Source: Pseudomonas sp. MM213
GTDB taxonomy: Bacteria > Pseudomonadota > Gammaproteobacteria > Pseudomonadales > Pseudomonadaceae
Assembly (NCBI RefSeq): GCF_020423045.1
Contig: NZ_CP081943.1
Span: 6,572,001 to 6,636,000 of the forward strand
Length of the DNA: 64,000 bases
Direction: 5' to 3'
Under the pieces are notes generated by a model, which was given only the letters and a program-made list of their open reading frames with translations, searched no databases and was not told where the DNA came from. Positions 1 to 64,000 of this stretch are shown piece by piece (positions within the stretch are counted from its first letter, which is position 1; each line of letters starts with the position of its first letter). The position numbers and the translations under genes are program-made.

Positions 1-1187
1 AGGTATTCGTCGGTGGTCCAGCGCGCATAGGCATCATGTGCCACGGCTACCACGACTGCAGCAGCAGGCTGGAGTTCGTCGAGCTTGCGCAGCGAGACGC
101 CATATTCGTGCAGGGCTTCTGCCGAATCGGCCTCTGGGTCGAACACTTGTACCTTGACGTCGAATTCTTCGAGCTCGCGAATGATATCGATGACGCGAGA
201 GTTGCGCAGGTCAGGGCAGTTCTCTTTGAAGGTCAGGCCAAGCACGGTGACGACGGCGCCAGCGATAGGGTGACCGGCGTGGATCATCTGCTTGATCGTT
301 TGCTGGGCAATAAATGCGCCCATGCTGTCGTTGATGCGACGGCCGGCGAGAATGACCTGAGGGATGTAGCCGAGCTTTTCGGCCTTGTGCGTCAGGTAAT
401 AAGGGTCTACGCCAATGCAGTGTCCGCCTACCAGTCCCGGCTTGAACTTCAGGAAGTTCCACTTGGTCCCGGCAGCTTCAAGAACGTCGAGCGTGTCGAT
501 GCCCATGCGGTCGAAGATCAGCGCCAGTTCGTTCATCAGGGCGATGTTCAGGTCGCGCTGGGTGTTTTCGATCACCTTGGCGGCTTCGGCTACTTTGATC
601 GACGCGGCTTTGTAAACGCCGGCAGTGACGACGGAGCTGTACACGTCGGCGACAATGTCAAGGGTAGTGGCGTCTTGCCCGGATACGACCTTTTTGATTT
701 TGGTAAACGTGTGTTCCTTGTCGCCCGGGTTGATGCGTTCGGGGCTGTAGCCCACGGTGAAGTCGGTACCGCATTTCAGGCCGGATACGCGCTCCAGGAT
801 CGGAACGCAGATGTCTTCGGTTACACCCGGATAAACAGTCGACTCATAAACGACGATATCGCCCTGCTTGAGCGCTTTACCTACGGTTTCAGAAGCCTTC
901 ACCACCGGCGTCAGGTCCGGTTGGTGAGCGTCGTCGATCGGCGTGGGAACAGCGACGATATGGAAATCGGCCTTTGCAAGGACATCTGTCTTGCTGGTGA
1001 ATTCGATTTGCGTCTGGCCCAGTTCATCGCTGGTGACTTCGTTGGTACGGTCCTGTCCCGCGCGCAGTTCCTGCAGACGGCTTTCGTTGATGTCAAAGCC
1101 GATTACCGGTCCGTGTTTACCGAACGCTACAGCCACCGGCAGGCCAACATAACCCAGCCCGACCACTGATATCTTTCTCAGATACAT
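1..1187 (-). CDS. tviB: UDP-N-acetylhexosamine 6-dehydrogenase, TviB/WbpO type (3' end outside window)
   Basis: Oxidises the C6 hydroxyl of a UDP-N-acetylhexosamine to the uronic acid with NAD+, supplying a HexNAcA sugar for O-antigen. About 395 codons are visible from ATG at 1187, with the ribosome site TAGAGG upstream; the C-terminus runs off the left edge. Visible motifs are the Rossmann start VVGLGYVGLPVAVAFGK, the segment VPTPID, STVYPGVTE, and the catalytic-cysteine motif GGHCIGVDPYYLTHKA, which is typical of the TviB/WbpO branch rather than of UDP-glucose dehydrogenases. It is first in a minus-strand O-antigen block with the amidotransferase behind it. Whether the substrate is the GlcNAc or GalNAc form cannot be told from sequence alone. 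Confidence 0.9.
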   Translation of the reverse strand, partial: MYLRKISVVGLGYVGLPVAVAFGKHGPVIGFDINESRLQELRAGQDRTNEVTSDELGQTQIEFTSKTDVLAKADFHIVAVPTPIDDAHQPDLTPVVKASETVGKALKQGDIVVYESTVYPGVTEDICVPILERVSGLKCGTDFTVGYSPERINPGDKEHTFTKIKKVVSGQDATTLDIVADVYSSVVTAGVYKAASIKVAEAAKVIENTQRDLNIALMNELALIFDRMGIDTLDVLEAAGTKWNFLKFKPGLVGGHCIGVDPYYLTHKAEKLGYIPQVILAGRRINDSMGAFIAQQTIKQMIHAGHPIAGAVVTVLGLTFKENCPDLRNSRVIDIIRELEEFDVKVQVFDPEADSAEALHEYGVSLRKLDELQPAAAVVVAVAHDAYARWTTDEY

Positions 1188-1218
1188 GGGTTTTCCTCTA
1201 ATAAATGGAATCTTTTAA

Positions 1219-3165
1219 TCAGTTGACTCGTTTGCGATCGAGCCATGCCTGGAACATCAGCACAGGCCAAAGCTGTTGCTGGTAATTTCCCTGCCCCCGA
1301 AGGTGTCTTTCCCACACGGCTCTGATCGGCCCGGGTACGAAATAACCTTCGCTCGCCAGTCGTTGTGGGTCCAGCAATGACTCGGCCCAGTCGCGCAAAG
1401 GGCCGCGGAGCCAATCGTGTAGCGGGATACCGAAGCCCATTTTTGGGCGTTCGATGAGTTCTCGTGGTACGTAACGATAAAGTAGCTGGCGCAGAATCCA
1501 CTTGGTGCTGCCATCGCGGATTTTGAGCGACATCGGCAATGTCGATGCAAACTCGACGATCCTGTGATCCAGGAACGGAACGCGAGTTTCGAGGCTGACG
1601 GCCATTGCCGCTCGATCTACTTTGGCCAGGATATCGTCGGGCAGGTAAGTCAGTGTGTCCTGGCGCATCATCCAGGAGACGAAATCGCTGTCCCCGACAG
1701 ATGCAAGGCCAGGAAGGGGGTCAGCGCCGATGACGATATCGGTTGCATTTGGCCATTGTGATACTACCCGATCATACATTTGGTCGGGAGTGGCATGTCG
1801 CATGACGCTGGCGAGTTTGTGGAGCTTGTCGCCAGGCAGCGCGACGCGCAAGCCTGCGGGGGTAATCGGGTTCAATCCTGCGGCGATGGAATCCCAGCGA
1901 GCTGGCGAGGCGGATTCAATCATGCGGGCAGCGAGCCTGCGTGCCGGTCCCGGTACGCGACTGAGCTTGCGCCATACGTTGGGCAGGTGCTGATAGCGAT
2001 TGTATCCGCCGAACAGCTCATCGCCTGCGTCGCCGGACAGGCTCACCGTGACATGGCTACGGGCCAGTTGAGAAACAAGAAAGGTTGGTATTTGCGATGA
2101 ATCGGCAAAGGGTTCGCCGTAGATGTCAGGCAACTTCGGCACCACGTTCAAGGCATCCGTACCTGACACATAGAGTTCGGTGTGGTCGGTGCCGAGGTGT
2201 CGGGCAACGGCTTTGGCGTGTTCGGCCTCGTTGTAGCCCGGATTGTCGAAACCAATGGTGTAGGTCTTGACCTGTTGGGGCGATAGCGACTGCATCAAGC
2301 TGACGATGAGTGATGAGTCGATGCCGCCGGACAGGAACGCGCCGAGAGGTACATCCGCTACCATTTGGTCGCGGATCGTTGTGCTCATCAGCTCGTGAAG
2401 CTGATCGATGGCTTCTTCGTCGGAAAGCGACGGGTTGTGTTCGGGTTGCGCGGCGGGCAGTTCCCAGTACGTCTGAGGCGTTCCTGTCGTGCCACTCTCG
2501 AGTTTGGCCTGGTCGAGCTCAAGCCACGTACCTGGCGGCAATTTGTGAATGCCCTGGTAAATGGAATGGGGTGACGGCACATACGCGTACTTCAGGAGCA
2601 GGGCCAGGCTGTCGCGTGAAATTTCCGCGTCAAAGTTCGGGTGTGCTTCCAGTGCCTGCAGCTCCGATGCGAAGAACAGCGCGCCTTTGCTCAGGCCGTA
2701 ATAGAGTGGCTTTTCTCCGATCCGGTCGCGCGCAAGCGTGAGGGTTTCGCGGGTGCGGTCCCATACTGCCAACGCGAACATGCCGACCAGCTTGCGCAGG
2801 GTTTCCTGAATACCCCACTGTTCGAAAGCCGCCAGCATCACCTCGGTATCCGAATGGCCACGCCATGGCAGCGGGCTCGGATGAGCCGCGTCGAGCGCCT
2901 GGCGCAATGCCTGGAAGTTGTAGATTTCACCGTTGAACACAATGACGTAACGGCCTGTCGGCGATGCCATTGGCTGGTGTCCGGCCGAGCTCAGGTCGAC
3001 GATCGCCAATCGGCGGTGGCCAAGAAAAAGGCCCGCGCCATTGTCCCAGGCGCCCGCATCATCGGGCCCCCGGCGAAGAATGGCGTTGGTCATGCGGGTG
3101 AGGGCGGATGGCCCGTCGTACCTGCCTTGGCTGTTAGGGTGCCAGAACCCAGCAATACCGCACAT
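1219..3165 (-). CDS. asnB: Asparagine synthase (glutamine-hydrolysing), O-antigen cluster type
   Basis: A 648-residue two-domain amidotransferase. The N-terminus MCGIAGFW places the nucleophile Cys2 directly after the initiator Met for glutamine hydrolysis, and the ATP-pyrophosphatase domain carries SGGIDSS around residue 280. Members of this family inside O-antigen loci (WbpS type) are thought to amidate uronic acids of the repeat unit instead of making free asparagine. The location next to a TviB/WbpO dehydrogenase supports that role here, by inference. It lies between the O-antigen polymerase or ligase and the dehydrogenase, all on the minus strand, with short gaps that suggest one transcript. 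Confidence 0.9.
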   Translation of the reverse strand: MCGIAGFWHPNSQGRYDGPSALTRMTNAILRRGPDDAGAWDNGAGLFLGHRRLAIVDLSSAGHQPMASPTGRYVIVFNGEIYNFQALRQALDAAHPSPLPWRGHSDTEVMLAAFEQWGIQETLRKLVGMFALAVWDRTRETLTLARDRIGEKPLYYGLSKGALFFASELQALEAHPNFDAEISRDSLALLLKYAYVPSPHSIYQGIHKLPPGTWLELDQAKLESGTTGTPQTYWELPAAQPEHNPSLSDEEAIDQLHELMSTTIRDQMVADVPLGAFLSGGIDSSLIVSLMQSLSPQQVKTYTIGFDNPGYNEAEHAKAVARHLGTDHTELYVSGTDALNVVPKLPDIYGEPFADSSQIPTFLVSQLARSHVTVSLSGDAGDELFGGYNRYQHLPNVWRKLSRVPGPARRLAARMIESASPARWDSIAAGLNPITPAGLRVALPGDKLHKLASVMRHATPDQMYDRVVSQWPNATDIVIGADPLPGLASVGDSDFVSWMMRQDTLTYLPDDILAKVDRAAMAVSLETRVPFLDHRIVEFASTLPMSLKIRDGSTKWILRQLLYRYVPRELIERPKMGFGIPLHDWLRGPLRDWAESLLDPQRLASEGYFVPGPIRAVWERHLRGQGNYQQQLWPVLMFQAWLDRKRVN

Positions 3166-3183
3166 GGAACAATCTCGTTGTAA

Positions 3184-4407
3184 TCAAAGGGGTTGAGGCT
3201 TTTCGCGCACAGTAGTGAAACTGCCATTCTTGACCGCTAGCGCACAAATGATCATGTAGAGACTGAATACCGGCTGGCGGAGCGTGAAGTGCGCCCCTGA
3301 GAAAACCATTAGAACGACAAGTACAGCCAGCGAATAAGGGTCCCGCGCTCGATAGGCGTTGAAAAGAAGCCACAGGTACAAGGCCCCCATCAGCAACACT
3401 CCGGCGATGCCGGTCTGGGTCAGAATGTCGAAGCCCAGGTTGTGCGCCTCCTGCTTGACTTCCGGATCGTCAAAATAAGAGAACGCGCCCGGACCATGCC
3501 CGATAATAGGGGACTTCATCCACGCTTCTGCGGCATGGGCCCACAGGATTTTGCGGGCACCGCCCTTGTTCTCGTCGAAGCCGACACCGAGCACGGAATC
3601 CGACTTTCCGATGAGCATTTGCCGTCCGGGGGCATCGATCACGAGCTTGAATGAACCAAACGCAACCAGGAAAGCGAACAGCATCGTCGCGAATATCTTC
3701 CAGTTGGCCTGTTTCACCCAACGCAGCGCGACGATTGTAAGGAGTGGCAGGCTAATGGCCCAGGCGAGTAGCAGTGCATCGCTGCGCACGCTCAATCCAA
3801 CAGTGAACAGCATCCAGAAGAACAGGAAGTTGCGTAGCCAGCGTAGTCCCTGCCAGTTTGACTCGCGGCAAGCGGCCATCGCCCAGATCGGGATCGGCAG
3901 CAGGAACAGGGCGAGCTGATTGGGGTTTGTGGACCAGGCAGAAAGGCGTGAAGGGAACAGCGTATTCATCCCTATCCATTCCGCCAACCGGGGAGAATTG
4001 GTCATCAGGCAGAGAAACGGAATCACCAGCAATGCAAGCGGAATGACGGTCAGGGCCTTGATGAAGCTATTGAACTCTTCCTGTGTCGCTTTCTCGAGGC
4101 AGGCCAGCGCCATCAGAGAGAAGCATGCCGTGTACACATATGCCATCGCTGTGTGGACAGAGCTGCCTCCTTTGACAGGGCTGATCAGTGCTGCAACCGC
4201 CGCAATCACCATGAAACCTACCCAGAAAAGCATGATGGGATGCGTCAGGTAGCGCAGTGCCTGCTTGTAGCGCAAGGCCCACAGAAACAAAAACATGACG
4301 GCAAGTTCGCCGATTCCGAGTGGTAGTTTGCCGAAGCGCAGGGCCGTCGCAACGGAGGCGAAAACCACCAGGGCGGCACCGATCGAGATGAAGTTTACCT
4401 TGCGCAT
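3184..4407 (-). CDS. O-antigen polymerase/ligase family membrane protein (Wzy/WaaL-like)
   Basis: A 407-residue, strongly hydrophobic inner-membrane protein with about ten or more predicted membrane segments. A periplasmic-type loop contains GHGPGAFSYFDDPEVKQEAHN, matching the Wzy_C (PF04932) signature in which a conserved His lies before a helix of the form LTQTGIAGVLLMG. Such proteins either polymerise O-units or ligate glycan to lipid A-core; sequence alone does not separate the two. Its start codon shares one base with the stop of the upstream flippase gene (TAATG), a sign of translational coupling. The position next to Wzx favours Wzy. Confidence 0.8.
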   Translation of the reverse strand: MRKVNFISIGAALVVFASVATALRFGKLPLGIGELAVMFLFLWALRYKQALRYLTHPIMLFWVGFMVIAAVAALISPVKGGSSVHTAMAYVYTACFSLMALACLEKATQEEFNSFIKALTVIPLALLVIPFLCLMTNSPRLAEWIGMNTLFPSRLSAWSTNPNQLALFLLPIPIWAMAACRESNWQGLRWLRNFLFFWMLFTVGLSVRSDALLLAWAISLPLLTIVALRWVKQANWKIFATMLFAFLVAFGSFKLVIDAPGRQMLIGKSDSVLGVGFDENKGGARKILWAHAAEAWMKSPIIGHGPGAFSYFDDPEVKQEAHNLGFDILTQTGIAGVLLMGALYLWLLFNAYRARDPYSLAVLVVLMVFSGAHFTLRQPVFSLYMIICALAVKNGSFTTVREKPQPL

Positions 4408-5825
4408 TATTCCTGCCTTAGGTCACGCAAACGCTTCGCCAGAAAGGCGAGGCTGCTCATGAAAACAGCAAGCAGGAGCAGTGAAACAAGTGCGCCTTCC
4501 ATGCCATGAATTGAAGTTGTGATGAAAACCCCGATGCCTGCCCCGAGCCAAGGCAGTAGCCCAATGACTGATTTTCGGAGCGAGGAGGACAAGAGTATAC
4601 CGTTACGGATGTCGACAATGACGACGGCCAGCAATTGAGAAACGAACCATGCCCATCCGATTTCTCGGGTTGCGTATCCGTAAAATGCGAAAAGCGTGGC
4701 GGCACCGGCGGCAAGCGAAAGTAGATTGATCAGAAGTGCAGCGCCTGCATCCTTCTGCGCTTGCAGAAACTCATACCCGAGTCGGACATGCCCGGACATG
4801 CAGATACCGGCAAGCAGTCCGGCGACAAAGGGAGCGGCATCCTGGAGTGCCGGAAGCCATTGAGCCAGTAACGGATAGAGGGCGAGGCCCGCGACCGTGA
4901 GCGTGCCGTAAATCAGTGCACTGCCCAGGTTCAGGTAGGGCATCGTGTCTCGAAGCCACGCTTTCTTGTCCGGGGCAGCCAGCCATTCGCAAATTTTTGG
5001 ATAGACCAGCACCGGGTAGAGGGTCGCAACGAACCAGATTTTGTTCAGCACGTCGTAAACGGATCGGTACTTGCCCAGTGTCTCGGCGCCATAGGCGTGG
5101 CTGACATAGATGGATATGAATTCGGTTGCGAGCACTTGCAGGAGCGCGACGCCGATGATGGGTGCCGCGTGCCGGTAGAGAGTGGTCACCAATGGCCATG
5201 CAACCGGGGTGCGCAGTTCTGCTTCCTGCTTGCGCCAGAACAGCCACAAAATCAGGTAATCGGGGATTTTCCTGAGTACGATGGCGGCAAGCACCCACTC
5301 GATCTGCTGTGTCGCGGCGGCAACAATTGCCACGGCAAGGAAACGGCTTAGCTGGATGCACAATTGGTATTGCGCGTAGGCAAAGTGCCGCGCCCGCAGC
5401 ACGTTCAACATCTGGAAATACTGCCCCGGCAAGGCCAGAACGTATTCGACTACCGCGGCGGCGCCGATCCAGTACGCCAGGTTCAGCTGGTCGGTACGCA
5501 GTGGGAAAAGGACTGAGACGCCCTTGGCAATCAGGGGGGTAGCCAGTAACAGCACAATACCCGCCGCGACGTAAGCTGCGCGGGTGGAGCTGACGAGCTG
5601 AGCGCGCTGCGTTTCCCCAGCCGAGTAAATAGCGCTTACCGCAGACTTGGATAATGCCGAATCCAGGAACAGCAGAGTGCTGGAGAGAATGATATAGACG
5701 GAATAGAAGCCATAGCCTTGAAAACCGATGTAGTGAACAAGGATCGGAATAATCAGAATATTCAATAGAAAATTCAGACCATTGGTTGAATACAATGCAA
5801 GGGATTTCTTTAGCCAGCTATTCAA
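4407..5825 (-). CDS. Wzx-like O-unit flippase (polysaccharide biosynthesis protein)
   Basis: Multi-pass membrane protein of the MATE/Wzx type that would flip lipid-linked O-units to the periplasmic face. The likely N-terminus is LNSWLKKSLALYSTNGLNF, typical of the family. I place the start at TTG 5825 because a strong AGGGAGG ribosome site sits just upstream; the frame is open to 5951, with an ATG at 5876 that lacks a good ribosome site. From 5825 the product is 472 residues, near the usual family length. It is the promoter-proximal gene of the minus-strand O-antigen block and overlaps the next gene by one base. Confidence 0.85.
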   Translation of the reverse strand: MNSWLKKSLALYSTNGLNFLLNILIIPILVHYIGFQGYGFYSVYIILSSTLLFLDSALSKSAVSAIYSAGETQRAQLVSSTRAAYVAAGIVLLLATPLIAKGVSVLFPLRTDQLNLAYWIGAAAVVEYVLALPGQYFQMLNVLRARHFAYAQYQLCIQLSRFLAVAIVAAATQQIEWVLAAIVLRKIPDYLILWLFWRKQEAELRTPVAWPLVTTLYRHAAPIIGVALLQVLATEFISIYVSHAYGAETLGKYRSVYDVLNKIWFVATLYPVLVYPKICEWLAAPDKKAWLRDTMPYLNLGSALIYGTLTVAGLALYPLLAQWLPALQDAAPFVAGLLAGICMSGHVRLGYEFLQAQKDAGAALLINLLSLAAGAATLFAFYGYATREIGWAWFVSQLLAVVIVDIRNGILLSSSLRKSVIGLLPWLGAGIGVFITTSIHGMEGALVSLLLLAVFMSSLAFLAKRLRDLRQE

Positions 5826-6461
5826 CTCCACCTCCCTATGCCGAATACGTAATTTTCTCAACGTTCCGGTTTCCATCAGGGAATGGTCTGGATCGAAAAG
5901 CATGTTGTGATCTGTGGAACATCGGAAACAGTTTCCTGACAGTCCTTCCATCCATGTGTGTGCTGGCTGAACGCCGTGCAGGACTCCAAGGACATGGAGG
6001 GCGCGAACATGAAGGATGCGAGCATGGTTGCAAGCAGTCAGGCACCATAGGCTGGAAGGTAGGGAATGATACTGGATAGAGCAGTTCTGGCAAGTAGCAT
6101 GAGTGCATACCGCACTTGCACAAACAGCATGAATATTGGGCGGTGCTATTCATTGCTTGACGGTTGAAATTATGGTTGTCAAAATTTTTCGCTTTTTTGA
6201 TGCCGACATTTCCGGGTATCGGGCTGAGCGATGGCGCTGGAGATGGTATAACGACACCAGCAATTGGTTTCAGTCGTGCTTGTGCCGATGACGTCGAAGT
6301 TGAGAGTACCCGGGTCGATTTTTATTTCCTGTCAGGACACCTGCAAGCGGGTTCCGTTTTCGATGATTATGTTTGCGTCCAGGGTGCCCGGGAACATCTG
6401 AGTCGCAGGTTACAGCGGCATTGAATACACGCGCTCATCCAATCAATACTCAGGTCAACAC
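5826..6461. other. Divergent intergenic region in O-antigen locus
   Basis: About 640 bases between the divergent flippase and phosphoglycosyl transferase genes. It contains no convincing gene: short open frames on both strands lack ribosome sites and recognisable domains. It should hold promoters for both transcripts. I looked for an ops/JUMPstart element and saw none. Confidence 0.5.
6157..6185 (+). promoter_or_regulatory. Candidate sigma-70 promoter for the PglC-PglD-PglE-like operon
   Basis: TTGACG (6157-6162), a 17-base spacer, then CAAAAT (6180-6185; four of six consensus bases). It lies about 280 bases before the phosphoglycosyl transferase start, leaving a long leader. Recognised by eye only. 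Confidence 0.3.
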
Positions 6462-7058
6462 ATGTTTAAGCGGTTCATCGATATCAGTGCTTCATTGTGC
6501 GCCCTCATACTCCTGGCTCCCGTGATGGCTATCGTCGCCTGGAAAATCCGCAAGAAACTCGGGTCACCGGTTCTCTTCAGGCAGGTTCGTCCTGGTCGGG
6601 ACGGAAAACCTTTCGAGATGGTGAAATTCCGCACGATGCGTGATGCCGTGGATGCCGATGGCAATCCTCTGGCGGATTCGGAGCGAATGACCCCTTTCGG
6701 CAGTTTCCTTCGTGCCAGCAGCCTGGATGAGTTGCCGGAGTTGTGGAATGTCCTTAAAGGGGACATGAGCCTGGTCGGGCCGCGACCGTTGCTGATGGAG
6801 TACCTGCCTCTTTATAGCCAGCAACAGAGTCGCCGTCATGAGGCTCGTCCGGGTGTGACCGGATGGGCGCAGGTCAATGGCCGCAACGCGTTGGGTTGGG
6901 ATGAAAAATTTGAACTGGACGTCTGGTATGTCGACAACCAGTCTTTTTGGCTCGACCTCAAGATCATCTTCATGACGATCAAGAAGGTGGTCGTCAAAGA
7001 AGGTATCAGTGCGGACGGTGAAGTCACCATGTCCAAGTTCACCGGTAATAAACGATGA
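6462..7058 (+). CDS. PglC-like phosphoglycosyl transferase (bacterial sugar transferase)
   Basis: A 198-residue monotopic phosphoglycosyl transferase (PF02397) that moves a sugar-1-phosphate from a UDP-sugar to undecaprenyl phosphate and so starts O-unit assembly. The N-terminus has one hydrophobic re-entrant segment (about residues 6-26). The catalytic signature is seen in FRTM, SSLDELPELWNVLKGDMS and LVGPRPLL (the Asp-Glu dyad lies in DELPE), followed by RPGVTGWAQVNGRN. The short length without an N-terminal Rossmann and four-helix extension matches PglC rather than WbaP. It overlaps the acetyltransferase by four bases (ATGA), so the two are co-translated. Confidence 0.92.
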   Translation: MFKRFIDISASLCALILLAPVMAIVAWKIRKKLGSPVLFRQVRPGRDGKPFEMVKFRTMRDAVDADGNPLADSERMTPFGSFLRASSLDELPELWNVLKGDMSLVGPRPLLMEYLPLYSQQQSRRHEARPGVTGWAQVNGRNALGWDEKFELDVWYVDNQSFWLDLKIIFMTIKKVVVKEGISADGEVTMSKFTGNKR

Positions 7059-7681
7059 AAAGACTGGCGGTTCTCGGGGCTAGCGGGCATGGCAAAGTTG
7101 TCGCCGATACCGCGCAATGCTGCGGCTGGGATCAGGTGGACTTTTTCGATGACGCATGGCCCGGACTCACCAGTAATGGCAATTGGCTGGTAATGGGTGA
7201 TTCGGCGACGATGTACGCTCGACTCCAAAACTATCAGGGTGTCATTGTTGCAATCGGCGATAATGTTGTGCGACAGGCGAAGCTGAGGGCGCTGATCGAT
7301 GCGGCCGCGCCTGTCGTGTCATTGATTCATCCGGCGGCGGTCATCAGTCAATACGCGTCTCTTGGGGCCGGTTCCGTCGCTTTTGCCGGAGCGGTGGTCA
7401 ATGCCGACGCGAAGATAGGGTGCGGTGCGATCCTCAATACTGGCTCCAGCGTCGATCATGATTGCGTGTTGGGAGACTCTGTCCATATCAGCCCGGGTGC
7501 TCGATTGGCCGGCGCCGTGAGCGTAGGGGAGCGGAGCTGGATCGGAATAGGTGCCTGTGTGAGGCAATTGATCAGGATTGGCAGTGACGTTGTGGTCGGG
7601 GCGGGCGCGGCAGTGGTCAGCGATGTGGCTGATGGTGTAGCGGTTGCCGGTGTACCTGCCAAAGTCATTTCAACGATTTGA
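7055..7681 (+). CDS. PglD/NeuD-like sugar O/N-acetyltransferase
   Basis: A 208-residue left-handed beta-helix acyltransferase. It opens with the NeuD-family nucleotide-sugar binding motif LAVLGASGHGKVVADTA, followed by hexapeptide repeats. The proposed catalytic His (about H135) lies in SSVDHDCVLGD, and HISPGARLAG follows. PglD uses acetyl-CoA to acetylate the 4-amino group of UDP-4-amino-4,6-dideoxy-GlcNAc to give UDP-diNAc-bacillosamine. The neighbours here (PglC-, PglE- and PglF/WbpM-like) make that or a C4 epimer the best guess. It could also acetylate another amino sugar. Confidence 0.88.
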   Translation: MKRLAVLGASGHGKVVADTAQCCGWDQVDFFDDAWPGLTSNGNWLVMGDSATMYARLQNYQGVIVAIGDNVVRQAKLRALIDAAAPVVSLIHPAAVISQYASLGAGSVAFAGAVVNADAKIGCGAILNTGSSVDHDCVLGDSVHISPGARLAGAVSVGERSWIGIGACVRQLIRIGSDVVVGAGAAVVSDVADGVAVAGVPAKVISTI

Positions 7682-7773
7682 GCAGGATCGCCTTCACGCT
7701 GGAGGCATGAGTCGAGTTTTAAGTAAATAATTGATTTTCCAAATTTCATCTTGAAATTAATAGGATGTGGGCT

Positions 7774-8952
7774 GTGTTGAATTCTCCTTTTTCTCCTTGG
7801 CCTTCTTTTTCCGAAGAAGAAGCCAACGCAGTACGTGACGTCATTCTTTCCAACAAAGTCAATTACTGGACCGGTCAGGAGTGCCGTGAATTCGAGAAAG
7901 AGTTCGCTGCCTGGAGCGGAACTGAATATGCCATTGCCCTGGCTAACGGCACCGTCGCCCTGGACCTCGCGTTCCAGGCGCTGGGTATTGGTGCCGGGGA
8001 TGAGGTCATTGTGACCTCCCGAACGTTTCTCGCATCGGTATCCAGCATCGTCAATGCCGGTGCGGTACCTGTGTTTGCCGATGTCGACGCGGATTCGCAG
8101 AACATCACGGCGCAGACCATTGCCGCTGTATTGACGCCTCGCACCCGTGCGATTGTCTGCGTGCATCTGGCGGGTTGGTCCTGCGACATGGATCCGATCA
8201 TGGCGCTGGCCGAGGAGCATGATCTCAGGGTGATCGAAGACTGCGCCCAGGCCCATGGCGCGAAGTACAAAGGACGTCCGGTCGGCTCGATCGGTCATAT
8301 TGGCGCATGGTCGTTCTGTCAGGACAAGATCATGACCACCGGCGGTGAAGGCGGGATGGTCACCACCAACGATCGCAACTTGTGGCTGGACATGTGGGCC
8401 TACAAGGATCACGGCAAGAGCTGGGAAGCTGTCTACGAGCGAGAGCACGCGCCCGGTTTCCGTTGGGTACACGAAAGTTTTGGTACCAACTGGCGGATGC
8501 TCGAAACCCAAGGCGTATTGGGGCGTATTCAACTGCGCCTGATGGATCAATGGCAGGAAGCACGCCTGTCCAATGCTCGTAGAATATGGGCCGCCGCTGA
8601 TGAGTTGGCTGGTTTGCGAGTACCGGCCATCCCGGAGGATTACGTGCATGCGGCGTATAAGTGTTATGTATTCGTCGAGCCTGAGGCCTTGAAAGCCGGT
8701 TGGACCCGTGACCGCATTCTCAATGAGATCGTTGCGCGCGGCGTTCCCTGCTTTTCTGGTTCGTGCTCTGAGGTCTATCTGGAAAAGGCATTCGACAATA
8801 CGCAATGGCGTCCGCAGGAGCGTCTGCCGGTTGCCAGACAGCTGGGTGAGACAAGTTTGATGTTCATGGTGCATCCGACGCTGAAATCCGCGGAAATTGA
8901 CAAGACCTGTCAGGTTTTGTCCGACGTCATGCGAGAAGCGGTCGCCGGTTGA
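7774..8952 (+). CDS. DegT/DnrJ/EryC1/StrS sugar aminotransferase, PglE-like
   Basis: A PLP-dependent aminotransferase of about 392 residues that would add the C4 amino group to a UDP-4-keto-6-deoxy-HexNAc. The PLP lysine is in SFCQDKIMTTGGEGGM (about K185), and the cofactor-stacking region is IEDCAQAHGA. I prefer GTG 7774 as start because AGGA at 7762-7765 is spaced eight bases from it, while the in-frame ATG at 7765 overlaps that ribosome site. The gene sits between the acetyltransferase and WbpM, the order expected for a 4-acetamido-sugar pathway. Confidence 0.88.
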   Translation: MLNSPFSPWPSFSEEEANAVRDVILSNKVNYWTGQECREFEKEFAAWSGTEYAIALANGTVALDLAFQALGIGAGDEVIVTSRTFLASVSSIVNAGAVPVFADVDADSQNITAQTIAAVLTPRTRAIVCVHLAGWSCDMDPIMALAEEHDLRVIEDCAQAHGAKYKGRPVGSIGHIGAWSFCQDKIMTTGGEGGMVTTNDRNLWLDMWAYKDHGKSWEAVYEREHAPGFRWVHESFGTNWRMLETQGVLGRIQLRLMDQWQEARLSNARRIWAAADELAGLRVPAIPEDYVHAAYKCYVFVEPEALKAGWTRDRILNEIVARGVPCFSGSCSEVYLEKAFDNTQWRPQERLPVARQLGETSLMFMVHPTLKSAEIDKTCQVLSDVMREAVAG

Positions 8953-8977
8953 ACGTCGATGCGCTTTTGACTGTGCG

Positions 8978-9006
8978 GGGCTCGTCTGCAATCGCGAGCC
9001 CTGTTT
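8978..9006 (+). terminator. Possible terminator after the aminotransferase gene
   Basis: GGGCTCG (8978-8984) pairs with CGAGCCC (8995-9001), and is followed by TGTTT. The stem is good but the T-tract is weak, so read-through into wbpM is possible. Confidence 0.35.
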
Positions 9007-9148
9007 GATGCAGCGCATCGCCGTTCAACATGGCTCTGGCTGCAAGCTTACTTAATCCACCGCAACTGCACGCCTTTTGATTTTGGAATGGACGGTCTTC
9101 AGGTCGCTATTCGGTTCAAGAACAGTCCAGGTTTTACAAGAGGGAGTT

Positions 9149-11143
9149 ATGGAAAAGGCACGAGCATTCTTGCTAGGGCTATCGCGTAGGAAAAAGCGGT
9201 TGATTCAGGTCTTCTGCGACGTTCTGCTGGTCTGGCTTGCACTATGGATGGCATTTATCGTGCGCCTTGGCATTGATGACCTGATCAATCCCCTGGAAGA
9301 GCATCGCTGGCTGTTTATCAGTGCTCCGATTGTGGCAATTCCCTTATTCATCCGTTTTGGTATGTATCGTGCTGTCATGCGTTATTTCGGCAGCGATGCG
9401 CTGATCGCGATCATCAAGGCTGTCAGTCTTTCTTCGCTGTTGCTCGCACTCGTCGTCTATTGGTACAGCAACCATGAGGCGGTCGTTCCTCGTTCGATCA
9501 TTTTCAACTATTGGTGGCTGAGCCTGGTGTTGATCGGCGGCTTGCGTTTGGCAATGCGCCAGTACTTTTTGGGCGACTGGTTTACAGCGGCTCAACATGT
9601 CCCCTTCACCAGTCGCGATGACGGTTTGCCCAAAGTCGCGATCTACGGCGCGGGGTCTGCCGGCAACCAGCTCGCGGTAGCGTTGCGGATGGGGCGTCTG
9701 ATGCGCCCGGTTGCGTTCATCGACGATGACCGAAGCATTGCCCACAGGGTTATTTCCGGGCTGCAGGTTTACACCCCAAAACATATCCAGCAGTTGATTG
9801 ACGAGACAGGTGCGCAGGAGATCTTGCTGGCGGTGCCCTCGGCGACCCGTGCCCGGCGTCGTGAGATATTGAATTTTCTGGAAGCCTTTCCACTGCACGT
9901 GCGCAGCGTTCCCGGCTTCATGGACCTGGCCAGCGGGCGGGTCAAGGTCGACGATATTCAGGAAGTGGATATTGCTGATTTGCTGGGCCGCGATACGGTG
10001 CCTGCACAGGAAGACCTGTTCTCCCGTTGTATCGAGGATCAATGCGTTCTGGTGACGGGGGCGGGCGGTTCAATCGGATCGGAGCTTTGCCGCCAGATAC
10101 TGGGCGCTCATCCGAAAACACTGCTGTTGTTCGAACACAGTGAGTTCAATCTCTACAGCATCATGTCCGAGTTGGAGCAGCGGATCAGTCGTGAATCGCT
10201 GTCGGTCAAGTTACTGCCGATATTGGGCTCGGTACGTCATGAGGCAAAGCTTCTTGATGTCATGAAAACCTGGCACGTCGATACGGTCTACCACGCGGCG
10301 GCCTATAAACACGTGCCGATGGTCGAGCACAACATTGCCGAAGGCGTTCTGAACAACGTCATCGGTACGCTCAACACCGCGCAGGCAGCGCTGCAAGCCG
10401 GGGTTTCCAACTTCGTCCTGATTTCCACCGACAAGGCCGTTCGTCCGACCAACGTCATGGGCAGCACCAAGCGCTTGGCCGAAATGACGCTGCAAGCGCT
10501 CAGTCGCGAAGCCGCGCCGGTCCTGTTTGGTGATGTCAGCAATGTATCTCAGGTCAACAAGACCCGATTTACCATGGTGCGTTTCGGCAACGTGCTGGGC
10601 TCATCAGGCTCGGTCATTCCGCTGTTTCACAAACAGATCAAGTCAGGTGGCCCGTTGACGGTCACGCACCCCAAAATCACCCGCTACTTCATGACCATTC
10701 CTGAAGCCGCGCAATTGGTCATTCAGGCCGGCTCAATGGGGCAGGGGGGTGACGTATTCGTACTGGATATGGGCGAGCCGGTGAAAATTGTCGAGCTGGC
10801 CGAGAAAATGATTCACCTGTCGGGTTTGAGCATTCGCTCGGATCGCAACCCGCATGGTGATATCGCGATCGAGTTCAGTGGTTTGCGTCCGGGCGAGAAA
10901 TTGTATGAGGAGTTGCTGATCGGCGATAACGTCGTGGCGACGTCGCATCCGATGATCATGAGCGCCGATGAAGACCATCTGCCATGGGATGTTCTCAAGA
11001 CGAGGTTGAACGAACTGTTGTCCGCTGTCGAACGGGATGATTACACGCGCGTGCGTCAACTCCTGCGCGACACCGTCAGCGGCTACGCGCCCGATGGCGA
11101 GATCGTCGACTGGATCTATCAGCAGCGTCGCCTCGAGCCCTGA
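9149..11143 (+). CDS. wbpM: WbpM: membrane-anchored UDP-N-acetylglucosamine 4,6-dehydratase
   Basis: The 664-residue protein converts UDP-HexNAc to the 4-keto-6-deoxy form. The N-terminal third has about four membrane segments and a CoA-binding-like fold (VAIYGAGSAGNQLAVALRMG). The C-terminal SDR domain starts VLVTGAGGSIGSELCRQI. The catalytic segment TNVMGSTKRLAE shows Met in place of the usual SDR Tyr (the SMK form typical of WbpM/FlaA1). ATG 9149 follows AGGGAGTT and gives almost exactly the length of P. aeruginosa WbpM; the open frame extends upstream to 9077 without a better start. In Pseudomonas it typically closes the O-antigen locus, as here. Confidence 0.95.
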   Translation: MEKARAFLLGLSRRKKRLIQVFCDVLLVWLALWMAFIVRLGIDDLINPLEEHRWLFISAPIVAIPLFIRFGMYRAVMRYFGSDALIAIIKAVSLSSLLLALVVYWYSNHEAVVPRSIIFNYWWLSLVLIGGLRLAMRQYFLGDWFTAAQHVPFTSRDDGLPKVAIYGAGSAGNQLAVALRMGRLMRPVAFIDDDRSIAHRVISGLQVYTPKHIQQLIDETGAQEILLAVPSATRARRREILNFLEAFPLHVRSVPGFMDLASGRVKVDDIQEVDIADLLGRDTVPAQEDLFSRCIEDQCVLVTGAGGSIGSELCRQILGAHPKTLLLFEHSEFNLYSIMSELEQRISRESLSVKLLPILGSVRHEAKLLDVMKTWHVDTVYHAAAYKHVPMVEHNIAEGVLNNVIGTLNTAQAALQAGVSNFVLISTDKAVRPTNVMGSTKRLAEMTLQALSREAAPVLFGDVSNVSQVNKTRFTMVRFGNVLGSSGSVIPLFHKQIKSGGPLTVTHPKITRYFMTIPEAAQLVIQAGSMGQGGDVFVLDMGEPVKIVELAEKMIHLSGLSIRSDRNPHGDIAIEFSGLRPGEKLYEELLIGDNVVATSHPMIMSADEDHLPWDVLKTRLNELLSAVERDDYTRVRQLLRDTVSGYAPDGEIVDWIYQQRRLEP

Positions 11144-11172
11144 TTGTTTCACATCCTGTAACTGACACATTT

Positions 11173-11200
11173 TTGACAGGCTCCAGACATCGCCTAAGTT
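11173..11200 (+). promoter_or_regulatory. Candidate promoter of comEA-like gene
   Basis: A perfect TTGACA (11173-11178), then 16 bases and TAAGTT (11195-11200; poor -10). It lies about 55 bases before the ComEA start and is immediately followed by the hairpin at 11202-11230. Confidence 0.3.
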
Positions 11201-11201
11201 T

Positions 11202-11230
11202 GGAAGGCAGCTTCGGAAAAGCTGCTTTCC
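11202..11230 (+). terminator. Hairpin between wbpM and comEA
   Basis: A stem of about 12 base pairs (GGAAGGCAGCTT with AAGCTGCTTTCC, one G-T pair) around a short CGGA-like loop. It has no clean T-tract after it, so it may be an attenuator, a weak wbpM terminator or a leader structure of the comEA-like mRNA. Confidence 0.35.
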
Positions 11231-11255
11231 CAATTGATGTCATGGAGCTTCATTT

Positions 11256-11591
11256 ATGCGTACTGGCTACTTCTACTCTCTGATTTTTGCCCTCCTGAGC
11301 ACTGCCTCTGTCGCCGCCATTGCCGCCCCCGCGGCCAAGTCGGAGGCGGGCACTGCACCTCTGGTCATGGAGGTCGCTCCCAAGGTTCAGTCCGAAAAGG
11401 TTGATTTGAATCGGGCCGACGCGTCGACGCTGCAACGGGAGTTGTCCGGCATCGGGGAAGCCAAGGCCAAGGCGATTGTTACCTATCGTGAGAGTAATGG
11501 GCCGTTTGCATCGGTGGACGAGCTGCTCGAAGTGAAGGGAATCGGCAAAGCCATTCTGGATAAGAACCGCGAAAAGCTTGAGGTGAACTAA
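11256..11591 (+). CDS. ComEA-family helix-hairpin-helix DNA-binding protein
   Basis: A 111-residue exported protein. A cleavable signal peptide covers about residues 1-24 (hydrophobic stretch FYSLIFALLSTASVAAIAA), followed by a linker and a helix-hairpin-helix pair from about residue 48: VDLNRADASTLQ, LSGIGEAKAKAIV and VKGIGKAILDKNREKL. ComEA proteins bind incoming DNA in the periplasm during uptake; in Pseudomonas this short form beside wbpM is widely conserved, but a transformation role there is inferred. The ribosome site GGAG lies eight bases before ATG. A strong terminator follows directly. Confidence 0.9.
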   Translation: MRTGYFYSLIFALLSTASVAAIAAPAAKSEAGTAPLVMEVAPKVQSEKVDLNRADASTLQRELSGIGEAKAKAIVTYRESNGPFASVDELLEVKGIGKAILDKNREKLEVN

Positions 11592-11611
11592 GCTTGTAAT
11601 TCAGCGCCATG

Positions 11612-11635
11612 GGCCGGTCATTGACCGGCCTTTTT
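11612..11635 (+). terminator. Rho-independent terminator after comEA-like gene
   Basis: GGCCGGTCA pairs with TGACCGGCC and is followed by TTTTT. It is the clearest intrinsic terminator in this part of the window. Confidence 0.85.
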
Positions 11636-11795
11636 GCATTCTGGCGTACGTGGTGATTTAGCGCCTTCCGTCGGTAGATGAAAAATTACGGCTATCATAT
11701 TGTGATTAAATTATGCCTATAATAAATTCGTCATCCAGCTTGGCGCTCTGAAGCGCAGGCGCTTTTCTTTTCCTTACGCATTCCAGGAGCACGTC

Positions 11796-12590
11796 ATGAA
11801 TTCTGTCCAGGCCCAAGGTACAGCTCTTGTTACCGGTGCTTCATCCGGGATTGGTGCCATTTACGCTGAGCGCTTGGCAGCGCGCGGTTTTGATTTGTTG
11901 CTGGTTGCACGTGACGAACAGCGTCTTCAGGCCGCGGCGAGCAAGCTGCGCGCAGAGCATGGTGTTCAGGTCGAAGTGCTGAAAGCGGATCTCACGCAAA
12001 AGGATGATGTGCTGAAACTTGAGCAACGCCTTCGCAGCGATTCGAGTATCAGTCTGCTGCTGAATAACGCGGGTGTCGCGGCAGATGGCTTGCTGGCCAA
12101 CGCCGATCTGGACCAACTGGAACGTTTGATTCAATTGAACGTAACGACGGTCACGCGCCTGGCTTCGGTGGCGGCCGCCAGTTTTGCCAAAGCCGGCCGG
12201 GGTACGATCATCAACATCGCCTCGGTGGTGGCGTTGTTCCCCGAGCGCTTCAACGCCACTTACAGCGCCAGCAAGGCTTATGTGTTGAGCCTGACCCAGT
12301 CGTTGAATGCCGAGCTGGATGGCACCGGGGTCAAAGTACAAGCGGTGTTGCCAGGCGTGACGCGCACCGAAATCTGGGAGCGTTCCGGTATCGACGCAAG
12401 CCAGATCCCGGCGGACATGGTCATGGAAGCGGGCGAGATGGTCGATGCATCGTTGTCGGGGCTGGACCAGGGAGAACTGATCACCATTCCTTCGTTGCCG
12501 GATGCCTCCGACTGGGATGCGTTTGTCGCGGCGCGTCTGGTGATGGCGCCGAATCTTTCCAAAAGCAAGGCCGCTTCGCGTTACAAGTGA
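11796..12590 (+). CDS. Short-chain dehydrogenase/reductase
   Basis: A 264-residue classical SDR. The NAD(P)-binding motif is TGASSGIGA near residue 15, NNAG follows the beta-4 strand, and the active site shows Ser in IASV and the YxxxK motif in YSASK. An ARDEQRL segment after the second strand suggests NADP preference. The ribosome site CAGGAG precedes ATG. It is followed after 32 bases by a ketosynthase gene in the same direction, so an acyl-chain ketoreduction partnership is plausible, but the substrate is not identifiable. Confidence 0.85.
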   Translation: MNSVQAQGTALVTGASSGIGAIYAERLAARGFDLLLVARDEQRLQAAASKLRAEHGVQVEVLKADLTQKDDVLKLEQRLRSDSSISLLLNNAGVAADGLLANADLDQLERLIQLNVTTVTRLASVAAASFAKAGRGTIINIASVVALFPERFNATYSASKAYVLSLTQSLNAELDGTGVKVQAVLPGVTRTEIWERSGIDASQIPADMVMEAGEMVDASLSGLDQGELITIPSLPDASDWDAFVAARLVMAPNLSKSKAASRYK

Positions 12591-12622
12591 GGCACTCTCC
12601 ATTGGCTTGAGGTAGTTGCGGT

Positions 12623-13897
12623 ATGAGTGAACGTCGAGTGGTTGTAACGGGCATGGGTTTGGTGTCTCCGCTGGGTAGCGGGGTCGAAGCCGTCTGGGAG
12701 CGTCTGTTGGCCGGGCGTTCGGGATTGCGCAACTTGCCGGACGAAGTCGTGGCTGATCTGCCGGCCAAGGTCGGTGGCGCAGTGCCGACGCTGGCCGAAG
12801 ATGCCGAAGCAGGTTTTGATCCGGATCGTGCGACGCCGCCCAAAGAGCAGAAGAAGATGGACCGCTTCATTATGTTTGCCATGGAAGCGGCACGTCAGGC
12901 GCTTGAGCAAGCGGGTTGGCAGGCACAGGATGCCAATGCCCAGGAGCGTACGGCGACCATTATCGGTTCGGGGGTCGGTGGTTTCGGCGCGATTGCCGAT
13001 GCGGTACGCACCACCGACAGTCGTGGCCCGCGGCGTTTGTCGCCTTTCACCATTCCCTCGTTTCTGGTCAATCTGGCTGCGGGCCATGTGTCGATCCAGC
13101 ACGGATTCAAAGGCCCCCTGGGTGCTCCGGTAACGGCGTGCGCGGCCGGGGTTCAGGCGATTGGCGATGCGGCGCGGCTGATCCGTTGCGGCGAGGCGGA
13201 CATTGCGGTGTGTGGCGGTGCGGAGGCGTCGATCGATCGTGTCAGTCTCGCCGGGTTCGCTGCGGCTCGCGCATTGTCCAGTGGTTACAACGAAACGCCG
13301 GAGCGGGCTTCGCGTCCGTTCGACCGTGACCGCGATGGTTTTGTCATGGGTGAGGGCGCAGGCCTTCTGGTGATCGAATCCCTGGAGCATGCACTGGCCC
13401 GTGGCGCGCAACCGCTGGCGGAACTGGTCGGTTACGGCACCAGCGCCGACGCCTATCACCTGACCGCCGGCCCCGAAGATGGCAGTGGTGCGCGACGGGC
13501 GATGTCGCTGGCGCTGGCTCAGGCGGGCATCGCTGCGGCACAGGTTCAGCACCTCAATGCTCACGCAACCTCGACGCCGGTTGGGGATCTGGGCGAGTTG
13601 GCAGCGATCAAATCGTTGTTCGGCACGGATAACAAGATTGCGGTCACGTCGACCAAGTCGGCCACCGGGCATTTGCTCGGCGCGGCGGGCGGGATCGAAG
13701 CGATCTTCACGCTGTTGGCGATCCGTGATCAGATCGTGCCGGCCACCCTCAACCTGGATAACCCGGATCCGGCGGCGCAAGGTGTGGACATCGTCCATGG
13801 TCAGGCGCGGCCGATGGCCATCGAGTATGCGCTGTCCAACGGTTTCGGCTTTGGTGGGGTCAATGCCAGCGTGCTCTTCAAGCGCTGGCAGGGTTAA
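12623..13897 (+). CDS. fabF: Beta-ketoacyl-ACP synthase II (FabF family)
   Basis: A 424-residue thiolase-fold condensing enzyme that extends acyl-ACP with malonyl-ACP. The catalytic triad is visible: Cys in VTACAAGVQAIG, His in NAHATSTPVGD, and His in STKSATGHLLGAAGG. A typical FabF opening, RRVVVTGMGLVSPLG, confirms the start. It is probably an accessory FabF copy, since it is not beside acpP or fabD; the closest genes are an SDR and a convergent TetR regulator, suggesting a regulated, specialised acyl-modification unit. Its stop overlaps the TetR stop by four bases. Confidence 0.92.
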   Translation: MSERRVVVTGMGLVSPLGSGVEAVWERLLAGRSGLRNLPDEVVADLPAKVGGAVPTLAEDAEAGFDPDRATPPKEQKKMDRFIMFAMEAARQALEQAGWQAQDANAQERTATIIGSGVGGFGAIADAVRTTDSRGPRRLSPFTIPSFLVNLAAGHVSIQHGFKGPLGAPVTACAAGVQAIGDAARLIRCGEADIAVCGGAEASIDRVSLAGFAAARALSSGYNETPERASRPFDRDRDGFVMGEGAGLLVIESLEHALARGAQPLAELVGYGTSADAYHLTAGPEDGSGARRAMSLALAQAGIAAAQVQHLNAHATSTPVGDLGELAAIKSLFGTDNKIAVTSTKSATGHLLGAAGGIEAIFTLLAIRDQIVPATLNLDNPDPAAQGVDIVHGQARPMAIEYALSNGFGFGGVNASVLFKRWQG

Positions 13898-14451
13898 TCC
13901 CGGGGCTTTTTGAGAAAGTCGCGCGTGACGTCGAGAATCCGCTGGGCCAGATCGGCGCTCTCGACACTGCGCGACAACAGCAGCGCCCCGACCATTGCGG
14001 ACATGATGAATATGCTCTGGTCGGCGGCATCATCACCTTCAAGGGTGCCTTGTATTTGTTCGAGCCGCGCATTGAGCACCACGTCGGAGGTCGGACTTGG
14101 CTGTCCGCGCAGGCCGAGTTCCGATGACATGGTCGGCAACGGGCACCCTTCATGGGGCGAAGTCTGGTGCCATTCGGACAAGTACGCGTCAATGAACGCC
14201 TCGAGTGGGCGTTCCTGAGCGAACAGTTCGGCGCAGATGACTTCCACCTCGGCGCCTGCAGCCTGCAGGGCCTTTTCTACCAGCTCATCCTTGGACTTGA
14301 AATGCGAATAGAAGCCGCCGTGAGTCAAGCCCAGCGCTTTCATCAGGGGCTGCAAGCCGGTCGCGCCAATACCGTCGCGGCGAAATCGCGCTGAAGCTTC
14401 CTTGATGATGCGTTTGTGGGTCTGAGCTTTATGGTCCTGCGAGTAACGCAT
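13894..14451 (-). CDS. TetR/AcrR-family transcriptional regulator
   Basis: A 185-residue repressor-type protein. The N-terminal helix-turn-helix reads IIKEASARFRRDG through LMKALGLTHGGFYSHFKSKD, typical of TetR. The C-terminal ligand domain resembles regulators of the YcdC/AcrR type. ATG 14451 is preferred because GGAG lies seven bases upstream. It converges with fabF and overlaps it by four bases. Its target is unknown; the divergent GntR gene and the fabF unit are the obvious candidates. Confidence 0.88.
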   Translation of the reverse strand: MRYSQDHKAQTHKRIIKEASARFRRDGIGATGLQPLMKALGLTHGGFYSHFKSKDELVEKALQAAGAEVEVICAELFAQERPLEAFIDAYLSEWHQTSPHEGCPLPTMSSELGLRGQPSPTSDVVLNARLEQIQGTLEGDDAADQSIFIMSAMVGALLLSRSVESADLAQRILDVTRDFLKKPRD

Positions 14452-14627
14452 CTGGTATCTCCGCAACAATGCGCCATCTTAACCAATGGAAATGGGATGG
14501 TGACTGTACTTCTATTTCTAAAAAGCATGCAGATGCGTAGAACTCCTTCATGAGGTCTTGAACGAACTGGCACGGATAGTGATTACCCGTTAGCTGACGA
14601 TAGTTGAACAATCATAAGGCGATAAGT

Positions 14628-15281
14628 ATGAACAGCGGACTGTCCCTGGCCGACCACATCACCCTGGAGTTACGCGCCGACATCATTGGCGGTCGTTTGC
14701 TGCCCGGCATGGCGCTGGTGGAAAACGATCTGGTGTCAGCCTACAACGCTTCCCGCAACACCATCCGCGAAGCCTTGCATCGATTGGGGCAGGAAGGACT
14801 GACCCGTTATGTGCGCAACAAAGGCGTGATGGTGCGTCGCTTGGGCGTCGACGATGTGCGGGATCTGTTCAACGTCCGCCGCACGCTGGAGTTGCAGGCC
14901 ATCAGTGCCAGTCAGCCGCTGCGCGATTATCAGTCCGACCGGATGCTCGAAGCCCTGGAAGCCACCGAACTGGCCCGGGAGCGCGAGGACTGGCGCGCCG
15001 TGGGCACGCACAGCCTGGCGTTTCATCAACACATCGTCGGGTTGCTGCGCAGCCCGTTGTTCGATGAGTTCTTCACCAATGTCGTCGCGCAACTGCGCCT
15101 GGTGTTTTGCGCCGCGCCCGATGAATCACGGTTTCAGGCGCCCTGGCTGGCGCGTGACCGGCAGATTCACGAGCTGCTGGCCGAAGGCGACAAACGCGCC
15201 GCCGAGGACGCCATGAGCCGTTATCTCGACGATTCCGAACACCTTCTGTTGCAAATGCTTGCTCCTTCTTCCCATCACTGA
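14628..15281 (+). CDS. GntR-family regulator (FadR/FCD subfamily)
   Basis: A 217-residue regulator. The winged helix (about residues 8-70) includes LRADIIGGRLLPGMAL and SAYNASRNTIREALHRL. The all-helical FCD domain that follows has the metal-binding histidines in FHQHIV and the C-terminal region. ATG 14628 follows AAGGCGAT; an upstream TTG at 14604 is less likely. It lies 15 bases before the DUF1989 gene in the same direction and probably controls that gene, and perhaps the permease further downstream, in response to a small carboxylate or amine (inference). Confidence 0.88.
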   Translation: MNSGLSLADHITLELRADIIGGRLLPGMALVENDLVSAYNASRNTIREALHRLGQEGLTRYVRNKGVMVRRLGVDDVRDLFNVRRTLELQAISASQPLRDYQSDRMLEALEATELAREREDWRAVGTHSLAFHQHIVGLLRSPLFDEFFTNVVAQLRLVFCAAPDESRFQAPWLARDRQIHELLAEGDKRAAEDAMSRYLDDSEHLLLQMLAPSSHH

Positions 15282-15296
15282 TCGAGGATTCGTGCC

Positions 15297-16148
15297 ATGT
15301 ACAAAGACTATCCGGCGGCCTACCAAGTCAGCAAAGGTTCGGCCTTGCAGGTGGATAAAGCCTTCTATGAAAAGATCCGGGATACGAAGGAGGGGCGCAC
15401 GCTGATCGAGCAGTTCGAAGTGCCGATCCGCACCGGCCGCGCCTGGCATGTCCCGGCCGGGCACGTGTTTCGCGTGACCACGCCGGTCGGCCCGCAAGTC
15501 GGGGATTTCAACGTCTGGAATGCCAACGATCCGCGTGAACGCTTGTGGGCTTCACGCACGCGGCAGTTGCAAGGGGCGCATGTCAGCACTCACGACCGGC
15601 TCTGGTCGAACCTGCCATTCTTGCGGCCGCTGGTGACCATCACCGATGACAGCCTGGCCGACTACGGCATTGACGAACATGGCGGGCGCCTGCACGACTT
15701 GCTCGGCACCCGCTGCGATCCCTATGTGAACAAAATGCTCACCGGCGAAGACTTCCACCATCACTGCCACTCCAACCTGACCCGCGCAGTGTTGCCCCAT
15801 GGCCTGACCGAGTTCGACGTGCATGACGTGCTGAACATTTTCCAGTGCACCGGCCTCAATCACGACGACATGTACTTCATGAAAGCCTGTCCGGCGCAGA
15901 AGGGCGACTACCTGGAATTCTTCGCCGAGATTGATCTGTTGTGTGCACTGTCGACCTGCCCGGGGGGCGATCTGTCGCTGGCCATGTGGGGGCCGGACGC
16001 GCAGGACCCGCTGAGCGTGTGTCGCCCGCTTGGGGTGGAGATCTACAAACTGGAGGATTCACTGCTCGAAGGCTGGAGCCAGCCGGAGCGTGCGGCGTAC
16101 AAAGGGCTGCATGGCTTGCACATCGCCAAGGCCGATTGGGAAAAATAG
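15297..16148 (+). CDS. DUF1989 / urea carboxylase-associated family protein
   Basis: A 283-residue protein of the DUF1989 family (PF09347). Recognisable features are VPAGHVFRVTTPVGPQVGDF, the metal-type cluster HHHCHSNL, and a Cys-containing segment in the C-terminal half (LSTCPGGD). Some shorter DUF1989 proteins form a carboxyguanidine deiminase in guanidine use; this longer form, beside a GntR regulator and an ethanolamine-type permease, has no established substrate that I know of. A role in catabolism of a small amine or guanidine-like compound is inference from context. The ribosome site is GAGGA. Confidence 0.75.
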   Translation: MYKDYPAAYQVSKGSALQVDKAFYEKIRDTKEGRTLIEQFEVPIRTGRAWHVPAGHVFRVTTPVGPQVGDFNVWNANDPRERLWASRTRQLQGAHVSTHDRLWSNLPFLRPLVTITDDSLADYGIDEHGGRLHDLLGTRCDPYVNKMLTGEDFHHHCHSNLTRAVLPHGLTEFDVHDVLNIFQCTGLNHDDMYFMKACPAQKGDYLEFFAEIDLLCALSTCPGGDLSLAMWGPDAQDPLSVCRPLGVEIYKLEDSLLEGWSQPERAAYKGLHGLHIAKADWEK

Positions 16149-16155
16149 CCGTCAC

Positions 16156-16258
16156 CTGTCGGAGCGAGCCTGCTCGCGATGGACGTTAACGATAACGCGT
16201 TTATTCTGAATAAACGCGTTGTTCTCAGGTGCATCGCGAGCAGGCTCGCTCCTACAGG
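16156..16258. repeat. REP pair (BIME), GAGCGAGCCTGCTCGCGA type
   Basis: Two inverted REP arms (left 16156-16180, right 16233-16257) flank a perfect 12-bp inverted repeat, AACGCGTTTATT with its complement (16194-16220). It sits between the convergent DUF1989 and DUF2897 genes and may also act in termination. Confidence 0.85.
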
Positions 16259-16270
16259 GATCAGGTTTTT

Positions 16271-16438
16271 TCAGCGGTCCTGCGCATCCTTGGCATCCGC
16301 TTGCGCGTTGCGTTCAGCGACGCGTTTGCGTTGCTCATCGGTCAGTTCGACCTTGTGGGCGGTGTCGCGCAACAACATCAAACCACCCACGATCGAGCCG
16401 ATTGCAACGATCAGAATCAACCAGGCATACCAGGGCAT
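16271..16438 (-). CDS. DUF2897-family small membrane protein
   Basis: A 55-residue protein starting MPWYAWLILIVAIGSIVGG, with one N-terminal membrane helix (about residues 4-23) and a charged cytoplasmic tail rich in Arg, Glu and Asp. It matches the short DUF2897 proteins common in Pseudomonas. Start 16438 is chosen for its AAGGAGA ribosome site; the longer open frame upstream has none. The function is unknown. Confidence 0.75.
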   Translation of the reverse strand: MPWYAWLILIVAIGSIVGGLMLLRDTAHKVELTDEQRKRVAERNAQADAKDAQDR

Positions 16439-16563
16439 AGGGCTCTCCTTGAGGGCAGGCCGATTGGCGGGTTTCGCCAATCGATCGTGCATACCACTTT
16501 GAGCGATTCAATTTCGCAGTGGTTCCATTCTATGCCTGATCGACTCGCAACACCTGCTGCGAT

Positions 16564-17928
16564 TCAGAGCCCGGTCAACATCGCGTCCGCCGGTGCATCG
16601 GCGCGCAATTGCGCGGTCAGCATGAAGTACACGAAACCCACGGCCATGAAGCCGAGGAAAATCGCACCGATCAGCGCGTTGAACCACGCCATCGCCACCA
16701 GGCACACCACCGCCAGCACCAGTGCAATGGCCGGCACCAACGGGTAGCACGGCGCGCGGAAAGTGCGCTCCAGGTTCGGCTCGGTTTTACGCAGCTTGAA
16801 CAGGCTGAGCATGCTCATGATGTACATCACAATCGCGCCGAACACTGCCATGGTGATCATCGCGGCGGTGAGCGTCATGCCGCCGAGGTTGATCAAGCCG
16901 TCGCTGTAGATCGCCGCGATCCCGATGACACCACCGGCGATGATTGCCCGGTGCGGCGTCTGGAAACGCGAGAGTTTGGCCAGCGACGCCGGCAGGTAAC
17001 CGGCTCGCGCAAGGGCGAAGAACTGCCGCGAGTAACCGAGGATGATCCCGTGGAAACTCGCCACCAGGCCGAACAGGCCAATCCACACCAGCATGTGCAA
17101 CCAGCCGGAGCTTTCGCCGACCACGGTTTTCATCGCTTGTGGCAGCGGGTCGTTGATGTTCGACAGGGTGCGCCAGTCGCCGACGCCGCCGGCAAAGAAC
17201 ATCACGCCCATGGCCAACAACACCAAGGTCAAAATGCCGCTGATGTACGCCTTGGGAATCGTGCGTTTCGGGTCCTTGGCTTCTTCGGCAGCCATGGCGG
17301 CGCCTTCGATGGCGAGGAAAAACCAGATGGCAAACGGAATCGCCGCGAACATCCCGGCAATCGCCGGTGCGCCGAACACATCGGAGCCGGCCCAGCCATT
17401 CAGCGCGAAGTTACTGAAGCTGAACGCCGGCGCAACCACGCCCATGAACACCAGCAATTCGGCCACCGCGAGTACGCAGACCACCAGCTCGAATGTTGCT
17501 GCCAGTTTCACCCCGAGGATGTTCAGGCCCATGAACACGATATAGGCGCCGACCGCTGCGTGTTTTGGGTCGAGGGCGGGGAATTGCACGTTGAGGTAGG
17601 CGCCGATTGCCAATGCGATGGCCGGTGGGGCGAAGACGAATTCGATCAGCGTCGCCAGCCCGGCGATCAATCCGCCTTTCTCGCCAAAGGCGCGGCGGCT
17701 GTAGGCAAAGGGACCGCCGGCGTGGGGAATCGCCGTGGTCAGCTCGGTGAAGCTGAAGATGAAGCAGGTGTACATCGTGGCGACCATGAAGGACGTCACC
17801 AGGAAACCAAGTGTGCCCGCCACGCCCCAGCCGTAACTCCAGCCGAAATACTCACCGGAAATCACCAGCCCGACCGCGATGCCCCACAGGTGCAGCGTGC
17901 CCAGCGTGGGTTTGAGTTGTGTGTTCAT
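16564..17928 (-). CDS. eat: Ethanolamine permease (APC superfamily)
   Basis: A 454-residue inner-membrane transporter with about twelve membrane segments. The N-terminal segment GIAVGLVISGEYFGWSYGWG and the loop FAYSRRAFGEKGG match the ethanolamine permease branch of the APC family. The start at 17928 (MNTQLKPTLGTLHLWG) has GGGAG upstream; open sequence beyond it runs into a REP element and is not coding. Ethanolamine lyase genes are not in the window, so the true substrate could be another small amine used together with the DUF1989 protein. Confidence 0.85.
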   Translation of the reverse strand: MNTQLKPTLGTLHLWGIAVGLVISGEYFGWSYGWGVAGTLGFLVTSFMVATMYTCFIFSFTELTTAIPHAGGPFAYSRRAFGEKGGLIAGLATLIEFVFAPPAIALAIGAYLNVQFPALDPKHAAVGAYIVFMGLNILGVKLAATFELVVCVLAVAELLVFMGVVAPAFSFSNFALNGWAGSDVFGAPAIAGMFAAIPFAIWFFLAIEGAAMAAEEAKDPKRTIPKAYISGILTLVLLAMGVMFFAGGVGDWRTLSNINDPLPQAMKTVVGESSGWLHMLVWIGLFGLVASFHGIILGYSRQFFALARAGYLPASLAKLSRFQTPHRAIIAGGVIGIAAIYSDGLINLGGMTLTAAMITMAVFGAIVMYIMSMLSLFKLRKTEPNLERTFRAPCYPLVPAIALVLAVVCLVAMAWFNALIGAIFLGFMAVGFVYFMLTAQLRADAPADAMLTGL

Positions 17929-18096
17929 GCGTTTGCTCCCTGAACGGTTTGGACAGCTCGGGGAGGGCGTGTGCAGTGGGCGTGCCAGTGTGGTGATGGC
18001 CGTCGTAAAGCGCAAAAAGGTGTCGTATCGGGGATGTTCGGCGCCGGATGGATGGGTTTTATGCATCAGTTGGGGGCGTTGGTGTCTGTTATGCCG

Positions 18097-18170
18097 TCTT
18101 CGCGGGCAAGCCTCGCTCCTACAGGGGATCGGCGCATTCAAAACTGTAGGAGCGAGGCTTGCCCGCGAAG
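18097..18170. repeat. REP pair (BIME), GCGAGGCTTGCCCGCGAA type
   Basis: Inverted arms at 18097-18124 and 18144-18170, between the divergent permease gene and the kdp operon. Confidence 0.85.
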
Positions 18171-18321
18171 GGGCCCGCAAAAACACCGCTGTAACGCCCG
18201 CATAAACCCACTCTTTACACTTTCTTTATGCACAGCCAGCACCCTCGATCTCGCTCCTTTACAGCCTTCCTTCCGACAATGACTCCACACGCGGCAATAC
18301 GCCGTAACACGGAGAACTTCC

Positions 18322-18411
18322 ATGAGCGTTCTGGACGGGGTGTCACTGCTGTTGGCAGTGGGGCTGTTCATTTATCTGTTGGTTGCGCTGTTGCGCGCGG
18401 ACCGGAACTAG
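18322..18411 (+). CDS. kdpF: KdpF, small subunit of the Kdp K+ ATPase
   Basis: A 29-residue single-span membrane peptide (MSVLDGVSLLLAVGLFIYLL, then VALLRADRN) that stabilises the KdpABC complex. It begins the operon and ends eight bases before kdpA. Confidence 0.9.
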   Translation: MSVLDGVSLLLAVGLFIYLLVALLRADRN

Positions 18412-18419
18412 GAGCGGCT

Positions 18420-20114
18420 ATGCACAGTTATGACTATTGGCTGATCCTGGCCTTCTTCGCCGTGGTGCTGATCCCGGCACCGTTTCTCGGGCGGTTCTAC
18501 TACAAGGTCATGGAAGGCCAGCGCACCTGGCTGACACCGATCCTGGGACCTGTGGAGCGTGGCTGTTATCGGGTGGCCGGCGTTGATCCGCAAGCCGAAC
18601 AGAGCTGGCAGAAATACACCCTGGCCTTGCTCGCCTTCAACCTTGCGGGCTTTTTGCTGTTGTTCGTGATCCTGTTGTTCCAGGACCACTTGCCGCTCAA
18701 CCCGCAAAACCTGCCGGGTCAGGAGTGGACGCTGGCGTTCAACACCGCCGTCAGTTTCATGACCAATACCAACTGGCAGGGCTACAGCGGCGAAGCCTCG
18801 CTGAGCTACCTGAGCCAGATGGTCGGCCTCACCGTGCAGAACTTCGTCAGCGCCGCCACCGGCCTCGCTGTGCTGGTTGCGTTGTGCCGGGGTATCGGTC
18901 GCAAATCGACCAAAACCCTGGGCAATTTCTGGGTCGACATGACCCGCGCCACCCTCTACGGCCTGCTGCCGCTGTGCCTGCTGCTGGCGCTGTATCTGGT
19001 CTGGCAGGGCGTGCCGCAAACTTTCGCGCAGTACGTGAATGCGGTGACGATGCAAGGCGTCGATCAGGTGATCCCGCTCGGCCCGGCCGCCAGCCAGATT
19101 GCGATCAAGCAACTGGGCACCAACGGTGGCGGCTTCTTCGGCGTCAACTCGGCGCACCCGTTCGAGAACCCGACAGCGTGGAGCAACCTGTTCGAAGTGG
19201 CCTCGATCATTCTGATCCCGGTCGCCCTGGTGTTCACCTTCGGTCATTACGTCAAAGACCTGCGTCAGAGCCGCGCGATCATCGCCTGCATGCTGGCGCT
19301 GTTCCTGATTGGCGGCGCGACTTCGCTGTGGGCTGAATACCAACCGAACCCGACCCTGAACAACGTCGCCGTCGAACAGACCGCGCCGCTGGAAGGCAAG
19401 GAAGCGCGCTTCGGCACCACCGCCACGGTGTTGTGGTCGGTGACCACGACCGCCGCATCCAACGGCTCGGTCAACGGCATGCACGACAGCCTCAACCCGC
19501 TGAGCGGCATGGTTGCGATGGTCAACATGATGGTCGGCGAAGTGATCTTCGGCGGCGTCGGTGCCGGGCTCTACGGCATGTTGCTCAACGTGCTGATCGC
19601 GGTGTTCCTCGCCGGCCTGATGATCGGCCGCACCCCGGAATACCTCGGCAAAAAACTGCAGGCCAAGGAAGTGCAACTGCTGGTGGTGACTTTGCTGGTC
19701 ATGCCGGTCGGCGTGCTGGTGCTTGGTGCGATTGCCGCGAGCCTGCCGGGCCCGGTCGCCTCGGTGAGCAACCCCGGTGCCCACGGTTTCAGTCAGTTGC
19801 TGTACGCCTACACCTCGGCGAGTGCCAACAACGGTTCGGCGTTCGGCGGCTTCGGTGCCAACACCGCGTTCCATAACCTGATGCTCGGCCTGGGCATGTT
19901 GATCGGTCGCTTCGGTTACATCCTTCCGGTACTGGCCCTGGCCGGCAGCCTGGCAATGAAGAAAACCGCACCGATCGGCCAGAACAGTTTCCCGACCCAC
20001 GGCCCGCTGTTTGTGACGTTGCTGACCGTGACCATTTTGCTGGTGGGTGGTTTGACCTTCCTGCCGACATTGGCGCTGGGTCCTATCGCTGAACATTTGA
20101 GCATGGGCTTCTGA
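18420..20114 (+). CDS. kdpA: KdpA, K+-binding and translocating subunit
   Basis: A 564-residue inner-membrane subunit with about ten membrane helices that forms the K+ selectivity filter of the high-affinity Kdp pump. The start [17 protein letters not shown] has the TAGGAG ribosome site overlapping the kdpF stop. The filter-type loops are visible as [30 protein letters not shown] and [13 protein letters not shown]. The open frame extends upstream through kdpF, but that extension is in a different frame from KdpF and is not expected to be translated. The next gene, kdpB, begins seven bases after the stop. Confidence 0.97.
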
Positions 20115-20121
20115 GGAATCA

Positions 20122-22182
20122 ATGATGAATATGCCCGTAAGTAAAGCCGCCACCGTCAAGGCGCCGGAACAACCGAAAACCGCGATCTCGGCCCTGTGGC
20201 GTCCGGCGCTGGTGCAAGCCTTCGTCAAGCTCGACCCACGGCAGTTGCAGCGTGCGCCGGTGATGCTGGTGGTCGAACTGACCGCCGTCCTGACCACCGT
20301 GCTGTGCTTCATTCCCGACAGCGCCGTGCCGACCTTCGTCGCTGCGCAAATTGCTTTGTGGCTGTGGTTCACCGTGCTGTTCGCCAACTTCGCCGAAGCC
20401 TTGGCCGAAGGTCGCGGCAAGGCTCGCGCCGACAGCCTCAAGGCTGGCAGCGAAGGCTTGAGCGCACGCCGCAAAACCGGCAACGGCGCCTTTCAAGTGG
20501 TGCCGGCCACCAGCCTGCGCAAGGGCGATGTGGTGCGCGTCGAAGCCGGGGAAATGATCCCCGGTGACGGCGAGGTCATCGAAGGCATCGCGGCGGTCAA
20601 CGAAGCGGCGATTACCGGTGAATCCGCGCCGGTGATCCGTGAATCCGGCGGCGACCGTTCGGCCGTCACCGGCAACACCCGACTGGTCTCCGACTGGCTG
20701 CTGGTGCGCATCACCGCCAACCCTGGCGAGTCGACACTGGACCGCATGATCGCTTTGGTCGAAGGCGCCAAACGCCAGAAAACCCCGAACGAAGTGGCGC
20801 TCGACATCCTGCTGATCGGCCTGACGCTGATCTTCCTGCTGGTGGTCGTGACCCTGCAACCGTTCGCCCACTTCGCCAACGGCAGCCTGCCGCTGGTGTT
20901 CCTGGTGGCGTTATTGGTCACGCTGATTCCGACCACCATCGGCGGTTTGCTCTCGGCCATCGGCATCGCCGGCATGGACCGTCTGGTGCGCCTGAACGTG
21001 ATCGCCAAATCCGGGCGCGCCGTGGAAGCGGCGGGGGACGTGCACGTCCTGCTGCTGGACAAGACCGGCACCATCACCTTCGGTAACCGTCGTTGCACCG
21101 CGGTGTATGCCGCACCGGGTGTGAGCGCCAAGGAGCTGGCCGAGGGTGCGCTGTTCGCTTCGCTGGCCGATGACACCGCGGAAGGCAAGTCCATCGTCGA
21201 GTACCTGCGCGGCGTTCATCCACAACCCGAGCCTGCCACCGAAGTGCTGACGGCGGTGCCGTTCAGCGCCGAGACTCGCTTGTCCGGTGTCGACTATCAG
21301 GGCCGCGTGTATCGCAAGGGCGCAGTGGATTCGTTGCTGGCGTTCGTCGGCCTGAAACGCGCCGATCTCGCCCCGGCACTGTCCCGGGAAATCGACAAGA
21401 TCGCCCAGAGCGGCGGCACGCCGTTGCTGGTGTGCGCCGACGGTAAATTGCTCGGCGCGATTCACCTCAAGGACGTGGTCAAGCCAGGCATCCGCGAGCG
21501 TTTCGCCGAGCTGCGCAAACTGGGGATTCGCACCGTCATGGTGACCGGCGACAACCCGCTGACCGCCGCGGCGATTGCGGCCGAAGCCGGTGTGGACGAC
21601 GTGCTGGCTGAAGCTACGCCGGAGAAAAAACTGGCGCGCATTCGTCATGAGCAGAACGACGGTCGTCTGGTCGCCATGTGCGGCGACGGCGCCAACGACG
21701 CCCCGGCACTGGCCCAGGCCGACGTCGGCATGGCGATGAACGACGGCACACAAGCGGCGCGCGAAGCGGCCAACATGGTCGACCTCGACAGCGACCCGAC
21801 CAAGCTGCTGGACGTGGTGCAGATCGGCAAGGAATTGCTGGTGACTCGCGGTGCGCTGACGACGTTTTCGATCGCCAACGACGTCGCCAAATACTTCGCG
21901 ATTCTGCCGGCGCTGTTTGCCTCGATCTACCCGCAACTGGGTGTGCTCAACGTCATGCAACTGAGCAGTCCGCAGAGCGCGATTCTGTCGGCAATCGTGT
22001 TCAACGCCTTGATCATTGTGGTGCTGATTCCACTGGCCTTGCGTGGCGTGCGCGTGCAGGCGGCGAGTGCGGCGGCGTTGCTGCGCCGCAACCTGTTGAT
22101 CTACGGACTGGGCGGGATTCTGGTGCCGTTTGTGGGCATCAAGGCGATCGACATGCTGTTGACGGCGTTGCATCTGGTTTGA
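20122..22182 (+). CDS. kdpB: KdpB, catalytic P-type ATPase subunit
   Basis: A 686-residue P-type ATPase that powers K+ uptake. The phosphorylated Asp (about D313) is in [11 protein letters not shown], the actuator loop is TGES, the nucleotide and hinge motifs are MVTGDN and [16 protein letters not shown], and NDVAKYF lies in the C-terminal membrane part. Two neighbouring ATG codons (20122, 20125) follow GAGGAATC. The operon continues to kdpC after a 150-base gap that contains a REP pair. Confidence 0.97.
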
Positions 22183-22195
22183 CCCTTGGCGAGCG

Positions 22196-22271
22196 CTTCG
22201 CGCTCGATCGCCGGCAAGCCGGCTCCTACAGGTGTGATATCGCCCTGTAGGAGCGAAGCTTGCTCGCGAAG
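22196..22271. repeat. Hybrid REP pair inside the kdp operon (kdpB-kdpC gap)
   Basis: The left arm (22205-22231) is of the CGCCGGCAAGCCGGC type, while the right arm (22245-22271) is of the GCGAAGCTTGCTCGCGAA type, so the two arms come from different REP subfamilies. Confidence 0.8.
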
Positions 22272-22332
22272 AATGCACCACGGTTCATCTATATGAACAC
22301 CGAATCTGTTCACCGAATTCGAGGATTTTGAA

Positions 22333-22878
22333 ATGTCCACAATGATACGTCCGGCCCTGAGCCTGCTGGTCCTGATGACCCTGATCACCGGCGTCGCTTA
22401 CCCGTTGGTGGTCACTGGCGTCGCGCAGGTCGCGTTCCCGGATCAGGCCAATGGCAGCCTCGTGCGTGACGCCGACGGCAAAGTCCGCGGCTCTTCGCTG
22501 ATTGCCCAGGATTTCACCGGTGACGCGTGGTTCCATCCACGCCCGTCGGCCGGCGCTTTCACCACGGTATCGAGCAGCGCCAGCAACCTGTCGCCAAGCA
22601 ATCCCGCGCTGGCCACTCGGGTGATCGACGATGCCAATAAACTGCTGGTGCCAGGCCAGGGGCCGGTGCCGTTGGCGCTGCTGACCACTTCTGGCAGCGG
22701 GCTTGATCCGCACTTGCCACCAGCGGCGATTGCCTATCAACTGGCGCGTGTTGCAGCGACGCGGAATCTGCCGGTGTCTACGCTTCAGAATCTGCTGGCC
22801 GCGCACATCGAACAGCCGTTGGTAGGCCCGCCGGTGGTGAATGTGTTGGCGCTGAACATGGCGTTGGAAAAGTTGTAA
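22333..22878 (+). CDS. kdpC: KdpC, accessory subunit of the Kdp ATPase
   Basis: A 181-residue subunit with one N-terminal membrane helix (about residues 8-28) and a periplasmic domain. Family motifs are FHPRPSAG in the first half and [13 protein letters not shown] and [11 protein letters not shown] toward the C-terminus. The ribosome site GAGG precedes ATG. It assembles with KdpA, KdpB and KdpF. Confidence 0.96.
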
Positions 22879-22891
22879 ATCGGTGGCGCCG

Positions 22892-22963
22892 CCAATCGCT
22901 AGCAGGCTAGCTCCCACATGGAAATGCATACCCCCTGTGGGAGCTAGCCTGCTAGCGATGGCG
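22892..22963. repeat. REP pair inside the kdp operon (kdpC-kdpD gap), GCTAGC variant
   Basis: Arms at about 22895-22920 and 22935-22960. Both carry GAGCTAGCCTGCTAGCGA, a variant in which the usual GCGAGC core is changed to GCTAGC in both arms at once. Confidence 0.8.
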
Positions 22964-23009
22964 ATAGAACAATCACCACATCAACACCTGAAATAAGAGA
23001 TCCCCAAAC

Positions 23010-25667
23010 ATGAGTGACTCCGGCCGCGCCGACGCGCTGTTAGCAGACCTGCCCCGCGATGGCCGTGGCCGGCTCAAGGTTTTCCTCGGTGCCGCGCCCG
23101 GTGTCGGCAAGACCTACGCCATGCTGCAAGCGGCCCACACTCAGCTGCGCCAGGGCGTAAAGGTCATCGCCGGCGTGGTAGAAACCCACGGCCGTGCCGA
23201 AACCGAAGCGCTGCTCGGCGGCTTGCCGCAGCAACCGCTGGTGCGCTCGGAATACCGTGGCGTGATGCTCGAAGAAATGGACCTCGACGGCCTGCTCGCA
23301 GCCAAACCGAAACTGGTGCTGGTCGACGAACTGGCCCACAGCAACGCGCCCGGCAGTCGTCACGCCAAGCGCTGGCAAGACATTCAGGAACTGCTCGCCG
23401 CCGGCATCGACGTGTTCACCACGGTCAACGTCCAGCACCTGGAAAGCCTCAACGACCAGGTGCGCGGCATCACCGGCGTGCAGGTCCGCGAAACCTTGCC
23501 GGACTGGGTGCTGCAAGAAGCCTATGAACTGCTGCTGATCGACTTGCCGCCACGGGAGCTGCTCGAGCGACTGCGCGACGGCAAGGTCTACGTGCCGGAG
23601 CAGGCGCGGGCGGCCATCGATGCGTTTTTCACCCAGACCAACCTCACCGCCCTGCGCGAATTGGCGATGCAGACGGCGGCGGCCCAGGTCGATAACGATC
23701 TGGCGCAAGGGTATCGCCAGCTCGGCCAGGCGGCACCTGCGGTGCGCGGTCGGCTGCTGGTCGGTGTCGATGGCGATGCTCAGGCCGAACGCCTGGTGCG
23801 TCACGCCAGTCGTGTCGCCCAGCGCCGGCATTTGCCATGGAGCCTGGTGCACGTGGACAACGGCAGCGTGCGCGACGAGCAATCGCGCCTGCGTCTGCAA
23901 AGTGCCCAGCAACTGGCTGAACGTCTCGGTGGCGAAGTGGTGTTGTTGCGTGCCGGCGAAGTTGCGAAAACCCTGATCCAGCACGCAGCCGAACGCCGTG
24001 CCAGCCTGGTGTTGGTCGGTCAGTCCCGGCAGCGTTTGCGTCGGCGCCTGTTCGGCGGTGGTCTGGCCTCACGCTTGCTGCGCGATGCAAGTGGACTGGA
24101 AATCAACGTCCTCGACAGCGATCACGAACAGCATCAGCCGCGCCAGCGTTCGGCGCAGTCACTGGTGTGGTTCGACTATGCGCTGGCGCTGGTCGCAACC
24201 GTGCTCGCCAGCGCACTGGCCTGGGCCGTGGCGAGTGTCTTGCCGCTGCCGAACATCTCGCTGGTGTTCCTCGCCGCCGTGTTGCTGGTGGCGGTGCGCA
24301 GCAGCCTCGGCCCGGCGCTGGCCTGTGCGGCGCTGTCGTTTCTGACCTATGACTTTCTGTTCATTCCGCCGAATTTTTCCTTCAGCATCCAGCGCGAAGA
24401 AGACGTACTGACGCTGCTGTTTTTCCTGCTGATGGCTGCGCTCACCGGCAACCTCGCGGCGCGCCAGCGCCGGCAATTGCAGGCGTTGCGCGATACGCAG
24501 GAAGAGACCACCGAACTGCTCGACCTGTCGCGCAAACTCACCGCCGCCACCGACCGCCAGGCCGTGGTCAGCGCCGCCGCGCAGCATCTCAACGGCTGGA
24601 AAGACGTGCAGCTGTGCCTGCTCAATCGCGACGGTCAGGCGGGTTGGAAAGTCGAAACCGGTGGCCCCCTGGAATTCACCGAAGCCGAACGCGCCGCCGC
24701 CGATTGGGCCTGGCAACACGATCAACCGGCGGGCGCGGGCACCGGCACGTTGCCGTTCGGGCGTTGGTGGTGGTGGCCGCTTTCGGTGGAAGACGGGCCG
24801 CTGGCGTTGCTCGGCGTCTGTGCCAAAGAAGGGCAGACCTTGAGCGGTCAGCGTCGACGTTTGTTGACCGCGCTCAGTCAGCCGCTGGCCCAGGCGCTGG
24901 CACGCGCACAATTGGCCGAAGACCTGGAAGCGGCGCGGCTGCATGGTGAAACCGAGCAACTGCGCAGTGCCTTGCTGGCCTCGGTGTCCCACGATCTGCG
25001 CACGCCGCTGACCTCCATGCGCGGCAGCATCGACAGCCTGTTGGCGCTCGGCGAAGCCATCCCGCTGGAGGATCGTCGCGAACTGCTTGAAGGCACGCGT
25101 GATGAAGCCGAGCGCCTTGATCGCTACATTCAAAACCTGCTGGACATGACCCGCCTCGGTCACGGTGCGCTGAAGCTCGCGCGGGACTGGGTGTCACCGG
25201 CCGACATCGTTGGCAGTTCGCTCAATCGCCTGCGCGCGGTGCTGGCACCGTTGCAGGTCAACACCGATGTGCCCGCGCAACTGCCGCTGCTGTTCGTTCA
25301 CGCTGCGCTGATCGAGCAGGCGCTGGTCAACGTGCTGGAAAACGCCGCACGGTTTTCACCGGTGCATGGGCGTTTGCAATTGCGCGCCGGCGTGGATGAA
25401 AACGAGCTGTTCTTTTCGGTCAGCGATGAAGGCCCGGGCATTCCGGAGGAGGAGCGGGCGAAGATTTTCGACATGTTCTACACCGCCGCACGCGGTGATC
25501 GTGGCGGGCAGGGGACCGGGCTGGGGCTGGCGATCTGTCAGGGCATGGTCGGCGCGCACGGCGGGCGCATCAGCGTCGGTGACGGCATCGACGGGCGCGG
25601 CACCTGCATCACCCTTCACTTGCCCTTGCAGGAACAGCCTTCCTTTGAAATCGAGAGCGGACAGTGA
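23010..25667 (+). CDS. kdpD: KdpD, K+-responsive sensor histidine kinase
   Basis: An 885-residue sensor. In order it shows the N-terminal KdpD domain with Walker A GAAPGVGKTYAM, a universal-stress-type domain (about residues 245-365), four clustered membrane helices (about 395-490), a GAF-like region, the dimerisation/phosphoacceptor helix with H661 in SVSHDLRTPLTSMRGS, and an ATPase domain with NVLENAARFSP, DEGPGIP and GTGLGLAI. It phosphorylates KdpE when K+ is low or turgor falls. It lies downstream of kdpC and 26 or more bases before kdpE. Confidence 0.97.
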   Translation: MSDSGRADALLADLPRDGRGRLKVFLGAAPGVGKTYAMLQAAHTQLRQGVKVIAGVVETHGRAETEALLGGLPQQPLVRSEYRGVMLEEMDLDGLLAAKPKLVLVDELAHSNAPGSRHAKRWQDIQELLAAGIDVFTTVNVQHLESLNDQVRGITGVQVRETLPDWVLQEAYELLLIDLPPRELLERLRDGKVYVPEQARAAIDAFFTQTNLTALRELAMQTAAAQVDNDLAQGYRQLGQAAPAVRGRLLVGVDGDAQAERLVRHASRVAQRRHLPWSLVHVDNGSVRDEQSRLRLQSAQQLAERLGGEVVLLRAGEVAKTLIQHAAERRASLVLVGQSRQRLRRRLFGGGLASRLLRDASGLEINVLDSDHEQHQPRQRSAQSLVWFDYALALVATVLASALAWAVASVLPLPNISLVFLAAVLLVAVRSSLGPALACAALSFLTYDFLFIPPNFSFSIQREEDVLTLLFFLLMAALTGNLAARQRRQLQALRDTQEETTELLDLSRKLTAATDRQAVVSAAAQHLNGWKDVQLCLLNRDGQAGWKVETGGPLEFTEAERAAADWAWQHDQPAGAGTGTLPFGRWWWWPLSVEDGPLALLGVCAKEGQTLSGQRRRLLTALSQPLAQALARAQLAEDLEAARLHGETEQLRSALLASVSHDLRTPLTSMRGSIDSLLALGEAIPLEDRRELLEGTRDEAERLDRYIQNLLDMTRLGHGALKLARDWVSPADIVGSSLNRLRAVLAPLQVNTDVPAQLPLLFVHAALIEQALVNVLENAARFSPVHGRLQLRAGVDENELFFSVSDEGPGIPEEERAKIFDMFYTAARGDRGGQGTGLGLAICQGMVGAHGGRISVGDGIDGRGTCITLHLPLQEQPSFEIESGQ

Positions 25668-25723
25668 GTACTGAAAGTGAAGCCTGATACCCTTTGGACA
25701 TCTCCATGCCGCGACCGGAAACC

Positions 25724-26422
25724 ATGAGCCAGACCGCGACCATTTTGGTCATCGACGACGAACCGCAGATCCGCAAGTTCCTGCGCATCAGCCTCGCCTC
25801 CCAAGGCTACAAAGTGCTGGAGGCCGGCACCGGCACCGAAGGCCTGGCGCAAGCCGCATTGAACAAACCCGATTTGCTGGTGCTCGACCTCGGCCTGCCG
25901 GACATGGACGGCCAGCAAGTGCTGCGGGAGTTTCGCGAGTGGTCGACGGTGCCAGTGCTGGTGCTGTCGGTGCGCGCCGGTGAAGGTCAGAAGGTCGAAG
26001 CGCTGGATGGCGGAGCCAATGACTACGTGACCAAGCCGTTCGGCATTCAGGAATTTCTGGCGCGGGTGCGTGCCCTGTTGCGTCAGGCGCCGGTGGGCGA
26101 GGTGCAACAAGCGGCGTTGACGTTCGGCCCGTTGACCGTGGATCTGGCGTATCGCCGGGTGCTGCTCGAAGGCGTCGAAGTGGCGTTGACCCGCAAGGAA
26201 TACGCAGTGCTGGCGCAACTGGCGCGGCATCCGGGAAGGGTCATCACCCAGCAGCAATTGCTCAAGGATATCTGGGGGCCGACCCATACCGAAGACAGTC
26301 ACTATCTGCGGATTGTGGTGGGGCATTTGCGGCAGAAGCTGGCGGATGATCCGACGCAGCCACGGTTTATCGTGACCGAGGCGGGGGTTGGGTATCGGTT
26401 GTTGAGTGAGGGTGGGCTTTAG
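25724..26422 (+). CDS. kdpE: KdpE, response regulator of the kdp operon
   Basis: A 232-residue OmpR-type regulator. The receiver domain has acidic DDE near residue 11, the phosphoacceptor Asp55 in LVLDLGLPDMDG and the Lys in VTKPFG. The C-terminal winged helix ends with RIVVGHLRQKL and GVGYRL. I chose the start MSQTATILVIDD because homologues begin there; in-frame TTG 25694 and ATG 25706 have no better ribosome site. Confidence 0.96.
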   Translation: MSQTATILVIDDEPQIRKFLRISLASQGYKVLEAGTGTEGLAQAALNKPDLLVLDLGLPDMDGQQVLREFREWSTVPVLVLSVRAGEGQKVEALDGGANDYVTKPFGIQEFLARVRALLRQAPVGEVQQAALTFGPLTVDLAYRRVLLEGVEVALTRKEYAVLAQLARHPGRVITQQQLLKDIWGPTHTEDSHYLRIVVGHLRQKLADDPTQPRFIVTEAGVGYRLLSEGGL

Positions 26423-26442
26423 TTTTGTGTTGGGTGGGATGA

Positions 26443-26527
26443 CGCTTTCGCGGGCAAGTCGGATCGCCGCACCGCTCGCTCCTACAAGGCTGCACTCGAC
26501 CCGTAGGAGCGAGGCTTGCCCGCGAAG
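26443..26527. repeat. Hybrid REP pair after kdpE
   Basis: The left arm (26443-26482) is the long form seen at 62831-62954 (CAAGTCGGATCGCCGCACC), while the right arm (26503-26527) is the common GCGAGGCTTGCCCGCGAA type. It separates the convergent kdpE and patatin genes. Confidence 0.8.
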
Positions 26528-26552
26528 AGGCCCTCACATTCACCCGAGACCC

Positions 26553-27593
26553 TCAGGAATCCCGCTCATTCTCATACCGATCCAAGGTGTCCCGCGCAAT
26601 CTCCCGCCCCAGCGCGATCAACTCCGGTGCCTTGTAAAACTCGAAGAACCGGCACACCCGCTTCGGCACGTTGATCAGAATATCCGGCGGATAGCCGGCG
26701 ATCTTGTACTGCGCCAACGACGTCTGCATCACCTCGAAACTCTGGTTGATCAAATCCAGCAAGGACGCCGGTCCCACGTTGTCGATGATGAATGAACCGG
26801 TGGCCGACTTCGGCGCACCGTCGCGTTCAGGGGCGGCCGCCGGTTGCTGGGCTTCGGGTTCGGCGGACTCGACCCAGGGATTGATCTCGGCCGCCTCGGC
26901 CATCAACGCTTCCTTTTCCAGCAACAGCAATTGTTCTGCCTGTTTGCGGCGGAACGGCATTTTCGAACCCAGCGAGTTGATCAGGCTGTCGAACCGGGTC
27001 CTGAACGCGGCAGGGCGCTGGATCACCGGCAATTGATAGTGACGCTGGTTGGTGGAGTTGAGGTTGACCGCAATGATCAGGTCGCAATGGCTCGACACCA
27101 CGGGCACGATCGGCAAAGGGTTGAGAATGCCGCCGTCCACCAGCATGCGATTGCCTTGCATCACCGGGGTGAACAGGCTCGGGATGGCCGCCGAGGCGCG
27201 CATCGCCTGGTGCAGACAGCCTTCCTGAAACCAGATTTCCTGCTGGTTGGTCAGGTCGGTGGCCACCGCCGTGTAGGGGATGCGCAAGTCTTCGATATTG
27301 ATTTCGCCGACGATCTTGCGGATCTGCCCGAAGACCTTCTCGCCGCGAATCGCCCCCAGCCGAAAACTGACGTCCACCAGGCGCAACACGTCGAGGTAAT
27401 CCAGGCTTTCGATCCAGTTACGGTATTCGTCCAGTTTGCCGGCGGCATAAATCCCGCCGACCACCGCACCCATCGAACAGCCGGCAATGCAGGAGATGTC
27501 GTAGCCACGCCGTTCGATCTCTTCAATGACCCCGATATGGGCATATCCTCGGGCCCCACCTGAGCCCAGCACCAGTGCGACGCGCTTTTTCAT
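26553..27593 (-). CDS. Patatin-like phospholipase (RssA-like)
   Basis: A 346-residue serine acyl hydrolase. The oxyanion motif is GSGGARGYAHIGV, the nucleophile Ser lies in GCSMGAVVGG (GxSxG), and the catalytic Asp is in DGGILNPLP. A Pro/Ala/Glu-rich insertion (about residues 245-280) separates the lipase core from a C-terminal helical part. The start at ATG 27593 (MKKRVALVLGSGG) follows AGGGCGA; upstream open sequence lacks a ribosome site. Probably cytoplasmic, with activity toward membrane phospholipids; its biological role in Pseudomonas is not defined. Confidence 0.88.
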   Translation of the reverse strand: MKKRVALVLGSGGARGYAHIGVIEEIERRGYDISCIAGCSMGAVVGGIYAAGKLDEYRNWIESLDYLDVLRLVDVSFRLGAIRGEKVFGQIRKIVGEINIEDLRIPYTAVATDLTNQQEIWFQEGCLHQAMRASAAIPSLFTPVMQGNRMLVDGGILNPLPIVPVVSSHCDLIIAVNLNSTNQRHYQLPVIQRPAAFRTRFDSLINSLGSKMPFRRKQAEQLLLLEKEALMAEAAEINPWVESAEPEAQQPAAAPERDGAPKSATGSFIIDNVGPASLLDLINQSFEVMQTSLAQYKIAGYPPDILINVPKRVCRFFEFYKAPELIALGREIARDTLDRYENERDS

Positions 27594-27815
27594 GAATCGC
27601 CCTCGTCTGACAAGGTTCAACAATGCACCCATCGAGGGGCGCGCTTCAATCGTCAAGGTCGCTTGGCAGGGTGAAGGCGTCGTTTTTTCGACACTCCATG
27701 GCGGCAGATGGTTATTCTCCCGAGCGCTATAGTTTCGGCGGCGGGAGCAAGGCACTTTTCACGCGCCGGACCGTCTTACCTGCAAGACTGTTTTCCTATT
27801 GTTGAGGTGTGAGTG

Positions 27816-28094
27816 ATGAAAGCCTGGATCTGTGTGCCCTTGATTGCGCTGGCACTCGCCGGTTGTGCCGGCAAAACCGCTTACCGTGACAGCTGCGGCA
27901 ACGGGCTCGATGCGGCGTGGCGTGAGCTGGACCTGGCCAAGGCCGAAGGTTTCGCCGGCACCGTCAGCTACTCCAAGGCCCTGTCGTTGCTGACCGGCGC
28001 CAAGACCCAGCAGCAATTCGAAGCGTTCGAAGGCTGCGCCAGGAAAGCCGAGAAGGCGCGCTTTTATATTCGTGAGTCACGCGCTGGCCGTTAA
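27816..28094 (+). CDS. Small lipoprotein, function unknown
   Basis: A 92-residue protein with a lipoprotein signal: MKAWICVPLIALALAGCAG, lipobox LAGC with the lipidated Cys at about residue 17. The mature part is about 75 residues, mostly helical, with two further cysteines (DSCGNG and EGCARKAEK). ATG 27816 has GAGG eight bases upstream; GTG 27813 is an alternative. Residue +2 after the Cys is Ala, so outer-membrane sorting is expected. I do not recognise a named family. Confidence 0.8.
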   Translation: MKAWICVPLIALALAGCAGKTAYRDSCGNGLDAAWRELDLAKAEGFAGTVSYSKALSLLTGAKTQQQFEAFEGCARKAEKARFYIRESRAGR

Positions 28095-28107
28095 ACAAGG
28101 CGCTAAT

Positions 28108-28175
28108 CTGTAGGAGCCGGCTTGCTGGTGAAGGCGTCATCACGGCTGCCATCGCCAGCAAGCCGGCTCCTACAA
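28108..28175. repeat. REP pair (BIME), GAGCCGGCTTGCTGGCGA type
   Basis: Inverted arms at 28108-28136 and 28150-28175. The ribosome site of the CHAD gene starts only a few bases after the right arm. Confidence 0.85.
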
Positions 28176-28189
28176 TTGGAGTCAATCAC

Positions 28190-28948
28190 ATGATTAATCG
28201 GTTGGTGGCTCAAGTTCTGGGCCTGGAAGTCCGTTTGCTGGCCTGTCAGGCCCGATTGAATGCCCGCACCGATCCGGAAGCGTTGCACGATCTGCGCACC
28301 ACGGTTCGCCGTTTGCGCAGCCTGCTGCGACCATTGCGTGGCTTGCCCGGTGTCGAGCAACTGGAAGCGGCAGCATCGGCCGTGGGGCAATTGACCACGC
28401 CGTTGCGCGATCGCGAAGTGCTGGCGGCGTATTTGCTCGAGCACGATCAACCCGAGGCGGCGCAACGGCGCATGGCGCAGATGGCCGAGGCTTACCCGGC
28501 GGTTGCGGCGAGTCCTGAGCTGTTGCAGTTGCTGATGATCCTTGACGCCTTTCCGCGCTTTTTACGCGCCTCGCAGCGTCAGGGTTTGCTCAAGGGCTTG
28601 CGCCAACGCATCGAGAAACGCCTGGCCAAACAATGGAAGAAACTCGATCAGGCGCTGCACGATCCCGCCCATGATCGCCATCGTCTGCGCTTGCTGATCA
28701 AGCGCGTGCGTTATGGCATCGAGGCGTATCCCGAGCTGGATCGCTTGCCGAAACCGGCGCTGCCCAGATTGAAGTCGGCCCAGGCCGCGTTGGGCGATTG
28801 GCACGATTGCTGGCAATGGCTGGCCCGGGCCGAACAGGAAGCCGATTTGCAGCCTTGCGTGGCGGTCTGGAAAACCACCATGGCCCAGGCCGAAGGCCGT
28901 GCGGACCGTGTGCTCGACAAACTCAGTGCCAGCTGTTTCAAATCCTGA
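28190..28948 (+). CDS. CHAD-domain protein
   Basis: A 252-residue alpha-helical protein of the CHAD family (PF05235), with the conserved His and basic residues of its two helical repeats: HDLRTTVRRLRSLLRP at about residue 33 and HRLRLLIKRVRYGIEA at about residue 164. CHAD domains bind inorganic polyphosphate through this basic cavity and are often found with polyphosphate granules. No CYTH domain is fused and none is encoded nearby. It starts at ATG with GGAG upstream. Confidence 0.85.
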   Translation: MINRLVAQVLGLEVRLLACQARLNARTDPEALHDLRTTVRRLRSLLRPLRGLPGVEQLEAAASAVGQLTTPLRDREVLAAYLLEHDQPEAAQRRMAQMAEAYPAVAASPELLQLLMILDAFPRFLRASQRQGLLKGLRQRIEKRLAKQWKKLDQALHDPAHDRHRLRLLIKRVRYGIEAYPELDRLPKPALPRLKSAQAALGDWHDCWQWLARAEQEADLQPCVAVWKTTMAQAEGRADRVLDKLSASCFKS

Positions 28949-28995
28949 AACCACCATGGATGACTTGATCACTAATTGGCTGGACAACACAGAAC

Positions 28996-29087
28996 CTTGT
29001 GGGAGCGAGCCTGCTCGCGATCGCGGTAAATCAGCAGCATCAATGTCGGATGTTGTACCGCTATCGCGAGCAGGCTCGCTCCCACAT
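28996..29087. repeat. REP pair (BIME), GAGCGAGCCTGCTCGCGA type
   Basis: Inverted arms at about 28996-29021 and 29062-29087, between the CHAD and thioesterase genes. Confidence 0.85.
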
Positions 29088-29211
29088 GGGGTCGGTGTGG
29101 AGCCGAGCCATGCGCGGCCCATCTGTCCGTACTTTTGGCCGGAATAAGCGCTGTGCCGTTTTAGCTGGCTGGTTAAGATCTCTTCATTCCTTTTCTGCCC
29201 CTGAGGTTTCC

Positions 29212-30009
29212 ATGCGCTTTTCCGATCTGCTCGACGCCGTCCGCAGCCAGCCGCTGGAGCTGTCTATTCCGGCCGAATGGGCGCAGGGTCGCGCCAGTTT
29301 TGGTGGCCTGGTGGCCGCCTTGCAATACGAAGCCATGCGCGCGAAGGTGCCGGCGGATCGTCCTGTACGTTCGCTGGCGATCACCTTTGTCGGGCCGGTC
29401 GAGCCTGAAGTGCCGGTCAGTTTTGAAGTCGACGTCCTGCGCGAAGGCAAGGCGGTCAGCCAGGTACTGGGTCGGGCGATGCAGAAGGGCCAGGTGGTGA
29501 CACTCATCCAGGGCAGCTTCGGCGCCTCGCGACCGTCCGAAGTGGCGGTAACCGCCACGCCGGCCCCCGAAATGAAGCACTGGGACGATTGCCAGGAGCT
29601 GCCATTCATCAAAGGCGTACTGCCGGAATTCATGCGCCATCTGGCGATGCGCTGGAGTGTTGGCGGCTTGCCGTTCACCGGCAATAAATCCCGCGAGATG
29701 GGCGGTTGGGTGCGCTTGCGTGGGGATGTGAAGGAAGAGGCGGTCAGTGAGGCGCATATCCTGGCGCTGGTGGACGCCTGGCCCCCATCCTTGATGCCGC
29801 ACCTGACGAAACCGGCGATGGGCAGCACGCTGACCTGGACCATCGAATTCGTCCAGCCGGTGTTGGAATTGAGCACGCTGGACTGGTGCAAATACCTCGT
29901 TGAAATCGAACATGCCGCTGACGGCTACGGTCACGCGGCGGCGCAGCTGTGGAACGCAGAAGATCAGTTGATTGCCATGAGCCGGCAGACGGTGACGGTT
30001 TTCGCCTGA
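29212..30009 (+). CDS. Acyl-CoA thioesterase family protein (TesB-like hotdog)
   Basis: A 265-residue protein with the layout of a double-hotdog thioesterase. The N-terminal half holds WAQGRASFGGLVAALQYEAM and the first hotdog strand set; the C-terminal half ends in ADGYGHAAAQLWNAEDQLIA and SRQTVTVFA, typical of the TesB/PaaI-like family. It would hydrolyse a fatty acyl-CoA, substrate unknown. The start at 29212 is set by CTGAGG; the longer open frame upstream runs through a REP pair and is rejected. Confidence 0.85.
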   Translation: MRFSDLLDAVRSQPLELSIPAEWAQGRASFGGLVAALQYEAMRAKVPADRPVRSLAITFVGPVEPEVPVSFEVDVLREGKAVSQVLGRAMQKGQVVTLIQGSFGASRPSEVAVTATPAPEMKHWDDCQELPFIKGVLPEFMRHLAMRWSVGGLPFTGNKSREMGGWVRLRGDVKEEAVSEAHILALVDAWPPSLMPHLTKPAMGSTLTWTIEFVQPVLELSTLDWCKYLVEIEHAADGYGHAAAQLWNAEDQLIAMSRQTVTVFA

Positions 30010-30375
30010 TCAGTGACGACGGTGGCGCTCACGCCAGGCGCGCCACCAGCCGCCGCTGAGGAAAAACCGTGGAAAGGTCAGGAACTGCTCGACCAGCAGG
30101 CGCGACACCGCGTCTTTGCGATCACTGAACGGCTCGGAGGCTTGCGCCTCCAGGCTGTGACCGTGGCGCTGCAGGCCCAATGCCGCGAGCAGGCCGATGA
30201 CGCCAATCGCGAAGTTCGCAAAGCTCAGGCTGAACACCCCGCAAACCAGCAGCAAAAACGCCACGATGAACAGCGGCACGGCAATCAGGTGCAACACCAG
30301 ATTGGCCGGGTGCTGGTGATTGTCCGGGTACGCGCGCCATTGCCAGGCGGGAAGGTTGGGGTGACGTTTGCCCAT
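30010..30375 (-). CDS. Mpo1-like (DUF962-type) membrane protein
   Basis: A 121-residue protein with two or three membrane helices. Conserved family residues appear in HQHPANLVLHLIAVPLF and HGHSLEAQASEPF. Yeast Mpo1 is an iron-dependent dioxygenase that alpha-oxidises 2-hydroxy fatty acids; the histidines are kept here, so a lipid role is possible but unproven. It is convergent with the thioesterase, whose stop codon directly abuts this one. GAGGA precedes ATG. Confidence 0.75.
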   Translation of the reverse strand: MGKRHPNLPAWQWRAYPDNHQHPANLVLHLIAVPLFIVAFLLLVCGVFSLSFANFAIGVIGLLAALGLQRHGHSLEAQASEPFSDRKDAVSRLLVEQFLTFPRFFLSGGWWRAWRERHRRH

Positions 30376-30503
30376 GATGCTGATCCTCGATCCATGTTGA
30401 ACACATGATTGAAGAATAGGCGCGGCATGGGCGGGCGGCGAATCAAGGATGGCTATCGGAGTGATAGGTGTTCATGTTCGGAATTGATGTTACTCACACA
30501 GAC

Positions 30504-30573
30504 GTCTTCGCGGGCAAGCCTCGCTCCTACAGAAACTGCGCACGACTTGTAGGAGCGAGGCTTGCCCGCGAAG
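30504..30573. repeat. REP pair (BIME), GCGAGGCTTGCCCGCGAA type
   Basis: Inverted arms at 30504-30532 and 30547-30573, immediately downstream of the chemoreceptor gene. Confidence 0.85.
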
Positions 30574-30579
30574 GGGGCC

Positions 30580-32061
30580 TCAAAGTTTCAACTGACCTAT
30601 AGCCTTACTCAGTTCCCCGGCTAGCGCCGCCAACTCATTACTGGTCGTCGCCGAGTCCACGGTCTGCTTCACGGTGTTCTCGGTCACATCGCGAATACTC
30701 ACCACCGCCCGATTCATCTCTTCCGCCACCTGGCTCTGCTGTTCCGCCGCCACGGCGATCTGGGTATTGCTTTCGCGCATCTGCGCCACTGCGCTGGTGA
30801 TTTCGGCCAGTGCGGCGCCAGCCTCTTGCGCCTGTTGCACGCAATCGTCCGCCTTGAACGAGCTTTCCTGCATGAAATCCACCGCGTCCCGCGTTCCGGC
30901 CTGCAACGCCGAAACCATGAGGGTGATCTCGTCGGTCGAGGTCTGCACGCTTTTGGCCAGGTTGCGCACTTCATCGGCGACCACGGCAAAACCACGACCC
31001 ATTTCCCCGGCCCGGGCTGCTTCAATCGCCGCATTCAGCGCCAGCAGATTGGTTTGCTCGGCGATGCTGTGGATCACATTGACCACGCCGTTGATCTTCT
31101 GGCTGTCTTCGGCCAGACGCTGAATCATCTCGGCCGTCTGCTGGACGCCAGTGGACAACCCGGCAATCGACTTCTGCACGCGGCTGACCACTTCCTGGCC
31201 GCTGCCAGCCAGGGTGTCGGCGGTTTTCGAAAGGTCGCGGGTGGCACCGGCGTGCTGGGCGATGTGGTAGACGGTGGCGGTCATTTCGTTGATCGCCGTG
31301 GCAGCCTGATCGGTCTCACTTTGCTGGCCGAGCATGCCGTGGCGCACTTCGTTCATGCTCGATGCCAGCCGAGCGGCACCGTCATCCAGTTGTCGTGCGG
31401 TGCTGGCGACGGTGTTGACCACCCGTTGGTAACCGGCCTGCATCGCGTTGAACGCACCGGCCATCTGCCCGACTTCGTCTGTGCAGGCCAGCGGCACACG
31501 GGCCGAGAGGTCGCCGGTTTTTTCGACGTGGAGCATGACGTCTTTCAACGTATTGAGCTGGCTGAGCAGAAAGCGGATCAACAATTGCGACGCACCGAGC
31601 ATCGCCAGCATCAGGATGAACACCGCCACGGCGTAGTTGGCGAACCGTTCTTCGAACACCTGGCTCAGGCTCGGGCCATAAGCAATCACGGCGATGTGTT
31701 GGCCGTCGGCACGCGTGAACACTTCGGCGCCCATCAACGGGTTTTCGCCGAACAGCGGCATCGAGTTGATCTCGACCCAGCCGTTGCTGTCCGTCAGTTC
31801 CAGCACGGGCTGGTCGTTGAGCAGTGGCGCGTGCCCGCGACTGAACGTCAGCAGGTTATCGGCCTTGGGCAGCGCTTGCCCGGCCGGCCAGGCGCCGAGC
31901 AGGCGTGCCTGTGCCTGGGCGGACACTTTGGATGCGTGACTGCGGGCCTGTTGTTCGAGCTGTACGGCATACAGCACCAACAACAGGGTCGTGACGAAGG
32001 CGACAGCATTGACCGCCCAGAATTTATATTTCAGCGAGATGTTGCTAAGCCAGGCACCCAT
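30580..32061 (-). CDS. Methyl-accepting chemotaxis protein
   Basis: A 493-residue transmembrane chemoreceptor. Membrane helices cover about residues 14-34 and 142-165, bracketing a small periplasmic sensor of roughly 105 residues; a HAMP domain follows (about 162-215), then a long coiled-coil signalling domain whose hairpin tip contains [20 protein letters not shown] and [12 protein letters not shown]. It will couple to CheA/CheW. The sensor is too short for a dCache domain and its ligand is unknown. The start at 32061 gives [15 protein letters not shown]; sequence further upstream is not supported. Confidence 0.92.
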
Positions 32062-32240
32062 GGAGGTCTTCTCTGATAGCGGAAACAGTATTGGCAAGGT
32101 GCCAGCATTGTGCCGCGGCCCCGTGCGCCGGATCTTGATATGGGTCAACATTCCCGGTCACGCTCGCGCACAGGAACTGCGGGACGTAATGCGCTATCCT
32201 TCGCGCCTTCAAAATTCCCTCGCTACAGGATTCCGCCCCC

Positions 32241-32771
32241 ATGAAAGCCGCACTCGTCGAACTCATCAGCAAAATCAGCTCCGGGTGCATGAGCGAAGAC
32301 GAAATCCTCAAAGTCGCCGACGAAGCGGCCCAGGCCTACGCCGATCCAGAGGCTTTTCTGACAGCCAATCCGGACATTAACTACGACGACACCTTCCCGA
32401 TTCCGTTGGGCGAGTGGGTCGTCGTCGGCAGCCTGCCGGAAACCGTGCAGTTCCAGGCTGACACCTATATGGACCTGTTCGCGCAGATCGTCGCTTCGTT
32501 TGGTCCGGGCGTGGATTTCAACATCAAACCCAAGCAACTGGCCAAGACCGAAGCGCTGACCGCGCTTAATCGCATCCAGGTGCAAATGGGCAGCATGAAC
32601 AAGGAAAACGGCGGTTATACGCTGATGAACTTCAGCCAGTTGCTCGACGACGAGCTGCAAGTGGTGCTGGTCTACGGCAATGACGTACCGCGTGTGCTCG
32701 AGCTGTGCGCCGAGGTCGGCATCGCTGCCGCGCCTTCTCTGGAAGCCCTGAAAGTCGCCATCCACGTTTGA
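32241..32771 (+). CDS. Hypothetical protein, 176 residues
   Basis: I do not recognise the family. The product is acidic, soluble and without signal peptide or membrane helix; it has a mixed alpha/beta look, with repeated hydrophobic patterning around GEWVVVGSLPETVQF and DELQVVLVYGNDVPRVLE. Codon use is like that of neighbouring genes, and the frame is clean, so it is very likely a real gene. A weak AGGA lies ten bases before ATG. It is divergent from the chemoreceptor and followed by a PLDc_N-type small membrane protein. Confidence 0.75.
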   Translation: MKAALVELISKISSGCMSEDEILKVADEAAQAYADPEAFLTANPDINYDDTFPIPLGEWVVVGSLPETVQFQADTYMDLFAQIVASFGPGVDFNIKPKQLAKTEALTALNRIQVQMGSMNKENGGYTLMNFSQLLDDELQVVLVYGNDVPRVLELCAEVGIAAAPSLEALKVAIHV

Positions 32772-32838
32772 TGGCATGAAACGAAACCCCTGGGGCCGAC
32801 TATCCTGAGAGGGCACACAACGCTTAGGGAGCGACACC

Positions 32839-33030
32839 ATGGGTTCCACGTTTAACGGCCTGGTGGGCCTGATCATCCTTGTCCTGGACATCTGGGCAAT
32901 CATCAACGTGCTGAAAAGTGGCGCCGACACCGTGATGAAAATCATCTGGGTCCTGCTGATCCTGCTGCTGCCGGTCCTGGGCCTGATCATCTGGGCCATC
33001 GCCGGGCCAAGGGGCAACGTGCGTATTTGA
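32839..33030 (+). CDS. PLDc_N-domain small membrane protein
   Basis: A 63-residue protein with two membrane helices (about 6-24 and 34-56). The motif IWVLLILLLPVLGLIIWAI followed by GPRG matches the phospholipase D nuclease N-terminal domain (PF13396), here as a stand-alone peptide. The ribosome site is AGGGAG. The function is unknown. Confidence 0.8.
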   Translation: MGSTFNGLVGLIILVLDIWAIINVLKSGADTVMKIIWVLLILLLPVLGLIIWAIAGPRGNVRI

Positions 33031-33045
33031 TGGTTTCCACCTTCC

Positions 33046-33121
33046 TTGTAGGAGCGAGGCTTGCCCGCGAAGCTTTTGGCGATCTCACGGACGCCTTCGC
33101 GGGCAAGCCTCGCTCCTACAG
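33046..33121. repeat. REP pair (BIME), GCGAGGCTTGCCCGCGAA type
   Basis: Inverted arms at 33046-33072 and 33093-33121, upstream of speE. Confidence 0.85.
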
Positions 33122-33258
33122 GTATGTGGAGTCAGAAGGTTCGACCTGTCATCTTCCGCGACGTAGAATGCGCGCCTTTCCCGGGCAATCGAGCTGATCG
33201 ATTGGCCATCATGGGCGGGTAACCGTCCGTTGCCACCGCATTCATCGGAGCACTTCCC

Positions 33259-34134
33259 ATGAGCAACACTCCAACCAGCGATTACCTGGAAACCCTCTAC
33301 GAAGGCTATGGCCAGCGTTTTCGCATGGAAAAACTGCTGCACGAAGTGCGCACCGAACACCAACACCTGGTGATTTTCGAGAACCCGCGCATGGGCCGCG
33401 TCATGGCGCTGGACGGCGTGATCCAGACCACCGAAGCCGACGAATTCATCTACCACGAGATGCTCACCCACGTGCCGATCCTGGCGCATGGCAGCGCCAA
33501 GCGCGTGCTGATCATCGGCGGTGGCGACGGCGGCATGCTGCGTGAAGTGGCCAAACACCGTAACGTCGAGCACATCACCATGGTCGAGATCGACGGCACC
33601 GTGGTCGACATGTGCAAGGAGTTCCTGCCGAACCACTCCAAGGGTGCATTCGATGATCCGCGCCTGAACCTGGTGATCGACGACGGCATGCGTTTCGTCG
33701 CCACCACCACTGAAAAGTTCGACGTGATCATTTCCGATTCCACCGACCCGATCGGTCCGGGCGAAGTGCTGTTCTCGGAAAACTTCTACCAGGCCTGCCG
33801 TCGTTGCCTCAACGAAGGCGGCATCCTGGTGACCCAGAACGGCACGCCGTTCATGCAGATCGAAGAAGTCAAAACCACCGCCGGCCGCCTGCGCAGCCTG
33901 TTCCCGGACTGGCACTTCTACCAGGCCGCCGTGCCGACCTACATCGGCGGTTCGATGACCTTTGCCTGGGGCGCGACCAACACCGCTTATCGCAAATTGT
34001 CCCGCGAAACCCTGCAACAGCGCTTTGCCGGTAGCGGCATCGTCACCCGCTACTACAATCCGGAAATCCACATCGGCGCGTTCGCCTTGCCGCAATACGT
34101 GTTGCAGGCCGTGAACAAGCCAAGCAACGACTAA
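33259..34134 (+). CDS. speE: Spermidine synthase (polyamine aminopropyltransferase)
   Basis: A 291-residue enzyme that transfers the aminopropyl group of decarboxylated S-adenosylmethionine to putrescine. The Rossmann motif is [18 protein letters not shown], the segment [13 protein letters not shown] binds the nucleoside, and the catalytic and gating region reads [20 protein letters not shown]. Length and order are those of bacterial SpeE. ATG 33259 follows CGGAG. speD is not adjacent. Confidence 0.93.
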
Positions 34135-34150
34135 AGAAATACGCAAAACC

Positions 34151-34246
34151 CCTGTAGGAGCGAAGCTTGCTCGCGAAAGCGGTGTTTCAGTCGACATTTT
34201 TATTGACTGATATGCCGCCTTCGCGAGCAAGCTTCGCTCCTACAGG
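34151..34246. repeat. REP pair (BIME), GCGAAGCTTGCTCGCGAA type
   Basis: Arms at 34151-34177 and 34219-34246, with a small inner inverted repeat (TCAGTC...TGACTGA) between them. Confidence 0.85.
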
Positions 34247-34352
34247 GACCGTGTTTTTCATGCTTGCACGGCGTAATCTGTTTGAACGATCGGTCAGGGT
34301 AAAAGTCCAGATGGATGTAAGCCCATTTACGGGTTTGTTCGAGGAGGCAGTG

Positions 34353-34586
34353 ATGCAAAAGTGGAAAATCACTTTCGTGGATGATCACGGTGAAACAGCC
34401 AACGAAGTTTTTGAGTGCGACGAATGCCCGGACAACGAGCACGCCGCCAAACTGATCAAGGAACGTCTCCTTCCTGTCGTCGCCGAACTGGATCTGAATG
34501 ATCTGGAAGGGCGAACTGCTGATGCAAGCGTCAAGAATCTTAAAGCCCAGAACAGCATCCAGATCCTCGGCATTACTCCCGTCTGA
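34353..34586 (+). CDS. Hypothetical protein, 77 residues
   Basis: Starts at ATG 34353 behind a strong GAGGAGG ribosome site and ends at 34586. The product is acidic, soluble and begins MQKWKITFVDDHGE; two cysteines lie in FECDECPDNEH, a spacing that could bind metal. No family recognised. The long open frame upstream of this start crosses a REP pair and is not coding. Confidence 0.75.
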   Translation: MQKWKITFVDDHGETANEVFECDECPDNEHAAKLIKERLLPVVAELDLNDLEGRTADASVKNLKAQNSIQILGITPV

Positions 34587-34805
34587 TACCCCCTCTGGAA
34601 CACTCGTGAAATAACCAGGCCTTGGCAGCGGCTCCGACTTGGGGCTACTCTGCAAGCGAGATCAGCGAATGGATCGCTAAGGTCTGGTCTTGTCAGCTAC
34701 ATGCTTGTTTCCCATCGGCAATTTGCTTGCCGCAGCGCTCGCATCCTTCGGTTGCCGGCGTCGGGAGTACGGAAAGTCTATCCATCGGTATCAGGAGGAC
34801 GTTTC

Positions 34806-35147
34806 ATGAGCACAGCCTATCAAGAAGACATCAGCAGCTCGGTTCTGCGCCGCATGAAAGAAGGCGGTTTCGACTTTTCACGTTTCCATCCCATCGAGTT
34901 CTACGCCATTTTCCCGGACGAGGAGCGGGCACGCAGGGCGGCAGGGCATTACTGCGGTGAATCCATGAATGCACAAATCAGCGTGCGCGACGACGGCGCC
35001 TGGTCCCTGGAACTGAGCAAAGTGATGTACGCCACCTATGACGGCATCGGCGACTTTGAGCAGGACTTCGAGGCGGTGGTCGAGCCTTTGGGTGGCATCA
35101 TCGAAGGATGGGGCGTCAAGCAGGAGGTACGAGGGCTACTCGCATAA
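34806..35147 (+). CDS. rraB: RraB-family regulator of RNase E
   Basis: A 113-residue protein. The segment RRMKEGGFDFSRFHPIEFY followed by FPDEERARRAA, and the C-terminal region containing GGIIEGWGVKQE, match the RraB (regulator of ribonuclease activity B) fold; in E. coli RraB binds RNase E and alters mRNA turnover. AGGAGG lies seven bases before ATG. The same role in this organism is inferred from the family. Confidence 0.85.
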   Translation: MSTAYQEDISSSVLRRMKEGGFDFSRFHPIEFYAIFPDEERARRAAGHYCGESMNAQISVRDDGAWSLELSKVMYATYDGIGDFEQDFEAVVEPLGGIIEGWGVKQEVRGLLA

Positions 35148-35223
35148 CACTATGAACAGCGACAACATCCACTAACGGCTGACCTTCGGGTTGGCCGTTT
35201 TCGTTTGCGCAGAATTCGAGGGC

Positions 35224-35308
35224 CGATCGCCAGCAAGCCGGCTCCTACAGAAATCCGGCGTGCCACAAATCACCGCCCCCCTGTAGGAGCCGGCTTGCTG
35301 GCGATGGC
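35224..35308. repeat. REP pair (BIME), GAGCCGGCTTGCTGGCGA type
   Basis: Arms at 35224-35250 and 35281-35308 in the gap downstream of the RraB gene. Confidence 0.85.
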
Positions 35309-35352
35309 GTCCTCCCAATCACCGCCAAACCATCAGCCACAAATCCCGAAAC

Positions 35353-35381
35353 AAAAAAAAGCCGCCTGAGCAAGGCGGCTA
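35353..35381 (-). terminator. Rho-independent terminator, minus strand
   Basis: Read on the minus strand, AGCCGCC and GGCGGCT pair around a seven-base loop and are followed by at least eight T. No minus-strand protein gene lies upstream of it within reach, which suggests that it ends a small RNA. Confidence 0.65.
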
Positions 35382-35465
35382 AAAGGGAAGTTCGGTGAGC
35401 ATTTCCAGCGAATGCGCGAATTATCCGCATCCCCCTCCGGGCAGTGAAATCAACTCTGACTATGC
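35361..35465 (-). ncRNA. Candidate small RNA ending at the 35353-35381 terminator
   Basis: The 35148-35644 gap has no protein gene apart from the REP pair. Just upstream (minus strand) of a strong terminator is a stretch able to fold a small hairpin (ATGCG with CGCAT) and containing GGAGGGGG. The 5' end is a guess; I did not find a clear promoter. This is inference from structure only. Confidence 0.25.
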
Positions 35466-35644
35466 TGGTGATAGGCGACAGCATTGCTTCGCAATGAAGC
35501 GGGGGCGATCAGGTTGGGGCATTTGCCGCACAGGATTGGTGCGGTGTTAATCATGTGAATATCCAACCGATTGATATCAAAGCGTTTCTGCCGATGGCAC
35601 GGGCCTTGCGAAGGCCTGGATGTCCGGGTGACAAGGAGTACGGC

Positions 35645-37054
35645 ATGATCCGCACCTATTTTGATGAGATGTACGATGCCGGCGGCCAGGTCCGCCCGCA
35701 TTATCGGGAGTTTGCCCGTTGGCTGGCCGAAACGCCTGACGAGCTTTTGGCACAACGGCGACGCGAGGCCGATCTGCTGTTTCATCGCGCCGGGATTACT
35801 TTCACGCTCTACGGGGACGAGCAGGGGACAGAGCGCCTGATTCCCTTCGACACCATTCCACGCAGCATCCCCGCCAGTGAATGGCGGATCGTCGAACGCG
35901 GCTGCATCCAGCGGGTCAAGGCGCTGAACATGTTCCTCGCCGACCTCTATCACGAGCAGCGCATCATCAAGGCCGGCATCATCCCGGCCGAACAAGTGCT
36001 GGCCAACGAGCAATACCAGTTGGCGATGCAGGGGCTGGATCTGCACCGGGATATCTATTCCCACATTTCCGGCGTCGATCTGGTGCGCGATGGCGACGGC
36101 ACGTACTACGTGCTCGAAGACAACCTGCGTACACCCAGCGGCGTGAGCTACATGCTCGAAGACCGCAAGATGATGATGCGCCTGTTCCCCGAGTTGTTCT
36201 CGGCCCAGCGCATCGCCCCGATCGACCATTATCCGAACCTGTTGCTCGACACCCTGAAAAGCTCCAGCCACCTCGATAACCCGAGCGTGGTGGTACTGAC
36301 GCCGGGTCGCTTCAACAGCGCGTTTTTCGAGCATGCATTTCTCGCTCGGGAAATGGGCGTGGAGCTGGTGGAAGGCGCGGACCTGTTCGTGCGTGATGAC
36401 AAGGTGTTCATGCGCACCACGGACGGGCCGAAAGCGGTGGATGTGATCTACCGCCGTCTCGACGATGCATTCCTCGATCCGCTGGCGTTCAATCCGGACT
36501 CGATGCTTGGCGTTCCGGGGCTGCTGTCGTCGTACCGCTCGGGCAATGTGGTGCTGGCGAATGCCATCGGCACCGGGGTGGCGGACGATAAGTCGGTGTA
36601 TCCGTTTGTCACCGACATGATCCGTTTCTACCTCGACGAAGAGCCGATCCTGAAGAACGTTCCGACGTTCCAGTGTCGTAATCCCTCCGAACTGTCCCAC
36701 GTGCTGGCCAATCTTCCAGAACTGGTGGTCAAGGAAACCCAGGGCTCCGGCGGCTACGGAATGTTGGTGGGACCGGCGGCGACGGCGGCGGAAATCGAAT
36801 CCTTCCGCGAGCGAATCAAGGCCAAGCCCCACGCGTATATCGCGCAACCGACGTTGTCCCTGTCGACCTGCCCGACCTTTGTCGAAAACGGCATCGCCCC
36901 ACGCCACATCGACCTGCGTCCGTTTGTATTGTCTGGCCGCGAAACCCGGGTTGTGCCCGGCGGTTTGACCCGTGTCGCCCTGCGTGAAGGCTCCCTGGTG
37001 GTGAATTCCTCCCAGGGCGGCGGAACCAAGGACACCTGGGTGGTCGAGGATTGA
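35645..37054 (+). CDS. Circularly permuted ATP-grasp protein (COG2308 type)
   Basis: A 469-residue protein of the circularly permuted ATP-grasp group (PF04174/PF14403). Signature segments are YYVLEDNLRTPSGVSYMLE (metal/ATP site), VVKETQGSGGYGMLVGP (nucleotide-binding lysine and glycine loop) and HIDLRPFVLSG. Such proteins probably form amide or peptide bonds, but no substrate is known. I chose ATG 35645 because AAGGAG sits six bases before it; the open frame begins earlier at GTG 35555 without a ribosome site. It is followed after 12 bases by the alpha-E gene and then the transglutaminase, a conserved trio. Confidence 0.88.
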   Translation: MIRTYFDEMYDAGGQVRPHYREFARWLAETPDELLAQRRREADLLFHRAGITFTLYGDEQGTERLIPFDTIPRSIPASEWRIVERGCIQRVKALNMFLADLYHEQRIIKAGIIPAEQVLANEQYQLAMQGLDLHRDIYSHISGVDLVRDGDGTYYVLEDNLRTPSGVSYMLEDRKMMMRLFPELFSAQRIAPIDHYPNLLLDTLKSSSHLDNPSVVVLTPGRFNSAFFEHAFLAREMGVELVEGADLFVRDDKVFMRTTDGPKAVDVIYRRLDDAFLDPLAFNPDSMLGVPGLLSSYRSGNVVLANAIGTGVADDKSVYPFVTDMIRFYLDEEPILKNVPTFQCRNPSELSHVLANLPELVVKETQGSGGYGMLVGPAATAAEIESFRERIKAKPHAYIAQPTLSLSTCPTFVENGIAPRHIDLRPFVLSGRETRVVPGGLTRVALREGSLVVNSSQGGGTKDTWVVED

Positions 37055-37066
37055 AGGAAGCCTGCC

Positions 37067-38016
37067 ATGTTAAGTAGAACTGCCTCGGATTTGTATTGGA
37101 TGTCGCGTTACCTGGAGCGGGCGGAAAACCTCGCACGGATGCTCGACATCAGTTATTCGCTGTCGCTGATGCCGCAGGATGGCCGCGGTGACGGTCTGCA
37201 CGAACTCGCCATGCCACTGCTGATCACTGGCACCCTGGACGATTACCTCGAACGCCACGGCGAGTTGCATGCCGAACGGCTGCTGCACTTTTTGCCCTGG
37301 ACGCAGCCAACCCGGCGAGCATCTACAGCTGCCTCGGTTCGGCGCGGGCCAGTGCGCATGCCGTGCGGGGGCGAATTACCGCGGACATGTGGGAAAACAT
37401 CAACGCCACCTGGCTGGAAATTCGCGGCATCGCCGATCAAGGCTTGAGTCGCTACGGCATGAGTCGTTTCTGCGAGTGGATCAAGGAACGTTCTCACCTG
37501 TTTCGCGGCGCGTCCTACGGCACGATCATGCGTAACGATGCGTTCCGGTTTATTCGTCTGGGCACTTTCATCGAAAGGGCGGACAACACCTTGCGCCTGC
37601 TCGATGCTCGCTACGAAATGGCGGGCGATCAGGCCGAAGCGGTCAGCGACGGTACGGCTCACGCCTATTACCAGTGGAGTGCCTTGTTGCGGGCGTTGTC
37701 GTCGTTCGAGGCCTACACCGAAATCTACCGCGACGCGCCCGGTGCCCGGCATGTGGCCGAGCTGCTGTTGCTGCGCGCCGATGTCCCGCGATCCCTGCGC
37801 GCGTGCACCGAAGAAATCGACCAGATCCTCGCTCAACTGCCGGGGGCCAATGGTCGTCCTGCGCAACGTCTGGCCGCCGAGATGGACGCACGCCTGCGCT
37901 ACACCGGCATCAACGAAATTCTCGACGAAGGCCTGCACGCCTGGCTGACCGAGTTCATCCCGCTGGTGCGCCAGTTGGGTAACGCCATACACAGTTCCTA
38001 CCTGGAGGCTGCATGA
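37067..38016 (+). pseudogene. Alpha-E domain protein, interrupted by an apparent frameshift
   Basis: The reading frame starts at ATG 37067 (MLSRTASDLYWMSRYLERAE) and matches the alpha-E (DUF403, COG2307) family to about residue 75 (ERLLHF). It then shifts: the expected ALDAANPASIYSCL and the rest (ITADMWENINATWLE, IERADNTLRLLDARYEM) continue in another frame to 38016. The shift falls at a run of five T (37289-37293), where six would restore a 316-residue protein. It is either a real loss of function or a homopolymer sequencing error. The distal frame ends in an ATGA overlap with the transglutaminase gene, so the operon layout is otherwise intact. Confidence 0.85.
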
Positions 38017-38828
38017 GACTTTCCATTAGCCACGAGACCACCTATCACTATGAAGATCAGGTGCGGGCGAGCATCCAGTACCTGCGACTGACCCCTCACG
38101 ACAGCGAGCGCCAGCACGTGCTCAGCTGGCAGCTCGACCTGCCGCGCCCGGTGCGTGCGCAACTCGATCCGTTCGGCAACATCCTGCACGTGCTGACCAT
38201 GGATGAGCCGCATGAAGCGATCATCATCGGCGCCCGTGGCCAGGTCGACATCGACGAACTGCGTGAAGCCGAGCACGAGAGCCAGTCGGCGCTGCCGTTC
38301 CTGCGCTTCACGCGCCTGACCGAGGCCGACGAAGCCTTGCGTGAGTTCGCCGAGAAGGCGTGCAAAAAGCGCCGGGACCGCGCGGCATTGATCGACTTGA
38401 TGCATGGCCTGAATTCGCACATGACCTACACGCCGGGCTCCACCGAAGTGGACACCAGCGCCGCGCAAGCCTTCGCCGGGCGTTCGGGTGTCTGTCAGGA
38501 CCACACCCACGCGTTTCTCGCCTGCGCCCGCAGCCTGGGCATTCCGTCGCGTTATGTGTCGGGCTATTTGTACAGCGAGAACAGCGAGCATCTGGCCAGC
38601 CACGCGTGGGCGGAAGCCTGGCTGGATGACGCGTGGTACAGCTTTGACGTGACCAATGAACTGGCGCGACCGGAGCGGCATTTGAAACTGGCGGTGGGCC
38701 TGGATTACCTGGATGCCTGCCCGGTACGCGGGATGCGTCGGGGCGGCGGGTGCGAGCAGATGCACGCAAAGGTGTTTGTGTCGCCGACACCGATGCCGAT
38801 GCCGGTGATTTCAGTCCAGCAGCAATAG
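38013..38828 (+). CDS. Transglutaminase-family protein (COG1305)
   Basis: A 271-residue protein. The N-terminal beta domain begins MRLSISHETTYHYED. The papain-like core carries Cys in GRSGVCQDHTHAFLACAR, His in SHAWAEAWLDD and Asp in SFDVTNE, a complete catalytic triad. Family members act as proteases or cross-linking enzymes. The start overlaps the end of the alpha-E frame (ATGA). In other bacteria, the ATP-grasp/alpha-E/transglutaminase trio often precedes a proteasome-like Anbu gene; none follows here. Confidence 0.88.
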   Translation: MRLSISHETTYHYEDQVRASIQYLRLTPHDSERQHVLSWQLDLPRPVRAQLDPFGNILHVLTMDEPHEAIIIGARGQVDIDELREAEHESQSALPFLRFTRLTEADEALREFAEKACKKRRDRAALIDLMHGLNSHMTYTPGSTEVDTSAAQAFAGRSGVCQDHTHAFLACARSLGIPSRYVSGYLYSENSEHLASHAWAEAWLDDAWYSFDVTNELARPERHLKLAVGLDYLDACPVRGMRRGGGCEQMHAKVFVSPTPMPMPVISVQQQ

Positions 38829-38847
38829 GTCTGTTCGCCGCAAAAAC

Positions 38848-38939
38848 CTGTGGGAGCGAGCCTGCTCGCGATAGCGGTCTGTCTGTCACATTCATGTTGA
38901 ATGTGCCACCGTCATCGCGAGCAGGCTCGCTCCCACATG
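38848..38939. repeat. REP pair (BIME), GAGCGAGCCTGCTCGCGA type
   Basis: Arms at 38848-38873 and 38912-38938, with an 8-bp inner inverted repeat (CACATTCA with TGAATGTG). It separates the convergent transglutaminase and cytochrome genes. Confidence 0.85.
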
Positions 38940-38948
38940 GAAATAGTG

Positions 38949-39770
38949 TCAGGGCTTGGTTTTGCGCCCGGCCATATGCTTCAAATACCCCACCAACATC
39001 TCCAGATCCCCATCCGGTAAAACCGCCGCCGAAAACCCCGGCATCTTCGCCTGCGGCCACTGCCGCAAACTCTGCGGATCACGGATGTAGCGCTTCAAAA
39101 AGTCCGCCCCGAAATACTCGGTCGGGTTAAACGGAATGTTCAGATCCGGCCCGAATTGCGCATCCCCGGCACCGTTCAATCGATGACACGCCAGACAGTT
39201 CTTCTGGAACAGCGCAAACCCCACATTCACCGGGTCGCCCGCCTTCAGCGCCGGATCCGGCAGCAGGGCAGGGAAGCGCTCGGCCACCGGCGCCATGCGT
39301 TTGATGTCAGCCACTTGAAAGGGCCATTGCTCGGGACTGACATTGCCCGCCTGCGGATCCGTCCACACCAGATAAAACGGCCCGGCACTCGGCTTGTCTG
39401 CCGACAGCGCCGGCCACGGTTTGGCCGGGTCTTCAATCGCCAGCCACGCTCGCGCACCTTGGCTGTTGAGCAACGGCGCGGCAGCCAGTTCGGCAGCAAA
39501 ACCATCCAGTGCCACAGCTTGCAGGTGATCGTCAGGCTTGATGCCGCTCAACAACGCCGCCAGGGGCACGGCGCGATAGCTCATGTCCCGTTTGTAGGAA
39601 ACGTCGTTGGTAATGGTGATGGTCTGAACCAGAGGATGCTTGAGCAACTCCTCGGTCTGCCAGGTGCGGCTGTGTGCGCCCAGCTCCAGGTTCAGCTGTG
39701 CGGCATAAAGGGGCGAGCCGAACAGCAAGGCCCCGAGCAGAATGAGCGTTTTCAACAGATCGCCGTCCAT
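38949..39770 (-). CDS. Periplasmic c-type cytochrome with SUOX-like N-terminal part
   Basis: About 273 residues with an N-terminal signal peptide (LLKTLILLGALLFGSPLYA). Residues about 25-165 look like a molybdopterin-oxidoreductase fold (ITITNDVSYKRDMSYRAVPL) without a visible cofactor cysteine. A C-terminal cytochrome c domain has the haem site CLACH and an axial Met in KMPGF. It is probably a periplasmic electron carrier. The start is uncertain: ATG 39770 or TTG 39755. It lies alone between REP sequence and a tiny membrane peptide gene. Confidence 0.8.
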   Translation of the reverse strand: MDGDLLKTLILLGALLFGSPLYAAQLNLELGAHSRTWQTEELLKHPLVQTITITNDVSYKRDMSYRAVPLAALLSGIKPDDHLQAVALDGFAAELAAAPLLNSQGARAWLAIEDPAKPWPALSADKPSAGPFYLVWTDPQAGNVSPEQWPFQVADIKRMAPVAERFPALLPDPALKAGDPVNVGFALFQKNCLACHRLNGAGDAQFGPDLNIPFNPTEYFGADFLKRYIRDPQSLRQWPQAKMPGFSAAVLPDGDLEMLVGYLKHMAGRKTKP

Positions 39771-39877
39771 GTCGTGGAAGTGCCGCAAAGGTTGGCACAC
39801 CCACGCCGGCCCGGGTAGCGAGCCAGTCACATTTTTAAGAGGCGATGGAAACTGTGCGCCGATTTTTTAATAAAGAC

Positions 39878-39973
39878 TCAGCCGATCACCTTCGTCAGGT
39901 TCGGCAAAATCAACAGCAACGTAGTAGCGAAAAGAATGAGCCCGGCTTGACGTACTTTCGAATGTTTGAACAT
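39878..39973 (-). CDS. Possible 31-residue single-span membrane peptide
   Basis: ATG 39973 follows AAGGCGG at good spacing and encodes MFKHSKVRQAGLILFATTLL, then LILPNLTKVIG: a basic N-terminus and one membrane helix. It lies upstream of the cytochrome gene on the same strand. It is too short for database-independent proof; the ribosome site and the clean hydrophobic pattern are the support. Confidence 0.5.
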   Translation of the reverse strand: MFKHSKVRQAGLILFATTLLLILPNLTKVIG

Positions 39974-40361
39974 GGCTTGACCGCCTTTTTTGTTATTTCC
40001 TGATGCCTGCCTGCATATCTCCATGACGGCAGAGCGTTGCACTTCCTGTAAGGCGAGCGCCTCGGCAAAACCCGACGACAACTTCGCATATGTTCACCTT
40101 AGGGCCCGCGTCACTCGTGACTTAGATCCCTTTCGTATGGAGCGCGCACTTATTGCTTTAAAAAAGGCATGAGGCCTATTGCCAGCTTCTTTGCCGCCCT
40201 TTTGCTAGACATCTCGGTGTCCTGAAACGATCAATCCGGTAGCACACTACCGTCCGTCTGAGCGTGTCCGTCAACGTCAGTGAGCATTGCGGTCATTGAA
40301 TCGGCGGTGGCTCGGCATAAGGTGAGGGCTCAGTATTTTCACCGCCAGGTTCGAGGACGTC
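39974..40361. other. Intergenic region before the thiolase gene
   Basis: About 390 bases without a convincing gene. A short plus-strand open frame (39990-40172) lacks a ribosome site. The region should contain divergent promoters for the membrane peptide and the thiolase operon; I could not assign them. Confidence 0.4.
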
Positions 40362-41567
40362 ATGACCCAAGCTTTGATTTTCGACGCGTTACGCACGCCC
40401 CGTGGCAAGGGCAAGTCCGATGGTGCATTGCACAGTGTCAAACCGGTGAACCTGGTGGCGGGGTTGCTCAAGGCGCTGCAACAGCGCACGGCGCTGGACA
40501 CCAGTCAGGTCGACGACGTGGTGTTGGGCTGTGTGACGCCGGTTGGCGATCAAGGTGCGGACATCGCCAAAACGGCCGCACAGGTGGCCGATTGGGACGT
40601 CAGCGTCGCGGGCGTGCAAATCAACCGCTTCTGCGCGTCAGGGCTGGAGGCCGTCAACCTCGGGGCGATGAAAGTGCGTTCCGGCTTCGAAGACCTGGTG
40701 GTGGTCGGTGGCGTCGAGTCGATGTCACGGGTGCCGATGGGCAGCGATGGCGGCGCCTGGGCGCTGGACCCGGAAACCAATTTGCACAGCCATTTCACCC
40801 CGCAAGGCGTCGGCGCCGATCTGATCGCCACCCTCGAAGGCTTCAGCCGCCAGGACGTCGATGCCTACGCGCTGCACTCCCAGCAAAAAGCGGCGCGGGC
40901 GCGGGCCGACGGTTCGTTCAGCAAATCGCTGGTGCCGGTGCAGGATCAGAACGGCATCATTTTGCTCGATCACGATGAGTTCATTCGCGCCGACTCCACA
41001 CTGGAAGGCTTGGGCAAACTCAAGCCAAGCTTCGAGATGATGGGGCAAATGGGTTTTGACGCCACGGCATTGCGGGTCTACAGCCACGTTGAGCGGATCA
41101 ACCACGTGCACACGCCGGGCAACAGTTCCGGGATCGTCGATGGCGCGGCGTTGATGCTGATCGGCTCCGAAGCCAAGGGGCGTGCGCTCGGCTTGCAGCC
41201 ACGGGCGCGAATCGTCGCCACGGCGGTCACCAGCACCGACCCGACGATCATGCTCACCGGCCCGGCACCGGCCACCCGCAAAGCGCTGGCCAAGGCCGGG
41301 CTGCGGGTCGAAGACATCGACCTGTTCGAGGTCAACGAGGCGTTTGCCTCCGTCGTGTTGAAATTCATCAAGGACATGGCCATCGACCCGGACAAGGTCA
41401 ACGTCAACGGCGGCTCCATCGCCATGGGGCATCCACTGGGTGCTACAGGCTGCGCAATCCTCGGCACGCTGCTCGATGAACTGGAAACCCGGCGCCTGCG
41501 CTTTGGCCTCGCGACCCTGTGCGTCGGCGGCGGCATGGGCATTGCCACCATCATCGAACGCCTCTGA
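40362..41567 (+). CDS. Acetyl-CoA C-acyltransferase (thiolase)
   Basis: A 401-residue thiolase that cleaves 3-ketoacyl-CoA to acetyl-CoA and a shortened acyl-CoA, or runs in reverse. All active-site parts are visible: nucleophile Cys in [12 protein letters not shown], His in [15 protein letters not shown] and the second Cys in [13 protein letters not shown] is also present. GAGG precedes ATG by five bases. It is followed after 25 bases by a FadB-like gene, so the two proteins probably act together in a beta-oxidation branch. Confidence 0.94.
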
Positions 41568-41592
41568 GCCACGATTTCAAGGAATTCTCTTC

Positions 41593-43737
41593 ATGACTGA
41601 AGCCATTCGTTACGAAAAAGGGCAGGACCAGATCGTCGTCCTGACCATCGATATGCCGGGCCAGAGCGCCAACACCATGAACGCGGTCTACCGCGAGGCC
41701 ATGGCCGCTTGCGTCGCCCGACTGGTTGCCGAGAAAGACAGCATCGCCGGCGTGATCATCACCTCCGCGAAGAAGACCTTCTTCGCCGGCGGCGACCTCA
41801 ATGAACTGATCAAAGTCGGCAAGCCTGAAGCCAAAGCGTTCTACGACATGGTGCTGACGCTGAAGGGCCAACTGCGCACCCTGGAAACCCTGGGTAAACC
41901 GGTGGTCGCCGCAATCAACGGCGCGGCGCTGGGGGGTGGTTGGGAAATCTGCCTGGCCTGTCATCACCGCGTGGCGCTGGACAATTCATCGGTGCAGCTC
42001 GGCCTGCCGGAAGTCACCCTCGGCCTGTTGCCGGGCGGTGGCGGGGTAGTGCGCATGGTGCGCATGCTCGGTCTGGAGAAGGCCTTGCCGTATCTGCTTG
42101 AAGGCAAGAAAGTCCGCGCGCAACAAGCCTTGCAGGGAGGTTTGATCGATGAGTTGGCGCTGGATCACGATGAGCTGCTGAGCAAGGCGCGCGCCTGGAT
42201 TCTGGCCAACCCGACAGCGGTGCAACGTTGGGATGTGAAGGGCTATCAGATTCCGGGCGGTACGCCGTCGCATCCGAAAGTCGCACAGATGCTGGCGATT
42301 GCACCGTCGATCCTGCGCACTAAAACCCAGGGCTGCATGCCCGCACCAGAGAAGATTCTTTGCGCCGCAGTGGAAGGCGCTCAGGTGGATTTCGACACGG
42401 CGCACCTGATTGAAACCCGCTACTTCACCGAGCTGACCACCGGCCAGATCTCGAAGAACCTGATCGGCACGTTCTGGTTCCAGCTCAACGAAATCAATGC
42501 CGGCGGTTCGCGACCTCAAGGGTGTGCACCTTACGTGACGCGTCGCGTGGGGGTTCTGGGCGCGGGGATGATGGGAGCCGGGATCGCTTTCGTCAGCGCG
42601 TCAGCGGGCATCGAAGTGGTGCTCAAGGACATCAACCTCGCTGCGGCGGAAAAGGGCAAGGCTCATTCGGCGGCGTTGCTGGACAAGAAGATTGCCCGGG
42701 GACAGTTGAGCGTTGAACAGCGGGATGCAGTGCTGGCGCGGATCAAAACCACTGAAAGTGACGCCGACCTGGCCGGTTGCGACCTGATCATTGAAGCCGT
42801 GTTTGAAGACCGTGAGTTGAAAGCCAAAGTCTCTTCAGCCGCACAACAGGTCGTCGGCCCGGACGCGGTGATCGCTTCCAACACCTCGACTCTGCCGATC
42901 AGCGGGCTCGCTACTGCCGTACCGGACCAAAGCAAATTCATCGGCCTGCATTTCTTCAGCCCCGTGGAAAAAATGCCGCTGGTGGAAATCATCAAGGGCG
43001 CCCGCACCAGCGACGAAACCCTGGCCCGCGGTTTCGATTTCGTCCTGCAAATCAAGAAAACCCCGATTGTGGTCAACGACAGCCGCGGCTTCTTTACCTC
43101 ACGGGTGTTCGGCACCTTCACCAACGAAGGCATTGCCATGCTTGGCGAAGGCGTGAGCGCCGCGATGATCGAAACCGAAGCGCGCAAGGCGGGCATGCCC
43201 ATCGGGCCTCTGGCGATCTCCGACGAAGTTTCCCTCAGCCTCATGAGCCATATCCGCCAGCAAACGGCCAAAGACCTGCAAGCGGAAGGGAAACCACTGA
43301 TTGAGCACCCGGCGTTTGCCGTGATTGACTTGCTGCTCAACGAATACAAGCGTCCGGGCAAAGCGGCAGGCGGTGGTTTCTACGAATACCCGGCCGGCGG
43401 CCAGAAGCACTTGTGGCCAGGGCTGAAAAGCCGTTTCGAGAAGGCTGACGGGCAGATTTCACCAAAGGACGTGCGTGATCGCCTGCTGTTCGTGCAAGCC
43501 ATCGAAACCGTGCGTTGCGTGGAGGAGGGCGTGCTGACCTCGACTGCGGATGCCAACGTCGGCTCGATCTTCGGCATTGGTTTCGCGGCCTGGACCGGCG
43601 GCGCGCTGCAGTTCATCAACCAGTACGGCGTGAAGGACTTCGTCGCGCGTGCACAATACCTGGCTGAGCAGTACGGCGAAAGGTTCGCGCCACCCGCGCT
43701 GCTGCTGGAGAAAGCGGCCAAAGGGGAGGTGTTTTAA
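41593..43737 (+). CDS. FadB/FadJ-like enoyl-CoA hydratase / 3-hydroxyacyl-CoA dehydrogenase
   Basis: A 714-residue bifunctional beta-oxidation enzyme. The N-terminal crotonase part (about 1-190) has NGAALGGGWEICLACHHRVA and LPEVTLGLLPGGGG. The NAD-binding dehydrogenase domain starts GVLGAGMMGAGIAF near residue 317, with the catalytic His in LHFFSPVEKMPLVEI and the C-terminal dimerisation domains after it. The start at ATG 41593 is preferred over the longer open frame that overlaps the thiolase gene. It would convert enoyl-CoA to 3-ketoacyl-CoA for the upstream thiolase. Confidence 0.94.
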   Translation: MTEAIRYEKGQDQIVVLTIDMPGQSANTMNAVYREAMAACVARLVAEKDSIAGVIITSAKKTFFAGGDLNELIKVGKPEAKAFYDMVLTLKGQLRTLETLGKPVVAAINGAALGGGWEICLACHHRVALDNSSVQLGLPEVTLGLLPGGGGVVRMVRMLGLEKALPYLLEGKKVRAQQALQGGLIDELALDHDELLSKARAWILANPTAVQRWDVKGYQIPGGTPSHPKVAQMLAIAPSILRTKTQGCMPAPEKILCAAVEGAQVDFDTAHLIETRYFTELTTGQISKNLIGTFWFQLNEINAGGSRPQGCAPYVTRRVGVLGAGMMGAGIAFVSASAGIEVVLKDINLAAAEKGKAHSAALLDKKIARGQLSVEQRDAVLARIKTTESDADLAGCDLIIEAVFEDRELKAKVSSAAQQVVGPDAVIASNTSTLPISGLATAVPDQSKFIGLHFFSPVEKMPLVEIIKGARTSDETLARGFDFVLQIKKTPIVVNDSRGFFTSRVFGTFTNEGIAMLGEGVSAAMIETEARKAGMPIGPLAISDEVSLSLMSHIRQQTAKDLQAEGKPLIEHPAFAVIDLLLNEYKRPGKAAGGGFYEYPAGGQKHLWPGLKSRFEKADGQISPKDVRDRLLFVQAIETVRCVEEGVLTSTADANVGSIFGIGFAAWTGGALQFINQYGVKDFVARAQYLAEQYGERFAPPALLLEKAAKGEVF

Positions 43738-43832
43738 GGGACCGATGACGACTCGTGGGGCTTGCCTTGGGACGGTGTTTCGAGGCAGGCTCTGGGGTGT
43801 GCATTATTCCCATCACGTGTCAGGTATTTTTT

Positions 43833-44555
43833 ATGTCGTTACGCATCTGCATTCTGGAAACCGACATCCTGCGTCCGGAACTGGTCGATCAATATCAGGG
43901 TTACGGGCAGATGTTCCAGCGTCTGTTTTCGCAACAACCCATCGCGGCCGAGTTCACTGTCTACAACGTGATGCAGGGCGAATATCCCAGCGATGATGAG
44001 GCCTTCGACGCCTATCTCGTCACCGGCAGCAAGGCCGATTCCTTCGGCACCGACCCGTGGATTCAAACCCTCAAGGCTTACCTGCTGACCCGCTACGAAC
44101 GCGGCGACAAACTGCTGGGCGTGTGCTTCGGCCATCAGTTGCTGGCGCTGCTGCTGGGCGGCAAGAGCGAGCGTGCGACCCAGGGCTGGGGCGTCGGCAC
44201 CCACAGTTACAAACTCGCCGCCAAGGCGCCATGGATGAGCCCGGTGCGCGAGGAGTTGACGTTGTTAATCAGCCACCAGGACCAAGTGACGTCGCTGCCG
44301 GAAAACGCCACGGTCATCGCTTCCAGCGATTTCTGCCCGTTTGCCGCGTACCACATCAACGACCAGGTGTTGTGCTTCCAGGGGCACCCGGAATTCATTC
44401 ACGATTACTCGCGAGCCTTGCTGGATATTCGTCAGGAAGCGTTGGGCGAGCAGGTGTATACCAAGGGCATGGCGAGCCTTGAGCATGAGCATCATGGCGC
44501 GACCGTTGCGGAGTGGATGATGCGGTTTGTGGCGCATAAACCACAGTCGGTGTGA
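43833..44555 (+). CDS. Class I glutamine amidotransferase-like protein
   Basis: A 240-residue stand-alone amidotransferase domain (GuaA-N type). The nucleophile Cys is in LGVCFGHQLLALLLGG and the His-Glu pair in FQGHPEF. The start at 43833 (MSLRICILETD) is preferred to upstream open sequence. It resembles the YfeJ/gamma-glutamyl-amine hydrolase group rather than a biosynthetic GATase, since no synthetase partner is adjacent. The substrate is unknown. Confidence 0.85.
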   Translation: MSLRICILETDILRPELVDQYQGYGQMFQRLFSQQPIAAEFTVYNVMQGEYPSDDEAFDAYLVTGSKADSFGTDPWIQTLKAYLLTRYERGDKLLGVCFGHQLLALLLGGKSERATQGWGVGTHSYKLAAKAPWMSPVREELTLLISHQDQVTSLPENATVIASSDFCPFAAYHINDQVLCFQGHPEFIHDYSRALLDIRQEALGEQVYTKGMASLEHEHHGATVAEWMMRFVAHKPQSV

Positions 44556-44572
44556 AGTTAAAAGCCTTGCTC

Positions 44573-44598
44573 CTGTAGGAGCGAGGCTTGCCCGCGAA
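44573..44598. repeat. Single REP element
   Basis: One arm only (GTAGGAGCGAGGCTTGCCCG followed by CGAA), the sole unpaired REP in the window, between the convergent amidotransferase and corA genes. Confidence 0.8.
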
Positions 44599-44621
44599 TT
44601 TCACAGACGCCGCGGTGTTGG

Positions 44622-45593
44622 CTACAACCACCCAGACTTCTTGAAACTCGCCCACAAACTCACACACCCCACCGCAATAAACCCCAACACCGCGAAATAC
44701 CCGTAATGCCAAGTCAGCTCGGGCATGTTCTGGAAGTTCATCCCATAGATCCCGGCCACTGCCGTCGGGAACGCCAGAATCGCCGCCCACGCCGCAAACT
44801 TGCGCTGCACCACGCTCTGCCGTGACGCCTCCAGCAACACCCCGACTTCAATGGTCTGGCTGGCAATGTCCGCCAGGGTCGTCAGGTCTTCCATCTGCCG
44901 GGTCACATGGATCTGCACATCGCGGAAGTACGGGCGCATGTTCTTGTCGATGAACGGAAAACTCAGCTTCTGCAGCTCCTCACCGATTTCCACCATCGGC
45001 GCCGCATACCGCCGCAAACGCAATACATCGCGGCGCAGACTGTGGAGTTTTTGAATGTCGCGCTCGTTCAGGGAGCTGCACATGACGTTACGTTCCAGCT
45101 CATCGATCTCTGCATGGATCGCTTCGCCCATCGGCTGATAGTTTTCAATCACAAAATCGAGGATGGCATAGAGTACGAAATCTTCCCCGTGCTCCAGCAA
45201 CAGTGGACGCGCCTCACAACGCTGGCGGACATAAGCGTAGGACGCCGAATGACCGTTACGCGCAGTAATGATGTAACCGTTGCCGGCAAAGATATGAGTC
45301 TCGATGAACTCAAGCTTTCCTTCATGGCGGATCGGCGAATACGTGACGATAAACAGCGCATCGCCAAAGGTTTCCAGCTTCGGTCGACTGTGTTTTTCCA
45401 GGGCGTCTTCAATGGCCAGTTCGTGCAGGTTGAACTGGCGTTGCAGATTGAACAGCTCCTGGGCATTCGGCTCTTCGAGGCCGATCCAGACAAAGTGACC
45501 AGGCTTGGCGGCCCAGGCAGCGCCTTCGTCGAGGGTGATATTGGTGACCTTCTTACCAGCGCTGTAAACCGCAGCAGCAACAACTCTACCCAT
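44622..45593 (-). CDS. corA: CorA-family divalent cation transporter
   Basis: A 323-residue Mg2+/Co2+-type channel. The large cytoplasmic funnel is followed by two C-terminal membrane helices with the signature YGMNF (GMN) at the pore mouth (sequence AGIYGMNFQNMPE). A basic C-terminal tail (KKSGWL) follows. It opens at ATG 45593 (MGRVVAAAVYSAGKKV). It might also carry Zn2+ like ZntB; the GMN motif does not decide. Confidence 0.9.
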   Translation of the reverse strand: MGRVVAAAVYSAGKKVTNITLDEGAAWAAKPGHFVWIGLEEPNAQELFNLQRQFNLHELAIEDALEKHSRPKLETFGDALFIVTYSPIRHEGKLEFIETHIFAGNGYIITARNGHSASYAYVRQRCEARPLLLEHGEDFVLYAILDFVIENYQPMGEAIHAEIDELERNVMCSSLNERDIQKLHSLRRDVLRLRRYAAPMVEIGEELQKLSFPFIDKNMRPYFRDVQIHVTRQMEDLTTLADIASQTIEVGVLLEASRQSVVQRKFAAWAAILAFPTAVAGIYGMNFQNMPELTWHYGYFAVLGFIAVGCVSLWASFKKSGWL

Positions 45594-45704
45594 GATTCAG
45601 CTTCACTTCTTATTAGTAGCAGGCAGTGTTCAGCTTATCCTTCTATACCGCTTGAGAGTCAGTGAAATCTGCAGAGTTCGAAGGCAAAAGTTCGCAGGCA
45701 AAAG

Positions 45705-45727
45705 AAAACCCGCACAAGGCGGGTTTT
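45705..45727 (-). terminator. Terminator after plsC-like gene
   Basis: AAAACCCGC pairs with GCGGGTTTT around ACAAG. It lies directly downstream of the acyltransferase stop and could act in both directions. Confidence 0.8.
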
Positions 45728-45730
45728 GTT

Positions 45731-46453
45731 TCATGCGGCTTGCAGTTGCCGATCCATCGAGGCGATGCACTCGCGCATCTGCTCGCGGCACTGGGCGATC
45801 AGCAGCGGCATGTCGTCCAGGCTCAGTCCGGCGGTTGGAATGGCCGGCAAAGAACGGATCAGAATTTTCCCACTGCGCCAGCGGTTCAATCGCATGTGTT
45901 TGACGTAACTGCTGACACACACCGGGACGATCGGCACGCCCGCCGCGATTGCCATCTGGAACGCGCCTTTCTTGAAGGGCAGCAGGTCTTCACCGAGATT
46001 GCGCGTGCCTTCCGGGAACACCCAGATCGAGGTGTCTTCATGCTGCAAGGTGTGTGTGGTGGTCAGCATCGACTGGCGTGCCTTGTGCGCATTGCCACGG
46101 TCGATCAACACATTACCGGCCAACCAGAACAACTGACCGAACAACGGCACCCACTTCAGGCTCTTCTTGCCGATGCACACGGTGCGGCGGGGCACCACGT
46201 TGCCGAAAACAAACAAGTCATAGTTGGACTGGTGGTTGGCGATGATCACGCAGCTCTCGGGTTTGTCCATCAATGGCCCGACGTCGGCCTTCACTCGCAA
46301 ACGCAAAATGCACATTGCCGGCCACGCATAGAGGCGCGCGCACAAACGGCTGTTGTCCGGGTTGAACGGGCGAAACAGCCCCAGAATCACCCCCAGCACA
46401 CCAGCGAGAATAAAGTGCAGGCCCATCAATAACATACGAAACACGAACAGCAT
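45731..46453 (-). CDS. plsC: 1-acyl-sn-glycerol-3-phosphate acyltransferase (PlsC family)
   Basis: A 240-residue membrane-bound acyltransferase that would convert lysophosphatidic to phosphatidic acid. It has an N-terminal hydrophobic helix, the catalytic motif NHQSNYD (HX4D) at about residue 73 and the acceptor motif FPEGTRN. A complete family-length protein. It lies upstream of corA on the same strand, separated by a terminator. Confidence 0.9.
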   Translation of the reverse strand: MLFVFRMLLMGLHFILAGVLGVILGLFRPFNPDNSRLCARLYAWPAMCILRLRVKADVGPLMDKPESCVIIANHQSNYDLFVFGNVVPRRTVCIGKKSLKWVPLFGQLFWLAGNVLIDRGNAHKARQSMLTTTHTLQHEDTSIWVFPEGTRNLGEDLLPFKKGAFQMAIAAGVPIVPVCVSSYVKHMRLNRWRSGKILIRSLPAIPTAGLSLDDMPLLIAQCREQMRECIASMDRQLQAA

Positions 46454-46620
46454 TTATAGGCCCCACCGGGACAAAAGGTGGCGCAGTGTACGGATGTGCA
46501 CTGTTTTCGGCAATTGCCTCTATAGAGGTAGGAGATAGCCGATGTTTGAGCGCATGTTTCCGACTAGTTGGTCAGATCTGTTCTAGAGGGGTTGTAGACT
46601 TTTCCACAGAGCGTGTATGA

Positions 46621-46650
46621 AAAAGCCCGACACGATGGTCGGGCTTTCGG
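46621..46650 (-). terminator. Terminator after crotonase gene
   Basis: AAAGCCCGAC pairs with GTCGGGCTTT, followed on the minus strand by T-rich sequence. It sits 20 bases after the stop of the crotonase gene. Confidence 0.8.
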
Positions 46651-46665
46651 TGCAGCATCTTTGGG

Positions 46666-47355
46666 TTAACCCAAATGCTCCTGATCCTGGATGATTGCGT
46701 TGTCCAGGGTGTCCAGCAGTGCCTTGCGCACTTTCAGCTTGGTGTTCTTGTGCGCGGTCATGTTGATCTTCTTCAACTGACGAGCCGCTGCCAGTGCCGC
46801 GCCTTGCAGCTCTTCGGGCGACACCACCAAGTCGAGGAAACCAGCATCCACGGCACTCTTCGGGTTGAACATCTCACCGTTGATCACCGAACGATGCAGC
46901 GCTGCCTTGCTCAGGCGATCACGGGCGATCTCAATGCCGGCGTGGTGCATGGTCATGCCGATCTGCACTTCGTTCAGGCCAATGCTGAACGGGCCGTCGA
47001 CACCAATGCGGTAATCCGCCGACAACAACAGGAACGCGCCCTTGGCCACTGCATGCCCAGGGCACGCGACAACCACCGGAAACGGGTGCGACAACAGACG
47101 ACGGGACAATGTCGAGCCAGCCGTCACCAGCGATACGGCTTCTTTAGGGCCTGCTGTCATCACCTTCAGGTCATAACCGCCCGACAGAATCCCCGGCGTA
47201 CCGGTGATGATCACCACTGCGCGATCAGTCACTGCCTGATCCAGCGCAGCGTTAAACGCAGCAATCACGTCCGGAGAGATGGCATTGACCTTGCCGTTGC
47301 TCAAGGTCAGGGTCGCGATACCGTCTTCGAGGTGGTAGGAAATCAACTCACTCAT
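46666..47355 (-). CDS. Crotonase / enoyl-CoA hydratase family protein
   Basis: A 229-residue crotonase-fold protein. The oxyanion-hole segments are ILSGGYDLKVM and HAVAKGAFLLLSADYRIG; the second lacks the usual GGG, and the position of the hydratase Glu is taken by LNEVQIGM. Acyl-CoA binding is likely; the exact reaction (hydratase, isomerase or hydrolase) is uncertain. The start at 47355 (MSELISYHLEDG) has AAGGA upstream. Confidence 0.85.
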   Translation of the reverse strand: MSELISYHLEDGIATLTLSNGKVNAISPDVIAAFNAALDQAVTDRAVVIITGTPGILSGGYDLKVMTAGPKEAVSLVTAGSTLSRRLLSHPFPVVVACPGHAVAKGAFLLLSADYRIGVDGPFSIGLNEVQIGMTMHHAGIEIARDRLSKAALHRSVINGEMFNPKSAVDAGFLDLVVSPEELQGAALAAARQLKKINMTAHKNTKLKVRKALLDTLDNAIIQDQEHLG

Positions 47356-47597
47356 GACGCTATTCCTTGTATGAAAGTTGGGGCAGACGTTACCCACCGC
47401 CGCAGGCCAGGTAAAGCGCCGTGACTGACCCGCCAGTCACCCTTTCCCCGCCGGGCAAGCGTAGCTCGCCGCTCCCGCCGTGCATTCCCCTCTCTATATA
47501 GGAGAGCGCGAAGCCAGAGATTGGCAGGTTTGCCATGGCCCGGAATGCTCCCGGAACCTCCAAACCGCTAAGCACATGAAAATTCTGCAAAAAAAGT

Positions 47598-47626
47598 TTG
47601 CCATCAGAAAAGCTTTCGACTACATT
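47598..47626 (+). promoter_or_regulatory. Promoter of tRNA-Ser
   Basis: TTGCCA (47598-47603), a 17-base spacer and TACATT (47621-47626), followed by a GC-rich discriminator GCGCGCC. It lies about 39 bases before the tRNA 5' end. Confidence 0.6.
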
Positions 47627-47664
47627 AGCGCGCCTCGACAGACAGAACATGTTTGAAGAGATAC

Positions 47665-47754
47665 GGTGAAGTGTCCGAGTGGCTTAAGGAGCACGCCTGG
47701 AAAGTGTGTATACAAGAAATTGTATCGAGAGTTCGAATCTCTCCTTCACCGCCA
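47665..47754 (+). tRNA. tRNA-Ser (anticodon GGA)
   Basis: A 90-base class II tRNA. Acceptor arms GGTGAAG (47665-47671) and CTTCACC (47744-47750) pair, then G and an encoded CCA (47752-47754). The anticodon stem CACGC/GTGTG holds the loop CTGGAAA, anticodon GGA at 47699-47701. A long variable arm and the T-loop TTCGAATC are present. Confidence 0.97.
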
Positions 47755-47770
47755 AATTCGATGTAACCAG

Positions 47771-47805
47771 AACCCCTGATTTCGAAAGAAATCAGGGGTT
47801 TTGTG
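47771..47805 (+). terminator. Strong terminator after tRNA-Ser
   Basis: A perfect 13-bp stem (AACCCCTGATTTC and its complement) with a GAAA tetraloop, followed by a T-rich stretch. Confidence 0.9.
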
Positions 47806-48111
47806 GTTTCTGGGTGTCTGGATTTCGAGGCGGCACGTTGGCCGCGCCAAGGGTAAAAAATGCTCGCCTGGTGGGGTGTCAATTTGCCAGCGTATGATAT
47901 ATTGGCGCGGTTTATGTGATCAGGATCAAAGCTTTACTATTGATTTTCAATGAAAATTAATACGACTTTAGTCTGATTCGCTTAACAACAAGGATGTACA
48001 CGTGCGAAAGGGATATGCACTTAGGCAGGATCAAATGCTTTTCCCTTTTTTGCGCGTTTACTTGGCCTAAGCCTGGCTTGCCTGGGACAGCTTTGAAGGT
48101 GCGCGTTTTAT
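47806..48111. other. AT-rich leader of the phosphoramidate cluster
   Basis: About 300 bases between the tRNA terminator and the first gene of the six-gene operon. They are clearly richer in A+T than the flanks and include a near-perfect inverted repeat. No gene is convincing here; a small open frame from 47992 has an unusably close ribosome site. Confidence 0.5.
47939..47961. promoter_or_regulatory. Near-perfect inverted repeat, possible operator
   Basis: ATTGATTTTCA and TGAAAATTAAT form 11-base arms around a single A with one mismatch, in the AT-rich leader about 150 bases before the operon. It could be an operator or silencer-binding (MvaT/H-NS-like) target. Confidence 0.3.
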
Positions 48112-49302
48112 ATGCAAAGCGTTTATTTGATCAGTAACGTCAATAATGGCGGAAAAACCTATCTTGAGTACTTGCTGCCAGCGCTAAATGCTCTTCGCAA
48201 TCACTACAACTGCATTGTGCTTCAGACAAATATTGTCGGTGTCAGCAAGTTTGAAGCAGAACAGTTTCTAGGCTGTCCAGTTGAAGAGGTGGGACTGGAT
48301 GATATTGGAAAACTGAAATCACAAGTAATTATCTCGAACGATGCTTCTATCGGGAAGTTAATTGATGAATCAAATTTTTCCATTTTTATTGCGCACGGCA
48401 ATGTAGGGATGCCCCTCGCGGATGTTTACTACTGTTCCGGCTGGACATCCTATTGGGATGCAATTGTTTCCTCCTCCAGATCGCTTTTTGATTTGATTAA
48501 AACAGGCATGTACTACTTCAGGCGAGACAGAGTCGCCTTGCGTCTGGAACTTGAACCGGACCGATCACGTACGGACCTTCGAAACACTAGTGCAGTATCC
48601 GTACTGCCCATCAAAATTCCCGACATGTTCAGCGCTCCCCCTGAGTTTCGGTGCATGTCCGAGGAGTATGTTGTTGGCCTTCTGCCTACCCAGATAGGTA
48701 TTTGCCCGAGTGGCGCTTCTCTGTTTGAAAACATGGAGGTAGTCATTAACTCGGTGAAATCCCAGATTCCTCATGCGAAGATTATTTTTCGGCCGTATAT
48801 GACGGATTTTGACCGTCCCTATGTAAAAGAGTTGTGTGAGCAACTTGCCCGGTATCCATGGGTTTCAATTGACGATACTAAAGGCAGCAGTAAAGACTTC
48901 TATCGGATATGTGACACGATCATCACTGATGCCTCCAGTGGTGGCGTGTCCTTTATGCTGAATACGTGCAAGCTGCCGATTTATTATGTTCCAGTGGGTC
49001 ACGATAGCAGTCCAATCGTCGAAGCCTGGCTGGAACAGATGGAGGGCTTGTTGCCGATCGCTAAAAATGGCGATGAGCTTAAGGATATGGTGCTTGGGTT
49101 TAAATTGCTTACTTCAGAGCAAAAGTACTTCATTTATAAGAAGTTCTACGACTCAGAGTACAGCGGGCTTCATCATCCGGATGAGGTGTTTCTTGAGTTG
49201 GTTGAAAGCCGACATGAGTCCCGTTTTCGTTACTGTGTGATCGACTCTTTTGGGGGCGCTCACGACAATTTCATTAGCGACCCTGAAAGAGCGCTGCAAT
49301 GA
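48112..49302 (+). CDS. GT-B transferase resembling CDP-glycerol glycerophosphotransferases; candidate phosphoramidate transferase
   Basis: A 396-residue soluble protein with the pattern of the TagF-like superfamily (PF04464). An N-terminal lobe has YLISNVNNGGKTYLEYLLPAL and FIAHGNVGMP; the C-terminal lobe has AKIIFRPYMTDF and the donor-site motif CDTIITDASSGGVSFML, like the TagF ITDYSS loop. Such enzymes move phospho-groups from CDP donors to sugars. At the head of an operon that should make a CDP-linked phosphoramidate donor, it is a fitting final transferase, or else a glycosyltransferase for the acceptor sugar. It is AT-richer than the rest of the operon. It overlaps the next gene by four bases (ATGA). 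Confidence 0.7.
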   Translation: MQSVYLISNVNNGGKTYLEYLLPALNALRNHYNCIVLQTNIVGVSKFEAEQFLGCPVEEVGLDDIGKLKSQVIISNDASIGKLIDESNFSIFIAHGNVGMPLADVYYCSGWTSYWDAIVSSSRSLFDLIKTGMYYFRRDRVALRLELEPDRSRTDLRNTSAVSVLPIKIPDMFSAPPEFRCMSEEYVVGLLPTQIGICPSGASLFENMEVVINSVKSQIPHAKIIFRPYMTDFDRPYVKELCEQLARYPWVSIDDTKGSSKDFYRICDTIITDASSGGVSFMLNTCKLPIYYVPVGHDSSPIVEAWLEQMEGLLPIAKNGDELKDMVLGFKLLTSEQKYFIYKKFYDSEYSGLHHPDEVFLELVESRHESRFRYCVIDSFGGAHDNFISDPERALQ

Positions 49303-49880
49303 TCGTGAGTAACTTCCAGGCTCCCAGTGTTGATATGAATACCTCTATTGGCGAGGTCGTGTGGATTACCGGTTTGTCGGGTGCCGGTAAATCAACGCTG
49401 GCCCATGAGCTTGTTGCCAGGCTTAGAAGCGATGGTCATCCGGTTGTCATGCTGGATGGAGATGAACTGCGTGATGTGTTTGGCGCAAGTGCGGCCAATG
49501 CGCAAAACCACGGGCGTGAAGGGCGGTTGGCGCTGGCCATGCAATACGCTCATTTATGCAGGGTCATAGCGGCGCAGGGGTTCACGGTGGTGATCGCCAC
49601 GATTTCGCTGTTCCGCGAAGTTCATGCGTGGAACCGTGCCCACCTGCCTGGTTATTTCGAAATCTATTTGAAGGTGCCGATGGAGGAGCTGCGCCGTCGG
49701 GATCCCAAGGGCATCTATCGCCGGTTCGATGCGGGCGAGTTGCACAACGTCGCGGGGCTCGATTTGTCGATTGATGAACCGGGCGCGGCGGACTGGGTGG
49801 TGGAGTTCGACCCCCACCGCCCTCTATCTATGTTGACTGATGACTTACTGCACCATTTTTATAAAAGGAAGTTGGTATGA
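49299..49880 (+). CDS. APS kinase-like kinase; proposed CDP-diphosphoramidate kinase (Cj1415-like)
   Basis: A 193-residue P-loop kinase (PF01583-like). Walker A is GLSGAGKSTLA, DGDELRDVFG follows, and the lid region is IATISLFREVHAW. The region that binds APS in true APS kinases (FSxxDRxxNIRR) is replaced here by NHGREGRLALAMQ, and no sulfate-activation gene is nearby. In C. jejuni the homologous position is filled by Cj1415, which phosphorylates the 3' hydroxyl of CDP-diphosphoramidate. That role is inferred from family and operon context. It overlaps both neighbours by four bases. Confidence 0.8.
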   Translation: MIVSNFQAPSVDMNTSIGEVVWITGLSGAGKSTLAHELVARLRSDGHPVVMLDGDELRDVFGASAANAQNHGREGRLALAMQYAHLCRVIAAQGFTVVIATISLFREVHAWNRAHLPGYFEIYLKVPMEELRRRDPKGIYRRFDAGELHNVAGLDLSIDEPGAADWVVEFDPHRPLSMLTDDLLHHFYKRKLV

Positions 49881-50626
49881 AAACGGAATGGGATTACACC
49901 ACACTGGCTGACGCTTACTTGAAGCGTCCTGACTACGCCGATGCTGCGATCGATGCAATGCTTTCGATTGCAGGCGCCGAGAAAGGCGACAAGTTCTGCG
50001 ACGTTGGCGCCGGGGTTGCGCACCTGACCTTAATGTTGGCTGCGCGAGGCCTGGATGTTGTTGCGGTGGAACCTAATGATGCGATGCGAGCGAATGGCAT
50101 CAAGCGTACCGCGGACCTGACTCATGTCAGTTGGCATGAAGGCACAGGCGAAGTAACAGGGCAGCAGTCGCAAGCCTTCGACATGGTCACTTTCGGCAGT
50201 TCCTTCAATGTCTGTGACCGTGAGCAGGCTCTCAAGGAAACCGCGCGCATTCTCAAGCCGCGAGGCTGGTTCGCCTGTATGTGGAATCATCGTCATCTTG
50301 ATGATCCTGTCCAGGCCCGAATTGAAGCGATCATTAAAGAACGGGTTCAGGGTTACGGCTACGGTACTCGTCGTGAAGATCAAACTGCGGTGATTGATGC
50401 CAGTGCGCTATTCGGTCCTGTTGTTCATCTTGATGCGCGTGTCATTCACGAACAAACCATTGAAGAATGTCTGGAGGCGTGGCGTTCTCACGCAACGCTT
50501 GAGCGTCAGGCCGGTGCGAATTTCCATGAGGTAATTAGCGCAATCGATGACTATTTGAAGGGCCTGGGGACTGCCTCGATCCAGATTCCGTACTCAACCA
50601 ATATCTGGGTTGCTCAGCTGAGATAA
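49877..50626 (+). CDS. Class I SAM-dependent methyltransferase; candidate phosphoramidate O-methyltransferase
   Basis: A 249-residue methyltransferase. The SAM site is FCDVGAGVAHLTLMLAARG, with the acidic residue ending strand 2 in VVAVEPNDAMR, and TFGSSFNVCD as motif IV. It belongs to the UbiE/SmtA-like group. In the C. jejuni pathway a methyltransferase (Cj1419/Cj1420 type) adds the O-methyl group to the phosphoramidate. It could also methylate a sugar. It overlaps the kinase gene by four bases and is five bases before the glutamine kinase-like gene. Confidence 0.78.
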   Translation: MKTEWDYTTLADAYLKRPDYADAAIDAMLSIAGAEKGDKFCDVGAGVAHLTLMLAARGLDVVAVEPNDAMRANGIKRTADLTHVSWHEGTGEVTGQQSQAFDMVTFGSSFNVCDREQALKETARILKPRGWFACMWNHRHLDDPVQARIEAIIKERVQGYGYGTRREDQTAVIDASALFGPVVHLDARVIHEQTIEECLEAWRSHATLERQAGANFHEVISAIDDYLKGLGTASIQIPYSTNIWVAQLR

Positions 50627-50631
50627 TCCTG

Positions 50632-52947
50632 ATGGCTCTGCGATTTTCCACCAAGGCCGGTACGCTTGCCGGCCTGCAAGAGCGGCTGACTTCGGCGCGC
50701 ATTGCTCCGTTGCTGTCTTTCACCGTAAGGGATTGGCAAATGGGCCGGCAAGCCTGTTTTCGCGACATTCAGGGACGCTTGGACGCCGGCCCCTGGATCG
50801 TGCGCTCCAGTTGTCTGCGCGAAGATGGCGTACAAGCATCCGGTGCGGGGGCGTTTCTCTCTGTACTTGACGTCAATGAAGCAGGGTTGGAATCGGCGGT
50901 TGAACAGGTCATCGCCAGTTATGGCGATGCCAACCAGGCAGACGAAGTTCTGATTCAACCGATGTTGAGTAATGTCGTTCGGTCCGGCGTTGCCTTCTCC
51001 CACGACCCGAATACCTGTGCGCCCTATCGGGTGGTGAACTGGACGGAGGGCCGTGACACCGCCTCTGTCACTGGCGGTCTGGGTGGCCGGCTTTGGCAGC
51101 AGGCGGCCCACAGCAAAGTGCCGCCACCGCCAGATATGCTGCCCGTCGTGACCTTGCTCGAAGAGTTGTTGGAGTTGTTCGAGGGGGTGCCGGTCGACTG
51201 TGAGTTCGCTGTCACGCGGGAGGCTGAAGGCGAGGTGTTGTGGTTATTGCAAGCCCGACCACTGATTTTGCCAGCACGCCCGGAATCCGAAACAACTCAA
51301 GCCGATCGGCTGGAAAATATTCAACGCAAGGTGGCGCGGGGCATGCGACCGCACCCGTTCCTGATCGGCCAGCGTACCGTTTATGGTGTGATGCCGGACT
51401 GGAACCCGGCCGAAATTATCGGTATCCGTCCCAAACCACTGGCGCTTTCGCTTTACCGGGATTTGGTGACTGACTCGATCTGGGCCTATCAGCGCCATAA
51501 CTACGGCTACCGCAACTTGCGCAGCTTTCCGCTGATGCCGCATTTTTTCGGGCTGCCGTACATCGATGTTCGATTGTCTTTCAACTCGTTCATCCCGGCA
51601 GACCTGGATGAGGGGTTGGCGGGGCGTCTGGTCGATCACTATATCGATCGGCTGCTGTCCGAGCCGACGCTGCACGACAAAGTGGAGTTCGAGATTGTGT
51701 TCTCGTGCTACACACTGGATTTGTCGCAGCGACTGGAGCGCCTGGCCAGTGCCGGTTTCCTGGAGCATGAACTGGAGGCCATCAGCAGCAGTTTGCGCAA
51801 GTTGACCAACCGCATCGTCCATCCCAAGGATGGCTTGTGGCGCGCTGATGCCAACAAACTCGATACGCTGAATGCGCGACGTGAGGCATTGCTGGCCTCC
51901 AACGCCGACCCTCTGGAGCGGATTTACTGGCTGTTGGAGGATGCCAAACGCTACGGGACCCTGCCATTCGCCGGTCTGGCCCGCGCCGGCTTCGTCGCGG
52001 TGCAGATGCTCAAATCCCTGATGACGGTGGGCGTGCTCTCGCAGGCTGACTACGATTGTTTCATGGGTGGGGTGTCGACTGTCAGCGGCCAGTTGGCGCG
52101 TGACCGCGCGACATTGGACAAGGCGACGTTCCTCGCGCGCTACGGCCACTTGCGCCCGGGCACCTACGACATCCTTTCGCCTCGCTACGATGAAGCGCCG
52201 GAACTTTACTTTGACTGGACTCAGCGCCCGTCCGTCCCGGAGCCCGTACAACCGTTTTCGCTGACCCTTCCACAAATGCGCGAAATCGTGAAGCAACTGG
52301 AGTCACACGGCTTGCAGCCCGACCCCGTCGGCTTGCTGGACTTCATGCAAGCAGGAATCGAGCTGCGCGAGCTGGCCAAGTTCCACTTCACCCGCAATCT
52401 CTCGGATGCCCTGGCATTGATCGCGCAAGTGGGGGCGCAGCACGGCATCAGCCGTGAAGACATGGCCTATTGCGACATCAGTGTCTTCAAGGAACTGCAC
52501 GTTGCGGCAGCCAACACGAGCGATGTGCTGTTGCGCAGCATTGAGCAGGGCAAGGCCCGCCACGCAGAGACACTAAAGGTATCGTTACCGCCGGTGATCA
52601 CCCGGCCTGAGGATGTCTGGTCTTTCGAATGGCCGGAAACAGCCCCCAACTTCATCACCCAGAAGCAGGTGACTGCCCCCGTGGTGGGCAGTGACGACCG
52701 AGAAATACTCGCCGGCGCGATTGTCTGCATTCCCAACGCGGACCCCGGGTTCGACTGGTTGTTTGCCTACCCGATTGCCGGGCTGATAACGGCTTGGGGC
52801 GGCGCGAACTCGCACATGGCGATTCGTGCAGGAGAACTTGGCTTGCCGGCAGTGATCGGTGCCGGCGAAGTCCTCTATCGGCGCTGGTCGGCGGCTCAAC
52901 GCTTGCACCTGGATTGCCCGGGGCGCTGCGTGGAGATGCTGGCATGA
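50632..52947 (+). CDS. PEP synthase-like L-glutamine kinase (Cj1418-like)
   Basis: A 771-residue protein with the parts of PEP synthase or pyruvate-phosphate dikinase: an N-terminal ATP-grasp domain (SSCLREDGVQASGAGAFLS, then GGLGGRLW and WLLQARPL) and a C-terminal swivelling domain with the phosphohistidine segment TAWGGANSHMAIRAGELG (about H728). The PEP/pyruvate TIM-barrel is absent; the middle is a different helical region. Cj1418 of C. jejuni, of nearly the same length and layout, phosphorylates the amide N of L-glutamine. Gene order to the hydrolase and cytidylyltransferase also matches C. jejuni. It overlaps the next gene by four bases. Confidence 0.85.
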   Translation: MALRFSTKAGTLAGLQERLTSARIAPLLSFTVRDWQMGRQACFRDIQGRLDAGPWIVRSSCLREDGVQASGAGAFLSVLDVNEAGLESAVEQVIASYGDANQADEVLIQPMLSNVVRSGVAFSHDPNTCAPYRVVNWTEGRDTASVTGGLGGRLWQQAAHSKVPPPPDMLPVVTLLEELLELFEGVPVDCEFAVTREAEGEVLWLLQARPLILPARPESETTQADRLENIQRKVARGMRPHPFLIGQRTVYGVMPDWNPAEIIGIRPKPLALSLYRDLVTDSIWAYQRHNYGYRNLRSFPLMPHFFGLPYIDVRLSFNSFIPADLDEGLAGRLVDHYIDRLLSEPTLHDKVEFEIVFSCYTLDLSQRLERLASAGFLEHELEAISSSLRKLTNRIVHPKDGLWRADANKLDTLNARREALLASNADPLERIYWLLEDAKRYGTLPFAGLARAGFVAVQMLKSLMTVGVLSQADYDCFMGGVSTVSGQLARDRATLDKATFLARYGHLRPGTYDILSPRYDEAPELYFDWTQRPSVPEPVQPFSLTLPQMREIVKQLESHGLQPDPVGLLDFMQAGIELRELAKFHFTRNLSDALALIAQVGAQHGISREDMAYCDISVFKELHVAAANTSDVLLRSIEQGKARHAETLKVSLPPVITRPEDVWSFEWPETAPNFITQKQVTAPVVGSDDREILAGAIVCIPNADPGFDWLFAYPIAGLITAWGGANSHMAIRAGELGLPAVIGAGEVLYRRWSAAQRLHLDCPGRCVEMLA

Positions 52948-53558
52948 AAGTCGTTGCCCTCAGCCAGCGTGTGGACGTATTTCCCGAGCGTGGTGAAAGC
53001 CGCGATGCAATTGACCAGCGTCTGATCAGCTTTCTACTGGATGCCGGCTTTTTGCCGGTGCCGGTACCCAACGGGTTGTGTCTGCAAACCGCTGACGGAC
53101 GGCTGACTCAGGACGCCCTGCATGACTGGCTGCACACGGTATCGCCACAAGCCATTGTGCTTTCGGGGGGAAATGACATCGGCCAGTGTCCGGCGCGCGA
53201 TCTGACTGAAGGCAGATTGCTTGCCCATGCACGATCCCTCTGCCTGCCCGTGCTTGGAATTTGCCGGGGCATGCAGATGATTGCGCACTGGTCGGGCGGC
53301 GAGCTGAAAGCGGTGAACGGTCATGTGCGAACCCGGCATGAACTGTCAGGAAAAATCGTTGCCGAGGTGAACAGTTATCACGGTTTTTCGCTTGCCGCTT
53401 GCCCGGAAGGTTTTGAGGTCCTGGCGTGCAGTGGGGATGGGGAAATTGAAGCCATCCGGCACCGCAACCTCCCTTGGGAGGGCTGGATGTGGCATCCGGA
53501 GCGAGAGGACGTCTGGGCTGCGCACGACGTTCATCGACTGAAGCAATTGTTCGGTTAA
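52944..53558 (+). CDS. Class I amidohydrolase, proposed gamma-glutamyl-CDP-amidate hydrolase (Cj1417-like)
   Basis: A 204-residue peptidase C26/PuuD-type protein. The nucleophile Cys lies in GICRGMQMIAHWSGGEL and the His-Glu pair in MWHPERED. Cj1417, of similar size, hydrolyses the gamma-glutamyl group of CDP-L-glutamine to give cytidine diphosphoramidate and glutamate. The gene sits between the glutamine kinase-like and cytidylyltransferase genes, as in C. jejuni. The start at ATG 52944 overlaps the previous stop (ATGA). The alternative call, a polyamine-catabolic gamma-Glu-GABA hydrolase, has no support from neighbours. Confidence 0.82.
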   Translation: MKVVALSQRVDVFPERGESRDAIDQRLISFLLDAGFLPVPVPNGLCLQTADGRLTQDALHDWLHTVSPQAIVLSGGNDIGQCPARDLTEGRLLAHARSLCLPVLGICRGMQMIAHWSGGELKAVNGHVRTRHELSGKIVAEVNSYHGFSLAACPEGFEVLACSGDGEIEAIRHRNLPWEGWMWHPEREDVWAAHDVHRLKQLFG

Positions 53559-53586
53559 TAAAGACATTTCATGAGGTAGGACTGTT

Positions 53587-54300
53587 GTGAAAGCCATTAT
53601 TCTGGCTGCCGGACGTGGCAGCCGCATGAAAAGTCTCACGGATGAACGTCCGAAATGCATGGTCGAATTGCGTGGCAAGACACTGCTGGAGTGGCAACTT
53701 TTGGCGCTGCGCGGTGCAGGCATTAGCGAGATAGCCATCGTGACCGGCTACAAGCGCGAGGTGTTGGCAGACCAAGGGCTGATCGAGTTCCATAATCCTC
53801 GCTGGGCGCACACCAACATGGTCTCCTCATTGGCGTGTGCTGAAGCCTGGTTGCAGGATGCTCCGTGCATCGTGAGTTACTCCGACATCTTTTACAGTCC
53901 CGCAGCAGTCCAGTCGTTAATGACATGCAAGGCTTCCCTGGCCGTCACCTATGATCCGAACTGGCTGGCGCTCTGGACACAGCGCTTTGGTGATCCGTTA
54001 CTGGATGCCGAAACGTTCCGCCTTGCCTCTACCGGCACCTTGACCGAAATCGGCAATAAACCGACATCAGTCGATGATGTTCAGGGTCAATACATGGGGC
54101 TTCTACGCTTCACGCCTGAGGGGTGGGCAGAGGTCGTCCGGCTTCGCCAGGCCTTGACCCCGGAACAAAGAGACAAGGTGCATATGACGAACACGCTTCA
54201 ACACGTCATTGATGCGGGGCGGGTGCCGATACACGCCGTTGCATACACTGGAGAGTGGGGAGAGGTGGACTCTTCAGAGGATCTCTTTGTGTATCAATAA
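53587..54300 (+). CDS. LicC-like cytidylyltransferase; proposed phosphoglutamine cytidylyltransferase (Cj1416-like)
   Basis: A 237-residue nucleotidyltransferase. The nucleotide loop is ILAAGRGSRMKSLTDERPK, the metal-binding Asp lies in SYSDIFYSP, and the substrate end has SVDDVQGQYMGLLRF and a C-terminal GEWGEVDSSED. It resembles choline- and phosphonate-type cytidylyltransferases and Cj1416, which joins CMP to phospho-L-glutamine. It begins at GTG 53587 with AGGTAGGA upstream and ends the operon. No phosphonate (PepM) gene is nearby, which favours the phosphoramidate route. Confidence 0.83.
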   Translation: MKAIILAAGRGSRMKSLTDERPKCMVELRGKTLLEWQLLALRGAGISEIAIVTGYKREVLADQGLIEFHNPRWAHTNMVSSLACAEAWLQDAPCIVSYSDIFYSPAAVQSLMTCKASLAVTYDPNWLALWTQRFGDPLLDAETFRLASTGTLTEIGNKPTSVDDVQGQYMGLLRFTPEGWAEVVRLRQALTPEQRDKVHMTNTLQHVIDAGRVPIHAVAYTGEWGEVDSSEDLFVYQ

Positions 54301-54345
54301 TTGAGGTTCAGGCCTTGAGTGACTATTTATGAAGAAGGAATGCCC

Positions 54346-54666
54346 ATGATCACCACCACCACCCACGCCATCGAAGGCCGCCAAATCACTGCTTACCTCG
54401 ACATCGTCAGCGCCGAGTCGGTGCAGGGTGTCAACGTTATCCGCGACATGTTCGCCGGGATGCGGGATTTTTTCGGAGGGCGCTCTCAAACATTGGAGCG
54501 TGCATTGAAGGAGGCGCGGATTCAGGCCACCGACGAGATCAAGGAACGGGCTCGGGCGCTGCAGGCCGACGCGGTGGTGGGGCTCGATTTCGAGATCAGC
54601 ATGCCGGCCGGCAAGGGCGGCATGGTGGTGGTATTTGTGACCGGGACGGCCGTCAAACTGAGGTGA
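54346..54666 (+). CDS. YbjQ-family (UPF0145) protein
   Basis: A 106-residue homolog of YbjQ (DUF74/PF01906), a small pentamer-forming cytosolic protein of unknown function. The motif VQGVNVIRDMFAGMRDFFGG followed by ATDEIKERA and DAVVGLDFEI is diagnostic. The start at ATG 54346 has GAAGAAGGAA upstream; it is probably transcribed separately from the preceding operon. Confidence 0.85.
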   Translation: MITTTTHAIEGRQITAYLDIVSAESVQGVNVIRDMFAGMRDFFGGRSQTLERALKEARIQATDEIKERARALQADAVVGLDFEISMPAGKGGMVVVFVTGTAVKLR

Positions 54667-54844
54667 TTCAGGTAACGGTTTGTGTGTTTGTTTTGTAGGA
54701 AGCCGTGCGGGCCATTCGTCGGGTGTTGGGGAATCTGAATTACAAGTCCGGTAATGACCGGCTAGTCTCAAAAGCTTGGTGGTCGATATGTTTCAGGCAA
54801 AAGGGCTTGCCGGTATCGATCCCGCTTTTGAAAGGGGCGAAAAG

Positions 54845-55033
54845 ATGGCTGATCCGTATATCGAAGACGACGGTGCTGAATTTCCAATCAACAATAGCGT
54901 GCGGTGTGGCCAGACAGACTATGTGGTGGCTTACGGTGACGATCAGGTCAAGCTTGGCAAAATGAAATCCCAGGTGCCCCAAGGGCCGAAGGCGAAATTT
55001 TTACCCAAGGTTGCGGCACCCGTCAGGAAGTAA
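54845..55033 (+). CDS. Hypothetical protein, 62 residues
   Basis: A short soluble protein starting MADPYIEDDGAEFPINNSV, with a basic C-terminus (KAKFLPKVAAPVRK). GGGG lies eight bases before ATG 54845; an alternative upstream start gives 85 residues. A terminator follows 15 bases after the stop, which supports expression. Family not recognised. Confidence 0.6.
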   Translation: MADPYIEDDGAEFPINNSVRCGQTDYVVAYGDDQVKLGKMKSQVPQGPKAKFLPKVAAPVRK

Positions 55034-55047
55034 TCCATCCTCTCCAG

Positions 55048-55072
55048 ACCCCGTCATTGAGCGGGGTTTTTT
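55048..55072 (+). terminator. Terminator after the 62-residue gene
   Basis: ACCCCG pairs with CGGGGT around TCATTGAG and is followed by T residues. Confidence 0.75.
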
Positions 55073-55345
55073 ATGCCTGCAACCTTTTTTGCGGCGTGTG
55101 TTTTTTGGCCTGGGTTTTCACAAAGTTTTCACAAGGCCTTACGTAATCTCAACTCATCCGTTAGAAAGCAACACCTGGCCCGTCTCCCCAGCGGGCTTTT
55201 TTTTGTCTGTCATAAAACCTTTTCCATAAAAGCTGTCCAACCGTCGCCGATGGTGAGGTTGGGGCTGTGTGTCTGGACTTTCTCGCCGCTAAAGCATTCA
55301 ATCTCGACCCTTTTTGATTTCCCCCTATTTTTTGAGGTTCTTGTC

Positions 55346-55717
55346 ATGCGTTTAACACTGCCCGCTCTGGTTCTGGGCCTTTTGGTTGCTCAAGGTGCAA
55401 TGGCTGCTGGCGACGGCACTGCCGCACTGGGTGGCGGTCTGGGTGGCGCGCTGGGTAATGTGGTCGGCCAAAGCATGGGCGGCAGCACTGGCGCTGCGAT
55501 TGGTGCTGGTGTCGCGGGCGCCGCCGGCAGTGCTGTTGGAGCACGCAAAGGCAGCCGCACCAAAGCGGCCATCGGTGGCGGCGTGGGTGCTGCGGGCGGC
55601 TCGATAATCGGCAACAGCCTGGGCGGCAAGACCGGTTCGACCATCGGCGCAGGCCTGGGCGGTGCTTTGGGCGGCGGCGTGGGCAGCAACCTGGGCAAGG
55701 GTCACAAGGGTCACTGA
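55346..55717 (+). CDS. Glycine-zipper exported protein, copy 1
   Basis: A 123-residue protein with a signal peptide (MRLTLPALVLGLLVAQGAMA) and a mature part built from glycine-zipper repeats such as GGALGNVVGQSMGG, GAAIGAGVAGAAGS and GGKTGSTIGAGLGG, of the YMGG-like type. These stretches insert into or line the outer membrane, or form aggregates. The ribosome site is TTGAGG. The tail is short and ends KGHKGH. It pairs with a paralogue 190 bases downstream; a terminator lies between them. Confidence 0.85.
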   Translation: MRLTLPALVLGLLVAQGAMAAGDGTAALGGGLGGALGNVVGQSMGGSTGAAIGAGVAGAAGSAVGARKGSRTKAAIGGGVGAAGGSIIGNSLGGKTGSTIGAGLGGALGGGVGSNLGKGHKGH

Positions 55718-55731
55718 TCCTGATCGATCCG

Positions 55732-55762
55732 CTCAAAAAGCCTGGCTTGATGCCGGGCTTTT
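55732..55762 (+). terminator. Terminator after glycine-zipper copy 1
   Basis: AAAAAGCC(T)GGC pairs with GCCGGGCTTTTT around TTGAT, a typical stem with T-tract. Confidence 0.75.
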
Positions 55763-55907
55763 TGTATCTGGCTGTTTCTCTTTCGCAGCTTTTGCATCTT
55801 TAGCGGTCCAACGGTCATCGCTGGCCGGATTCAGTGGGGGCAGGTGCTAGACTCCGCCCATCCGCAGCGAATTCTTTTCTCCCGATGCGGAATTAGAGGT
55901 TCATATC

Positions 55908-56330
55908 ATGCGTTTGACATTGTCCACATTGTTTCTGGGACTTTTGGTTGCTCAAGGTGCGATGGCTGCCGGTGATGGCACCGCTGCTGTTGGCGGTGGT
56001 ATCGGCGGTGCATTGGGTAACGTGGTAGGTCAGCAAATGGGCGGCAGCACCGGTGCCGCGATTGGCGCAGGTGTAGGCGGCGCGGCGGGTAGCGCTGTTG
56101 GTGCACCTAAAGGCAGTCGCACTGAAGCAGCGATCGGTGGTGGTTTGGGCTCGGCGGGCGGCTCGGTGATTGGTAACAGCATTGGCGGCAAGACCGGTTC
56201 GACCATTGGCGCAGGCCTCGGCGGCGCAGCGGGTGGTGCGCTGGGCAACAACCTGGGTACTGACAGCGGCGGTTCCCATTCCGGCAACGGGCACAAACAC
56301 AAGCATAAGCACAAGAATAAACACCACTGA
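55908..56330 (+). CDS. Glycine-zipper exported protein, copy 2, with His-rich tail
   Basis: A 140-residue paralogue of the upstream gene, with a near-identical signal (MRLTLSTLFLGLLVAQGAMA) and zipper repeats. It differs in a C-terminal tail, GGSHSGNGHKHKHKHKNKHH, rich in His and Lys, that could bind metal ions. The ribosome site is AGAGG. The two copies are clearly a tandem duplication, each with its own terminator. Confidence 0.85.
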   Translation: MRLTLSTLFLGLLVAQGAMAAGDGTAAVGGGIGGALGNVVGQQMGGSTGAAIGAGVGGAAGSAVGAPKGSRTEAAIGGGLGSAGGSVIGNSIGGKTGSTIGAGLGGAAGGALGNNLGTDSGGSHSGNGHKHKHKHKNKHH

Positions 56331-56353
56331 TTCGACGATCAGTGACAGCAAAA

Positions 56354-56375
56354 CCCGGCCTGGTGCCGGGTTTTT
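56354..56375 (+). terminator. Terminator after glycine-zipper copy 2
   Basis: CCCGGC pairs with GCCGGG around CTGGT, followed by TTTTT. Confidence 0.8.
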
Positions 56376-56498
56376 CATTATTGCGAGCGTGACATCGGAA
56401 TGTTGCCGCTCAACCGATTGTCCCTTCGATCGAACGGTTTCCGTGGCGGTGTCATCAAAACTTCAGGTGTTGTTTTCAATGCCCCTGAGAGGTGCTTT

Positions 56499-56555
56499 AT
56501 GAACACTGACACGAAAGATACTGATGTCGATGACACCCCTAGCACCCCATGCTAG
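56499..56555 (+). CDS. Possible 18-residue peptide gene
   Basis: GAGAGGT lies six to eight bases before an ATG encoding MNTDTKDTDVDDTPSTPC and a stop. It is acidic and ends in Cys. It may be a chance frame or a remnant; there is no other support than the ribosome site. Confidence 0.2.
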   Translation: MNTDTKDTDVDDTPSTPC

Positions 56556-56599
56556 TACGCGAGTCAAACTGGTAGAACCTGTAAAGGCGCGCCAGGAGT

Positions 56600-56992
56600 T
56601 TACCCAGCAAAAGACTCAAGCCAGCGCTTGTAAAAATCACGTTGTTGTTCAATGTCATTTGTAATGTCGGCTACTTCATAATCAAAAATATTGACCAGGT
56701 CGTCGGGTCCGGCTGGTTTACCCAATTGAAGCTCATACGCTACTACTCCTGCAGACATTTGCGAAGACATGCTGGATGGGTGCACGTTGAGTTTGGCGCC
56801 CTTGCATAAAAACTTTGTTTCCGGGTAGTCCGCTCGCAACATCCCAAAGCAAACATACAGATCAGAGCCTGAGTATGTTTTTCTTACGCCGTTTTCCAAA
56901 ACTAAAGTTAATGAACGGATTCGTCGGTCGCATTCGATCACTACCTTATTAATGGTGCCCTGAGTATCCGTGGTTATTTCTACTATTTTCAT
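56600..56992 (-). CDS. Putative immunity protein for the Rhs toxin
   Basis: A 130-residue soluble protein with no recognised family. It starts four bases inside the end of the rhs gene (ATGA overlap), the usual place of a cognate immunity gene in a polymorphic toxin locus. Its base composition is AT-rich like that of the toxin tip, unlike the Rhs core, which suggests that tip and immunity gene moved in together. The product should neutralise the ADP-ribosyltransferase tip; this is inference from position. Confidence 0.65.
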   Translation of the reverse strand: MKIVEITTDTQGTINKVVIECDRRIRSLTLVLENGVRKTYSGSDLYVCFGMLRADYPETKFLCKGAKLNVHPSSMSSQMSAGVVAYELQLGKPAGPDDLVNIFDYEVADITNDIEQQRDFYKRWLESFAG

Positions 56993-59900
56993 GGCAGCTT
57001 TCTGTTTGGGTTGGGAGTTGAGTAACCTTTGTAGGTACCATCGGCGTGCACGGGGGTAACGCCGAGGATGTATTTGCTATCGACTCCACCTGGCATGGCA
57101 ATTTCAGCCTCACCTTTATGAGGCGAGAGTAAACCTAGCTTTTTGTTCACATCTATCCCTTTGATGTTTTTTATTACGTACACAAAACCGTCTTCAAATC
57201 CGTAACCAGTGGCGAATTTTATAGCCTCCTTTTCAGAGGTAGTGGTGCTGACAAAAAAACTGGGAGGGCTTCGGTTGTCGCGTGCGTGCAAGTAAAGATC
57301 AATACTGTCTCCCAAAGGCTCAAATCCAGTCTCAAAAATTTCCGAGGATTCCCTCGCGTCTCCTCGGTACAAGTAACGTTTATTAGTTTTTGGGGTTGGG
57401 GTTGGGGTGGCAGGCTCTCCTGCATCACGTTTCACTTTCCCCGCCGGATCCTCAACCCCCTCAACCGACCCGCACCCACCCATCCCCGGACAATCACTCA
57501 ACCCCAACGGATCAACCCACCCCGTGGGGCTCAACACGTACCGATACCCGTTCAGGCCACCGGCCAATCCGACCGGGTCCGGCGTCAGATACCGTCCCAC
57601 ATCCGGCTGGTAATACCGATGCCGGTTGTAGTGCAAGCCTGTTTCCGGGTCGAAGTACTGTCCCTGAAACCGCAGCGGCTGGTCGAGGATCTGGTGGGTG
57701 TCCCGGTTGAGGCGGGTGAGGCGGCCGTAGGCGGTGTATTGGGCGGACCAGACGATTTCGCCGCTGTAATCGGTGAGTTCTTGCGGTGTGCCGAGGTGGT
57801 CGAGTTGGTAGTAAAACGGGCAGGCGTTGCGCGGGCCTTTGCCGTCGAGCATGGCCAACGGGCGAAAGCTGCCGGGTTCGTAGACGTAGCTGCGGTAGTG
57901 CTCGCGACTGCTTTCGGCGACGAGGTTGTCGCCCTGCCAAAAAAACTCGGTGGTGTTGCCGTCGACGTTTTTGCTGATGCGACGGCCGAAGGCATCGTAG
58001 CGGTAGATCGCCTGGCTGCCGTTGGGCAGGGTGATGCCAATCAGGCGATGCTGGCAGTCGTAACGGTACTCGGTGACCAGTTTTTGTGCAGTGCCGCGGC
58101 ATTCGCGGATCAGGTTGCCGAAGGCGTCGTAATCGTAGTGGCGGTCACCTTGCATCAGCAGGCGATTGCCTTTGACCATGGCCGGACCGGGGCGGTCCTG
58201 CATCAGCAGGTTGCCGGTCGGGTCGTGGGCGAAGTTTTCCGGTTGGTGATCTCGGGAGTGGCGGACGCGGATCAGGCGATCGAGCGAATCGTAGAGGTAG
58301 CTGCGCTGACCGTGCCGCGTGTCGGCAATGTGGTCGAGGTTGCCGTTGGCGCTGTAGGCATAGTCGCGGCGATACAGCGGTTGCAGGTTTTGCCGGACAG
58401 CGTGGGCGTTCAGTCGACCTTGATTGTCATACTGATAATCGCTGAGCAGCAGGCCCTGTTGACGGTTCTGTTCGCGGCCGGCGAAAAAGGTGTGAGCGGT
58501 CAGTCGGGCGCCATTGAGGTCAATGGCCGTCAGCGCGCCACCCTTGGCATGGTGGTAATCGAGTTTGCTGTTGTCGGGCAGGCACAAGTGGTTGAGCTGG
58601 CCACAGGCATCGTAGCCATATCGCAGCGTGCCCCAGCCTTGGTGTTCGGTGACTAGCCGACCCTGTTTGTCGTATTCGAACTCCAGCGGGTGATCGTGAC
58701 CGTCATCGACGCTGACCAGCCGGCCAAGGCTGTCGTAGCGATATTCGACATTGACACCGTCGGGCAGCGTCTTGACCAGCAGCCGTCCCGTCGAATCACG
58801 TTGATAGCCCGTGACCCATTGCGAGCCGTCGTCGCCGAACTCGGTTTTTTTCAGCAACTGTCCATTGAGGTCGTAGGCATACGCGGTGCGTTGGCCATCG
58901 AATCCGGTTTCCTGTCGGATCAATCCATTGAGCGTGTAGTCCAGCAGATATTTACCGCCGGACTCATTCTCGATTTCGGTCAGTAACAACCGTGCGTTGT
59001 CGTACCGATAAAGCAGTTGTGTGCCATCGGGATTGATCCGGCGGCTGACCAGATGCAGATCATCGGCATATTCAAAGCGCGTGGTGCGCCCCAGTTCATC
59101 CCGTTCGGCGGTGACCTTGCCGTAGGCGTTGTAGCTGAAGGTGCGACTGGCACCTGTAGGAAGCGTCGTCTGAATCAGTCGTCCTACGGCATCCCATGAG
59201 TAGCGAGTGACGGCACCGTGTTCGTCCTGGCGGGTAACCTGCCGGCCCAACGCATCGTAGGAAAAGCGCCGTTGACCGCCACCCGGCAAGGTCTCTTCGA
59301 TCAGTTGACCCAAGGCATTCCGGACGAACACATGCCGACTGTTGTCCGGAAAGCGGATCGACAGCAGCAGGCCTTTTTCGTCGTGGTGGTAGTGGGTGAC
59401 ATGCCCCTCGGGGTCGGTCGCCTCGATGACCTCACCCTGAGCATTGCGCTGATACTTCCACACGGCGTTGCCGCGATACCGCGCATGCAGGAAACCATTG
59501 CGGTATTCGTAGGACGTTGGCTCACCTTCGGGTGGAATCAGGGCAATCAGCCGTCCGACATCGTCATAGCGGTAGCGGGTAATTGCCCCGAGCGGATTCT
59601 TTTCGGCAATCAGCCGCCCCTGGCTGTCATAGACATTGAGGTGTTCCGCCCCGTCGGGTTCGACTCTCCGCACCAGGCGTGCCCGGTCGTCGTGCTGGTA
59701 AAACGCTTCGCTGCCATCAACGTTTTTAACCTGCACGCCGCCGTTGTCATCCCAGGCATAGCGCGTGTCCATCTGCGAAAACGACGCCCAATGTCGGACG
59801 CATCGCGCAGACTTGCCGGACCTTTCCCACTCCCAGAAGAAGCTCGCGCCACCAGCCAATTGCCGCTGCAGGATGACGTGCTGGTCGTCATAGTCGTAGC

Positions 59901-61866
59901 GTTCGCTTTCGCCGGCGGCGTTGGTCGCTTCGATCAAGCGATGACAGGCGTCGTAGCGGTAGGTCACCAATGTCTGTTCAGTGCGCCAGGTATCTTCCAG
60001 GGTGTCGGCGGGATGAAAGCGCTGATACTCGACGGCGGCGAGGTGTCGGCGGTCGTAGCGCAATCGCAGCGAGCGTCCGGCACCGTTGTCGAGGCGCATG
60101 ATTCTGTCGGCGTTGTCCCGTTGCACTGTCAGACGGTTGCCATAGGCATCGCTGATTGCTGTCAGTCGACCTGTACGGAAGTGGTAGAAACGCGTCGCTT
60201 CGCCTGCCATTGCGAGGATCAGTTCCTCCGGCTCATCCCCCAGGAAAATCGCCGCCCGCGACAGGCTGTTATGAATGTTCGGACGTTCAACCTTGGGCAA
60301 AGGGAAGGTCGTACGACGGTTTTCGTGGTCGATCCAGCTAACCTGTTCACCGTCGATTTCCAGCCGATGTGCAAGGGCATGACTCCAGCCAAATCCGAGC
60401 CCACAGTCGATTCCGACAGCACTGGTGCGATACACGCGGATGAACTCGAACGGCAACCGCCCATCCAGCGAACCATCGATCAGGGTCAGCAGTTCTTCGC
60501 CGGTGACCATCGATACCGGGCAGCCGTTGGTTGTGGTTCTATCCGCTGAATCGACGTTGTCGCCGTTTGGGTTTTGCGCGGGAGCAGGGGCGTCGTCGCG
60601 GTGTTCCTGGCGGCTCAGGCGGGTCTTGGCTTCGGACTTGTCACGGGCAAGGGCGACCGGGTTGTTCACCCGCACAATCGGTGATTCACCGGTGGTGATG
60701 TGCAACGGAGTCGCCGGCACGGGTTTGAGCGGCACGTTCCGCGCGTTGACCATCAGCGGTTTGAGGGCGCCGGCGTGGTGGGTCAGATCCGATCTGTTCG
60801 CAAGCTCAGCCAGGCGCAAACTCGCGGCAGCCAGCCATTGTCGGGCTCGCTCGGACTTGATCTTGCCCAGCACCTTGGCGCTGATGCCGAGTTTCAGGCC
60901 TGTAGGACCTGTGAGGCGCACCAGCAGGAAAGCGATGAGTATTTCTGTACGAATTTCCGCGACCACTTCGGCGATGTACTGCGGCGGCAACATCCGTAGC
61001 CAACTGGTGAAAGCCGCGAGATGAATGAACATCAACGGCTCATCACTCAACACCAGCATCACATTGGCGATGGCTTCGGCCGGAGCGTTCAGCAGAGTCT
61101 CGAGTTCAACCTCGGTCAGGTATTCAAGAAGCTTTTCACTATTGGCCTGCAGGTCCGCGATCAGGGCGTAGATCTGCTTTACGTCATCCCACAAACCGTG
61201 CAGCGACTTCTCGAATCCGCGCCAGTCGGCCCGTTGCAGCATGCCGTAGCGTTCAGGGAAAACGGCCTCGGAAAACCCCGCCCATAAAGGCTGGAATTCA
61301 CTCGTCCACTCGTTGCGCAACCAGCCTTCAAGCTCATCGATCACGCTGTGATAGGAGGCATGAAGCGCCTGGACATGAGCGGTGGAAACATTGGGAAAGA
61401 ATGTGATGCGGTAACGATGACCGCGCCAACACTCAGGGATTTCGAGGATGCCGCTGGGGCCGATGGTGTGATGCACCGGTTCGCCAAAGGTCATCTCGCC
61501 GTTGCTCTTTTCAATGATCGGTTCGAGCATCACCGGCGTATCACCAATGGGCACAAAGCGAGCCGCGTCGAACATATGCACGAGGGTCAACGGGCCGCTG
61601 GCCGGGCATCTGGCGATCGTCGAACTGACGGGGGCGGTGGAATCCCTCGGTGTGCTCAAACGAACGTCGTTGCCGACCTTGAACACTTGCTCGACATCCA
61701 GCGCCCATCCTGTCCAGAAGCTTTCCGCCCAGGCCTCGTAGTCGTTGAGGCACAGGCGAAAATCGCCGAGCAGTGCTTCAACGTCCGGTTGCTCGGGGTT
61801 CATGGCTGCCACTACCAACAGGCCGATGGCGTTGTTCAAGGCCAGGACCTTGTCAGGGTTGAACAT
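56989..61866 (-). CDS. Rhs polymorphic toxin with cholera toxin-like ADP-ribosyltransferase tip
   Basis: A 1625-residue protein. Residues 1-430 are an uncharacterised helical N-terminus; about 440-520 is a DUF6531-like domain (VSMVTGEELLTLIDGS); about 540-1400 are YD repeats that build a cocoon; the core ends at about 1456 with the autocleavage-type TGWVDPLGL. The 169-residue tip carries YRGDARESSEIF (R1501), FVSTTTSEK (S1540), YVI, then LGLLSPHKGEAEIAMPGG (E1586/E1588): the same motif order as cholera toxin A1 (YRAD, STS, SPHPDEQE). It probably ADP-ribosylates a target after delivery, perhaps by a type VI secretion system; no delivery gene is nearby. GGGA precedes ATG. Confidence 0.9.
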   Translation of the reverse strand: MFNPDKVLALNNAIGLLVVAAMNPEQPDVEALLGDFRLCLNDYEAWAESFWTGWALDVEQVFKVGNDVRLSTPRDSTAPVSSTIARCPASGPLTLVHMFDAARFVPIGDTPVMLEPIIEKSNGEMTFGEPVHHTIGPSGILEIPECWRGHRYRITFFPNVSTAHVQALHASYHSVIDELEGWLRNEWTSEFQPLWAGFSEAVFPERYGMLQRADWRGFEKSLHGLWDDVKQIYALIADLQANSEKLLEYLTEVELETLLNAPAEAIANVMLVLSDEPLMFIHLAAFTSWLRMLPPQYIAEVVAEIRTEILIAFLLVRLTGPTGLKLGISAKVLGKIKSERARQWLAAASLRLAELANRSDLTHHAGALKPLMVNARNVPLKPVPATPLHITTGESPIVRVNNPVALARDKSEAKTRLSRQEHRDDAPAPAQNPNGDNVDSADRTTTNGCPVSMVTGEELLTLIDGSLDGRLPFEFIRVYRTSAVGIDCGLGFGWSHALAHRLEIDGEQVSWIDHENRRTTFPLPKVERPNIHNSLSRAAIFLGDEPEELILAMAGEATRFYHFRTGRLTAISDAYGNRLTVQRDNADRIMRLDNGAGRSLRLRYDRRHLAAVEYQRFHPADTLEDTWRTEQTLVTYRYDACHRLIEATNAAGESERYDYDDQHVILQRQLAGGASFFWEWERSGKSARCVRHWASFSQMDTRYAWDDNGGVQVKNVDGSEAFYQHDDRARLVRRVEPDGAEHLNVYDSQGRLIAEKNPLGAITRYRYDDVGRLIALIPPEGEPTSYEYRNGFLHARYRGNAVWKYQRNAQGEVIEATDPEGHVTHYHHDEKGLLLSIRFPDNSRHVFVRNALGQLIEETLPGGGQRRFSYDALGRQVTRQDEHGAVTRYSWDAVGRLIQTTLPTGASRTFSYNAYGKVTAERDELGRTTRFEYADDLHLVSRRINPDGTQLLYRYDNARLLLTEIENESGGKYLLDYTLNGLIRQETGFDGQRTAYAYDLNGQLLKKTEFGDDGSQWVTGYQRDSTGRLLVKTLPDGVNVEYRYDSLGRLVSVDDGHDHPLEFEYDKQGRLVTEHQGWGTLRYGYDACGQLNHLCLPDNSKLDYHHAKGGALTAIDLNGARLTAHTFFAGREQNRQQGLLLSDYQYDNQGRLNAHAVRQNLQPLYRRDYAYSANGNLDHIADTRHGQRSYLYDSLDRLIRVRHSRDHQPENFAHDPTGNLLMQDRPGPAMVKGNRLLMQGDRHYDYDAFGNLIRECRGTAQKLVTEYRYDCQHRLIGITLPNGSQAIYRYDAFGRRISKNVDGNTTEFFWQGDNLVAESSREHYRSYVYEPGSFRPLAMLDGKGPRNACPFYYQLDHLGTPQELTDYSGEIVWSAQYTAYGRLTRLNRDTHQILDQPLRFQGQYFDPETGLHYNRHRYYQPDVGRYLTPDPVGLAGGLNGYRYVLSPTGWVDPLGLSDCPGMGGCGSVEGVEDPAGKVKRDAGEPATPTPTPKTNKRYLYRGDARESSEIFETGFEPLGDSIDLYLHARDNRSPPSFFVSTTTSEKEAIKFATGYGFEDGFVYVIKNIKGIDVNKKLGLLSPHKGEAEIAMPGGVDSKYILGVTPVHADGTYKGYSTPNPNRKLP

Positions 61867-62127
61867 TCGCAGTCCCTCGCGCGGATAAATTGGGGTCGCG
61901 AGACTTTGCGGGGGATCAACGAGGAAAGAAGTCGGGAAAGGAGGTGTTTGGTGTAGGGCGAATCGCTAAATCATGCTCAGCGATTCGGCGAAGGTTTTGT
62001 CACCGTCGGGAGATTGCCCGTTGCTCTCTGCCGGCCGCGCTCGCTATGCTGCTGAACCCTTTAATCAAATCCCGGAATCAGCTATGCCTGAGCCAACCGG
62101 GGTGTCATTAAAAACGGATCAGATGCG

Positions 62128-62823
62128 ATGAATGCACCGCTGAAAGAGTTCGGCCCGATCAAAGCCGTGATTTTCGACATGGACGGCTTGCTGCTGGACA
62201 CCGAGGGCATTTACACCGAAGTCACGTCGATGATTGCCGAGCGATATGGCCGGACCTTCGACTGGAGTGTCAAACAGAACATCATCGGCCGTGGTGCGGG
62301 TGATCTGGCGCGTTATGTGGTTGAAGCGCTGGACCTGCCGATTACCGCCGAGGAGTTCCTGGTGATCCGCGAGCCGCTGATGCGCGAGCGTTTTCCCACT
62401 GCGCTGGCGATGCCCGGTGCCGAGGAGCTGGTGCGGCACTTGAAGGCCAACAACATTCCGATCGCGGTGGGCACCAGTTCGTCGCGTCTGTCGTTCGGCC
62501 AGAAAACCACATTGCACCGTGACTGGTTTGCGCTGTTCGACTTCGTCGTGACAGCCGATGACCCGGAAGTCGGTGCGGCCAAACCGGCGCCGGACATCTT
62601 CCTCACCGCAGCGCGACGCCTGGGCGTGGCGCCCGGGGATTGCCTGGTGTTCGAAGATTCGCCGTTCGGCGTGACTGCGGCGAAAGCGGCGGGGATGACG
62701 GCGATTGCGATTCCCGACGCCGCGATGGCCGACGAAAAATACGCACACGCCGATGGCATTCTTCGTACGTTGAAAGCGTTCAAGCCGAGTGCGTGCGGTT
62801 TGCCGGCGCTTGAGTGGTCTTAA
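62128..62823 (+). CDS. HAD-superfamily phosphatase/phosphoglucomutase-like
   Basis: A 231-residue HAD hydrolase. The nucleophile motif is FDMDGLLLDTEG; motif II TSSSR, motif III Lys in AAKPAPDIF, and motif IV FEDSPFG are all present, with a helical cap after the first motif. Phosphosugar phosphatases (YniC/2-deoxyglucose-6-phosphatase type) and beta-phosphoglucomutases share this layout, so the substrate is open. It stands alone between the rhs locus and a REP pair. Confidence 0.85.
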   Translation: MNAPLKEFGPIKAVIFDMDGLLLDTEGIYTEVTSMIAERYGRTFDWSVKQNIIGRGAGDLARYVVEALDLPITAEEFLVIREPLMRERFPTALAMPGAEELVRHLKANNIPIAVGTSSSRLSFGQKTTLHRDWFALFDFVVTADDPEVGAAKPAPDIFLTAARRLGVAPGDCLVFEDSPFGVTAAKAAGMTAIAIPDAAMADEKYAHADGILRTLKAFKPSACGLPALEWS

Positions 62824-62830
62824 TGCACAA

Positions 62831-62954
62831 ATGTAGGAGCGAGCGGTGCGGCGATCCGACTTGCCCGCGAAGGCGTTGTGTCAATCGACACTGATGTTGA
62901 CTGACACAACGCCTTCGCGGGCAAGTCGGATCGCCGCACCGCTCGCTCCTACAT
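62831..62954. repeat. Extended REP pair with very long perfect arms
   Basis: Both arms carry the long form containing GAGCGGTGCGGCGATCCGAC followed by TTGCCCGCGAAGG, and continue into an inner palindrome (GTTGTGTCA with TGACACAAC), so almost the whole 124 bases can fold into one hairpin. It lies between the convergent HAD and SDR genes. Confidence 0.85.
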
Positions 62955-62979
62955 TTACTTTGCGTTTGACTGGGCCGTA

Positions 62980-63726
62980 TCAGGCGCCGAAACCACCGTC
63001 GATGGTCAGGCTGGCACCGGTGATGTACCCGGCTTCCGGGCCTGCAAGGTAGGCGACGAAGCTGGCGATTTCTTCAGCTTTACCATAACGACCCACAGCC
63101 ATCAGCGGGATCAGGCTTTCGGCGAAGTCGCCGCTGGCCGGGTTCATGTCGGTGTCGACCGGGCCCGGTTGCACGTTATTGATGGTGATGCCCCGTGGCC
63201 CAAGGTCGCGTGCCAGACCTTTGGTCAGACCGACCAGTGCCGCTTTGCTCATCGCGTACGGGCCACCGCCGGCGAAGGGCATGCGGTCGGCGTTGGTGCT
63301 GCCGATGTTGATGATGCGACCGCCTTCGGTCATGTGTTTCGCGGCGGCCTGGGTGGCGATGAACACGCTGCGTACGTTGATCGCCAACGTCTGGTCGAAG
63401 TCTTCGAGTTTGAAATCTTCCAGCGGGGCAACGGCCAGCACGCCAGCGTTGTTGACCAGGATGTCCAGGCGACCGAAGGCTTTGACGGTGGCGCTCACCG
63501 CATCGCGAATCGCCTCGGCGTCGGCACTGTCAGCCTTGATGGCCAGTGCTTTGCCGCCGTTGGCGGTGAGGCTGTTCTGCAGTTCTTCGGCCTTGGCCGT
63601 GGAGCTTACGTAGGTGAAGGCAACCGTCGCGCCTTCAGCGGCCAGGCGTTTGACGATGGCCGCGCCGATGCCGCGGGACCCGCCTTGAATCAAAGCCACT
63701 TTGCCGCTGAGGTTCTGAGTAGTCAT
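62980..63726 (-). CDS. Short-chain dehydrogenase/reductase, divergent from LysR
   Basis: A 248-residue SDR. The coenzyme motif GGSRGIGAAIV, NNAGVLA, the catalytic Ser in NIGSTNADR and the YxxxK motif in PYAMSKAAL are visible; the C-terminal part is DGGFGA. Start 63726 has GGAG upstream; an in-frame TTG at 63738 is possible. It is divergent from a LysR gene with 126 bases between, the usual arrangement in which LysR controls the dehydrogenase. The substrate is unknown. Confidence 0.88.
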   Translation of the reverse strand: MTTQNLSGKVALIQGGSRGIGAAIVKRLAAEGATVAFTYVSSTAKAEELQNSLTANGGKALAIKADSADAEAIRDAVSATVKAFGRLDILVNNAGVLAVAPLEDFKLEDFDQTLAINVRSVFIATQAAAKHMTEGGRIINIGSTNADRMPFAGGGPYAMSKAALVGLTKGLARDLGPRGITINNVQPGPVDTDMNPASGDFAESLIPLMAVGRYGKAEEIASFVAYLAGPEAGYITGASLTIDGGFGA

Positions 63727-63852
63727 GTCGATCTCCAAAGTCGCCGTGGCGAGATGCCGCGGTTGATGGAGCCTAGTATTGATTCAGGATTACAGGCTGT
63801 GTAGACGGTAATTGCGATAGTCTGTGTAAACCAAAAGTTTATAGTGGCGCTT

Positions 63853-64000
63853 ATGGAAACCTTCATCAGTATCGAATGCTTCGTGCGCAGCGCCGAAGTC
63901 GGCAGCTTTGCCGAGGCCGCGCGACGCCTGAGCCTGACCCCGGCGGCGGTGGGCAAGAGTGTGGCAAAGCTTGAGGCGCGGCTCGGTGTGCGGCTGTTTC
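63853..64000 (+). CDS. LysR-family regulator (N-terminus only; cut by window end)
   Basis: The first 49 residues of a LysR-type regulator. The winged helix-turn-helix reads FVRSAEVGSFAEAARRLSL and then TPAAVGKSVAKLEARLGVRL. The rest lies beyond the window. It probably regulates the divergent SDR gene. Confidence 0.88.
   Translation, partial: METFISIECFVRSAEVGSFAEAARRLSLTPAAVGKSVAKLEARLGVRLF

Follow-up and report, generated by a model that had tools for sequence, protein, structure and literature searches.

The window analysed here, a stretch of 64,000 nucleotides from Pseudomonas sp. MM213 (contig NZ_CP081943.1), carries six intact, co-directional open reading frames on the forward strand between positions 48112 and 54300. 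They encode, in this order, a GT-B/TagF-like transferase (396 aa; 48112-49302), an APS-kinase-like kinase (193 aa; 49299-49880), a SAM methyltransferase (249 aa; 49877-50626), a glutamine-kinase-type enzyme (771 aa; 50632-52947), a class I glutaminase-like hydrolase (204 aa; 52944-53558) and a LicC-like cytidylyltransferase (237 aa; 53587-54300). Three of the junctions are 4-bp overlaps and the other two are gaps of 5 and 28 bp, in line with the overlaps and close spacing noted in the first-pass annotation. The mechanical list of open reading frames starts the hydrolase at a TTG (52794); the ATG at 52944, which overlaps the preceding stop, is more plausible. The cassette is bordered on the left by tRNA-Ser(GGA) (47665-47754, forward strand; ARAGORN) and on the right by ybjQ (54319-54666, forward strand; PF01906, 112 bits). 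At 8 of 23 other ybjQ loci, tRNA-Ser lies directly before ybjQ and the cassette site is empty; the cassette was inserted between these two genes. No second copy of the tRNA-Ser 3′ end was found elsewhere in the window, and we therefore do not call the cassette a classical integrase island.

The domain content agrees with the first-pass description for five of the six products. The 771-aa protein, described there as PEP synthase-like but devoid of the pyruvate barrel, has an N-terminal ATP-grasp domain (PPDK_N, PF01326) and a C-terminal phosphohistidine domain (PEP-utilizers mobile domain, PF00391); these are its only Pfam matches, and no PEP/pyruvate-binding barrel was found in Pfam. Among the 18,950 NCBIfam models, it scores 1001.6 bits against NF004508, a family that we take to include Cj1418 of Campylobacter jejuni, versus 43.6 bits against the best PEP synthase model. 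His728, which presumably corresponds to the Cj1418 nucleophile, is invariant in all 11 aligned sequences (alignment A1). A single-sequence search of the PDB returned no homologue of this enzyme, and a profile search returned PEP synthases and enzyme I with at most 73.6 bits. The hydrolase, predicted to be a gamma-glutamyl-CDP-amidate hydrolase of the Cj1417 type, carries the anticipated Peptidase_C26/GATase domain, and its Cys107, His184 and Glu186 are invariant in 7 of 7 sequences (alignment A3). The gamma-glutamyl-CDP-amidate hydrolase model NF045546 ranks first among the 18,950 models with 89 bits over residues 69-193 (runner-up, 56.6 bits), a score far under its cut-off of 250 bits; it is likewise the best model for the syntenic hydrolases of 10 out of 10 sampled loci (89-126 bits), none of which passes the cut-off. 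By these scores, NF045546 is the nearest family to the hydrolase, which is not a curated member of it. The predicted CTP:phosphoglutamine cytidylyltransferase (Cj1416 type) contains a MobA-like NTP transferase domain (PF12804, 72 bits) and has the CTP:phosphocholine cytidylyltransferase 1jyk as its best PDB sequence match, consistent with the LicC-like label; it matched no specific NCBIfam model. The methyltransferase has a Methyltransf_11 domain (PF08241, 52 bits). Finally, the predicted CDP-phosphoramidate 3′-kinase falls in PRK05541 (NF004041; 219 bits, cut-off 127), the subfamily to which Cj1415 presumably belongs; it does contain an APS_kinase domain (PF01583, 98.6 bits), which three other proteins of the genome match more strongly (209, 173 and 167 bits). 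Taken together, the family models support the correspondence of four of the six enzymes to the C. jejuni Cj1415-Cj1418 route to 3′-phospho-CDP-phosphoramidate: the scores favour this route, already proposed in the first-pass annotation, over PEP synthase, GABA hydrolase and the APS kinase of sulfate assimilation.

At least 534 further stretches of genome, from several bacterial phyla, have a confirmed relative of the glutamine kinase. Eighty of these loci were inspected, their glutamine kinases being 47-88% identical to that of the window. All five biosynthetic genes are found together in 62 of the 80, a recurrence that is more than chance, and 47 share the order kinase, methyltransferase, glutamine kinase, hydrolase, cytidylyltransferase. 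The kinase is fused to the glutamine kinase in five loci and the glutamine kinase to the hydrolase in one. In 10 loci a phosphatase gene is clustered with the module, with CysQ as best model in nine and over its cut-off in two; such a CysQ-like nucleotidase would be expected to recycle the 3′-phospho-nucleotide by-product. The fusions and the CysQ-like genes support a single pathway. The module is widespread rather than rare, as judged from these relatives. No Campylobacter locus is present among the 80 loci kept of the 534, nor among the 40 listed of 84 plasmid records. On viral contigs, 1 of 22 pattern matches was confirmed, at 31% identity. As regards phage carriage, one faecal scaffold matched; this match is unverified and the scaffold looks bacterial. 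Among the best matches in the open-access PMC literature, we found no title describing a phosphoramidate pathway in Pseudomonas.

The transferase gene has diverged more than the other five and has a low G+C content (0.459). Its product has no match in Pfam, PF04464 included, and NCBIfam gives the TagF-like call no direct support. Thirteen other transferases (three close family members, nine distant ones and one syntenic gene from outside the family) were submitted to Pfam, and PF04464 was over cut-off in seven: the distant members of loci L029, L030, L035, L037, L042 and L063, and the syntenic gene of L014. It was absent from the Pfam results of the distant L054, L058 and L074 and of the close L019, L024 and L031. 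Direct phmmer comparisons of the window transferase with distant family members gave weak matches (E = 3e-4 to 0.07). The AlphaFold model (mean pLDDT 91.1) adopts a GT-B fold, and its structural alignment places TagF and TarL near the top, tied with other GT-B enzymes; the GT-B fold is common to many enzymes. A PDB sequence-profile search yielded nothing convincing for the transferase, and no PF04464 protein was found in the genome of the strain. The TagF-like assignment of the first-pass annotation thus stands in part: it is backed by the fold and by the PF04464 matches of other transferases, but not by a direct Pfam or NCBIfam match.

Several related loci point to flagella. In L060 the module follows flgJ, flgK and a Flagellin_N gene, and the same flagellar gene families were found by clustering in L061-L063, L067, L068 and L079. 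In L053 and L054 the module is a neighbour of pseC-pseB, the placement that it has, directly beside these genes, in the reference genomes of Aeromonas piscicola and A. dhakensis. The transferase is present in 11 of 298 Pseudomonas genomes, and PseI is over cut-off in all 11, versus 111 of the 298 overall. Among close relatives (73 rows picked by eye at a FadB identity of at least 90% among the matches listed, a crude marker), the figures are 9/9 versus 56/73 (P = 0.078); kinship may therefore explain most of the association, and we do not take it as proof of a flagellin acceptor. PseI was not found in an Ensifer genome that carries a related cassette. In the genome of the window, pse-type genes sit between two Flagellin_N genes, about 210 kb from the cassette.

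Could the annotations be taken at face value, as a PEP synthase, an APS kinase and a GABA hydrolase of unrelated metabolism that are neighbours by accident? The source annotations do say PEP-utilizing enzyme or phosphoenolpyruvate synthase, but the missing barrel, the NF004508 score, the conserved clustering and the gene fusions make this reading scarcely credible. The role of the methyltransferase (49877-50626) calls for more discussion. Across eight Pseudomonas cassettes it is the most conserved gene (mean identity 90%), while the transferase is the least (60%), and for this reason we regard it as a strong candidate for the missing phosphoramidate O-methylase. It is present in 68 of the 80 related loci, across phyla; the other 12, some of which are short contigs, lack it within 7 kb. 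In C. jejuni, Cj1419 and Cj1420 are, we assume, methyltransferase genes near the phosphoramidate genes. According to the excerpted text of PMC11800397, no function has been assigned to the adjacent methyltransferases, and knocking out Cj1419 and Cj1420 was without apparent consequence. These knockouts and the 12 loci would suit a methyltransferase that acts on a sugar, the transferred group being an unmethylated phosphoramidate. We consider this unlikely, given the breadth of its occurrence and the fact that variability is highest in the transferase, the enzyme that meets the sugar.

The acceptor may also differ from flagellin, with the same pathway decorating LPS (O-antigen or core) or an exopolysaccharide. 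In its own genome the cassette has no linkage to the flagellar island, unmethylated phosphoramidate is mentioned for the LPS of Xanthomonas campestris and Shewanella in the part of PMC3907429 available, and a partial relative (L018) lies within a polysaccharide locus, where its neighbours are neuC and the genes for a sugar transferase and a polysaccharide tyrosine autokinase. Against this stand the flagellar or pseudaminic acid contexts that related operons have in Aeromonas and in further members of Pseudomonas, and the presence of PseI in every transferase genome, subject to the kinship caveat above; a polysaccharide acceptor is thus possible but somewhat improbable. Much less probable is that the product is a diffusible small molecule with a P-N bond, akin to phaseolotoxin or agrocin. 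The cassette does stand alone, and no glycan gene was found among the annotated flanks of the window and of L019, L020, L022, L023, L024 and L031; yet the six genes include neither a peptide or amide ligase nor an exporter, and the product of the first is a GT-B transferase with distant relatives that match the polymer-modifying enzymes of PF04464. Flagellin glycan is our preferred acceptor, as the most likely although unproven one; of the earlier proposal of an O-antigen or other glycan, the surface glycan is retained as likely and flagellin is judged likelier than O-antigen.

We thus propose, with a probability of about 0.6, that the inserted cassette makes 3′-phospho-CDP-phosphoramidate, methylates the phosphoramidate and transfers it, likely by the TagF-like enzyme, onto a glycan of the cell surface, with that of flagellin as the most likely one. 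The 771-aa kinase would phosphorylate the amide nitrogen of glutamine via His728; the cytidylyltransferase would join the phosphorylated glutamine to CMP; the Cys-His-Glu hydrolase would remove glutamate to leave CDP-phosphoramidate; and the APS-kinase-like enzyme would phosphorylate the 3′ position. The enzyme-by-enzyme roles are those that we take Cj1415-Cj1418 to have in C. jejuni. The methyltransferase would supply the O-methyl group, either ahead of the transfer or following it. The GT-B transferase would move the phosphoramidate group onto a sugar hydroxyl and release 3′-phosphorylated CMP; a CysQ-type nucleotidase could then recycle this by-product. The first four steps are modelled on published C. 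jejuni reactions (PMC11800397, in excerpt); the last two and the acceptor are inferred from gene association.

In the passages available, a review from 2022 describes the glutamine kinase as specific to C. jejuni (PMC9561416), which contrasts with the number of genome stretches found here. More tentatively, and at somewhat less than even odds, MeOPN may be a widespread, horizontally moving surface tag with a dedicated O-methyltransferase and sometimes CysQ, carried by Pseudomonas and Aeromonas flagellin glycans, the phosphate and methyl of A. piscicola being (methyl) phosphoramidate or its hydrolysis product. The conserved cassette methyltransferase offers a direct candidate for the P-O-methylase. 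Because many C. jejuni phages recognise MeOPN (PMC9561416, same passages), other bacteria could change in their phage sensitivity, and in how their surface is recognised, through a mobile cassette that supplies this group. The flagellin glycan of A. piscicola AH-3, for which the consulted portion of PMC7874193 reports phosphate and methyl on HexNAc and no P-N bond, is open to immediate re-examination. The oxonium ion at m/z 284.1 published there agrees with plain phosphate (+80); phosphoramidate (+79) would be compatible with it only if the P-N bond had been hydrolysed.

The cassette resembles the C. jejuni O-methyl phosphoramidate capsule pathway in its set of glutamine kinase, cytidylyltransferase, hydrolase and APS-kinase-like kinase and in having a separate transferase (Cj1421 and Cj1422 in C. 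jejuni). It differs in that the Pseudomonas cassette is chromosomal and outside any annotated glycan locus, encodes a TagF-like transferase first and has its kinase near the operon front. Like TagF, TarL and the capsule multienzymes of A. pleuropneumoniae (PF04464, CDP-alcohol phosphotransferases), the cassette transferase has a GT-B fold and distant family members that match PF04464, and a CDP-linked donor is expected for it; unlike them, it lacks a direct Pfam match and its donor would be a phosphoramidate. Predicted MeOPN/phosphoramidate genes outside Campylobacter are also described, in the text available of PMC12660748, for the Borg elements of archaea; that cluster is a structure-based prediction on extrachromosomal elements. 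The module beside pseC-pseB in the reference genomes recalls the Aeromonas group II polar flagellin glycosylation islands (PMC7874193, as excerpted), although the window cassette is distant from its own pse genes, and although the module was seen in the A. piscicola reference genome whereas the phosphate/methyl glycan comes from strain AH-3.

The six genes at 48112-54300 of the window (G000:C1:6572001-6636000, within a one-contig 6.75-Mb Pseudomonas genome) are read in one direction, with 4-bp overlaps at three junctions and gaps of 5 and 28 bp. They encode, in order, a transferase of 396 aa without a Pfam or NCBIfam match, an APS-kinase-like kinase, a SAM methyltransferase, a 771-aa protein with PPDK_N and PEP-utilizers domains, a Peptidase_C26/GATase protein (best start, ATG at 52944) and a MobA/LicC-like nucleotidyltransferase. 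ORF checking and the Pfam and NCBIfam searches bore out the six-gene description and the coordinates of the first-pass annotation. Its reading of the 771-aa product, the predicted glutamine kinase, as PEP synthase-like without the barrel also held: no PEP/pyruvate barrel was found in this protein, which scored 1001.6 bits (cut-off 501) with the NCBIfam model NF004508, presumably the family of Cj1418, and 43.6 bits with the best PEP synthase model. The C-terminal His728 is conserved without exception in the 11 aligned relatives. The kinase is a member of PRK05541 (219 bits, cut-off 127; NCBIfam), to which we take Cj1415 to belong; three other proteins of the genome match APS_kinase better (209, 173 and 167 bits, versus 98.6 bits for the cassette kinase). 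The hydrolase was assigned to the Cj1417 type, and this stands in part: gamma-glutamyl-CDP-amidate hydrolase (NF045546) is its top NCBIfam model (89 bits; runner-up, 56.6), but the score lies far below the cut-off of 250 and is thus evidence of the nearest family, not of membership. NF045546 was likewise the best model for the hydrolases of ten other glutamine-kinase loci (10/10, 89-126 bits, none over the cut-off), and Cys107, His184 and Glu186 are invariant in the seven sequences aligned.

In the published C. jejuni route, Cj1415-Cj1418 convert glutamine, ATP and CTP to CDP-phosphoramidate 3'-phosphate (PMC11800397). A pathway releasing 3'-phospho-CMP would need a CysQ-type nucleotidase. Ten database loci encoding glutamine-kinase relatives have a clustered phosphatase gene in or near the operon (L025, L026, L031, L035, L037, L041, L058, L064, L084 and L089; that of L026 is Inositol_P by Pfam). 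The 3'(2'),5'-bisphosphate nucleotidase CysQ is the top NCBIfam model for nine of them, over the cut-off in two; for L089, a histidinol phosphatase model is slightly ahead. These clustered CysQ-like genes hint at independent backing for the 3'-kinase step.

The predicted phosphoramidate module is widespread and coherent. Scanning one genome per species with a glutamine-kinase alignment confirmed at least 534 relatives, of which the best 80 were inspected. By record titles, these include Pseudomonadota, Verrucomicrobia, Bacteroidetes, Kapaibacterium, Balneolaceae, Prochlorococcus, Planctomycetes, Nitrospina, Acidobacteria, Sericytochromatia, Obscuribacterales and Firmicutes, a large share being metagenome bins, which may be contaminated. 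With profiles built from the 80 loci, partner genes were found within 7 kb of the glutamine kinase as follows: hydrolase, 77; cytidylyltransferase, 76; kinase, 75; methyltransferase, 68; transferase family, 22. All five biosynthetic genes occur together in 62 of the 80, and 47 have the order kinase-methyltransferase-glutamine kinase-hydrolase-cytidylyltransferase; near the glutamine kinases of L007 (a short locus) and Cupriavidus L016, these profiles detected no partner. Gene fusions also link the pathway enzymes: kinase-glutamine kinase in L086, L089, L092, L094 and L097, glutamine kinase-hydrolase in L017, and a cytidylyltransferase-like domain N-terminal of the glutamine kinase in L005 (a short locus), L014 and L018. 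The last three, near which neither a kinase nor a methyltransferase of these families was detected, perhaps represent a variant pathway. L017 (MT837632), whose record gives its source as an unverified faecal bacteriophage, resembles bacterial chromosome, with thioredoxin-reductase-like and MurC-like genes, named from reading their translations, beside the fusion. A protein of 905-1485 aa, in some cases ended by the locus edge, lies near the module in L033 (8990-13369; three glycosyltransferase family 2 stretches) and eight other loci.

In the window, the cassette lies between tRNA-Ser(GGA) and ybjQ, 6.56 kb apart. A ybjQ match is present in 24 of 59 Pseudomonas genomes; in 8 of the 23 remaining once the window's own is excluded, tRNA-Ser(GGA) directly precedes ybjQ by ~140-740 bp, and in the other 15 none was found within 1.5 kb of ybjQ. 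Two of the eight (G016 and G047) carry the cassette at another site. The cassette also follows tRNA-Ser(GGA) in L019, L021 and L023; L024, L032, L051 and L055 share a different upstream gene (ComM-like by Pfam in L024), and the neighbours differ again in L020, L022 and Ensifer L031. No repeat of the tRNA-Ser end was found, nor any glycan-locus gene among the annotated part of the cassette flanks. The related Ensifer cassette (glutamine kinase 73%, transferase 32% identical to the window), together with a glutamine kinase identity of 76% in a Verrucomicrobiales bin versus 58% in another Pseudomonas, points to horizontal movement. Elsewhere in the window, 56989-61866 (minus strand) encodes a 1625-aa RHS-repeat protein whose C terminus carries a Scabin-like ADP-ribosyltransferase-type domain (76.9 bits); the abutting 130-aa ORF, without a Pfam match, could be an immunity gene.

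METHYLTRANSFERASE
Mean identity to the window among eight intact Pseudomonas cassettes, leaving aside the broken L021 and the Ensifer L031 copies, is 90.2% for the methyltransferase, 86.3% for the glutamine kinase, 84.1% for the cytidylyltransferase, 77.6% for the kinase, 71.6% for the hydrolase and 60.3% for the transferase. An enzyme acting on a constant group is expected to be conserved and one acting on variable sugars to vary; the pattern fits P-O-methylation of the phosphoramidate by the methyltransferase. Of the 68 loci with a methyltransferase gene, 55 have it adjacent, on the same strand and less than 150 bp away. A different role for this enzyme draws support from its absence within 7 kb in 12 of the 80 loci, some owing to a contig end, and from C. 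jejuni, where knockouts of Cj1419 and Cj1420, genes without assigned function, had no apparent effect (PMC11800397). The methyltransferase scores across L019-L098 form two groups, high in 40 loci and lower in 28 (both kinds occur in L027); they may represent two subfamilies, comparable to the two C. jejuni methyltransferases. In L021 (Pseudomonas sp. ANT_J12), the transferase gene (6465-7652) is split by an in-frame stop into pieces of 193 and 189 aa, and the remaining five genes match like those of intact cassettes.

As acceptor, flagellin glycan is the leading, unproven candidate and LPS the main rival; phosphoramidate without the methyl is mentioned for Xanthomonas and Shewanella LPS (PMC3907429). 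The genes immediately upstream of the L060 operon are flgJ, flgK and a Flagellin_N gene, and the same families recur there in L061, L062, L063, L067, L068 and L079, single members lacking in L063 and L067. In the reference genomes of Aeromonas dhakensis and A. piscicola, the cytidylyltransferase gene adjoins pseC and pseB (534-550 bits, over cut-offs). For A. piscicola AH-3, one study reports that HexNAc of the flagellin glycan bears a variable +80 (phosphate) and +14 (methyl), and the effect of deleting island genes between pseC and luxC is consistent with loss of most of the glycan (PMC7874193). With the module present in the A. piscicola reference genome, these additions tentatively suggest phosphoramidate, although the ion reported at m/z 284.1 agrees with phosphate, not amidate. 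P-N bonds are acid-labile. In the window's own genome, PseI and other pse-type genes lie at 6387-6411 kb, flanked by two Flagellin_N genes and ~210 kb from the cassette. Of 298 Pseudomonas genomes, 11 encode the cassette transferase, and four of these (the window counted) were seen to carry the other five genes; PseI exceeds its cut-off in all 11 versus 111 of the 298 (P = 1.4e-5), but among close relatives in 9/9 transferase genomes versus 56/73 (P = 0.078). It was also present in 9 of 9 Pseudomonas genomes reached via the loci, at least three of them identical, by matching coordinates, to genomes of the 298. No PseI was found in the Ensifer genome with the related cassette.

None of the open papers among the matches listed reports a phosphoramidate pathway in Pseudomonas or Aeromonas. 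MeOPN is established in Campylobacter (PMC3907429), a predicted cluster is reported in Borgs (PMC12660748), and a 2022 review describes the kinase as C. jejuni-specific (PMC9561416). The predicted chemistry is known and comes here in a stand-alone inserted form, with a TagF-like transferase, a conserved methyltransferase and, likely, a new acceptor.
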